In this document: piece after piece, positions 1 through 34,502 of the stretch | Numbering within the stretch: position 1 is the stretch's first letter | Layout: every line of letters starts with the position of its first letter | Source: an uncultured Eubacteriales bacterium | GTDB taxonomy: Bacteria > Bacillota_I > Bacilli_A > RF39 > UBA660 | Reading direction: 5' to 3' | DNA: 34,502 nt | Assembly: GCA_900319955.1 (NCBI GenBank) | Contig: ONQM01000009.1 | Coordinates: 1-34,502 of the forward strand | The notes under the pieces: generated by a model | Database searches by the model: none | What the model was told of the DNA's origin: nothing | The model's input: the letters and a program-made list of their open reading frames with translations, nothing else | Made by a program: the position numbers and the translations under genes

Positions 1-103
1 AAGATTTATTATACTTCTAGATATATAATAAATCAAAAAATATTATAGAAAGGGATCAATCAAATAGATTAATATTTCTATAAGATTGATTATACGTGAC
101 TTT

Positions 104-1252
104 ATGGATAAGAGAAAAAAGATTAGTATTTTATCATTACATTTAAGTTATGGTGGTATTGAAAAGTGTGTAGCATCCCTTGCAAATATATTAGCTAGTA
201 AATATGATACAGAAATAATTTGCACATATAAACTTGGAGATGCACCAGCATTTTATATTGATCCTAGAGTTAAAATAATTTATCTTTTAAATGAAAAACC
301 AAATAGAAAAGAATTTAAAGAAGCAGTTAAAAAGCATCATTTCATTAGAGCTTTAAAAGAAGGTATTAAAGGATTTAAGATATTAAACTTAAGAAAAAGT
401 ACTATGATTAACTTTATAATTAATTCAGATAGTGATGTAATAATATCAACAAGAGATTTATTTGATGATATGCTTGGAACTTATGGTAAAAAAGATTGTT
501 TAAAAATAGGTTGGGAACATAATCATTATCATGATAATATGAAATATGCAGAAAATGTAGTAAGATCATGCTCTAAACTTGATTATTTAGTACTTGTTTC
601 AAATAGTTTAAATGCTTTTTATAATGGAAGATTAAGAAATACTAATTGTAAGACAGTATTTATTCCAAATATTATTGAATATATTCCTAAGGAAGATGAT
701 ATATCAAAATTAAAAAATCATAAACTAATATCAGTTGGTAGATTATCTCATGAAAAAGGATATTTGGATTTAATTAAAATATTTAACATTGTTCATCATG
801 ATTATCCAGACTGGACTCTTGATATAATAGGCGATGGTGATGAAAGAGAAAAAATAGAGAAACTAATTAAAAAAGATAATTTAGAAGACTCTGTAACACT
901 ACATGGGTTTAGGGATAAAGACTATATATATTCGCATTTACATGAAGCATCAATATACTTAATGACAAGTTATACAGAAAGCTTTGGAATAGTACTTTTG
1001 GAAGCAATGAGTGAAGGACTTCCATGTATTGCATTTTCATCTGCTGAAGGAGCAGGCGAGATAATAACAAGTGGAAGTAATGGTTATTTAATTAAGAATA
1101 GAAACTTTGGAGCATACATAAAAAAGATAGAAGACTTAATAGAAAACTATGATGTAAGAAGAAAAATAGGCTTAGAAGGAAGAAAGACAGTTAGACACTA
1201 TTCACCTGAAACAGTTAGTAAAAAGTGGTTTAAACTAATAGAGAAGAAGTGA
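104..1252 (+). CDS. Family 4 (GT-B) glycosyltransferase
   Basis: This is a retaining nucleotide-sugar glycosyltransferase, probably cytosolic or membrane-associated, building a surface polysaccharide. The N-terminal Rossmann half begins with the acceptor-side glycine loop LSYGGIEK (about residues 14-21). The C-terminal half has SVGRLSHEKGY and the GT4 signature E-x7-E (E292 and E300, in ESFGIVLLE), followed by AEGAGEII. The length of 382 residues is normal. I chose the ATG at 104; a TTG at 86 would add six residues, and neither start has a strong Shine-Dalgarno. The stop overlaps the start region of the next gene, and the two downstream genes are also polysaccharide enzymes, so this is the tail of a capsule or exopolysaccharide operon. 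Donor and acceptor cannot be read from the sequence. Family assignment is firm. Confidence 0.88.
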   Translation: MDKRKKISILSLHLSYGGIEKCVASLANILASKYDTEIICTYKLGDAPAFYIDPRVKIIYLLNEKPNRKEFKEAVKKHHFIRALKEGIKGFKILNLRKSTMINFIINSDSDVIISTRDLFDDMLGTYGKKDCLKIGWEHNHYHDNMKYAENVVRSCSKLDYLVLVSNSLNAFYNGRLRNTNCKTVFIPNIIEYIPKEDDISKLKNHKLISVGRLSHEKGYLDLIKIFNIVHHDYPDWTLDIIGDGDEREKIEKLIKKDNLEDSVTLHGFRDKDYIYSHLHEASIYLMTSYTESFGIVLLEAMSEGLPCIAFSSAEGAGEIITSGSNGYLIKNRNFGAYIKKIEDLIENYDVRRKIGLEGRKTVRHYSPETVSKKWFKLIEKK

Positions 1253-1257
1253 TTAAA

Positions 1258-1725
1258 ATGCAGAAAGTAATGTTTGTATCATCAACTGGTGGACATTTAA
1301 ATGAATTATTAAAATTAAAAGACTTATTTAAAAAATATGACTATTCAATAGTTACAGAAGGTGTTAAAAACAATAAGCATTTAAAAAAAGAATATAAAAA
1401 TGTTTCTTTTCTTTTATATGGAACAAAAGATCATATGGCAACATATCCATTTATTTTACTTTGTAATGCTTTCATATGTCTTTTTATTTATTTAAGAAGA
1501 AGACCAAACTACATTGTAACTACTGGAGCACATGTGGGAGGCCTTATGGCACTTATTGGAAAGCTATTTGGAAGTAAAGTAATATATATTGAAACATTTG
1601 CAAACATTCATACAAAAACAATAACAGGAAAACTAGTATATAAATTTGCAGATTTATTTATTGTTCAGTGGAAAGATATGCTAAAACTTTATCCGAATGC
1701 AACGTTAGGAGGCTGGATTTTCTAA
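1258..1725 (+). CDS. Alg14/PssD-like polysaccharide glycosyltransferase subunit
   Basis: This is the N-terminal-half partner of a split GT28-type glycosyltransferase (PssD, Cps14F, EpsE and Alg14 family). In these pairs this subunit anchors the enzyme at the membrane and binds the lipid-linked acceptor, and the next gene product supplies the nucleotide-sugar site. Visible motifs are FVSSTGGHLNELLKL at the N-terminus (glycine loop after the first strand), a hydrophobic stretch around FILLCNAFICLFIYL, and TTGAHVGG followed by VIYIET. The length, about 155 residues, is typical. I prefer the ATG at 1258; a GTG at 1249 is in frame. The stop overlaps the next start (TAATG at 1723-1727), which indicates translational coupling. 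The linkage formed is not predictable. Confidence 0.85.
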   Translation: MQKVMFVSSTGGHLNELLKLKDLFKKYDYSIVTEGVKNNKHLKKEYKNVSFLLYGTKDHMATYPFILLCNAFICLFIYLRRRPNYIVTTGAHVGGLMALIGKLFGSKVIYIETFANIHTKTITGKLVYKFADLFIVQWKDMLKLYPNATLGGWIF

Positions 1726-2282
1726 TGATATTTGTAACACTAGGAACACAAGATAAAAGTTTTAAAAGACTTTTAAAAGATGTTGATAAAGAAATAGAAA
1801 AAGGAAATATAAAAGAAAAAGTTATAGTACAAAGGGGATTTACTAAATATAAATCAAAAAATATGGAAATGTTTGATTTAAAGAATCCTGAAGAAATAGA
1901 TGAGCTTATAAGAAAAGCAAGTATTGTAATAACTCATGGTGGAGTAGGTTCAATTATAGGCTCACTAAAATATGACAAACCTGTTATCGCTGCACCAAGA
2001 CTTTCTAAATACAAGGAGCATACAAATGATCACCAAAAGGAAATTGTAAATGAATTTGAAAAAGAAGGCTATTTAATTGCATACAATGAAGGTGATGATT
2101 TAGGAGAAAAAATTAAGATTGCTAAAAAGTTTAAACCAAAAAAATATAAAAGTAATAATAAGAAGTTTGTAAAACTTATAGATGATTATATAAAAAAAAC
2201 TGATAGTAAAAGCTTTGTAAATAAGTATCCATATATTTACATTATAATATTAATAATTATAGTCATTCTTATAATATTTTGA
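1725..2282 (+). CDS. Alg13/PssE-like catalytic subunit with C-terminal membrane helix
   Basis: This is the donor-binding half of the split glycosyltransferase encoded with the preceding gene. It starts MIFVTLGTQ, the standard first strand and loop of the PssE/Cps14G/Alg13 family, and has the nucleotide-binding region ITHGGVGSIIGSL followed by KPVIAAPRL and H-x2-DHQ, all typical. Family members usually end near residue 160. This one continues and closes with about 18 almost purely hydrophobic residues (IYIIILIIIVILIIF at the end), so the subunit has its own tail anchor. The start is the ATG at 1725, with AGGAGG at 1707-1712; an upstream in-frame reading would overlap the previous gene by 58 bases and add residues foreign to the family. 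Confidence 0.86.
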   Translation: MIFVTLGTQDKSFKRLLKDVDKEIEKGNIKEKVIVQRGFTKYKSKNMEMFDLKNPEEIDELIRKASIVITHGGVGSIIGSLKYDKPVIAAPRLSKYKEHTNDHQKEIVNEFEKEGYLIAYNEGDDLGEKIKIAKKFKPKKYKSNNKKFVKLIDDYIKKTDSKSFVNKYPYIYIIILIIIVILIIF

Positions 2283-2313
2283 TATAATAAATAAAGTAGC
2301 ATAGGAGATAAAG

Positions 2314-2865
2314 ATGAAGAAAAAAGTAGTACTTATAGTTGTATTTATTTTAATTGGACTATTTATAATTATAAATATTTTTAGTTTTGCAAAAGATAAA
2401 AGTAATTCTAAGAAAGCTATGGATATAATAAAAAATGATTATAATAAATTTTGGAGTGATGCAAAATCATTTGGAGAAAAAAGAGATTACATATATGATA
2501 ATATATTTGGATCAGATTATGCAGAAAATTTTAAAAATAACTATAAATACTATTATGATTATTTTGATTCATATAAAGTTAATGTTAATAAAATAAAAAA
2601 AGATAGTAAAAACCTAGATAAATATTGTAATGGAATATACTATACTAAAAAAAGTATAAATACTAAGTGTCAAACTTTTATAGAAAATTATGAATTAGTT
2701 ATAAACTACTATGTACTTGATGTAAAAAGATTTAATGTAATAATAGATGAATATAATAATTATTTAGAAAAAGAAAATTTAAAAGAAAAAAAACTATCTA
2801 AATATAATTCTCAATATAAATATATAGATTATAATAAAGATGGAAAAATGAGTGGTAAGGAGTAA
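2314..2865 (+). CDS. Small membrane-anchored protein ending in an EF-hand-like loop
   Basis: I do not recognise a family. Residues 4-25 form one hydrophobic segment (signal anchor), so the remaining roughly 155 residues should lie outside the cell. The outer part is rich in Lys, Asn, Tyr and Asp, looks helical, and has two cysteines around CNGIYYTKKSINTKC that could form a disulfide. The last twelve residues, DYNKDGKMSGKE, fit the calcium-binding EF-hand loop (D1, N3, D5, G6, E12), although no flanking second helix remains. AGGAGAT precedes the ATG by a normal distance. The gene lies between the polysaccharide enzymes and a phosphodiester glycosidase, only three bases before the latter, so it probably shares their operon and a cell-envelope role. 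Confidence 0.7.
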   Translation: MKKKVVLIVVFILIGLFIIINIFSFAKDKSNSKKAMDIIKNDYNKFWSDAKSFGEKRDYIYDNIFGSDYAENFKNNYKYYYDYFDSYKVNVNKIKKDSKNLDKYCNGIYYTKKSINTKCQTFIENYELVINYYVLDVKRFNVIIDEYNNYLEKENLKEKKLSKYNSQYKYIDYNKDGKMSGKE

Positions 2866-2868
2866 CAG

Positions 2869-3930
2869 ATGTTTTTTAAGTTTAAGCCAAAGAAGAATTT
2901 ATTTAAAAAAGAAAAAGAAAAAACTAAAAAGAAATTAATTATCTTTGTTAGTGTTTTAGTAGTATTTTTTTCATCTTTTTTCTTCTTACTATATGGTCCA
3001 TATAATGGATTTAGAAACTTTTGGATAACGAGTTCAATGACAACAATGACACATCAGTGGCTTGCTAAAATATTTTATAGTGATAAAGAAATAATGAAAG
3101 TACTTAAAAGTAATGGAATAATTGAGATTAGTGAAGCAACTAATACAAACTTAATAAGAGTAAAAAAATATAGTGGAAATGCTAAATTTTATAAAAACAA
3201 ATATGAAGCAGAAATATTAAAAGACAGTGATGGAAAAGACTATAAAGTAATACCAATAAAGGGATTAAGATATCAAGGCTATCTGGTTGCAGTTTATGAT
3301 CCTTCAAAAGTGTATGTTGGAGTTACAAACTATTTAAACGTAAAAGGTGAATTAATAACAACAGTTGCAAAAAGAGAAAATGCACTTATCGCAATAAATG
3401 GTGGAGGTTTCTATGATCCTGATTGGAACTCAAATGGAGCTATTCCTCATGGACCAGTAATAAAAGGTGGAAAACTAGTAAGCAACTTTCAAAAAGCTGG
3501 TATGGCAGGTGGAATAGTAGGATTCACAAATGATAACAAATTGGTACTTGGAAAGTGGAGTGGTGAAGAAGCGTTAAAACATGGAGTACGTGATGCAGTT
3601 GACTTTGGACCATTCCTAATAGTTAATGGAAAATCAAGCTTTGTTAAAGGAAATGGAGGATGGGGTGTTGCACCTAGAACTGCAATAGCACAAAGAAAAG
3701 ATGGAATAGTCTTATTCTTAATAATAAATGGACGTCTTCCATCATCAATTGGAGCAGATATGAATGACTTATGCGAAATACTTGAAAACTATGGAGCATA
3801 TAATGCAGCAAATATGGATGGAGGATCATCAACTGAGCTTGTAATAAACAACAAAATAATAAATCATCCAGTTGCGGGTGGTGTAAATGGGCTTAGAACT
3901 ATGCCTACATTTTGGATGGTAAGGAGATAA
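2869..3930 (+). CDS. Membrane-anchored phosphodiester glycosidase family protein (NAGPA domain)
   Basis: Proteins of this family remove sugar caps attached through phosphodiester bonds or act on cell-wall glycopolymers; most bacterial members are uncharacterised. The N-terminus is basic (about residues 1-22), then a membrane segment follows (about 23-44) and a long exported domain. The NAGPA-type domain shows ALIAINGGGFYDPD, PHGPVIKGGKLV, DFGPFLIVNGK, APRTAIAQRKDG and the closing motif NMDGGSSTELV followed by a region ending LRTMPTFWMV. These are the conserved Gly-, Asp- and Arg-rich motifs of the family. Length is 353 residues. It follows polysaccharide genes with little spacing, so a role in trimming the polysaccharide or wall teichoic-type polymer made by the same operon is plausible but inferred. 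Confidence 0.85.
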   Translation: MFFKFKPKKNLFKKEKEKTKKKLIIFVSVLVVFFSSFFFLLYGPYNGFRNFWITSSMTTMTHQWLAKIFYSDKEIMKVLKSNGIIEISEATNTNLIRVKKYSGNAKFYKNKYEAEILKDSDGKDYKVIPIKGLRYQGYLVAVYDPSKVYVGVTNYLNVKGELITTVAKRENALIAINGGGFYDPDWNSNGAIPHGPVIKGGKLVSNFQKAGMAGGIVGFTNDNKLVLGKWSGEEALKHGVRDAVDFGPFLIVNGKSSFVKGNGGWGVAPRTAIAQRKDGIVLFLIINGRLPSSIGADMNDLCEILENYGAYNAANMDGGSSTELVINNKIINHPVAGGVNGLRTMPTFWMVRR

Positions 3931-3931
3931 T

Positions 3932-4525
3932 ATGTCTAAATTATATTTCAAATATGGTGCAATGAACTCGGGTAAATCAACAATTTTAATACAAACTGCA
4001 TATAACTATGAAGAAACTGGCAAAAAAGTAATACTTATTAAACCAGCAAAAGACTTGAAAGCAAAAGATAAAGTTTCATCTAGAATAGGAGTTTCAAGAA
4101 AAGTAGATTATTTATTAAAGGAAGATGATTCACTTGTTAAAATTGCAGAAGATGAAAAAAATGTAAACTGTATACTTATAGATGAAGCACAATTCTTAAC
4201 AAAAAAGCAAGTAGATGAAGCATCATACATTGCAAATGTCTTAGATATTCCTGTCTTGTGTTATGGATTAAGAACTGACTTTAAAGGAAATGGCTTTCCT
4301 GGATCTATTAGACTCTTAGAAATAGCAGATAAATTGGAAGAGTTGAAAACGATATGTTCAACACCTGGCTGCAGCAGAAAAGGAACATTTAATGTAAGAT
4401 ACGTAAATGGAAAAATTACTTGTAAAGGATCTCAAGTTGCAATAGATGGAAAAGATAATGTAACTTATAAATCAGTTTGTCCTAAATGCTTTTATGAACT
4501 TCAAAGCAAAAAAAAGATTAAATAA
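3932..4525 (+). CDS. tdk: Thymidine kinase (type II)
   Basis: The enzyme phosphorylates thymidine with ATP to make dTMP (salvage pathway, cytosol). The P-loop is G9-A-M-N-S-G-K-S-T17, and the Walker B/catalytic region is IDEAQF with D84 and E85. The C-terminal lasso and zinc domain carries C142, C147, C183 and C186, with a further Cys at 164. The 197-residue length is standard for the TK1-like tetrameric enzyme. AGGAG lies just upstream of the ATG, only two bases after the preceding stop, so transcription probably continues from the polysaccharide operon. The end of the gene overlaps the -35 region of the rimP promoter. Confidence 0.95.
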   Translation: MSKLYFKYGAMNSGKSTILIQTAYNYEETGKKVILIKPAKDLKAKDKVSSRIGVSRKVDYLLKEDDSLVKIAEDEKNVNCILIDEAQFLTKKQVDEASYIANVLDIPVLCYGLRTDFKGNGFPGSIRLLEIADKLEELKTICSTPGCSRKGTFNVRYVNGKITCKGSQVAIDGKDNVTYKSVCPKCFYELQSKKKIK

Positions 4526-4527
4526 AT

Positions 4528-4555
4528 TTGCAATATTATGAAACTGTGATATAAT
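4528..4555 (+). promoter_or_regulatory. Promoter of the rimP-nusA-infB operon
   Basis: TTGCAA at 4528-4533 and TATAAT at 4550-4555 are separated by 16 bases, a good vegetative sigma-70/SigA-type promoter. It starts at the stop codon of tdk and lies upstream of the leader hairpin before rimP. Confidence 0.75.
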
Positions 4556-4568
4556 ATTTGACAGAAAG

Positions 4569-4592
4569 GAGTGGGAAATAGTCCCACTCTTT
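4569..4592 (+). terminator. Leader hairpin ahead of rimP (attenuator-like)
   Basis: GAGTGGGA (4569-4576) pairs perfectly with TCCCACTC (4582-4589) around a five-base loop and is followed by TTT. It lies between the promoter and rimP. It may be a weak terminator of the upstream operon or an attenuator for nusA autoregulation; the U-run is short, so a processing or stability structure is also possible. Confidence 0.55.
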
Positions 4593-4613
4593 ATGTTTGG
4601 AAAGTGAGGTTTT

Positions 4614-4871
4614 ATGAAAAAGGAAATTATAAGTAAAGTAGATCCTGCAATTAAAGATTTAGGTTTATTTGTAAGTGATGTATATGAAGATGACGAAGAA
4701 GGAGTTCATAATTTAAATATTGAACTTGATAGTGATAGCGTAATTGATGTTGAAAAAATAACAGCAGCATCTAAGATAATTAATAAAATAATTGATGATA
4801 TGGATATTAAGCTTAATAATTACGTACTTGATATTCATTCAAAAGAAAAAGGAGAGATTAATAATGGCTAA
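4614..4871 (+). CDS. rimP: RimP-like ribosome maturation factor, N-terminal domain only
   Basis: RimP helps assemble the 30S subunit, binding S12 and aiding central pseudoknot formation. The 85 residues cover only the N-terminal alpha/beta domain: the start VDPAIKDLGLFVSDV, then LNIELDSDSVIDVEKITAASKIINKIID and the closing YVLDIHSKEKGE. In usual RimP (about 150 residues) the equivalent last strand reads into a second, SH3-like domain that binds S12; here the frame stops instead, inside the nusA start region, with an eight-base overlap. There is no leftover second-domain sequence, so it looks like a settled reduction and not a fresh break. Position directly before nusA supports the identity. 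Confidence 0.75.
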   Translation: MKKEIISKVDPAIKDLGLFVSDVYEDDEEGVHNLNIELDSDSVIDVEKITAASKIINKIIDDMDIKLNNYVLDIHSKEKGEINNG

Positions 4872-6081
4872 GAAAAAGAAAGAAGAAGTGCTTGATCAAG
4901 GACAAGAATTCTTAAAAGCAGTTAATGGAATAACTAAAGAAAAGGGAATAGATCCAGAAGTTGTTTATAGCGCAATGGAGCTTGCACTTCAAAGTGCATA
5001 TAAGAAAAACTTTAATACTAAATCAAATGTTAAAGTATTAATTAATAGGGATACTGGTGAAATAAAAGTATATTCTTATTTAACAGTTGTACCAGATGAT
5101 AAAATGACTCGTGAAGAATATGAGGATAAATTATTTGAATCATATAGTAAGAGTGATGATATTGATGCAGATAAAACAGTTGAAGAAGAAAAAGAAGAAG
5201 AAAAAGAAATGGTTTTCTTTAATCCAGTTACAGATATTAAACTAACAGATGCTAAAAAATTAGATAAAAAGTTAGAAGTAGGAGATACAATTGATACAGA
5301 AGTAACTCCACATGATTTTGGTAGAGTTGCAGCATCAACAGCAAAACAAGTAGTAATTCAAAAAATTAGAGAAGCTGAAAGAAATAGTATTATGGGTGAA
5401 TTTGGTGACAAAGAAGGAGAAATGCTTGTTGGAACAGTAGCATTAGAGGATGAAAACAACTACTATATAGATTTAGGTAGAACGAATGGTATACTTCCTA
5501 AAAAAGAAATAATACCAGGCGAAAAAATTGAAATGGGTAAATCTTTGAAAGTATATGTATCTAAAGTAGATAATAATGGTAAGAGTCTATTAATACTTCT
5601 TTCAAGAAGACATTATGGATTTGTTAAACGTTTATTTGAAAGTGAAATACCAGAACTTATTGATGGATCAGTTTTACTTTATAGTGTTGCACGTGAGGCT
5701 GGAGTTAGAAGTAAAGTTGCAGTTTACTCTGAGAACTTTAACATAGATCCAGTAGGAGCTTGTATTGGTGAAAAAGGAACTAGAATTGCAAATATCATTA
5801 AAGAATTAAATGGAGAAAAAATAGATATTGTTAAATATGATAAAGATCCAAGTGTATTTATAGCAAATGCACTTCAGCCTGCAAAAGATTTAACAGTAAT
5901 AATAACAGATCCAAAGAAAAATGAAGCAGAAGTAATTGCAGATAAAGATAACTTCCCACTTGCAATTGGAAAAGGCGGACTAAATGCTCGTCTTGCAAGT
6001 CGTTTAACTAAATATAAAATTGATATTAAATCAACTGAGGATGCTGCAAAAAGTGGAATAAATATAAGAACTGAGGAATAA
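4864..6081 (+). CDS. nusA: Transcription termination/antitermination factor NusA
   Basis: NusA binds RNA polymerase and nascent RNA to control pausing, termination and antitermination. In order: N-terminal polymerase-binding domain (about 1-160), S1 domain (MLVGTVALEDENNYYIDLGR...GILP), KH1 (DPVGACIGEKGTRIANIIKELNGEKIDIV) and KH2 (DNFPLAIGKGGLNARLASRLT). The 405-residue length exceeds the usual 345-370 because about 40 acidic residues (about 77-117, with runs of Glu) are inserted in the N-terminal domain. I chose the ATG at 4864: GGAG at 4851-4854 fits, and the product then begins MAKKKKEE; an in-frame start at 4792 would add hydrophobic residues alien to the family and overlap rimP by 80 bases. 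Confidence 0.95.
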   Translation: MAKKKKEEVLDQGQEFLKAVNGITKEKGIDPEVVYSAMELALQSAYKKNFNTKSNVKVLINRDTGEIKVYSYLTVVPDDKMTREEYEDKLFESYSKSDDIDADKTVEEEKEEEKEMVFFNPVTDIKLTDAKKLDKKLEVGDTIDTEVTPHDFGRVAASTAKQVVIQKIREAERNSIMGEFGDKEGEMLVGTVALEDENNYYIDLGRTNGILPKKEIIPGEKIEMGKSLKVYVSKVDNNGKSLLILLSRRHYGFVKRLFESEIPELIDGSVLLYSVAREAGVRSKVAVYSENFNIDPVGACIGEKGTRIANIIKELNGEKIDIVKYDKDPSVFIANALQPAKDLTVIITDPKKNEAEVIADKDNFPLAIGKGGLNARLASRLTKYKIDIKSTEDAAKSGINIRTEE

Positions 6082-6084
6082 AAT

Positions 6085-6348
6085 ATGAAGGTAAAGAAGA
6101 CTCCATTAAGGACTTGTGTTGTAACTCATGAACTTCTTCCAAAATCAGAACTTCTAAGAATAGTTGCAACAAAAGAAGGCGATGTCTTTCCAGATGAAAC
6201 TGGTAAGAAAAACGGAAGAGGAGCATATATAAAGAAAGACTTAGATGTCTTAGAAAAAGCTATTAAGACTAGAGCACTTGAAAAAAAGCTTGGAGTTAAA
6301 ATAGAAGAAAGTGTGTATGATGAAATAAGAAAAATAATAGAAAAATAG
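6085..6348 (+). CDS. rnpM: YlxR/RnpM RNA-binding protein
   Basis: This is a small basic nucleic-acid-binding protein of the YlxR (DUF448) family; the Bacillus member was identified as RnpM, a modulator of RNase P. Diagnostic sequence is PLRTCVVTHELLPKSELLRIV at the N-terminus and KNGRGAYI near residue 47. The 87-residue length is normal. It sits three bases after nusA and 13 bases before infB. The L7Ae-like gene ylxQ, which usually lies between ylxR and infB in Firmicutes, is absent. Confidence 0.92.
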   Translation: MKVKKTPLRTCVVTHELLPKSELLRIVATKEGDVFPDETGKKNGRGAYIKKDLDVLEKAIKTRALEKKLGVKIEESVYDEIRKIIEK

Positions 6349-6361
6349 GAGGTGCTTAATT

Positions 6362-8488
6362 ATGATGAGCTTACTTGATTATGCAAATGATGTAAATATA
6401 AGTATAGAAGAAGTAAAAAAACTTTGTGATAAACTTGGTATTAAATATGATAGTGATGATTATATGCTTAGTGATACAGAAATAACTGAACTAGATAATA
6501 GTTTAAGTACAAGTGGTGAAGAAACTGCACTATCAGAAGAAGAACAAGAAGAGGAAGAAATAGAAGATAAAGCAAATCTTCTAGCAGAAAGTACTCACAT
6601 AGATTTAGATAATAATACAAGTTTTGAAAAGGTTAAATCTAGAACAAAAAGAGAAAAAGATGCTAGAAATAGTAATTTTAAAGCTCAACGTAAAAAAATA
6701 TATAAACATCGTGAAAAACTAGAAAGTAATGAAAACAGTGTATCAGAAGATGTTGTACTTTATAAAGATGGTATGACAGTAGAAGAAATTGCTGAAGCAC
6801 TTAATGATACAACTGTTAATGTAATAAAAAAGTTAATAGGACTAGGTGTTATGGCATCTAAAAATGATTCAATTGACTTTGATACTGCATCAGTTATTGC
6901 AAGTGATTATAATAAAACATTAAAGAAAGAAGAAACACAAGATATTTCTAATTTTGAAAATTATGAAATAGAAGATAAAGAAGAGGATCTAGTAGAGCGT
7001 CCACCAATTGTTACAATTATGGGACATGTAGACCACGGAAAAACAACACTTCTTGACTTCATTAGAAAAAGTAATGTTGCAAGTGGTGAAGCAGGTGGTA
7101 TTACTCAAGCAATTGGAGCATATACAGCAAGTTATAACGGTAAAAAAATAACATTTATTGATACTCCAGGACATGAAGCATTTACTGAGATGAGAGCACG
7201 TGGTGCTGCAGTTACAGATATAGTTATAATAATTGTTGCAGCAGATGATGGAGTAATGCCTCAAACAGAAGAAGCAATAGATCATGCTAAAGCTGCAGGT
7301 GTTCCAATAATAGTTGCAATTAATAAAATTGATAAGCCTGATGCAAATCCAGAAAAAGTTATGGAGCAACTTGCAAATCATGGACTAACACCAGAAGAGT
7401 GGGGCGGAGATATAATTGTAAATAAAATTTCTGCAGCAACTGGAGAAGGAGTAAATGAACTTTTAGATAGTGTCCTTTTAGTTGCAGAGATGAAAGAATA
7501 TAAAGCAAATCCAAAACGTTATGCAACAGGAGTTGTAATAGAGTCTCGTCAAGATAAGCATGTAGGATCTGTTGTAAGTTTAATAATTCAAAATGGTACA
7601 TTAAGACTTGGAGATCCAATAGTTGTTGGTACTAAATTTGGTAAGGTTAGAACTCTAAAAAATGATAAGGGTGAAAACATAGTAGAAGCTGGTCCATCAA
7701 CACCAGTTGAAGTAACAGGACTTTCTTCTCTTCCATCTGCAGGTGATAAATTTATGGCATTTGAAACTGAGAAGAAAGCTAAAGAAATAGCAGATGAGCG
7801 CGAACTAAGATTTAAAAAAGAATCAAATACTAAGAAAAGTCTTACACTTGAAGATTTATTTGGTGATATAAAAGAAGGACTAAAAGAAATTAACATAGTA
7901 TTAAAAGCAGATGTTAATGGTAGTGCAGAAGCTTGTCGTAATTCACTTTTAAAAATAGATGTAGAAGGAGTTAAGCTTTCTGTTATAAGAGCAGGTGTTG
8001 GAGCAATTACAGAGTCTGATATAGTACTTGCTGAAGCTTCTAATGCAATAGTGATAGGTTTTAATGTAAGAGCGTCAAGCAAAGTAGAGGCATTTGCAAA
8101 AGAACATGGTGTTCAAATAAAAACATATGATATTATTTATAAACTTGTTGAAGCAGTAGAACATGCTATGAAAGGTTTGCTTGATAAAACATATAGTGAA
8201 AAACTAACAGGTAAACTTGAAATAAGAAAAATATTTAAATTCTCTAAGGTTGGCTTAATCGCTGGATGTCATGTTAAAGAAGGAACAATAAAAAATAACT
8301 CTCATGCAAAAATAATAAGAGATAATGTTGTCGTTTATGATGGAAAGATTAAGAGTCTTCAACATGAAAAAGATAGTGTAAAAGAAGTTACAAAAGGAAT
8401 GGATTGTGGACTTACACTAGATGCATGTAATGACTATAAAGAAGGCGACATTATAGAGGCATATGATTTAATAGAAAATGAAATCTAA
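6362..8488 (+). CDS. infB: Translation initiation factor IF-2
   Basis: IF-2 is the GTPase that brings fMet-tRNA to the 30S subunit and promotes subunit joining. After a lysine- and glutamate-rich N-terminal region comes an IF2_N domain ([23 protein letters not shown]), then the G domain: G1 GHVDHGKTT (221-229), G3 DTPGHEAF, G4 NKID, followed by domains II to IV. The C-terminal domain ends [14 protein letters not shown]. 708 residues is typical of a compact Gram-positive IF-2. AGGAGGTG at 6347-6354 overlaps the rnpM stop and decides the start at 6362 (a second ATG follows immediately). Its 3' end overlaps the next gene by 11 bases. Confidence 0.97.
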
Positions 8489-9086
8489 AGTAATAAATAT
8501 AAATATAAATTCAAAGGAAGATATAGATGAGTTTTACAAACATTTAAGGTGGTATATTATATTTAAAAAGAAATATATAATGAAATTAAATATATCAGAT
8601 AATATTAATGATTCTTTTAAAAATGAATTAAAAGAAATAGAAAGAATATTTAATATAAAAGATAGACATAAAAGAATAAATGCAATGTATTTAAGTGTTT
8701 GTGATTATATTGATAAATATTATATAGATAAAAACGTATGTGAGTTTAAAAATGATACATGTGTATGTCAAAGAATGGGATTTGAAAAAGCAAAAATAAA
8801 TGGATGCTGTGGATCGTGCAAATACCTGGAAGAACATGGATGCAGTATAAAGTCACTTGCATGTAAACTATTTTATTGTAGATATATGAAAAAGAAAAAT
8901 AAAATATTTAAACCTAATGACATAAAAGTATTTAAATATTTTTATTCTCCCGCTCAAAAAGTAATTGCAAAATTTAACTTCTTTCATACAGAAGAAGAAA
9001 ATTGTAAATTACTATATAAAAATAGTATACTTGCATTTGCGTTTACAAAAGATGCAAAAGTAGATAGATTTAAAGAAGTAGATTAA
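8478..9086 (+). CDS. Cysteine-rich protein of unknown function
   Basis: I do not recognise a named family. Residues 1-70 are Lys/Asn/Ile-rich and helical. The middle carries ten cysteines between 75 and 134 (75, 88, 95, 97, 110, 111, 114, 122, 129, 134), including CVC, GCCGSC and CKLFYC, a pattern that suggests metal (zinc or iron-sulfur) binding. The C-terminal 65 residues have one more Cys. The start overlaps infB by 11 bases with no clear Shine-Dalgarno, so translation is probably coupled to infB. In most Firmicutes rbfA follows infB; this protein does not look like RbfA. A terminator spans its stop codon. Confidence 0.7.
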   Translation: MKSKVINININSKEDIDEFYKHLRWYIIFKKKYIMKLNISDNINDSFKNELKEIERIFNIKDRHKRINAMYLSVCDYIDKYYIDKNVCEFKNDTCVCQRMGFEKAKINGCCGSCKYLEEHGCSIKSLACKLFYCRYMKKKNKIFKPNDIKVFKYFYSPAQKVIAKFNFFHTEEENCKLLYKNSILAFAFTKDAKVDRFKEVD

Positions 9087-9097
9087 TACTTCTTTTT
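9072..9097 (+). terminator. Rho-independent terminator of the infB operon
   Basis: AAAGAAGTA (9072-9080) pairs with TACTTCTTT (9087-9095) around GATTAA, followed by further T residues. It overlaps the stop codon of the Cys-rich gene. A very similar terminator stem lies at 32295-32320. Confidence 0.8.
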
Positions 9098-9123
9098 CTA
9101 TGTACTTTTTATTTTTGTTATGA

Positions 9124-9129
9124 TATAAT
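9124..9129 (+). promoter_or_regulatory. -10 element before the transglutaminase-like gene
   Basis: TATAAT at 9124-9129 lies 26 bases upstream of the ATG at 9156, just after the terminator of the preceding operon; AGGGAGGT precedes the ATG. No convincing -35 is seen in the T-rich sequence upstream. Confidence 0.5.
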
Positions 9130-9155
9130 ATGACCTAAATTAAGGGAGGTTTACT

Positions 9156-10622
9156 ATGAGAGGTGAAATTGTTTTAAATGATATATCATATGATGATGAC
9201 AGAATAAATATTTTAACAAGTGACTTTTTAGATTTTACACTTAGAATAGACATAGATAGTGAAAGAAGTTTAAAAGAAGAATTAGAAGATAAAAGTGGAC
9301 TTAAAGAAACTTTGGAATCAACTAAATATTATAATGAATTAGAAGAAAGTGATTATTCACATGAACTCTTAAAAAAAGCAGAATATATTAATGATAATTT
9401 TGATAATATATATAATGATATAGAATATGTTTCACTTAATTTTGATAATATTGATGATAAAGAATATATTAAAAATAATCCAATGATTTTAGATAAAAAA
9501 ATTGTATTATCAGATGTTATTACATTAGATGATTATGAAAAAGTAGAAAATTTAATAAAAGAATATGATAGTATTAAAGATAGAATATACGTTAATTTTA
9601 TATTTAATAATGGATATGTAAGTATTGAAGATGCATATAAAACAATAAAAATAATTAAAAATAAAGCAGAAGAAATACTTAAACTTAACATGTCACCATT
9701 TGAAAACATTATGTATACATATGATATAGTAAGAAATAGAATTTACACAAAAGAAAATGAAGGAGAATCTGCTTTTAAATCACGTGATTTATCAGAAGTA
9801 CTTTTAGGAGACAAAATAGTATGTGTTGGATATTCTAATATATTTGCATCCCTTTTAACATATATGGGCATAAAAAATAGAATAGTTCAATTAAGAGATC
9901 CAAATGATGAAGAAAAAGGGCATGAAAGAAATGCCATATATGTAGTTGATCCTAAATATGATGTAGATGGAGTTTACTATTTTGATGCTACATGGGATAG
10001 TAGAAGAAAAGATGATAATAAAAATTACTTAAGAAGATATAACTTCTTTGCAAAGACAAGAAATGAAATGGATGAAATATATCCATTTATAGATGAAAAC
10101 TTTCCAGTATATGATGAACTTTATGAAGGAGTAAAAGAAATGTTAAAAGAGTATTCTACATGTAAATTTACAAGATTTATTGGATCACTCAATTATGCAT
10201 TAGGATTTACTGGCAAAGAAAGACTTGATGTTGGAGACTATTTAAGTAGCAATTACTCATCATCTAAGATTCTTTCAGATTTAGAAGATTCACTTTCAAA
10301 ATTTGATAAACCACTTTCTGCTGAAACGTATTTGAAATTATTAAATAATGTAAGAAAAAAAGAATATTATAATTTAGATTATCCATATTCTTATGATGAA
10401 CTATTTTATACATTATTTGCATCTAACTGGGAATTTGAAGAAAATTATTTATGCATAGGTGAATTGATGGAAAAAGAAAAAGATTTAGAGTCTAAATATA
10501 AAATTGAACTTAGAGAATTTCTAAGAGCAGATGAAGACAAAAGACTTCTTAAAGATACAGAAGAAGTAAAACTTACTAAAGTGTTAAAACTTACACTAGA
10601 TAAAAAGAAAGAAGTGAAATAG
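9156..10622 (+). CDS. Transglutaminase-like superfamily protein
   Basis: A papain-like transglutaminase fold (cysteine protease or amidase type) is indicated by the three catalytic motifs in order: VCVGYSN with C223, GHERNAIYV with H256, and YYFDATWDS with D277. The spacing and the aromatic/Gly context match the bacterial transglutaminase-core family. The flanking regions (1-210 and 310-488) are acidic, Lys/Asp/Glu-rich and not recognisable. There is no signal peptide or membrane segment, so the protein is probably cytosolic. The gene has its own -10 box and ribosome-binding site, and a second gene of unknown function follows after one base, so the two are probably co-expressed. Substrate unknown; the His is followed by E-R-N in place of the common W-N. 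Confidence 0.75.
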   Translation: MRGEIVLNDISYDDDRINILTSDFLDFTLRIDIDSERSLKEELEDKSGLKETLESTKYYNELEESDYSHELLKKAEYINDNFDNIYNDIEYVSLNFDNIDDKEYIKNNPMILDKKIVLSDVITLDDYEKVENLIKEYDSIKDRIYVNFIFNNGYVSIEDAYKTIKIIKNKAEEILKLNMSPFENIMYTYDIVRNRIYTKENEGESAFKSRDLSEVLLGDKIVCVGYSNIFASLLTYMGIKNRIVQLRDPNDEEKGHERNAIYVVDPKYDVDGVYYFDATWDSRRKDDNKNYLRRYNFFAKTRNEMDEIYPFIDENFPVYDELYEGVKEMLKEYSTCKFTRFIGSLNYALGFTGKERLDVGDYLSSNYSSSKILSDLEDSLSKFDKPLSAETYLKLLNNVRKKEYYNLDYPYSYDELFYTLFASNWEFEENYLCIGELMEKEKDLESKYKIELREFLRADEDKRLLKDTEEVKLTKVLKLTLDKKKEVK

Positions 10623-10623
10623 T

Positions 10624-11517
10624 ATGATTACTAATGAGGATAGATTAAAGCTATTAAATGGAATTCTTTGTGAATTAAGTCTTTATGCAGAAGAAAAAAA
10701 TGTTCCAAGAAAAGATAAAGCTAAAGTGATAGGAATTCATGAAATATCAGAAAATGAATTTTTAGGAGCAACAGACTACTATGAAAATAAAAATAATGCT
10801 TTCATTTTAAAACCAGCTGAAGATGTACTTTTAATAGCTGGAAATGAAAATGTAGATGATGGAGAAAAACTCTCAGTACAACTATTTATAAATAAATTAG
10901 AAGTAATAAAAGGAGTAGTTGGAAGAAGATTAAGACTTTCTGAAGAATATGAAGTAACATTTAAAGACAGAGAAGCTTTAATTAATTGTTCATATAAGAA
11001 CTTATCAACAGGTGAAGATAAAACAAATTTATCTATTAATTTAAATAAAGAAAAGGTTATGATTTCATATGAAGATAAAGATACACTTGAAACATTTGAT
11101 CTAGCTATATATGATAAAATAATTAAAGAAGAAAGTGAAGGCAAAAATATATATAAAGATGAATATGGAAATAAACATTATTTAAATTTTATATGTCAAG
11201 AAAGAGGATATGATAGAAATTCTATATTTATGGTAAATAAAAATGGAATAGAATATTTAAATGGAAAAAATTGGGTAAGAGATTCTGATAGTTATAAAAA
11301 TAATAATGTATATGAGTTTTATGATACTGCAAATGATATAATGAAAAGATATGTAATGCTTGATGATATTGTAAGAGAAATAAATAATATTATTCCAGTA
11401 GATTCACTTCGAATTATTAGTGATTATGTATATGGAAAGTTTGAAAAAAGAAGTAGTTTAAGAGGATTTTTAAATAGCATTGATAAAAATGAAGAATATA
11501 GTAAGGTAAAATTTTAA
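10624..11517 (+). CDS. Hypothetical protein, partner of the transglutaminase-like gene
   Basis: No recognised family. The 297-residue product is acidic, soluble and without signal peptide, membrane helix or low-complexity repeats. Alternating beta-like stretches (for example VIGIHEISENEFLGATDYY, AFILKPAEDVLLIAGNE) give way to a helical C-terminus. Several lysine/aspartate-rich segments resemble the tail regions of its upstream neighbour in composition, but I see no shared motif. It starts one base after the stop of the transglutaminase-like gene and is followed by the promoter of the infC operon, so the two genes form one transcription unit and probably act together. Confidence 0.65.
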   Translation: MITNEDRLKLLNGILCELSLYAEEKNVPRKDKAKVIGIHEISENEFLGATDYYENKNNAFILKPAEDVLLIAGNENVDDGEKLSVQLFINKLEVIKGVVGRRLRLSEEYEVTFKDREALINCSYKNLSTGEDKTNLSINLNKEKVMISYEDKDTLETFDLAIYDKIIKEESEGKNIYKDEYGNKHYLNFICQERGYDRNSIFMVNKNGIEYLNGKNWVRDSDSYKNNNVYEFYDTANDIMKRYVMLDDIVREINNIIPVDSLRIISDYVYGKFEKRSSLRGFLNSIDKNEEYSKVKF

Positions 11518-11535
11518 TAAAATGTTCTAAATATG

Positions 11536-11564
11536 TTGACATTTAAGGACTTTTACCTTAAAAT
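11536..11564 (+). promoter_or_regulatory. Promoter of the infC-rpmI-rplT operon
   Basis: TTGACA at 11536-11541 is a perfect -35; TAAAAT at 11559-11564 follows after 17 bases. It precedes the L20-type leader. Confidence 0.8.
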
Positions 11565-11574
11565 ATAAGAGACT

Positions 11575-11690
11575 TAAGAAAAGGAAAGAGATTTAATATC
11601 CACCTGATTTACGTATTTAGTAGATGGGTTAAAGGCCAGAAAAAATTAATTTGGTTTTTAGGTGGATACGTTGTGTCCACTTTTCTTATT
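11575..11690 (+). promoter_or_regulatory. L20-type leader with attenuator before infC
   Basis: The leader offers two exclusive pairings. TATCCACCT (11597-11605) can pair perfectly with AGGTGGATA (11660-11668), forming an antiterminator. Alternatively GTGGATA (11662-11668) pairs with TGTCCAC (11674-11680), one G-T, followed by TTTTCTT: a terminator. This is the layout of the known Firmicute L20 leader, where ribosomal protein L20 binds the RNA and causes premature termination of its own operon. Assignment rests on this pairing plus position before infC-rpmI-rplT; the L20-binding site itself was not mapped. Confidence 0.8.
11662..11687 (+). terminator. Attenuator terminator in the infC leader
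   Basis: A seven-base-pair stem, GTGGATA/TGTCCAC, with loop CGTTG and a U-rich tail TTTTCTT. Its 5' arm is shared with the antiterminator helix, as expected of a regulated terminator. Confidence 0.78.
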
Positions 11691-11766
11691 CAATAGAAAA
11701 GTCATAGAAAATTTTATCAAGAACATTTAGAATTAGTAAAATAAATTTATTAATTACTTTTGTCCT
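11689..11766 (+). repeat. Mini remnant of the IS605-type element, in the infC leader
   Basis: About 78 bases between the attenuator and the infC ribosome-binding site match both ends of the larger remnant at 27050-27487. AATAGAAAAGTCATAGA followed by AATTTTAT (11692-11717) matches 27054-27078 with two or so differences. GAATTAGTAAAATAAA and TTATTAATTACTTTTGT (11730-11764) match 27333-27360 and 27472-27487. So the two ends are present with no interior, as in a MITE-like deletion derivative. Most Firmicute L20 leaders run almost directly into infC, so this looks like an insertion. Confidence 0.55.
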
Positions 11767-11784
11767 TGTATGGAGGTGTTTAAT

Positions 11785-12321
11785 ATCGCTAAAGCAAAAG
11801 ATGAGCTTTTAATCAATAATAAAATAAAAGCAAAAGAAGTACTTGTTATTGGTCCACACGGAGAACAGGTTGGTGTTAAAAGTCTTGATGATGCTTTAAC
11901 ACTTGCAAGTTATGCTTCACTTGATTTAGTATTAATTAGCCCTAATGCTAATCCACCTGTTGCAAAAATAATGGATTATAATAAATTCCGTTATGAAAAG
12001 AAGAAGAAGCAAAAAGAAGCTTTAAAAAAGCAGAAAGCTAGTCATTCTGAATTAAAAGAATTTAGACTTTCACCTACAATTGATGTTGGAGATTTTGAAA
12101 CTAAACTAAAAAATGCAACTAAGTATGCAATGAAAGGTGATAGAATTAAACTTTCTATCAGATTTAAAGGAAGACAGATGGCACATATTGAACTTGGACG
12201 TGATGTACTTCTAAAATTTGCTAAAAGATTAGAAGAATATACTGAAATTGGAGATGCACCTAAACTAGAAGGTAGACAAATGAGTATGCTTCTAGTACCA
12301 ATCAAAAATAAGGAGAAATAG
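11785..12321 (+). CDS. infC: Translation initiation factor IF-3, AUC start
   Basis: IF-3 binds the 30S subunit, checks start codon-anticodon pairing and prevents premature subunit joining. The product from 11785 is 178 residues: N-domain with LLINNKIKAKEVLVIGPHGEQVGV, the linker MDYNKFRYEKKKKQKE and the C-domain with FKGRQMAHIELG. I chose the AUC at 11785: the Shine-Dalgarno GGAGGTG (11772-11778) lies six bases before it, and the ATG at 11770 overlaps that Shine-Dalgarno and would add foreign residues. Non-AUG starts (AUU, AUC, AUA) are a conserved feature of infC that let IF-3 repress its own translation. First gene of the infC-rpmI-rplT operon. Confidence 0.93.
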   Translation: MAKAKDELLINNKIKAKEVLVIGPHGEQVGVKSLDDALTLASYASLDLVLISPNANPPVAKIMDYNKFRYEKKKKQKEALKKQKASHSELKEFRLSPTIDVGDFETKLKNATKYAMKGDRIKLSIRFKGRQMAHIELGRDVLLKFAKRLEEYTEIGDAPKLEGRQMSMLLVPIKNKEK

Positions 12322-12332
12322 GAGGAATTAAT

Positions 12333-12524
12333 ATGCCAAAGATTAAGACACACAAAGGTACTGCAAAAGTACTAAAAGTAAGAAAAGGTGGTTCTATTAA
12401 ACTTTATGCACCAGGAGCTAGACATAAAACTGGTTCTAAGAATGCAGCATTTAATAGAGGAAAAAGAAAAGGATTTGAACTTTCAAAAGCAGATCATAAT
12501 AGATTAAAGAATATTATTAAATAA
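12333..12524 (+). CDS. rpmI: 50S ribosomal protein L35
   Basis: The 63-residue basic protein starts MPKIKTHKGTAKVLKVRKGG and includes HKTGSKNAAFNRGKRKG, the L35 signature. It sits 11 bases after infC behind AGGAGG and before rplT, the universal order. A component of the large subunit. Confidence 0.96.
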   Translation: MPKIKTHKGTAKVLKVRKGGSIKLYAPGARHKTGSKNAAFNRGKRKGFELSKADHNRLKNIIK

Positions 12525-12553
12525 TCTATAGAAGTTAGAAGGAGGAATTTAAA

Positions 12554-13168
12554 ATGGCAAGAGTAAAAAATGGAGCTGTTACAAAAGCTCGTCATAAGAA
12601 AGTTTTAAAACAAGCCAAAGGATATTTTGGTAGTAAGCATAGACTTTACAAGAGTGCAAGTGAACAATTAATGCATTCAGGTCGTTATGCATTTGGAGAT
12701 AGAAGAAAGAAGAAAAATGATTTCAGAAAATTATGGATAACAAGAATTAATGCAGCATGTAGAGAAAACGAAATTAGTTATTCAAGATTTATTGAAGGAT
12801 TAAATAAAGCTGGTGTAGAAGTTAATCGTAAGATGCTTTCTGAAATAGCTATTAACGATCCAAAAGCATTTTCAGAACTAGTTAAAGTTGCTAAAGATGG
12901 AAAAGCAGGAAAAGTTAAAGCTGCAGCAGTTAAAGAAACAGAAGAAGTAACAATTTCTGGAAAAGCTGCAAAAAAAGAACCAGCTAAAAAAGTAGAAACA
13001 AAAAAAGCTGAATCAAAAAAAGAAGAAAAGAAAGCTGCTCCTAAGAAAGCTGCAAAAGACTATTCTAAACTTACAGTTGCAGAATTAAAGGAAGAAGCAA
13101 AGAAGAAAAAAATCGCTGGTTATACTAGCATGAAAAAAGCTGATTTAATTAAAGCTTTAGAAAAATAA
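12554..13168 (+). CDS. rplT: 50S ribosomal protein L20 with C-terminal Rho-N/SAP-like extension
   Basis: L20 is an early assembly protein of the 50S subunit and the likely repressor acting on the leader of this operon. Residues 1-117 are normal L20 ([63 protein letters not shown]). The protein then continues: a Lys/Ala/Glu-rich linker (about 118-168) and a 36-residue helical module at 169-204 (core [11 protein letters not shown], then [14 protein letters not shown]). This module is of the Rho-N/SAP-like (HeH) type that binds nucleic acids, and it is nearly the same as the tail of S2 encoded next. Standard L20 is about 118 residues. GGAGGAA precedes the ATG. Confidence 0.95.
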
Positions 13169-13172
13169 ACAT

Positions 13173-13223
13173 ACTAATAATATATTTATCTAGTGCCTTA
13201 GGGTGGTAAATACGAATATTAGT
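13173..13223 (+). promoter_or_regulatory. Possible structured leader before rpsB
   Basis: ACTAATA (13173-13179) and TATTAGT (13217-13223) form a perfect seven-base-pair stem closing about 37 bases that include the small pairing TGCC/GGTG around TTAG. It could be an S2-responsive regulatory site or a processing site between rplT and rpsB. No terminator or clear promoter is seen here, so rpsB-tsf may be cotranscribed with the infC operon. Confidence 0.4.
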
Positions 13224-13253
13224 AGAAGATAATAACGAAAAGGAGAATTTTAT

Positions 13254-14213
13254 ATGAGTAATATTGTATCAATGAATAATTTATTAGAAGCTGGTGTTCA
13301 TTTTGGACATCAAAAACGTAGATGGAATCCAAAAATGGCTAGATATATTTATACTAGTCGTGATGACATTTATGTCATAGATTTAACAAAAACTGTTAAA
13401 TGTCTAGAAGAAGCTTATGATGCTATGAAGAAAATAGCAGAAGAGGGTGGAAAAGTACTTTTTGTAGGTACTAAGAAACAAGCTCAAGAAGCTGCTGAAG
13501 AGTGTGCAACAAGAACTGATAACTATTTCGTAAATGAAAGATGGCTAGGTGGAACACTTACTAACTTTAGGACAATTCGTTCTAGAATTAAGAGAATGGA
13601 AGACATTGAAAAGGAAGAAGAAGATGGAACATTTGATTTACTTCCTAAGAAAGAAGTTATTAAGATTAGAAAAGAATATGATAAGTTAAACAAAAACTTA
13701 AGAGGTATTAGAAATATGACTAAGCTTCCAGATGCATTAGTAATAGTTGATCCTCATAAAGAAGAAAATGCTATTAAAGAAGCACATATTCTTGGAATAC
13801 CTGTATTTGGTGTTGTTGACACAAACTGTGATCCAGATGTAGTTGACTATGTAATACCAGGTAATGATGATGCTGTGCGTTCTGTTAAAATTATGCTAGG
13901 GGTACTTACAAATGCTATTTGTGAAGCAACTGGAAAAGAATTAGTTGACTATGTTACAGAAGACACTTCTGCACCTAAGAAATCTATGAAAGATTTTGAT
14001 AAAAAAGATAAAGATGATAATTTCAAAAAAGATAGCAAATTTAAAAGAGAAGATAGAAGACCAAGAAGAGAAGAAAAACATGAAGATGTAAAAGAATCAA
14101 ATGATGATTTAGAGTCTAAAACTCTTTCTGAGTTAAAAGATCTAGCTAAAGATAAAGGCGTTAAAGGTTATAGTACAATGAAAAAACAAGAATTAATTGA
14201 TTCTTTAAGATAG
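13254..14213 (+). CDS. rpsB: 30S ribosomal protein S2 with C-terminal Rho-N/SAP-like extension
   Basis: S2 is a late-binding protein of the small subunit. Residues 1-230 are normal: [80 protein letters not shown]. After a charged Lys/Asp/Arg linker (about 240-283) comes a module at 284-319 ([18 protein letters not shown], then [10 protein letters not shown]), which matches the L20 tail almost residue for residue. Standard S2 is about 245 residues. AAGGAGAA precedes the ATG. It is followed after 11 bases by tsf, the universal rpsB-tsf pair. Confidence 0.95.
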
Positions 14214-14224
14214 GAGGCTAGTTT

Positions 14225-15109
14225 ATGTATAAAGCAGAAGATATTAAAAATTTAAGAGAAAAAACTGGTGCTGGTATGCTTGACTGCAAAAAGGCATTAG
14301 ATGCAACTGAAGGAAATATTGATAAAGCTATTGACTGGTTAAGAGAAAAAGGTATTAGTAAGGCTGAAAAGAAAGCTGGTCGTGTAGCTGCTGAAGGTGT
14401 TTGCTTTGCAAAAACTGAAAGTAATAATGCTGCAATACTAGAACTTAACTCTGAAACAGATTTTGTAGCATCAAATAAAGAATTTACTGATTTTGCTAAT
14501 TATTTACTTGATATCATTTTAGAAAATGATGTTAAAACAGTAGATGATGTTTTAAAAGTTAAAGATGGTAATGAAACAGTAAAAGACAAATTAGTTGCAT
14601 TAATTGCAAAAATAGGTGAAAATATATCACTTAGAAGGATAGCAAAAATAGAAAAGAAGGATAATGAAGTCTTTGGTTCATATATCCATATGGGTGGAAC
14701 TATTGCAACACTTGTTCTTCTTGAAGGCAATAATGAGACTGTTGCAAAAGATGTTGCAATGCAAGCTGCTGCAATGAGTCCAATCTGTGTATATCCAGAA
14801 GAAGTACCAGAAGCTGACGTTAATCACGAAAAAGAAGTTATCAAAGGTGAAATTGAAAATGATCCTAAGAATGCTTCAAAACCTGCTGATATAATCGAAA
14901 AAATGTCTATTGGAAGACTTAATAAATTTTATAAAGAAGTATGTCTTGCAAAACAAGAATTTATCAAAGATTCAAGTATGTCAGTTGAAGAATATGTAAA
15001 GAAAAATAACTCAAAAATTATTTCAATGGTACGTTTTGTAAGAGGCGAAGGTATTGAAAAGAAAGAAGAAAACTTTGCAGAAGAAGTTATGAATCAAATT
15101 AAGGGCTAG
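14225..15109 (+). CDS. tsf: Elongation factor Ts
   Basis: EF-Ts recycles EF-Tu by exchanging GDP for GTP. The N-terminal UBA-like domain has the signature LREKTGAGMLDCKKAL; the core has LNSETDFVASNKEF, which contains the TDFV nucleotide-exchange motif, followed by the two-part dimerisation-like domain and the coiled-coil. 294 residues is the full bacterial length. AGGAGGCTAG precedes the ATG. It has no C-terminal extension, unlike the neighbouring S2 and L20. Confidence 0.96.
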   Translation: MYKAEDIKNLREKTGAGMLDCKKALDATEGNIDKAIDWLREKGISKAEKKAGRVAAEGVCFAKTESNNAAILELNSETDFVASNKEFTDFANYLLDIILENDVKTVDDVLKVKDGNETVKDKLVALIAKIGENISLRRIAKIEKKDNEVFGSYIHMGGTIATLVLLEGNNETVAKDVAMQAAAMSPICVYPEEVPEADVNHEKEVIKGEIENDPKNASKPADIIEKMSIGRLNKFYKEVCLAKQEFIKDSSMSVEEYVKKNNSKIISMVRFVRGEGIEKKEENFAEEVMNQIKG

Positions 15110-15128
15110 TGTAAAGCTCTTTTTTTTA
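15102..15128 (+). terminator. Terminator after tsf
   Basis: AAGGGCT overlapping the tsf stop pairs with AGCTCTT (one G-T pair) across about seven bases and runs into eight or nine T residues. A good Rho-independent terminator for the rpsB-tsf unit. Confidence 0.75.
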
Positions 15129-15176
15129 ATTGTAAATTCTATTGCACTTTATAATTAGTTATGATACATTATACTT

Positions 15177-15352
15177 GTAAAAGGTTTCAAAAGAAAAAAT
15201 GTGCTAGAGAATGCGATGCTAGCAGTAAATATTAAACCACATTTATTGCGATACGGGAATCTCGATTACAGTTATCTTGTGTTGAATGCCTAGATGGTTC
15301 CAGGACTCCTAATAGATAAATAGAGACACCCACCTGTACAAACAGGTTTTTA
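15177..15352 (+). ncRNA. Stand-alone structured RNA gene of unrecognised family
   Basis: This 317-base gap between tsf and the SEDS gene has no plausible reading frame but has the anatomy of an RNA gene. A weak promoter (TTGCAC at 15142-15147, TACATT at 15165-15170, 17-base spacing) lies ahead. The body has richer G+C than neighbouring intergenic DNA and a TGCTAG/CTAGCA hairpin near 15202-15224. Two successive terminators follow. It contains none of the SRP, RNase P or tmRNA signatures, no T-box motif and no riboswitch core I know. Size and independent unit would suit a 6S RNA, but I cannot demonstrate the central bubble, so that is only a candidate. Confidence 0.5.
15332..15352 (+). terminator. 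First terminator of the RNA gene
   Basis: ACCTGT (15332-15337) and ACAGGT (15342-15347) around ACAA, running into TTTTTA. Confidence 0.75.
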
Positions 15353-15359
15353 TCGTTTT

Positions 15360-15389
15360 TGCCAAGAACGCTTCTTTGGCATTTTTTTT
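15360..15389 (+). terminator. Second terminator after the RNA gene
   Basis: TGCCAA (15360-15365) pairs with TTGGCA (15376-15381), followed by eight T residues. It backs up the first terminator and overlaps the -35 of the next promoter. Confidence 0.75.
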
Positions 15390-15416
15390 GCATAAAAACA
15401 AAAGGTAAATTATAAA
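15388..15416 (+). promoter_or_regulatory. Promoter of the SEDS gene
   Basis: TTGCAT at 15388-15393 and TATAAA at 15411-15416, spacing 17 bases; the gene's Shine-Dalgarno follows within ten bases. Confidence 0.65.
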
Positions 15417-15435
15417 ATTATAATAGGTGATATAC

Positions 15436-16521
15436 TTGAAAATCAAATATTATAAAATACTTAAATATTTATATATATTTATAACGTTATTTGGGCTATT
15501 AATGATATATTCATCATCTAGTGTTTGGAGTAAATATAAATATGGTAATAGTTATCATTATGCTTTAATGCAAATGCTTTTTATAATTATTTCATTTATT
15601 ATTTATAAAATAATAAATAAGATAAATATTAATGATATATATAAATATAGTAATAAGTTATTTATATTTTCTTGCTTTCTTCTTATTCTAGTAGCAATAC
15701 CAGGTATTGGTAAAGAAATGAATGGATCTAGAAGCTGGTTTGGTATAGGGCCCTTTGGAATTCAGCCTTCTGAGCTTGCAAAAATTTCAACTATCATTTT
15801 TACAAGTAAATTTCTAAGTAATAATAAAATATATTATTTCAAAGATTTTAGTAGTATTCTTTTTACATCAATATTAGTTTTTGGACTTATAATGTTAGAA
15901 CCAGACTTAGGAACATCAGTAATTATAATAATTACAAGTATAGCGATGATATTTATAAGTGGAGCTAAAAAGAAATATTTCTTTATTATGTTTTTTTTCT
16001 TTATTCTAGCTTTCATTCTTCTAGTTTTTATTGCACCTTATAGAATGAAGAGAATAACATCATTTATAAATCCATGGAGTGATCCATTAGATTCAGGCTT
16101 TCAAATTATACAGAGTCTTTATGCAATAGGACCATCAGGACTTTTAGGCAGAGGACTTTTTAACAGTATTCAAAAACATTTTTTTCTTCCAGAACCACAA
16201 ACAGATTTTATATTTTCTATTATTGCAGAAGAACTTGGGATAGTAGGAGTAATACTAGTACTCTTGTTTTATACACTTTTTATATATTTTGGAATAAAAG
16301 CATCACTAAATACTAATTCATTATTTAAAAAATATTTATCATTTGGAATAGTATTTTCAGTTGGTTTTCAAGCAATTCTTAATTTAATGGTTGCAACATC
16401 AATTGTTCCAATAACAGGTGTTACACTTCCATTTATAAGTTATGGAGGATCAAGCTTTTTATCATCATCACTTATGTATTTCATACTTTTAAATATAATA
16501 AAAGAAGATGCTATTATGTAA
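15436..16521 (+). CDS. SEDS peptidoglycan glycosyltransferase (FtsW/RodA/SpoVE family)
   Basis: SEDS proteins polymerise lipid II into glycan strands with a partner class B PBP. The 361-residue product has about ten hydrophobic helices and the family motifs: NGSRSWFGIGPFGIQPSELAK, MLEPDLGTS, the loop LPEPQTDFIFSIIAEELGIVG and the closing LPFISYGGSS. I chose the TTG at 15436 because AGGTGAT (15425-15431) has proper spacing to it; a GTG at 15427 lies inside that Shine-Dalgarno. Elongation (RodA), division (FtsW) and sporulation (SpoVE) members cannot be told apart here, and no PBP gene is adjacent. Single gene, with its own promoter. Confidence 0.92.
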   Translation: MKIKYYKILKYLYIFITLFGLLMIYSSSSVWSKYKYGNSYHYALMQMLFIIISFIIYKIINKININDIYKYSNKLFIFSCFLLILVAIPGIGKEMNGSRSWFGIGPFGIQPSELAKISTIIFTSKFLSNNKIYYFKDFSSILFTSILVFGLIMLEPDLGTSVIIIITSIAMIFISGAKKKYFFIMFFFFILAFILLVFIAPYRMKRITSFINPWSDPLDSGFQIIQSLYAIGPSGLLGRGLFNSIQKHFFLPEPQTDFIFSIIAEELGIVGVILVLLFYTLFIYFGIKASLNTNSLFKKYLSFGIVFSVGFQAILNLMVATSIVPITGVTLPFISYGGSSFLSSSLMYFILLNIIKEDAIM

Positions 16522-16550
16522 TTTTACTTTAGCTTTTTCTTAATTTAATG

Positions 16551-16556
16551 TATAAT
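16551..16556 (+). promoter_or_regulatory. -10 element before the BaiN-type flavoprotein gene
   Basis: TATAAT at 16551-16556, about 18 bases before the ATG at 16574 with GGTGAT at 16563-16568 between. The -35 is poor. It would give a very short leader. Confidence 0.45.
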
Positions 16557-16573
16557 AAACATGGTGATTTTAT

Positions 16574-17752
16574 ATGTATGACTATATAATTATTGGAGCA
16601 GGAGTTGCTGGACTTACTGCAGCGATAAATTTAACAAGAAATAACTTAAAAGTACTTGTGCTTGAAAAAAATTCAAAACCTTTAAAAAAGCTTTCTGTAA
16701 CAGGAAGTGGGAGATGTAATTTTTTTAATGATGATGAAGACTTAAAAAATTATCATAGTAGTTCACCTAGTTATATTTCAAAATACATAACAAGATATAA
16801 CTTATATATGTATGAAAAATTTAGAGAATCAATTGGAATATGTGAAAGAATAGAAAATGGTTATCATTACCCGTTTGATAATTTTGCAGTATCTGTTGTT
16901 AATCTAATATTAAAAGAATGTGAAATGCTTGATATTAAGATAATATGCAATAAAGAAGTTACAAAAATAAAACATGATAGATATTTTACTGTTAATGGAT
17001 ATACATCTAAAAATCTTTTAATTACAACAGGATCTCCAGCATATTATAAAGAGTCAAATACAGAAAATCTTTTAGACAAATTAAAAATAAAATATATAGA
17101 TTTTAAACCAAGTTTATGTAAAATAAAGATAGATGAATCTTTTAAAGAAATAAGTGGATTAAGAGTAAAAGCATCTCTTAAATATGAATCAAATGGAAAG
17201 ATAATTAATGAGTCAAAAGGAGAAGTATTATTTAAAGAAAATACATTAAGTGGAATATGTTCATATGATCTTGCAAGTAACTATTACAAATATGAAAAAG
17301 ATCCATATATAATTATTAATTTTATATATGATAAAGATAAAGCAGAATTAAAAAAAATACTGGAAGGTAGAAGAAAAAGACTTGGTTTAAGAAATGTTAG
17401 TGAGCTTTTTGATTCAATAATTAACTATAAAATAGTTAAATATATTTTAAATAAAATAAATATAGAAGATAAACTTTGGGATGATTTAAATGATGATGAA
17501 AAGAAAAAAATATATGATACATTTACATCATTTAAGGTTAAAGTTGTTGGAACAGATGACTTTAGTGGAAGTCAAACTGTAATAGGAGGAATACCAATTG
17601 ATAAAATAAACTCAAGAACAATGGAAGTAAAAGATGGAATTTATGCTGCAGGAGAAGTAATAGATTTAGATGGTAATTGTGGAGGATACAATTTAACTAT
17701 TGCATTCATAACAGGACTTTTAGTAGGTGGTTACAATGATCAGAATATCTAA
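16574..17752 (+). CDS. NAD(P)/FAD-dependent oxidoreductase, HI0933/BaiN family
   Basis: A flavoprotein of the HI0933-like family (COG2081; Bacillus YtfP, Clostridium BaiN). The N-terminal dinucleotide-binding motif is G8-A-G10-V-A-G13 within YIIIGAGVAGLTAA, followed by an acidic strand end VLEKN and the family sequence KKLSVTGSGRCNF. The C-terminal motif GIYAAGEVIDLDGNCGGYNLTIAFITG closes the FAD site. 392 residues is standard. Substrates of most members are unknown; the BaiN member acts in bile-acid dehydroxylation, which should not be transferred here. It overlaps the next flavoprotein gene by 17 bases, suggesting coupled expression. Confidence 0.9.
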   Translation: MYDYIIIGAGVAGLTAAINLTRNNLKVLVLEKNSKPLKKLSVTGSGRCNFFNDDEDLKNYHSSSPSYISKYITRYNLYMYEKFRESIGICERIENGYHYPFDNFAVSVVNLILKECEMLDIKIICNKEVTKIKHDRYFTVNGYTSKNLLITTGSPAYYKESNTENLLDKLKIKYIDFKPSLCKIKIDESFKEISGLRVKASLKYESNGKIINESKGEVLFKENTLSGICSYDLASNYYKYEKDPYIIINFIYDKDKAELKKILEGRRKRLGLRNVSELFDSIINYKIVKYILNKINIEDKLWDDLNDDEKKKIYDTFTSFKVKVVGTDDFSGSQTVIGGIPIDKINSRTMEVKDGIYAAGEVIDLDGNCGGYNLTIAFITGLLVGGYNDQNI

Positions 17753-19277
17753 TATAAAAATTAATCCTAAAAAGAAAGATTTAGAAAGAAAAATAAAATC
17801 AATTATTCCAGATTATAAATCATATAAAATATATAAAGAAAGTGTTGATGCAAGACATAAAGAAGTAAGTTTAATTTATACAGTAGATGTTGAAGTTAAA
17901 AATGAAGAAAGATATATTAATAATAAAAATATAAGAAAAGTATCTTGCATTAATTATAAATATGAAATAACAGGAGAAGAAGAGCTAGAATATAGACCCA
18001 CCATTGTAGGAGCAGGTCCATCTGGGCTTTTTGCAGCATATTTTTTATCACTTTCAGGATATAAACCATTAATCATTGAAAGAGGTAAAGATATTAATGA
18101 AAGAAGAAAAGATGTAGATAATTTTTTTAAAAATGGAAAACTACTAGAGAACTCTAACGTACAGTTTGGACTTGGTGGAGCAGGATTATTCTCAGATGGA
18201 AAATTATCAACTGGTGTTAACGATAAAGAAGGAAGAATAAAAGAAGTACTAGAACTATTTGTAAAGTTTGGAGCATATGATGATATACTTTATTCTAATC
18301 ATCCTCACATTGGAACAGACATATTAATAAAAGTTATTAAAAATATGAAAGAAGAAATAGAAAGTCTTGGAGGAGAATTTAGATTTAATAGTACTCTAAC
18401 CAATATTAAAATAGAAAATAACAAAGTAATAGGAGTTTATATAAATGATGAATTTATAAAAACAAATATTTTAATTCTAGGAATCGGAAACTCTTCACGT
18501 GATACATTTAAAATGCTTAATAAAAATAATGTAATTATGATTTCTAAACCTTTTGCAGTAGGATTTAGAGTAGTTCATGAAAGATTATTTATTGATAATG
18601 CAATGTACGGTAAATATTCAAAATACTTAGATCCTGCATCATACAAATTAACATATAATAATAATGGTCATGGGGTATATTCATTTTGCATGTGTCCTGG
18701 AGGATATGTTATAAATGCATCAAGCTATAAAGGAAAATTAACTGTTAATGGTATGAGTAACTATAAAAGGGATTCTAAATATTCAAATAGTGCAATAGTT
18801 GTAACAGTTGGACCTAAAGATTATGGTGATAAACTTTTTGATGGATTAAATTTTCAAGATAAAATAGAAGAAAAAGCTTATAATTTAGCACATGGCTTAA
18901 TCCCAGCACAAAGTTTTAATGATTTTAAAAATAATAAAATATCAAACTTTGAAATACCAGATGCATTTAAAGGTAAAACAAAAATATCTAACCTAAGAGA
19001 AATACTACCAGATTATTTGAATAAAGAAATAATAAATGGTATGGAATATTTTGATACAAAAATAAAAGGCTTTAGTAAATGTACTATGGCAGGGATTGAG
19101 GCTAGAACATCATCACCTATAAAAATAGAGCGAGATGATGACTTTCTATCTAACATAAAAGGACTTTATCCTATAGGAGAAGGATCAGGACATTCTGGAG
19201 GAATCACAACAAGTGCAGTAGATGGAATTAAATGCTTTGAATGTATAATAAAGAAATATGCTCCGTTTAAAAGGTGA
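17736..19277 (+). CDS. FAD-dependent dehydrogenase (COG2509 family)
   Basis: An uncharacterised flavoprotein widespread in Firmicutes. A small N-terminal domain (about 1-85, basic, beta-alpha) precedes the FAD domain with GAGPSG at 92-97 and LIIERG. The family fingerprint GLGGAGLFSDGKLSTG follows, then VGFRVVHER, CMCPGGYVINAS, the ARTSSPIKIERD stretch and the closing LYPIGEGSGHSGGITTSA. Length is 513 residues. I chose the ATG at 17736, with AGGTGG at 17725-17730; the GTG at 17727 lies within that site. Physiological substrate unknown. It is coupled to the preceding BaiN-type gene and to the following MmcQ/YjbR gene, whose start lies five bases after its stop. Confidence 0.9.
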   Translation: MIRISNIKINPKKKDLERKIKSIIPDYKSYKIYKESVDARHKEVSLIYTVDVEVKNEERYINNKNIRKVSCINYKYEITGEEELEYRPTIVGAGPSGLFAAYFLSLSGYKPLIIERGKDINERRKDVDNFFKNGKLLENSNVQFGLGGAGLFSDGKLSTGVNDKEGRIKEVLELFVKFGAYDDILYSNHPHIGTDILIKVIKNMKEEIESLGGEFRFNSTLTNIKIENNKVIGVYINDEFIKTNILILGIGNSSRDTFKMLNKNNVIMISKPFAVGFRVVHERLFIDNAMYGKYSKYLDPASYKLTYNNNGHGVYSFCMCPGGYVINASSYKGKLTVNGMSNYKRDSKYSNSAIVVTVGPKDYGDKLFDGLNFQDKIEEKAYNLAHGLIPAQSFNDFKNNKISNFEIPDAFKGKTKISNLREILPDYLNKEIINGMEYFDTKIKGFSKCTMAGIEARTSSPIKIERDDDFLSNIKGLYPIGEGSGHSGGITTSAVDGIKCFECIIKKYAPFKR

Positions 19278-19281
19278 TATT

Positions 19282-20295
19282 ATGTTGGAAGAAGAAATAT
19301 TTAATAAATATAAAGTAAAAGAAAACACTCTATTAGATTATGGATTTAAGAAAGAAAAGAACAAATTCATATTTGAAAAGAAATTCTTAAATAACTTTCT
19401 AGCATCTATTACTATTTTTAATAACAAATTAGAAGGTAAAGTAATAGATTTAGATTTTAATGAAGAATATTCACTATTTAGAGTTAAAGACGAAACATCT
19501 TCTTATGCTAATAAAGTAAAAAATGAATATGAAAATATTTTACTTGATATTAGAAATAACTGTTTTATAGAAATGCCTTTTAGAAGCTGGGAAGCTAATG
19601 AAGTAAATACATCTATAAAAGAAAAGTATGGAGATGATCCGGAGTTTCCATGGAGTGATTTCAATAATAAAGATAGTGCAGTATATAGAGACAAAAAGAC
19701 TAAAAAATGGTATTCATTAATTCAGTACGTTGATATAAATAAATTAGATTCAAAGAAAAGTGGTAAAACAGAAATAATCAACTTAAAAATACCTAGTTCT
19801 AAATATAAAGAAGATGGAATATATCCAGCATATCATATGAACCATGAAAAATGGATAAGCGTTGTACTTGATGGCACTTTGACTATAAAAAGAGTAATGG
19901 ATTTAATAGAAGAAAGTCATGAAAATATTGTTGGAAAAGAAGTGCATACATGGCTTATACCATCTACAGCAGGTAATAGTTACTTTAATTTGGAAGATTA
20001 TTTTAGTAATAAATATATAACTTGGAATCAGTCTACTAAGGTTCATGTAGGAGACAGAGTCTACATTTATGTTGGAGCTCCTTATTCATGTATAATGTAT
20101 AAATGTAAGATAACTAAAATAAATTTGCCTGGATTTTATCATTATAAATATAGTATGGAACTTGAAGTACTAAAAAAATATGAAAGAGGTAAATATAATT
20201 TTAAACTATTAAATAAATATGGAGTGAAAGCAGTTAGAGGACCAAGAAGTATTCCAAATGAATTAGTAGATTTAATTGAAATAAAAAATAAATAG
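19282..20295 (+). CDS. MmcQ/YjbR-type DNA-binding domain fused to an EVE-like domain
   Basis: Two modules in 337 residues. The middle (about 110-215) carries the MmcQ/YjbR (CyaY-like fold) pattern: KKWYSLIQYVD, IINLKIP, PAYHMNHEKWISVVLDGTL, MDLIEESHENIV. The C-terminal third (about 222-337) looks like an EVE/PUA-type reader domain: TWLIPSTAGNSYFNLEDYF, then WNQSTKVHVGDRVYIYVGAPYSCIMYKCKIT. EVE domains recognise modified bases. The N-terminal 100 residues precede it without a clear family. Start at 19282 is set by AAGGTGAT (19271-19278); an in-frame ATG at 19258 lies inside the upstream gene. Function unknown; a nucleic-acid-binding or modification-reading role is inferred. Confidence 0.72.
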   Translation: MLEEEIFNKYKVKENTLLDYGFKKEKNKFIFEKKFLNNFLASITIFNNKLEGKVIDLDFNEEYSLFRVKDETSSYANKVKNEYENILLDIRNNCFIEMPFRSWEANEVNTSIKEKYGDDPEFPWSDFNNKDSAVYRDKKTKKWYSLIQYVDINKLDSKKSGKTEIINLKIPSSKYKEDGIYPAYHMNHEKWISVVLDGTLTIKRVMDLIEESHENIVGKEVHTWLIPSTAGNSYFNLEDYFSNKYITWNQSTKVHVGDRVYIYVGAPYSCIMYKCKITKINLPGFYHYKYSMELEVLKKYERGKYNFKLLNKYGVKAVRGPRSIPNELVDLIEIKNK

Positions 20296-20307
20296 GCTAT
20301 TATTTAG

Positions 20308-20549
20308 ATAGCAAGATAATTCTTGCATACAATAAAAAAGAGAAACATCTAGTTTCCATATGCTAGGTGCTCTCCAATATATTTGTTGATGCGACTAACT
20401 GGTTAAAGTTAAGTGCTTGATTTTTGTTCTATTAAATTAATTCTTAAGAATTATTCTCATGAACCACTGAATTCGAACCCGATAACTATGTTATTTCAAT
20501 AGTAAAAGAAGAAATAGCATATCTTGTAATAGATCTATCGCAATAAAAA
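20308..20549 (+). repeat. Repeated hairpin-rich leader, copy A
   Basis: About 242 bases closely matching 31060-31300. Both copies open with an inverted repeat GCAAGA-x-TCTTGC (here 20311-20326), then a -10-like box (TACAAT here, TATAAT in copy B). A long hairpin GAGA..CATCTAG/CTAGGTG..TCTC (20340-20374) follows, then an AACT/AGTT pairing, a block GAACCACTGAATTCGAACC, a small ATAAC/GTTAT hairpin whose loop differs between copies (TAT here, AAT in B), and the palindrome ATAGATCTAT. Differences fall mainly in loops and single-stranded parts, which favours an RNA function. This copy is joined to a broken gene. Confidence 0.75.
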
Positions 20550-21134
20550 GTATAATAAAAATTTAAATAAAATACTTAAAACAAGTATTACTATATTCTC
20601 AGTTTTAACAATAATAAATTGTATTTGAATAGTGGGTAGTAGCAATGCACTCTTTGAGAAAAGTATTGATAGTAGAAATACCATTAATTTAGCAGCATAC
20701 AAATATAATGCTTGCAAAAGAAAATTTTGTAATTTTGGTTATACAAATACACGACAACTTTTCATTGCCCCCAAAATCAGGCATTTATAAATTGGAAACA
20801 TGGGGGAGCCTAAGGAGGTATTAGAGGATATTCAATTACTAATAGAAATGTTGGTGGATTTGGAGAAAATTGTATTGGTGAAAGCATAAAGTTAAGTAAT
20901 GGTGGATATAATGCTGGAGGAAATTGCTATGCAGATTGTTAACATGCAGGTGGCGGCTCAGGTTATATAGGTAATAGTTTATTATCTGATAAATATATGT
21001 CATGCTATAATTGTGAAACATCAAATGAAGAAACTACTAAAACTATATCTGTTACTTGTGCATCCGAAACTCCAACAGAAGACTGTGCTAAGATAGGTAA
21101 TGGTTATGCTAGAATAACATATGTTGGAAATTAA
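20547..21134 (+). pseudogene. Decayed glycine-rich surface protein gene
   Basis: The first part (20547 to about 20680) reads the same secretion-signal region as the protein at 31391: YNKNLNK, KTSI, FSVLTIINC, then SSNALFEKSIDS. It lacks the start codon and the terminator region found in the intact copy, an apparent deletion of about 100 bases, and has a TGA at 20626. After a scrambled stretch comes the start of a glycine-rich domain (PKSGIYKLETWG, about 20773-20808), a frameshift near 20805-20815, then GGFGENCIGESIKLSNGGY, an in-frame TAA at 20940, and a well-kept tail GSGYIGNSLLSDKY with the end KIGNGYARITYVG before the stop at 21132-21134. The original would have been an exported Gly-rich domain protein. 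Confidence 0.78.
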
Positions 21135-21168
21135 AAAATTAGTTTTGTGAATAAACTAATCTTTTTTT
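21133..21168 (+). terminator. Terminator between the surface pseudogene and sigG
   Basis: ATTAGTTT and AAACTAAT flank TGTGAAT and run into a stretch of seven T residues (to 21168). It terminates the old surface-protein unit and lies before the sigG ribosome-binding site. Confidence 0.8.
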
Positions 21169-21194
21169 ATCTATTACTATATGAGGTGATTATT

Positions 21195-21941
21195 ATTAAT
21201 AAAGTAAATATTACTGGTATTAATACAAATGATTTAAAAGTTTTAACTAGTAGTGAGATGGAAGAATTATTTAAAAAGAAAGATGAAAAATGGGCAAGAG
21301 ATGAACTAATAAATGGTAATTTAAAACTTGTTTTATCAATACTTAAAAAGTATAAAGAAAGGGGTAATTTAGATGATTTATTTCAAATAGGATGTGTCGG
21401 ATTAATTAAAGCTGTTGATAACTTTGACTTTAGTTATGGGGTTAAGTTTTCAACCTATGCTGTTTTAATGATTGATGGGGAAATAAGAAGATATTTAAGA
21501 GATAATAGAATGCTTAGAGTAAGTAGATCAATTAAAGATTTAGCATATAGAAAATTAAAGCTTGAAAGTGAAGAAGGAAAATTAAGCATAGATGAGCTTT
21601 CTAAGAGACTTAATGCAACACCTTATGAAATATCTCTTGCAGAATCTTCTTTTAAAGAACCACTAAGCATTTACAAACCAATATATGAAAATGGAGGAGA
21701 AACTATATATTTATTTGATGAATTAAGTGATGAAAAAGACTCATCTGAATTAAATACACATATTGCACTTTATGATGCTATTAATAAATTAAAAGACAAA
21801 GAAAGATTTATATTAGAAGAAAGATATGTTAAAGGTCGTACTCAAACAGAAGTTGGAAATGACTTGTTAATTAGTCAAGCACAAATATCAAGAATAGAAA
21901 AAGGTGCCGTTAAAAAATTAAAAAAAACTCTTAAATTTTAA
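21195..21941 (+). CDS. sigG: Forespore sigma factor SigG, probable AUU start
   Basis: This is a sigma-70 family sporulation factor of the SigF/SigG group; SigG drives late forespore transcription. Region 2 is AREL-type (ARDELINGNLKLVLSILKKY), then DDLFQIGCVGLIKAVDNFDFSYGVKFSTYAV and GEIRRYLRDNRMLRVSRS; region 4 ends QTEVGNDLLISQAQISRIEKGAVKKLK. The N-terminus NKVNITGINTNDLKVL matches the SigG-specific start. No ATG, GTG or TTG fits. GAGGTGAT (21183-21190) is followed after four bases by AUU at 21195, directly before NKV. The only upstream in-frame start (GTG at 21147) lies inside a terminator. Product about 248 residues. ylmC follows, as in Bacillus. Confidence 0.85.
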   Translation: MNKVNITGINTNDLKVLTSSEMEELFKKKDEKWARDELINGNLKLVLSILKKYKERGNLDDLFQIGCVGLIKAVDNFDFSYGVKFSTYAVLMIDGEIRRYLRDNRMLRVSRSIKDLAYRKLKLESEEGKLSIDELSKRLNATPYEISLAESSFKEPLSIYKPIYENGGETIYLFDELSDEKDSSELNTHIALYDAINKLKDKERFILEERYVKGRTQTEVGNDLLISQAQISRIEKGAVKKLKKTLKF

Positions 21942-21971
21942 TTATAAACATATAATTTCATAGGTGGTTAT

Positions 21972-22199
21972 ATGTTACTTTCTGATCTTCAAAATAAAAA
22001 ATTAGTAGATATTAATAGTGGAAAAGATATTGGAACTATTATAGATGTTAAACTTGATATGGAAAATGGTAAAATAAAATCTTTAATGGCAGAAGAGAAA
22101 AATAAATTTTCTTTTTTTAGAGGAGACTCAGAATTTGAAATTAAATGGGATATGATAAATAAAATAGGAGAAGATGTAATATTAGTAAATATAAAGTAA
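21972..22199 (+). CDS. ylmC: YlmC/YmxH family sporulation-associated PRC-barrel protein
   Basis: A 75-residue PRC-barrel protein: MLLSDLQNKKLVDINSGKDIGTIIDVKLD, then KIKSLMAEE, and a tail with IKWDMINKIGEDVILVNI, the standard YlmC/YmxH pattern. Its role in spores is not established. AGGTGG precedes the ATG with four bases between. The place right after sigG is conserved with Bacillus and Clostridium. Its 3' end overlaps the proposed yunB start by 19 bases. Confidence 0.88.
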   Translation: MLLSDLQNKKLVDINSGKDIGTIIDVKLDMENGKIKSLMAEEKNKFSFFRGDSEFEIKWDMINKIGEDVILVNIK

Positions 22200-22726
22200 T
22201 AATTATAATTATTTTAAGTTTTATAATTAGTGCTTTTTCATATAAAATATTTTTGTATAAGAATAATAAAAAAATATCATCATATACATATAATGAAGTA
22301 AATAATTTGATTTCAAATTGTTTAAATAATTCTCTAAAAAGCAATAAAATAGAATATAGTAATATAAATTCAGTTAAAATAAATTATATTGTTAATACTA
22401 TAAATAAAGATATGGATAAATGTATTAATAATAAAGTATACAAAAATAAATATTTAATTATTAATATACCAATAGATTTAATAAATGATAAAGTATTTTC
22501 ATCAAATAAAAATATACCTTTAAAAGAAATATTTTATTATGACTCTAATATAAAAATTAATAGTTTAATAAAACCTTATGGCATAAATAATACATTTATT
22601 GAAGTTAAACTCGATATTAATATTCTTGCAAGTATAGGAAGCAAAAATATAAATTATAAAAGGGAGTATCCATTAGTATTAAAACTAATAATGGGTAAAA
22701 CACCAAACTATTATAACTATGACTAG
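22181..22726 (+). CDS. yunB: YunB-like sporulation protein, probable AUU start
   Basis: YunB is a SigE-dependent membrane protein needed for efficient spore formation in Bacillus. The C-terminal half here has the family pattern: LIINIPIDL, YDSNIKINSLIKPYGINNTFIEVKLDI (matching the usual GINQT-x-H stretch) and the end PLVLKLIMGKTPNYY. Reading up from the first near-standard start (TTG at 22253) the frame is open to 22163 and encodes a hydrophobic anchor IIIILSFIISAF, which YunB proteins need. AGGAGAAG (22166-22173) then points to AUU at 22181 (start ISKYKVI), about 181 residues. The TTG has no Shine-Dalgarno. Identity is moderately sure, the start less so. Confidence 0.65.
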   Translation: MSKYKVIIIIILSFIISAFSYKIFLYKNNKKISSYTYNEVNNLISNCLNNSLKSNKIEYSNINSVKINYIVNTINKDMDKCINNKVYKNKYLIINIPIDLINDKVFSSNKNIPLKEIFYYDSNIKINSLIKPYGINNTFIEVKLDINILASIGSKNINYKREYPLVLKLIMGKTPNYYNYD

Positions 22727-22767
22727 TATTAAAAAAAAAAATATGCTATATTAAGTATGGTGATTAT

Positions 22768-23046
22768 ATGAAGGATATAGTTGTTAATGGTAATAAATAT
22801 GAAATAATTGAAGAAAGAGGAGAAAGAAATTTAAAAGAAGATTTAGAGAAATACTTAACTAATTATTTTGATTATTTTGATTATATTTTATGTGATTATT
22901 CATATGATAGAGTACGTATTAAAGGATTTTGTGATAGTTCAAATAAAATGTGTACTCCTATAAATAACATTAATACAAAAGATGATTATTTAAAAAATTT
23001 ATGTGCTTATGAGGGAGATTATTTTCTACTTAAAAGGACTAAATAA
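22768..23046 (+). CDS. yutD: YutD family protein
   Basis: A 92-residue member of the YutD family, conserved in low-GC Gram-positives and of unknown function. Landmark sequence is FDYILCDYSYDRVRIKGF, which matches the family's YDYIVGDWGYGQLRLKGF-like core, followed by a stretch before the end NLCAYEGDYFLLKR. No signal or membrane segment. GGTGAT precedes the ATG. It lies near yunB, yrzB, yutH and yutI, as do related genes in Bacillus. Confidence 0.85.
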   Translation: MKDIVVNGNKYEIIEERGERNLKEDLEKYLTNYFDYFDYILCDYSYDRVRIKGFCDSSNKMCTPINNINTKDDYLKNLCAYEGDYFLLKRTK

Positions 23047-23056
23047 ATAAAAATAC

Positions 23057-23084
23057 TTGAAAATATACCAAAATATGATAGAAT
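23057..23084 (+). promoter_or_regulatory. Promoter before the DUF1292 gene
   Basis: TTGAAA at 23057-23062 and TAGAAT at 23079-23084, spacing 16, ending 33 bases before the ATG at 23117. Confidence 0.55.
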
Positions 23085-23116
23085 ATTTATATGAAGATAG
23101 AATAGGAGTGAAGATT

Positions 23117-23380
23117 ATGGATGAGAGAAGAGTAATGTCAATTGTTAATAATGATGGTTCTGTTGAGAAGGTTGAGATAGTTGTATCTTTTAAATTTAAA
23201 GATACTGGAATGGAATATGTTGTTTATACTAAGAATGAAAAAGATGCTAATGGGAATGTAACAGTTTATGTATCTAATATAGATAGAAATGCTGAGACAC
23301 CAAAACTATTAGGTGTATCTAGTGATGCTGAATGGTCTAGAATTAAGGATGTTTTAAGAGAACTATCTAAAGAAGTTTAG
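23117..23380 (+). CDS. yrzB: DUF1292 family protein (YrzB-like)
   Basis: An 87-residue protein of the DUF1292/YrzB family, function unknown. It reads MDERRVMSIVNNDGS, then a beta-rich core FKFKDTGMEYVVYTKNEKD and the conserved end AEWSRIKDVLREL. Start at 23117 rests on AGGAGTG (23104-23110) and on family length; an in-frame upstream TTG at 23057 is the -35 of the promoter. It is followed by a long unknown gene after 15 bases. Confidence 0.87.
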   Translation: MDERRVMSIVNNDGSVEKVEIVVSFKFKDTGMEYVVYTKNEKDANGNVTVYVSNIDRNAETPKLLGVSSDAEWSRIKDVLRELSKEV

Positions 23381-23395
23381 TTAGGAGGACTTGCA

Positions 23396-24631
23396 ATGCA
23401 AAATTTTGAACTTACTACCCCAATTAAGAAAGATGTAAGAGAGGGTAATACAAAAAAAATTATTTTGATACCAAGATCAAGTAAGAATGTTTTAGCACAT
23501 TATGAAAAAATATTAAATGAAACAGTAAATAATAAAACTGTACCTTTGAAAGCATCAAGAATAGTTGAACCTTCTATGGTAAATGTACCTAATAATAACG
23601 TAATAAAAGATACACAAGCAGAAATTGTTGACTCAAAGATAGATGGAAAGAGAATACTATCAGATGAATCAAAAGCAATTAGAGTTAAAAATAGTTGGTA
23701 TGAAAATATGAAAAAACAATATAATTCATTTAAGAAAAATGAAAATGCTAGAGAAATAAAGCCTATAGAAAAAGAAGTAAAACCAGAAATTAGAGAAGAA
23801 ATTAAACCAATTGTAGATATTCCAATTAAAAATGTAGAAGAGATTAAACCAGTTGAAAAAGAAATAAGAGAACCAGAAGAAGTTAATTTAAATAATATTT
23901 CATTATTTCCAACTAAAGATGAAAATGATAATATTAATAGATCTTATGAAGCTCCTATAGTAGCTCCAACAGTTGATAGAAATGTAAAAGAAGATAGGAA
24001 AGTAGAAGAAAATATATCTTCATTTGATGAAAAATTAAAAGAAAGTTTAAGTGAATCACTAAGAAGAAATTTACAAGAGCTTAATAATGATGAAGATAAA
24101 GAAACAAAGAGTGAAATAAGTGATAGAGTACTTGATGATATACTTAATAATTTGAATGAATCAACTAAGAAAGATGGAAAAGAAATAAAATCAGAAATAG
24201 TAGGAGAGAAAAGTATGGATGAGAAAATAGAAAGAACTATTTATGAAAGCAATATAAATGAATCTAGCGATATGAAAGAATATTCTGATTCAAAAAGAGA
24301 ACTAGAAAGACAATTAGAAAAACAAAATGATAAGAATGCAGAAGCTGATTCAGATCTTCAAAAATCAAGAGAAGCATTAAGAGATGCTGAGAAAAAACAA
24401 AATGAATTAAAAGAAGATGCTAAAAATAAATTAATTAAACTTGCTGAGATTTTAAATAGTAAGAAGAAACAAGAAGAAGCTACAAATAAGGAAATAAAAG
24501 AAACAAATAATAAAATAGATGATATCAATGAGAAAAATGATAATCTAATTAACTTTAATGATAAGCTTGATGAGATGATTGAAAGAGAATCTCAAGAAGT
24601 AGAATCTAAAGGAAGATCGCGTGTAGCATAA
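23396..24631 (+). CDS. Long charged protein with coiled coil, unknown function
   Basis: No family recognised. The first 110 residues (MQNFELTTPIKKDVREGNTK, then IILIPRSSKNVLAHYEKIL) look folded. A middle part (about 118-170) repeats Glu-Ile-Lys-Pro units (IKPIEKEVKPEIREEIKPIV), and 170-280 is acidic and unstructured. The last 120 residues form a coiled coil with heptads (SKRELERQLEKQNDKNAEAD, ALRDAEKKQNELKEDAKNKL). No signal peptide or membrane segment. AGGAGG is near the ATG. It lies 15 bases after the DUF1292 gene and ends in a terminator. The neighbourhood suggests a sporulation or envelope scaffold, which is inference only. Confidence 0.65.
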   Translation: MQNFELTTPIKKDVREGNTKKIILIPRSSKNVLAHYEKILNETVNNKTVPLKASRIVEPSMVNVPNNNVIKDTQAEIVDSKIDGKRILSDESKAIRVKNSWYENMKKQYNSFKKNENAREIKPIEKEVKPEIREEIKPIVDIPIKNVEEIKPVEKEIREPEEVNLNNISLFPTKDENDNINRSYEAPIVAPTVDRNVKEDRKVEENISSFDEKLKESLSESLRRNLQELNNDEDKETKSEISDRVLDDILNNLNESTKKDGKEIKSEIVGEKSMDEKIERTIYESNINESSDMKEYSDSKRELERQLEKQNDKNAEADSDLQKSREALRDAEKKQNELKEDAKNKLIKLAEILNSKKKQEEATNKEIKETNNKIDDINEKNDNLINFNDKLDEMIERESQEVESKGRSRVA

Positions 24632-24655
24632 AGTAGGTAATACCTACTTTTTCTT
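24631..24655 (+). terminator. Terminator after the coiled-coil gene
   Basis: AAGTAGGT (24631-24638) and ACCTACTT (24642-24649) with a three-base loop, then TTTCTTTTT. It directly follows the stop codon. Confidence 0.8.
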
Positions 24656-24660
24656 TTTCA

Positions 24661-24666
24661 TATAAT
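24661..24666 (+). promoter_or_regulatory. -10-like element before the YutH-like gene
   Basis: TATAAT at 24661-24666, 13 bases before the ATG at 24680. No recognisable vegetative -35, which would suit an alternative sigma factor, but this is weak evidence. Confidence 0.35.
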
Positions 24667-24679
24667 TAATTGATGATAT

Positions 24680-25555
24680 ATGAAAGAAGAAATAGAATAT
24701 TTATATAATTTAAGAATAAATGAATTAAAAAAATATGATAACAATATTATATTTTTGTCTGATAATAACTACTATAAGGTTGAGAGATCTTTAAGAAGTG
24801 AAGAAGAATTAGATATTATTTATGATATAACATTTAGTAGTTTGGAATTTAATAAATTAATAAAGACTAGATTTAATAAAGTAGTATTTAATTATGAAAA
24901 TAATAATTATATAGTTTATAAAATTATACATAATAATGATATAGGAGATTTTATTAGATCATTAAATTATAGAAAAAATTATAATATATTAAAAAGAAAT
25001 ATACTTTTTCATGATAATTCATATTTTTTAATAAGTAAAAAAGTTGATTATATTGAATATCAGTATGAACATATAAAAGGTAAATATCCTATTATTGATG
25101 AATCAATAGATTATTTTATAGGACTTGCAGAATGCTCTATTAATTATCTTAAACGTGCACAAAATAGTCCATATAAAGATGATTTAGTATTATCACATAA
25201 AAGAATAAATGAATTTCTTTATAGCCCAAATGAACTTATTATTGATAGCTCTGTACGTGATGTAGCAGGAATACTTAAATATATATTTTGGAATGATATT
25301 AAAAATATTGATATAAGAAATTTTATTTTAAATTTAAATTTTAATAAATTACAATATGAAAAATTAATATTTAGAATGCTTTATCCATCATTTTATTTTG
25401 ATAGTTATGAAAAATTGATAAACAATAATAAAAAAGAAGAAAAAAGTAATATAAAAAAATTCATAGAAAGTTCTTCTTCCTATGAAAAATATGTTTTAAA
25501 TATAATAAATATAATATCTTTAAAAGAAAATGTAATGAAAGTACAATTTCTTTAA
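24680..25555 (+). CDS. YutH/CotS-like putative spore coat kinase-fold protein
   Basis: YutH and CotS are spore-coat proteins with a degenerate aminoglycoside-kinase fold. The strongest resemblance is in the middle: LVLSHKRINEFLYSPNELIIDSSVRDVAGILKY, which follows the YutH order of a His-containing segment, then an Asp-x2-x-RD(L/V)A motif. The flanking sequence is low in complexity (Asn, Lys, Ile, Tyr) and hard to align. 291 residues is somewhat short. The next gene is YutI-like, as in Bacillus where yutH and yutI are neighbours. No Shine-Dalgarno is obvious. Assignment is probable and rests on motif plus context. Confidence 0.55.
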   Translation: MKEEIEYLYNLRINELKKYDNNIIFLSDNNYYKVERSLRSEEELDIIYDITFSSLEFNKLIKTRFNKVVFNYENNNYIVYKIIHNNDIGDFIRSLNYRKNYNILKRNILFHDNSYFLISKKVDYIEYQYEHIKGKYPIIDESIDYFIGLAECSINYLKRAQNSPYKDDLVLSHKRINEFLYSPNELIIDSSVRDVAGILKYIFWNDIKNIDIRNFILNLNFNKLQYEKLIFRMLYPSFYFDSYEKLINNNKKEEKSNIKKFIESSSSYEKYVLNIINIISLKENVMKVQFL

Positions 25556-25794
25556 ACTCTTCGTACTTCTTTAACTTCTGGTACTTCTGAACAAATTATT
25601 TCTTCAATTCCATCTTTTAATGTGTAATCTATTAAAGAGCAGTTTTCACAAGCACCACCAAATCTTAAATAAAGTATTCCATCCTCAAACTTTTCAAAGA
25701 CAATAAAACCACCTTCACTTGCAATAAATGGTTCTATTTTATCAAGTTCTATTTTTATTCTATCTATAACATTGTTATCATTTTTCTTCTTCAT
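25552..25794 (-). CDS. yutI: NifU-like iron-sulfur scaffold protein YutI
   Basis: A C-terminal NifU-domain protein (Nfu type) that can carry and hand on Fe-S clusters. It includes FIASEGGFIVFEKFEDGILYLRF, then GACENCSLIDYTLKDGIEEII with the CxxC cluster site. About 80 residues. Start at 25794 is set by AGGTGAC on the minus strand, which spans the alternative GTG at 25803. It is convergent with the YutH-like gene (four-base overlap) and divergent from the S1-domain gene. A TATAAT on the minus strand (25813-25818) may be its -10. Confidence 0.9.
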   Translation of the reverse strand: MKKKNDNNVIDRIKIELDKIEPFIASEGGFIVFEKFEDGILYLRFGGACENCSLIDYTLKDGIEEIICSEVPEVKEVRRV

Positions 25795-25854
25795 ATTAGT
25801 CACCTAACGTATATTATATAGCAAAATAATCTTTTAAGTAAAGTAATTTTGTGT

Positions 25855-25860
25855 TACAAT
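25855..25860 (+). promoter_or_regulatory. -10-like element before the S1-domain gene
   Basis: TACAAT at 25855-25860, 22 bases before the start at 25883, in the divergent yutI/S1-domain gap. The -35 is weak. Confidence 0.4.
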
Positions 25861-25882
25861 AAACAAAGTGGGTGATACTTTT

Positions 25883-26242
25883 ATGTCTAAATATAATATA
25901 AATGATGTTATAAATGTTACAGTAACAGGAATAGAAAATTATGGATTCTTTGTAAAAGTTGATGATGAATATACAGGACTTGTACATATCTCAGAAATAA
26001 GTGAATTTTTTGTAAAAGATATAACAGACTTTGTAAACGTTGGAGAAGAAATAAGGGCAAGAATAATATCAATAGATGAAGAAAAGAGACAAATGAGTTT
26101 AGAAATAAAAGGATTAAACTATAAAATTCATGGTAGGAGGAAAGCTAAAATAAGGGAAACAGAACATGGATTTGATACACTTGCAGCTAATTTAGATGGC
26201 TGGATCGATGAAAAAGCAAAGAATCTTGCAAATAAAAAGTAA
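25883..26242 (+). CDS. S1 RNA-binding domain protein (CvfD/YugI type)
   Basis: A single S1 (OB-fold) domain covers residues 5-75: INDVINVTVTGIENYGFFVKVDDEYTGLVHISEIS, then DFVNVGEEIRARIISIDEEKRQMSLEIK. A basic tail follows (HGRRKAKIRETEHGF, then LAANLDGWIDEKAKN). This fits the general stress/ribosome-associated S1 proteins YugI, GSP13 and CvfD, which act as post-transcriptional regulators. 119 residues. Start at 25883 is set by GGGTGAT (25870-25876); a GTG at 25868 overlaps that site. Monocistronic, followed by the tRNA cluster. Confidence 0.88.
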   Translation: MSKYNINDVINVTVTGIENYGFFVKVDDEYTGLVHISEISEFFVKDITDFVNVGEEIRARIISIDEEKRQMSLEIKGLNYKIHGRRKAKIRETEHGFDTLAANLDGWIDEKAKNLANKK

Positions 26243-26259
26243 AAATTTCACTCATAATA

Positions 26260-26288
26260 TTGACAAATAAGGAATAAATTGGTATATT
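26260..26288 (+). promoter_or_regulatory. Promoter of the tRNA cluster
   Basis: TTGACA at 26260-26265 and TATATT at 26283-26288, spacing 17, with the first tRNA starting 22 bases after the -10. Confidence 0.8.
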
Positions 26289-26309
26289 TAATCATGTCAA
26301 CTGATTAAT

Positions 26310-26386
26310 GGGCGTTTAGCTCAGTTGGTTAGAGCACTTGCCTTACAAGCAAGGGGTCATAGGTTCGAGTCCTATAACGCCCACCA
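26310..26386 (+). tRNA. tRNA-Val (UAC)
   Basis: Cloverleaf with acceptor GGGCGTT/AACGCCC, anticodon loop CTTACAA (anticodon TAC), T-loop TTCGAGT and encoded CCA. First of five tRNAs before the terminator. Confidence 0.97.
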
Positions 26387-26392
26387 TTTTAT

Positions 26393-26468
26393 GCCGAAAT
26401 AGCTCAATTGGTAGAGCAACTGATTTGTAATCAGTAGGTTCCGGGTTCGATTCCTGGTTTCGGCACCA
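26393..26468 (+). tRNA. tRNA-Thr (UGU)
   Basis: Acceptor GCCGAAA/TTTCGGC, discriminator A, encoded CCA. Anticodon loop TTTGTAA between ACTGA and TCAGT, anticodon TGT. 76 bases. Confidence 0.97.
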
Positions 26469-26474
26469 TTTTTT

Positions 26475-26558
26475 GGAGAGATAGCGAAGTGGTTAAACGC
26501 GACAGACTGTAAATCTGTTCCTTCGGGTTCCATGGTTCGAATCCATGCCTCTCCACCA
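26475..26558 (+). tRNA. tRNA-Tyr (GUA)
   Basis: A class II tRNA with long variable arm (TCCTTCGGGTTC region). Anticodon loop CTGTAAA between ACAGA and TCTGT, anticodon GTA. CCA encoded. The seventh acceptor pair is A-C (GGAGAGA against CCTCTCC), whereas most tRNA-Tyr have G-C here. Confidence 0.96.
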
Positions 26559-26562
26559 GAAT

Positions 26563-26637
26563 TGCCTCGTAGCCAAGTGGTAAGGCATCAGACTTTGACT
26601 CTGACATGCGCTAGTCCGAATCTAGCCGAGGCAGCCA
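26563..26637 (+). tRNA. tRNA-Gln (UUG)
   Basis: Acceptor TGCCTCG/CGAGGCA, discriminator G, CCA encoded. Anticodon loop CTTTGAC, anticodon TTG. The T arm reads GCTAG-TCCGAAT-CTAGC, so the base at position 55, normally U (made pseudouridine), is C (26616). Confidence 0.96.
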
Positions 26638-26653
26638 TTTTTGATTTGTATAT

Positions 26654-26729
26654 GGTTCGTTAGCTCAGTTGGTAGAGCATTTGACTTTTAATCAAAGGGT
26701 CTGGAGTTCGAATCTCCAACGAGCCACCA
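26654..26729 (+). tRNA. tRNA-Lys (UUU)
   Basis: Acceptor GGTTCGT/ACGAGCC (one G-T), anticodon loop CTTTTAA between TTTGA and TCAAA, anticodon TTT, CCA encoded. Confidence 0.97.
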
Positions 26730-26743
26730 TTTATGTTTATAAG

Positions 26744-26764
26744 CCGTTGTTAAACAACGGTTTT
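26744..26764 (+). terminator. Terminator after the five-tRNA unit
   Basis: CCGTTGT (26744-26750) and ACAACGG (26754-26760) with loop TAA, then TTTT. Confidence 0.8.
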
Positions 26765-26838
26765 AATATTAAAAAATAAAATAATTTATCTTTTATACTA
26801 TTTTTTTGAAAAAAATAGAAAATATTATTAAAAATTAT

Positions 26839-26867
26839 TTTACTTTTTATAAAGTCTTTGGTATAAT
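26839..26867 (+). promoter_or_regulatory. Promoter of tRNA-Leu
   Basis: TTTACT at 26839-26844 and TATAAT at 26862-26867, spacing 17, between the preceding terminator and tRNA-Leu. Confidence 0.65.
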
Positions 26868-26903
26868 AAAGCTGTGCTTTGAAAAAAGAGACAAAATATT
26901 TTT

Positions 26904-26992
26904 GCTCGAGTGGCGAAATTGGTAGACGCACAGGACTTAAAATCCTGCGAGAATAAACCCTCGTGCCGGTTCAAGTCCGGCCTCGAGCACCA
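26904..26992 (+). tRNA. tRNA-Leu (UAA)
   Basis: Class II tRNA, 89 bases, acceptor GCTCGAG/CTCGAGC, anticodon loop CTTAAAA between CAGGA and TCCTG, anticodon TAA, long variable arm CGAGAATAAACCCTCG, CCA encoded. Confidence 0.97.
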
Positions 26993-27004
26993 GTTGAAAA
27001 ATAG

Positions 27005-27033
27005 AAGTTATCATTAATTTGATAACTTTTTTC
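27005..27033 (+). terminator. Terminator after tRNA-Leu
   Basis: AAGTTATCA (27005-27013) and TGATAACTT (27020-27028) with loop TTAATT, running into TTTTT. Confidence 0.8.
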
Positions 27034-27049
27034 TATATTATTTTTTTAT

Positions 27050-27487
27050 ATAATAGGAAAGTCATAGATAATTTTATAATAAATCTTAAATACTCTTTTT
27101 AATGTCAACATTTTGCGCGTATAATAAAGTTAGTTATAAAGGTGGTGATTTACTTGAAAATATATAAAGCTTATAGGTTTAGAATGTACCCTGATTAATG
27201 TACTAAATCTAAACTTAATTCATTTATGGGAACAAGTAGATTTATATATAACCACTATCTTGATTTAAAAGATAAATATTATAATGAATTGAATATTAAT
27301 TATAATATTAATGATATGAAGAAAGATATTAAGAATTAGTAAAATAAAATTATTAATTACAAAATTAAAAGGTAGTGACTATCCGGTACTGGTCTATGGA
27401 GAAACCATTAGGGTTCTGTGAATTAGAAAAAGAAATACGTGAGGACTTCTAAGTGATTAATAAATTTATTTATTAATTACTTTTGTT
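27050..27487 (+). mobile_element. Degenerate IS200/IS605-type element with tnpB remnant
   Basis: The left part (27054-27078) matches the left half of the mini remnant at 11692-11717. A tnpB start follows at 27154. The right part (about 27361-27470) has the GC-richer, hairpin-prone sequence GACTATCCGGTACTGGTC with GGAGAAACCATTAGGG and GGTTCTGTGAATTAG, of the kind found at the 3' end of tnpB and its omega RNA. It ends in ATTTATTTATTAATTACTTTTG (27464-27485). A second right-end-like block, AGAATTAGTAAAATAAAATT then ATTAATTAC, lies inside at 27334-27360, so the interior of tnpB has been deleted. Confidence 0.65.
27154..27339 (+). pseudogene. tnpB: tnpB N-terminal fragment
   Basis: After AAGGTGGTGAT a TTG-initiated frame reads KIYKAYRFRMYPD, the invariant start of IS605-family TnpB (RNA-guided nuclease ancestor of Cas12), then an in-frame TAA at 27196. 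Past the stop the same frame still shows SKLNSFMGTSRFIYNHYLDLKDKY and NINDMKKDIKN, with the classic family string SRF-x-YNHYL. It stops at 27337 where a right-end-like repeat begins. The catalytic RuvC part is absent, so it cannot be active. Confidence 0.8.
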
Positions 27488-27584
27488 CATTATTGTTTGA
27501 CTTATTTAATTTTACTAGTTGACTTGACAATAATAAAAGCCTACATTAAAATAAAAACTAACGAACAAGAATAGGTGAATAAAT

Positions 27585-27931
27585 ATGTAAAAATTAACTT
27601 TAAGAGAGTTACTAAATTTATCTGATGAAGAAATAGTAAATAGTAAAATTTCTTTAAATTACTGGAATAAAAAAACTGATAAATGGTATTATGATGAATG
27701 GAAAATAACAAAAAAGATGATTTCACATATTATAATCTAAGCTCTAGAGGAATATTATTACATAATGGAAATATTTTATTTAGTTTTGTTGAAATTCCAG
27801 GTGATAATAAAAAAAGGATTTTAACTTTATTTTCAAAAATTACAAAAAGTGTTAAATGTGGTCTATGTAAACATGAGTCTATAAGAAGATATGATGGTAT
27901 GAAATACAAGTTATTCTTTAAAATATGCTAG
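27585..27931 (+). pseudogene. Broken gene, possibly N-terminal part of a GIY-YIG-type protein
   Basis: AGGTGAATAA leads to ATG at 27585, immediately followed by TAA. Ignoring that stop, the frame reads LTLRELLNLSDEEIVNSKIS and DKWYYDEWKI; it must shift near 27698 to continue with FTYYNLSSRGILLHNGNILF, SFVEIPGDNKKRIL and a Cys-containing end before the TAG at 27929. The order (LRELL-LSDEEI-NSKI, then a W-rich segment and FSFVEI) vaguely recalls the N-terminal region of a family of GIY-YIG restriction-like proteins, but no GIY-YIG motif is present, so the family is uncertain. Confidence 0.5.
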
Positions 27932-28079
27932 TAGTAGATTAAAGAAAGATAAGAATATTATAGACATTGCAATAAAAAAGTCGTTCATGATTTAACAAGT
28001 GAAATAGATAAATGTGATTTCTAACTTGCATAATTAATTAATAATAATATATAATAAAGATAAGTTTGGAGGATATGGT

Positions 28080-28397
28080 ATGTCTAATATTATTGAATAC
28101 ATAATTATATTTGCAGTACTTTTAGTTATATTGCTTGCAATAATTAAAGCTAGCAAGAAAGATGTTAATTTAGATTTAAATAAACTTGTTGAATATCTAG
28201 GTGGAAAAGATAACATCATTAAAACTGAAAGTGAACATTCTAGGTTTAAAGTAACACTAAAAGATGTTAGTAAAGCAAACAAAGAGGGAATTCAAAAGTT
28301 AGGAGCTAAAGGAATAGTTGAAATTGATAATCAACTTAAAATAATTTTAGGTCCATCATCTAGTCAATTAAAAAAATATATTGATGAATTAAAATAA
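28080..28397 (+). CDS. Membrane-anchored PTS EIIB-like domain lacking the active cysteine
   Basis: Residues 5-23 form a membrane helix; residues 32-105 have the EIIB (glucose-superfamily) pattern: LVEYLGGKDNI, SRFKVTLKDVSK, LGAKGIVEIDNQLKIILG and the terminal helix. In sugar-transporting EIIB the phosphorylated Cys sits two residues before T/S-R in a D-x-C-x-TRLR motif; here the matching string is TESEHSRFK, with no cysteine in the whole protein. So it cannot phosphorylate sugars by the normal route and is probably structural or regulatory. GGAGG is near the ATG. nifS follows after a terminator. Confidence 0.78.
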   Translation: MSNIIEYIIIFAVLLVILLAIIKASKKDVNLDLNKLVEYLGGKDNIIKTESEHSRFKVTLKDVSKANKEGIQKLGAKGIVEIDNQLKIILGPSSSQLKKYIDELK

Positions 28398-28424
28398 TCC
28401 TAGTTCTTTTGAATTAGGATTTTT
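28396..28424 (+). terminator. Terminator between the EIIB-like gene and the desulfurase gene
   Basis: AATCCTA (28396-28402) and TAGGATT (28415-28421) with extra inner TTC/GAA pairing, then TTTT. The ribosome-binding site AGGAGG of the next gene follows at once. Confidence 0.7.
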
Positions 28425-28437
28425 AGGAGGTATTAAA

Positions 28438-29556
28438 ATGATTTATCTAGATTATAGTGCAACGACACCAGTTAATAAGAAAGTATTAGAAACATTTGAT
28501 AAGGTAAGTTTAGAGTTTCCAGGTAATCCAAACTCACTTCACAAACTCGGACTTGAATCAAATAAACTAATAGATGCTGCAACAAGTCATATTGCACAAC
28601 TTTTAGGTGTTAAAAAAGATGAAATTATTTATACAAGTGGTGCAACTGAATCTAATAATACTGCTTTTTATGGAGTTTTAAATAAATATAAAGAAAGAGG
28701 TAAAGAAATAATTACAACTAAATTAGAGCACTCAAGTATTAATTCTAATTTAGATTATATTAAATCCTTAGGATATAAAGTTATTTATTTAAAACTAAAT
28801 GAAGATGGAAAAATAGATTTGGAAGATTTAAAAAATAAAATAAATAATAACACAGTACTTGTATCCATTGCATCAGTTAATAGTGAAACAGGAGTAAGAC
28901 AGGATATTAATGAAATAGGAAAAATTATAAAGGAGTATCCAAGATGCATATTTCATAGTGATATGACACAAAGTATTGGTAAAGTAAAAGAAAATTTGAG
29001 GTTCGTTGATTTAGCATCATTTTCAGCACAAAAGTTTTATGGACTTAAAGGAATAGGAGCTTTAATTAAAAAAGAAAATATTGATTTAGAGCCACTTATA
29101 AAGGGTGGTAAGTCAACAACAATTTATAGATCAGGAACACCAAGCCCCGCACTTATTGCATCTGTTTCAAAAGCACTTACTTTAGCTTATGAAAATATAG
29201 ATAAGCATTATGAATATGTTAAAAACTTAAATAATTATTTAAGAGAAAATATAAAGAATATTGATGATATTCATATAAATAGTCCAGAAAATGCATTACC
29301 ATACATTTTAAATATAAGCGTTTATGGAATAAAACCTGAAACACTTATGCATGCACTTGAAGAAAAAAATATTTATATATCAACAAGAACAGCATGTTCA
29401 CAAGATGACTATTCTAAAGCAGTATATGCTCTTACTAATAATATGGAATATGCAAAAACATCTCTTAGAATAAGCCTGTCTTATCTCACAACAAAAGAAG
29501 AAATAGATGAGTTTATAAAAGCATTCAAAGAAATAATAAAAGACTTGAGATTTTAA
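28438..29556 (+). CDS. Cysteine desulfurase (NifS/IscS family)
   Basis: A PLP enzyme that takes sulfur from cysteine for Fe-S clusters and thio-tRNA. Motifs: YLDYSATTPVNKKVLETF at the start, TSGATESNN, the PLP lysine K199 in FSAQKFYGLKG, and the active cysteine C320 in STRTACSQDD. 372 residues; the loop around C320 is of the short, NifS/IscS-like class. AGGAGG precedes the ATG at 28438. Convergent with the sirtuin gene (four-base overlap). Which pathway it feeds (Fe-S or tRNA thiolation) is not shown; the neighbours give no thiI or iscU, though yutI lies 3 kb upstream. Confidence 0.93.
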   Translation: MIYLDYSATTPVNKKVLETFDKVSLEFPGNPNSLHKLGLESNKLIDAATSHIAQLLGVKKDEIIYTSGATESNNTAFYGVLNKYKERGKEIITTKLEHSSINSNLDYIKSLGYKVIYLKLNEDGKIDLEDLKNKINNNTVLVSIASVNSETGVRQDINEIGKIIKEYPRCIFHSDMTQSIGKVKENLRFVDLASFSAQKFYGLKGIGALIKKENIDLEPLIKGGKSTTIYRSGTPSPALIASVSKALTLAYENIDKHYEYVKNLNNYLRENIKNIDDIHINSPENALPYILNISVYGIKPETLMHALEEKNIYISTRTACSQDDYSKAVYALTNNMEYAKTSLRISLSYLTTKEEIDEFIKAFKEIIKDLRF

Positions 29557-30293
29557 TTCCAAGTCTTTATTTTGTCATAAAGTTTATTAAAAATATTTCC
29601 TAAATCATCATTAATAACTAAGTTACATCTACTGTTATAATCAGTATTATCTCTATTAATTAAAACAATATTAAATCCTCTAAAATAATTAATAAATGAT
29701 GCAGCAGGATATACAGAAAGACTAGTACCTGCGATAATTAATAAATCAGCATTTTCTATCTCATAAATAGCACTCATAACTGTATCTTCTGGAAGAGCTT
29801 CACCATAAAGTACGACATCAGGTTTTATAACACCTCCACATGTACATTTAGGAACTCCCTCGTGATTAAAAACGTATTCTGCATTATATTTTTTACCACA
29901 ACTTATGCAGTGATTAACCATAATAGTTCCATGTATTTCATATACATTTTTTGTACCAGCTTCTTTATCAAATCCATCAATATTTTGAGTAACTACTGAT
30001 ATATGCTTGCCTTTATCTTGTAAAAATTTTATTGTTTTATGAATTATATTAGGACTATATTTGAGTGAACTTAAGTTCTCTTTATAAAATTTATAAAAGT
30101 ATTCTGTATTATTAAAGAAAAAATCATGACTTAAAATATCTTCTGGTGGATATTTCTCTTTCTTATTATAAAGGCCATTACTGCTTCTAAAATCTTTTAA
30201 ACCAGAAAGAGTAGATACACCAGCTCCTGTAAAAAATACTGTTCTTCTAGATAACTTAATCATTTCATATAATTTATTTACTTTATCATCCAT
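29553..30293 (-). CDS. Sir2 family NAD-dependent protein deacylase
   Basis: Sirtuins remove acyl groups from lysines using NAD. Motifs in order: FFTGAGVSTLSGLKDFRSSNGLY (GAG-x-S and DFR), TQNID, the catalytic-histidine string YEIHG, four zinc cysteines (CISCGKKY then CTCGG), and AGTSLSVYPAASF. 246 residues, standard for a class U/M bacterial CobB-like protein. The minus-strand GGTGAT just before the ATG at 30293 fixes the start; a start 15 bases further up is inside that site. Confidence 0.93.
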   Translation of the reverse strand: MDDKVNKLYEMIKLSRRTVFFTGAGVSTLSGLKDFRSSNGLYNKKEKYPPEDILSHDFFFNNTEYFYKFYKENLSSLKYSPNIIHKTIKFLQDKGKHISVVTQNIDGFDKEAGTKNVYEIHGTIMVNHCISCGKKYNAEYVFNHEGVPKCTCGGVIKPDVVLYGEALPEDTVMSAIYEIENADLLIIAGTSLSVYPAASFINYFRGFNIVLINRDNTDYNSRCNLVINDDLGNIFNKLYDKIKTWN

Positions 30294-30337
30294 ATATATC
30301 ACCATCACAATTTTATCACAAAATAGGTAAAATGATA

Positions 30338-30366
30338 TTGTCTTTTTTATTTTCTTTTTATATAAT
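30338..30366 (+). promoter_or_regulatory. Promoter before the small exported protein gene
   Basis: TTGTCT at 30338-30343 and TATAAT at 30361-30366, spacing 17; the start codon at 30392 follows with GGTGAT before it. Confidence 0.65.
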
Positions 30367-30391
30367 GTATGTATAAGATATGGTGATAGTA

Positions 30392-31006
30392 ATGAGTAAG
30401 AAAAATAAAGAAGAAGAGTTAATAAAAACTCATGTTATAAATTTAAATGAAATAAGAGAAGCCGAAAAAGATGAAAAACATTTTAAGACTAAATGTCTTC
30501 CAAAAAAGTTTGTTATTGCAGGACTATTTTTGATAGCAGTTGGAATTATATTCCCAAGCTTTCAGTCACTAGCATCTGCAGAAACAAAAGTATCAGCAAT
30601 AAAAAAAGTAAATAAGAATAGACTTACATGTATATCTAATATACAAAATGAACCTAACTATAAAATATATTCTAAAATAACTTATGTATTTGAAAATGAT
30701 AGATTAAAAAGCTCTAGCAAAAATGTTAATATATCAAATATAACTGGTATTGATTATAATAGTTTAAATGCTGTAAAACAAACTCTTGATACTTATTACT
30801 TATCAACTAATAATATAACTTACAATACATATATGAAGAAAGATAGTGTAGTAACTAGTGAAATAGTTAATGATTATAATTTATTTGATAAAAATACTTA
30901 TAATGAAACATTAAATTCATGGATTAGAATTAAGACATTTGATAAAAATTATAACTTAAATACGATAAAAAATGAATCAGAAAAGTTAGGATACTTATGT
31001 AATTAG
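30392..31006 (+). CDS. Single-pass membrane or exported protein, unknown function
   Basis: No recognised family. An acidic and basic cytosolic N-terminus (about 1-40) precedes one hydrophobic segment KFVIAGLFLIAVGIIF (about 41-57), then an exported domain of about 145 residues with two cysteines (CISN and the C-terminal LCN end), beta-like repeats of Tyr, Asn and Ser, and the string KITYVFENDRL. Lipoprotein or cell-wall anchor motifs are not seen. Start at 30392 is chosen because GGTGAT sits five bases ahead; the ATG at 30380 lies inside that site. It precedes the repeated leader and a second exported protein, so a surface role is likely. Confidence 0.7.
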   Translation: MSKKNKEEELIKTHVINLNEIREAEKDEKHFKTKCLPKKFVIAGLFLIAVGIIFPSFQSLASAETKVSAIKKVNKNRLTCISNIQNEPNYKIYSKITYVFENDRLKSSSKNVNISNITGIDYNSLNAVKQTLDTYYLSTNNITYNTYMKKDSVVTSEIVNDYNLFDKNTYNETLNSWIRIKTFDKNYNLNTIKNESEKLGYLCN

Positions 31007-31059
31007 ACATGAGTATTTTAATTTACTTTAAATAAAAATATATTTATGTTAATATTTAA

Positions 31060-31300
31060 ATAGCAAGAGAATTCTTGCATATAATAAAAAAGAGAAACAT
31101 CTAGTTTCCATATGCTAGGTGATCTCAAAAATGATAGAAATACGCGTAACTGGTCAAAGTTAAGCGCTTGATTTTTGTCCTCTCAAATTAATTCTCAAGA
31201 ATTATTTTCATGAACCACTGAATTCGAACCCGATAACAATGTTATTTCAATAGTAAAAGAAGAAATAGCATATCTTGTAATAGATCTATCACAATAAAAA
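31060..31300 (+). repeat. Repeated hairpin-rich leader, copy B
   Basis: About 241 bases nearly identical in the conserved blocks to 20308-20549. It opens with GCAAGA-GAA-TTCTTGC and TATAAT (31080-31085), then hairpin GAGA..CATCTAG/CTAGGTG..TCTC (31092-31127). The invariant string GAACCACTGAATTCGAACCC (31212-31231), the ATAAC-AAT-GTTAT hairpin and ATAGATCTAT follow. A terminator at 31327 and the gene for an exported protein come next, so this is a transcribed leader or a small RNA gene. It has no long reading frame. It matches no riboswitch or T-box motif known to me. Confidence 0.75.
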
Positions 31301-31326
31301 ATATAAATAGTTACTTTACACTTTTT

Positions 31327-31354
31327 AGGTCAAAAATATTATATTGACCTTTTT
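31327..31354 (+). terminator. Terminator between repeated leader and surface protein gene
   Basis: AGGTCAA (31327-31333) and TTGACCT (31344-31350) around AAATATTATA, then seven T residues. It lies only 37 bases before the start codon at 31391, where no second promoter is evident. Confidence 0.75.
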
Positions 31355-31390
31355 TTGATATCATAAGGGTATGCGAGGATATGGTAAAAA

Positions 31391-32290
31391 ATGAAAAGTG
31401 TAAAGTATAATAAAAATTTAAATAAAATGCTCAAAACAAGTATAGTTACATTCTCAGTTTTAACAATAATAAATTGTGTTGGAATAATTGGAAGCAGTAA
31501 TGCTTTATTTGAAAAAAGTATTGATAGTAAGAATAATTTAAGCATTAATGTTGCAAACCCTTTATATGCAAAATCAGGAGTTGCAACTAATAAAATTACT
31601 GATTTATCAAAAATAGATAAAACTAATTTAGTATATGATGAAACAGCAGATAATAATTTAAGATATATAGGAAAAGATCCAAATAATTATTTTAAATTTA
31701 ATAACGAACTTTGGAGAATAATAGGAATTTTCAATAATCAGTTGAAGTTAATGAGACAAGATGGAATAAATGTGAATGCATGGGATACTAATAAAACTAA
31801 TAACTGGTCTACTTCTTCTTTAAATGAATATTTAAATAGTACATATTTAAATAATTTTGAATCAAGTTCAAAAAATTTGATTTCAAATGGAACTTGGCAC
31901 ATGGGTGGACTAGCTGATGTAGGAAAAACATCTGATTTACTATACGATGAAGAAAAGAAATCCTCTTGGACTGGAAAAATAGGCTTGATTTCTGTAAGTG
32001 AATATGGATATGGAAGTTCTAGTTGTAGTAAAAAAATAAAACTAAGTGAGTATAAAGATTGTACAAGCGATAATTGGTTAAATACAGCTGAATGCTATTG
32101 GACAATAACATCTAAAACAGATTCTGAGAGAAACATATGGCGTATTGGGTGGGATGGTGTAGTAAATAGTGGCTACGTATCAGAAAGAGAAAATGTTAAT
32201 AATGTAATTCCATCATTATATTTAAAACCATCTGTTAAAATAACAGGAGGTATGGGAACTGCTGGTATGCCTTACACTTTGAGTTTATAA
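31391..32290 (+). CDS. Exported surface protein with DUF6273-like domain
   Basis: The N-terminus KYNKNLNKMLKTSIVTFSVL, then TIINCVGIIGSSNALFEKSIDS is a signal or anchor region of the TasA/camelysin-like type, shared with the pseudogene at 20547. The mature part (about 90-299) reads NYFKFNNELWRIIGIF, LKLMRQDGINVNAWDT, NNWSTSSLNEYLNSTYLN and ends RENVNNVIPSLYLKPSVKI, then GTAGMPYTL. That is the pattern of the DUF6273 domain seen in many Firmicute surface proteins, function unknown. The start at 31391 has GAGGAT at 31375-31380. A terminator lies before the gene and another follows it. Confidence 0.8.
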   Translation: MKSVKYNKNLNKMLKTSIVTFSVLTIINCVGIIGSSNALFEKSIDSKNNLSINVANPLYAKSGVATNKITDLSKIDKTNLVYDETADNNLRYIGKDPNNYFKFNNELWRIIGIFNNQLKLMRQDGINVNAWDTNKTNNWSTSSLNEYLNSTYLNNFESSSKNLISNGTWHMGGLADVGKTSDLLYDEEKKSSWTGKIGLISVSEYGYGSSSCSKKIKLSEYKDCTSDNWLNTAECYWTITSKTDSERNIWRIGWDGVVNSGYVSERENVNNVIPSLYLKPSVKITGGMGTAGMPYTLSL

Positions 32291-32294
32291 TCTT

Positions 32295-32322
32295 AAAAGA
32301 AGTATTTAAATACTTCTTTTTC
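32295..32322 (+). terminator. Terminator after the surface protein gene
   Basis: A perfect 26-base palindrome (32295-32320, arms AAAAGAAGTATTT and AAATACTTCTTTT), running into T residues. Confidence 0.85.
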
Positions 32323-32353
32323 TATGATAAAATTAGATAAAGAGGTGCTAGTT

Positions 32354-33379
32354 ATGAATGATGATTTTTTAACTGAAGAAAATAAACCAAAGAAAAATAT
32401 TAAAAAGATACTTTTAACTATATTATTTATAGTATTTATTGGATTAGTTGTTTATGGCTTATTTACATTTATTAGTAATAAGAAAGCTGAGGAAGAAAGA
32501 AAGAAGAAAGAAATAAAAGAAGAAAATTTACTTAATGGAGAATTAAGTGGTATTAAGTATTTTGGTATTAGCAATAACTATATAGTAGGAATTAGTGATG
32601 ATTTAAATTCCATTAACGTATATAATTTAATGCAAGGAACAGGACAGTTTGGAGACTTTAAAGATTATATTTATTATGATAAAAATCTTTATTTAATATT
32701 TAGTGATAATAGTGTTTATAAAATATCTTTAACAAGTGGTAATAGAGTATATGAACTAACTAGGTTTTTAAGCTTAGATTACAATCCTACATTTATTACA
32801 TTCTTAACTAAAAATAATATAATAGTATCAGATGGAAAAAATATTAATTTAATTAAGAAAGGTGATAAGAAAGATGAAGTTAGTACATTAATTACATTTA
32901 ACAATATTAATAAAATAATATATAGTAATAAAGCACTTTATGTACTTGATAATAATACTTTATATAAATATGATTTAACAAATAATACAAATACTAAATT
33001 ATATGATAATATTAATGATATAAAATTATATGATAATATATTAGTTATTAAGAGTGGAAATAGTTTTACAGGACTTAATACAAAAAACAATAATAGTATG
33101 GTGTTATCTCAAAATGCAAAAGATGTTGGAATTACTAAAAACAATGTTTATTCACTTTTAAATGATGGTATATATAGTGTAAAAACTGGTAAAAAAATAT
33201 ATGCGGTTCATTATAATAATTTAGATAACTTAAATGTTATAGGATCTTATTTAGAAGTAGTTGATAATGATACAGAAGATGATACAAAAGCAAGAAATAT
33301 ATATATTAATACTAAAAATAAAAATGAATCTAGTATTGGAGATAATTTATACACTAATATAAAGGAGTATACGAAATAA
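32354..33379 (+). CDS. Membrane-anchored protein with repeat (propeller-like) exported domain
   Basis: A cytosolic Lys/Glu-rich tail (about 1-17), a membrane segment KILLTILFIVFIGLVVYGLF (about 18-38), a Lys/Glu-rich stalk, then a domain of about 280 residues. That domain consists of repeated beta strands with short motifs such as FGISNNYIVGIS, LYLIFSDNSVYKIS, ALYVLDNNTLYKYD and KNNVYSLLNDGIYSVKTG, spaced about 40-45 residues apart. It resembles a DUF5050/beta-propeller or YVTN-like protein. No named family. The start at 32354 is set by AGAGGTG (32341-32347). The stop overlaps the ATG of rluB by one base (TAATG), so they are cotranscribed. Confidence 0.75.
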   Translation: MNDDFLTEENKPKKNIKKILLTILFIVFIGLVVYGLFTFISNKKAEEERKKKEIKEENLLNGELSGIKYFGISNNYIVGISDDLNSINVYNLMQGTGQFGDFKDYIYYDKNLYLIFSDNSVYKISLTSGNRVYELTRFLSLDYNPTFITFLTKNNIIVSDGKNINLIKKGDKKDEVSTLITFNNINKIIYSNKALYVLDNNTLYKYDLTNNTNTKLYDNINDIKLYDNILVIKSGNSFTGLNTKNNNSMVLSQNAKDVGITKNNVYSLLNDGIYSVKTGKKIYAVHYNNLDNLNVIGSYLEVVDNDTEDDTKARNIYINTKNKNESSIGDNLYTNIKEYTK

Positions 33380-34095
33380 TGGAAAGATTACAGAAAGTTA
33401 TAAGTGAGGCAGGTGTTGCCTCTAGAAGAAAAGCTGAGGAGTTAATTAAAGAAGGTAAAGTACTTGTAAATGGAAGTGTAGCATCTATTGGTATGAAAGT
33501 TTCAGGTGCAGATGAAATAATAGTTGATGATAAAAAAATAAAAAAAGAAGATAAAGAATATTATCTTCTAAATAAACCAAGGGGAGTTATATGTTCACTT
33601 GATGATAAAGAAGGAAGAAAATTAATTACAAGTTTAATTGACACTAAAAAAAGAATATATCCTGTTGGAAGACTTGATTATGATACAACTGGTGCAATAA
33701 TACTTACAAATGATGGAAAATTAACAAATATACTAGAACATCCTAAAAATGAAATAGAAAGAACATATCTAGCTAAAGTATCAGGATTTGTTTCAAAAGA
33801 TGATTGTAAAAAGCTTGAAAAAGGAGTATTAATTGATAATAATTTTTGCAAAGCATATCACGTAAAATTAAAAAAATATGATAAGAAAAGTGATGAATCT
33901 TATGTTTTATTAACGCTTAAAGAAGGACATAATCATGAAGTTAAAAATATGTTTGATTCTATTGGGCATTCTGTTGATAAACTAAAAAGAGAATCTTTTG
34001 CAGGTCTTGGCATTGAAGAATTAAGAAGTGGAGAATATAAAAAGTTAAGTATTAAGGAAGTCAAAAGACTTTATGCATTAAAAAAAGCAGATTAG
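33379..34095 (+). CDS. rluB: 23S rRNA pseudouridine synthase, RluB family
   Basis: This enzyme makes pseudouridine in helix 89-region 23S rRNA. Residues 1-60 form the S4 RNA-binding domain (MERLQKVISEAGVASRRKAE, then LVNGSVASIGMKV). The catalytic domain shows LLNKPRGVICS, the catalytic aspartate D100 in GRLDYDTTGAIILTNDG, and HNHEVKNMFDSIGHSV, the RsuA/RluB/RluE-type pattern. 238 residues. Paralogues of the group differ in the target base; RluB is the usual Firmicute member. AAAGGAG (33361-33367) lies 11 bases before the ATG. Confidence 0.93.
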   Translation: MERLQKVISEAGVASRRKAEELIKEGKVLVNGSVASIGMKVSGADEIIVDDKKIKKEDKEYYLLNKPRGVICSLDDKEGRKLITSLIDTKKRIYPVGRLDYDTTGAIILTNDGKLTNILEHPKNEIERTYLAKVSGFVSKDDCKKLEKGVLIDNNFCKAYHVKLKKYDKKSDESYVLLTLKEGHNHEVKNMFDSIGHSVDKLKRESFAGLGIEELRSGEYKKLSIKEVKRLYALKKAD

Positions 34096-34292
34096 TTTTC
34101 TGCTTTTTCTTCTTCTATAGCACCTGTTGGACATGAGTCTATTGCATCTCTTGCAGAGTCTTCATCTTCCTTTGCAACATCTTCTTTAATTGCTTCACTA
34201 AATCCATCATCATCAATTTTAAAGTTATTAGGACATATAGCTTCACAAGCTCCGCATCCAATACATGCATCTTTATTTACTCTAACTTTCAT
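34092..34292 (-). CDS. Ferredoxin, single [4Fe-4S] cluster type
   Basis: A 66-residue acidic electron carrier. Cysteines: C10, C13, C16 and C20 (in ACIGCGACEAICP), then C54 (in SCPTGAIE). The cluster probably uses C10, C13, C16 and C54, with C20 extra, similar to Bacillus Fer. A minus-strand GGAGG lies before the ATG at 34292. The minus-strand promoter is TTTACG/TAAAAT with 17-base spacing. Convergent with rluB (four-base overlap). Confidence 0.93.
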   Translation of the reverse strand: MKVRVNKDACIGCGACEAICPNNFKIDDDGFSEAIKEDVAKEDEDSARDAIDSCPTGAIEEEKAEN

Positions 34293-34417
34293 ATTTTCCT
34301 CCGTTCCATAACATTTTATCAGAAAATCTTCTTTACGTAAAGTAGTGTTAAACTTCTTCTATTTAATAAAGAGATATGCTAAAATTGTGTTATAAAGTAA
34401 ACTAGAGGTGACTAACT

Positions 34418-34502
34418 ATTAAAAGTCAATATATTTTTAAAAAAATTAGTTATTTCTCAAATATTGGAAATTATCCCATGCCAAAGGACTTCAAATTTGA
34501 TA
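34418..34502 (+). CDS. Start of an unidentified gene, probable AUU start (partial)
   Basis: AGAGGTG (34404-34410) is followed by AUU at 34418 and an open frame to the window edge: KSQYIFKKISYFSNIGNYP then MPKDFKFD. The two other frames either have stops or look less like protein. No ATG, GTG or TTG fits the Shine-Dalgarno spacing; the first in-frame ATG is more than 60 bases away at NYP-M. An extended -10 (TGTTATAAA) is at 34388-34396. The product is not identifiable from 28 codons. Confidence 0.5.
   Translation, partial: MKSQYIFKKISYFSNIGNYPMPKDFKFD

Follow-up and report, generated by a model that had tools for sequence, protein, structure and literature searches.

Two copies of a hairpin-rich element precede the same export-signal coding segment in the window, the 34,502-nucleotide stretch analyzed here (contig 28 of an AT-rich 1.24 Mb draft genome). 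The locus raises the question of whether this element is a leader that regulates the surface-protein gene behind it or a gene in its own right; an earlier note on this DNA had proposed both an attenuating or riboswitch-like leader and a separate small RNA. Our results indicate that the element is very probably the antitoxin-type small-RNA gene of a par/Fst-like type I toxin-antitoxin family, left in the window as orphan copies whose toxin has decayed.

The repeated element joins two units

Self-comparison of the window paired positions 31028-31535 with 20276-20680 and recovered the two-copy element described earlier: 31060-31306 and 20308-20555 are about 90% identical, each ahead of the same signal-peptide coding segment. 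A third full copy is present on contig 37, where the surface gene has been lost, and partial copies are found on contigs 55 and 27 of the same genome. In DNA searches, wide recurrence among relatives was limited to the first ~110 bases of the element. The unit delimited in the earlier note is two joined things, a small RNA (31054-31178) and a surface-gene leader that begins near 31307. Their features are as follows:

31027-31055, + strand: small-RNA promoter, with a weak -35 (TTTAAA), a TATG extension (31045-31048) and the -10 TAATAT (31050-31055), positioned as in relatives
31054-31178, + strand: gene for the antitoxin-type small RNA, matched by the covariance model at 31054-31174 with 114.9 bits
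31063-31078, + strand: 5' stem-loop GCAAGA-gaat-TCTTGC, kept as a stem in relatives by compensatory changes
31079-31094, + strand: unpaired, near-invariant A-rich linker ATATAATAAAAAAGAG, containing the -10 box proposed earlier
31092-31126, + strand: stem-loop 1, with outer stem GAGA..TCTC and inner stem CATCTAG/CTAGGTG
31143-31178, + strand: stem-loop 2 and T run, the small-RNA terminator, whose 5' arm is the predicted toxin-pairing segment in relatives
31307-31390, + strand: separate surface-gene leader, with the arm ACTTTACAC, the hairpin AGGTCAA..TTGACCT plus seven T (31327-31356) and a ribosome site
31391-32290, + strand: surface protein with the signal MKSVKYNKN.. and a DUF6273 domain
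20276-20303, + strand: promoter of the second copy, read from the sequence as TTGAAA, 16 bp, TATTAT and positioned as in relatives
20302-20427, + strand: second copy of the antitoxin-type small RNA, matched by the model at 20302-20423 with 113.1 bits

A structured small RNA with its own promoter and terminator

The hairpins reported earlier are real: the window RNA folds at -31.2 kcal/mol (z -4.4), and an alignment of 12 copies yields three stem-loops. When 119 covariance-model matches were aligned, 22 of 24 stem pairs exhibited changes on both sides, and 88.5% of cells were paired, compared to 76.7% in shuffles. The covariation score was 0.420 versus 0.214 for shuffled alignments (0/500 shuffles as high); fitting of this alignment to the structure favors the score, and both slid controls (0.03-0.10) and a MAFFT-based alignment, in which 10 of 17 pairs are compensated, agree with it. 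Covariation, the check that the earlier note had proposed, is strong in the stems and bears out its suggestion of a separate small RNA. Its remark that the element fits no familiar class likewise holds in Rfam, where the element had no match, to a metabolite-riboswitch family or otherwise. The differences between the window copies, described as restricted to loops, fall mostly in loops and linkers, but not only there. The linker (ATANAATAAAAAAGAG, 31079-31094 and relatives) is almost invariant and no pairing partner for it was found; it is possibly the site of an RNA-binding protein.

In relatives, the first stem is preceded by a promoter made up of TTGACA, a 17 bp spacer and the -10 TATTAT, with TATG just ahead of the latter. 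Of 76 loci, 52 have the promoter end at model position 2, and 60 have it no more than 2 bases from there. The TATAAT at 31080-31085, previously read as a -10 box, lies within the conserved transcript, and because the promoter in relatives sits upstream of the first stem, it is most likely transcribed. From promoters placed in this way, the window copies would be transcribed as well. At the other end, a run of at least four T directly follows stem-loop 2 in 90% of matches, compared to 10% at a control position. The terminator proposed earlier (31327-31356) is indeed a hairpin near the start codon, but it is part of the surface-gene leader; the small RNA has its own, at 31143-31178, some 210 bases ahead of the surface-gene start codon.

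The small RNA is concentrated in one bacterial family

Of 193 genomes in the same family, 132 have matches to the covariance model (R1) at an E value no higher than 0.01, the copy number reaching 18 per genome. Among 395 genomes of the class, matches occurred in 33 same-family genomes and one other, and among 295 genomes of the phylum, nowhere beyond the family. The sole match outside the family (locus L302, G365:C32) lies close to one end of a contig of 12 kb and may reflect contamination or transfer. Named public records containing the core motif are mostly from uncultured gut Bacilli, including Candidatus Onthousia, Ventrenecus and Caccenecus; the motif was absent from viral contigs, and Bartonella records with the exact 22-base pattern were taken as chance. 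The RNA family was not found in the open-access literature on uncultured Bacilli, an absence that is no proof of novelty.

Relatives encode a predicted small membrane peptide opposite the RNA

Just downstream of the RNA, the opposite strand of 79 out of 111 usable loci encodes a peptide of 22-41 amino acids with one hydrophobic helix and a strong ribosome-binding site; the same filter applied at two control strands or positions passed 11/111 and 15/111. The other 32 of the 111 lack a peptide under this filter, either because orphan RNAs are common or because the filter is strict. In intact loci the peptide start codon lies 186-257 bases from the RNA 5' end, and the location of the toxin promoter is weakly defined. 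Typical peptides are MKKRTFIIKVLRLIAIILLLLTLLVIAIKI and MKKKDLLISFLILIIILLIVSVMILIIKK (alignment A3); none of five representatives matched Pfam or NCBIfam. Across single-change codons, the dN/dS-like value is 0.22 in the peptide frame, a ratio rather than a test since the codon-change pairs are not independent, compared to 0.75 and 2.27 in the shifted frames. This pattern of codon change indicates that the antisense frame is under purifying selection. The pairing of a small hydrophobic peptide gene with an opposite-strand RNA gene that characterizes type I toxin-antitoxin systems is present in relatives and not in the window copies, where the toxin frame is broken.

The RNA terminator arm matches the toxin leader class by class

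In the main class, the toxin mRNA segment at -35 to -44 from the start contains GAGUGUC, which is perfectly complementary to GACACUC in the small RNA, on the 5' side of its terminator stem. In other classes the toxin leader has AGUACUU, AUGUCUA or GGUACUA and the RNA a matching arm; the leader segment is a direct repeat of the terminator arm. Stretches of at least 6 bases are shared by 42 of 76 cognate pairs versus 12% of other-class pairs, at positions chosen after the output of a free search, and with these post hoc positions class permutation reached the observed complementarity in 12 of 5000 trials. The free search itself, which took the longest direct repeat over whole segments, gave a weak signal (6.45 versus 6.03). 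Whole-molecule duplex energy was rejected as proof of pairing: medians of -29.7 kcal/mol for cognate and -28.0 kcal/mol for non-cognate pairs separate poorly, and the pairing claim therefore rests on the localized arm segment. Through this arm the RNA is complementary to the toxin mRNA, as in type I systems, and the complementarity shifts in step from one subclass to another.

In intact relatives, a convergently read mini-gene on the antisense strand would specify the putative toxin, a ~30-residue membrane peptide, and the RNA would end in a terminator hairpin over or beside the 3' end of that mini-gene. By base-pairing through the terminator's 5' arm with the leader of the toxin mRNA (in the main class, GACACUC with GAGUGUC), the RNA would block toxin production and so neutralize the peptide.

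Window copies are predicted orphan antitoxins

Beside the window copies, what remains opposite the RNA is the following:

31242-31312, - strand: probable truncated toxin frame ending ...LFIFFIVIDLLQDMLFLLLLLK*, with start codon, ribosome site and leader missing and a modest resemblance to the contig 27 toxin frame
20491-20560, - strand: probable truncated toxin frame of the second copy, ending ...IDLLQDMLFLLLLLK*
31211-31249, no strand assigned: ~40-base segment that both window copies have and the contig 37 copy lacks; the toxin remnant is interrupted at its 3' end by this segment

When the remnants were compared to the contig 27 frame, 33 to 116 of 2000 shuffled sequences scored no lower; the similarity is modest, and we therefore grade the remnants as probable. 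The contig 27 frame is fuller (FKINKKNFLITILVLIDLLQAAALIILAL), with ATA in place of a start codon. The contig 37 copy has the same toxin frame as the window, with its stop 134 bases from the RNA 5' end (intact range 79-156). In the window, the surface-gene leader begins where the toxin leader and start should be, and none of the six RNA copies in this genome is accompanied by a toxin frame with a normal start codon. With the start, ribosome site and leader of the toxin gone, the window copies (31054-31178 and 20302-20427) are predicted to be orphan antitoxins. The small RNA copies adjoin a surface-protein gene because a block of RNA, toxin remnant and surface-gene leader was duplicated within the genome.

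Alternative explanations

The element's position directly upstream of the surface gene, in the same orientation and twice in the window, is what speaks for the cis-acting attenuator or riboswitch-like leader of the earlier note. However, the RNA stops at its own terminator well before that gene, it occurs in more than 130 genomes of which few have the surface leader, and the leader exists elsewhere without it. Its common neighbor is the antisense peptide gene, it is not consistently placed within the 5' UTR of any regulated gene, and no metabolite-riboswitch family matches it; we consider an attenuator very improbable. A remnant of a mobile element (IS or MITE) that duplicated the block seems just as remote: one genome has three near-identical copies, and paralogues are numerous elsewhere, but the window contains no inverted repeats of at least 60 bases, the stems covary as RNA, and a MITE would not be expected to keep promoter, terminator and antisense frame in so strict a geometry.

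Orphan copies might instead be kept as trans-acting small RNAs that silence a toxin or other mRNAs elsewhere, as anti-addiction antidotes. In the window genome the six RNA copies retain intact stems and promoters although none has a normally started toxin, and the terminator arm of the contig 55 orphan has CACTTAA, complementary to TTAAGTG in the contig 27 toxin leader. Recent decay would explain the intact stems equally well, however, and any targets of the window copies would be putative; we consider a role in trans unlikely. A wider proposal is that the loci form a type I family of independent origin, marked by the 5' stem-loop and invariant A-rich linker, that has expanded within a single family of uncultured gut Bacilli to a maximum of 18 copies per genome, with toxin-less copies surviving as trans-acting antidotes; we offer it tentatively and hold it to be doubtful.

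Relationship to known type I systems

The preferred reading, an antitoxin-type RNA with decayed toxins in the window, can be compared to several described systems. TxpA/RatA, BsrG/SR4 and the type I systems of Clostridia pair a small membrane toxin with an antisense RNA that overlaps it at the 3' ends. Our loci have the predicted small membrane peptide and the 3'-overlapping antisense RNA in common with these systems (reviews PMC6562991, PMC6563280) and appear set apart by the absence of any Pfam or NCBIfam toxin match and by pairing predicted to be aimed at the toxin leader. In par/Fst, the RNA and the toxin mRNA converge, the toxin has ~30 residues and one membrane helix, a terminator hairpin lies in the overlap, and direct repeats make the toxin leader complementary to the antitoxin (PMC7472228). 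The layout here resembles that of par/Fst (RNA I/RNA II) of plasmid pAD1 and its chromosomal relatives: the predicted transcripts converge and would share a terminator, direct repeats are present, and the peptide has ~30 residues and one helix. In contrast, the RNA here has about 120 bases where RNA II has about 40, it bears an extra 5' stem-loop and the near-invariant A-rich linker, and its predicted pairing lies in the terminator 5' arm. The Fst toxin model (PF13955) matched none of 40 genomes, its control match being in Lactococcus lactis only; the fstAT model (RF01797) matched none of the 40 genomes and none of eight intact or orphan loci, and the control genomes were likewise without a match. 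The RNA has the layout of a par/Fst antitoxin and by analogy probably works like one, with no sequence tie to Fst found.

Together, these comparisons suggest a previously undescribed type I toxin-antitoxin family in which the par/Fst architecture is known and this RNA and peptide are new. An unannotated family, found in about two-thirds of the sampled genomes of one uncultured gut family, thereby gains an RNA structure, a predicted pairing site and a peptide consensus. Automatic annotation likely misses both genes because the peptide and RNA are tiny; the covariance model enables annotation of each. With its numerous copies, its different pairing classes and its abundance of orphan RNAs, the family provides test material for the evolution of antitoxin specificity and for the role of orphan antitoxins.

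The surface-gene leader and its surroundings

The surface-gene leader occurs without the small RNA on contig 27 of the window genome (G000:C27:27150) and at three loci of a sister genome (G006). Its T tracts were located at 31327-31361 in the window, G000:C37:44379-44406, G000:C27:27150-27263, G006:C57:11891-11918, G006:C35 and G006:C63. The tract following TTGACC has 7 T in the window, 17 on contig 37, and 17, 8 and 18 in the sister genome; on contig 27, about 17 T follow the variant motif TTGC. In the window and sister genomes, runs of at least 14 T are found only at surface-gene leaders; in one other member of the genus, such runs are confined to a contig end. Two of the leaders lack the hairpin arm AGGTCAA, so what the leaders conserve is not a terminator. 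These tracts suggest a phase-variable promoter or leader as a better reading than a conserved terminator. Phase-variable promoters are described for the surface-protein vlp genes of Mycoplasma hyorhinis, whose promoter regions include a homopolymer tract (PMC10502178). The likeness is a homopolymer tract before a surface-protein gene (T17-18 in sister leader copies); here, the tract consists of T rather than A, any switching is putative, and the comparison bears on the neighboring surface gene rather than on the small RNA.

A 13-base inverted repeat (31313-31325/31394-31406) allows ACTTTACACTTTT to cover the start region AAAAGTGTAAAGT in the mRNA fold (z -4.3), and ACTTTACA is retained in all six leaders seen. 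As modeled, this fold may block translation of read-through transcripts.

The surface proteins (31391-32290 and L034, L036, L037 and L276) have a common MKSVK signal segment and leader and partly unrelated bodies, and they may be a cassette family that swaps bodies. The surface gene beside the 20308 copy has decayed to a pseudogene with a broken reading frame that lacks the leader, ribosome-binding site and start codon (~105 bases missing). This surface-cassette pseudogene (20547-21134) is fused to the antitoxin element, and its C-terminal part resembles the sister-genome protein L036. Directly 3' of it lies a gene for a sigma-70 family factor with regions 2 and 4 (21147-21941). Rfam matches elsewhere in the window identify a 6S RNA (15198-15386) and a cluster of six tRNA genes (26310-26989).
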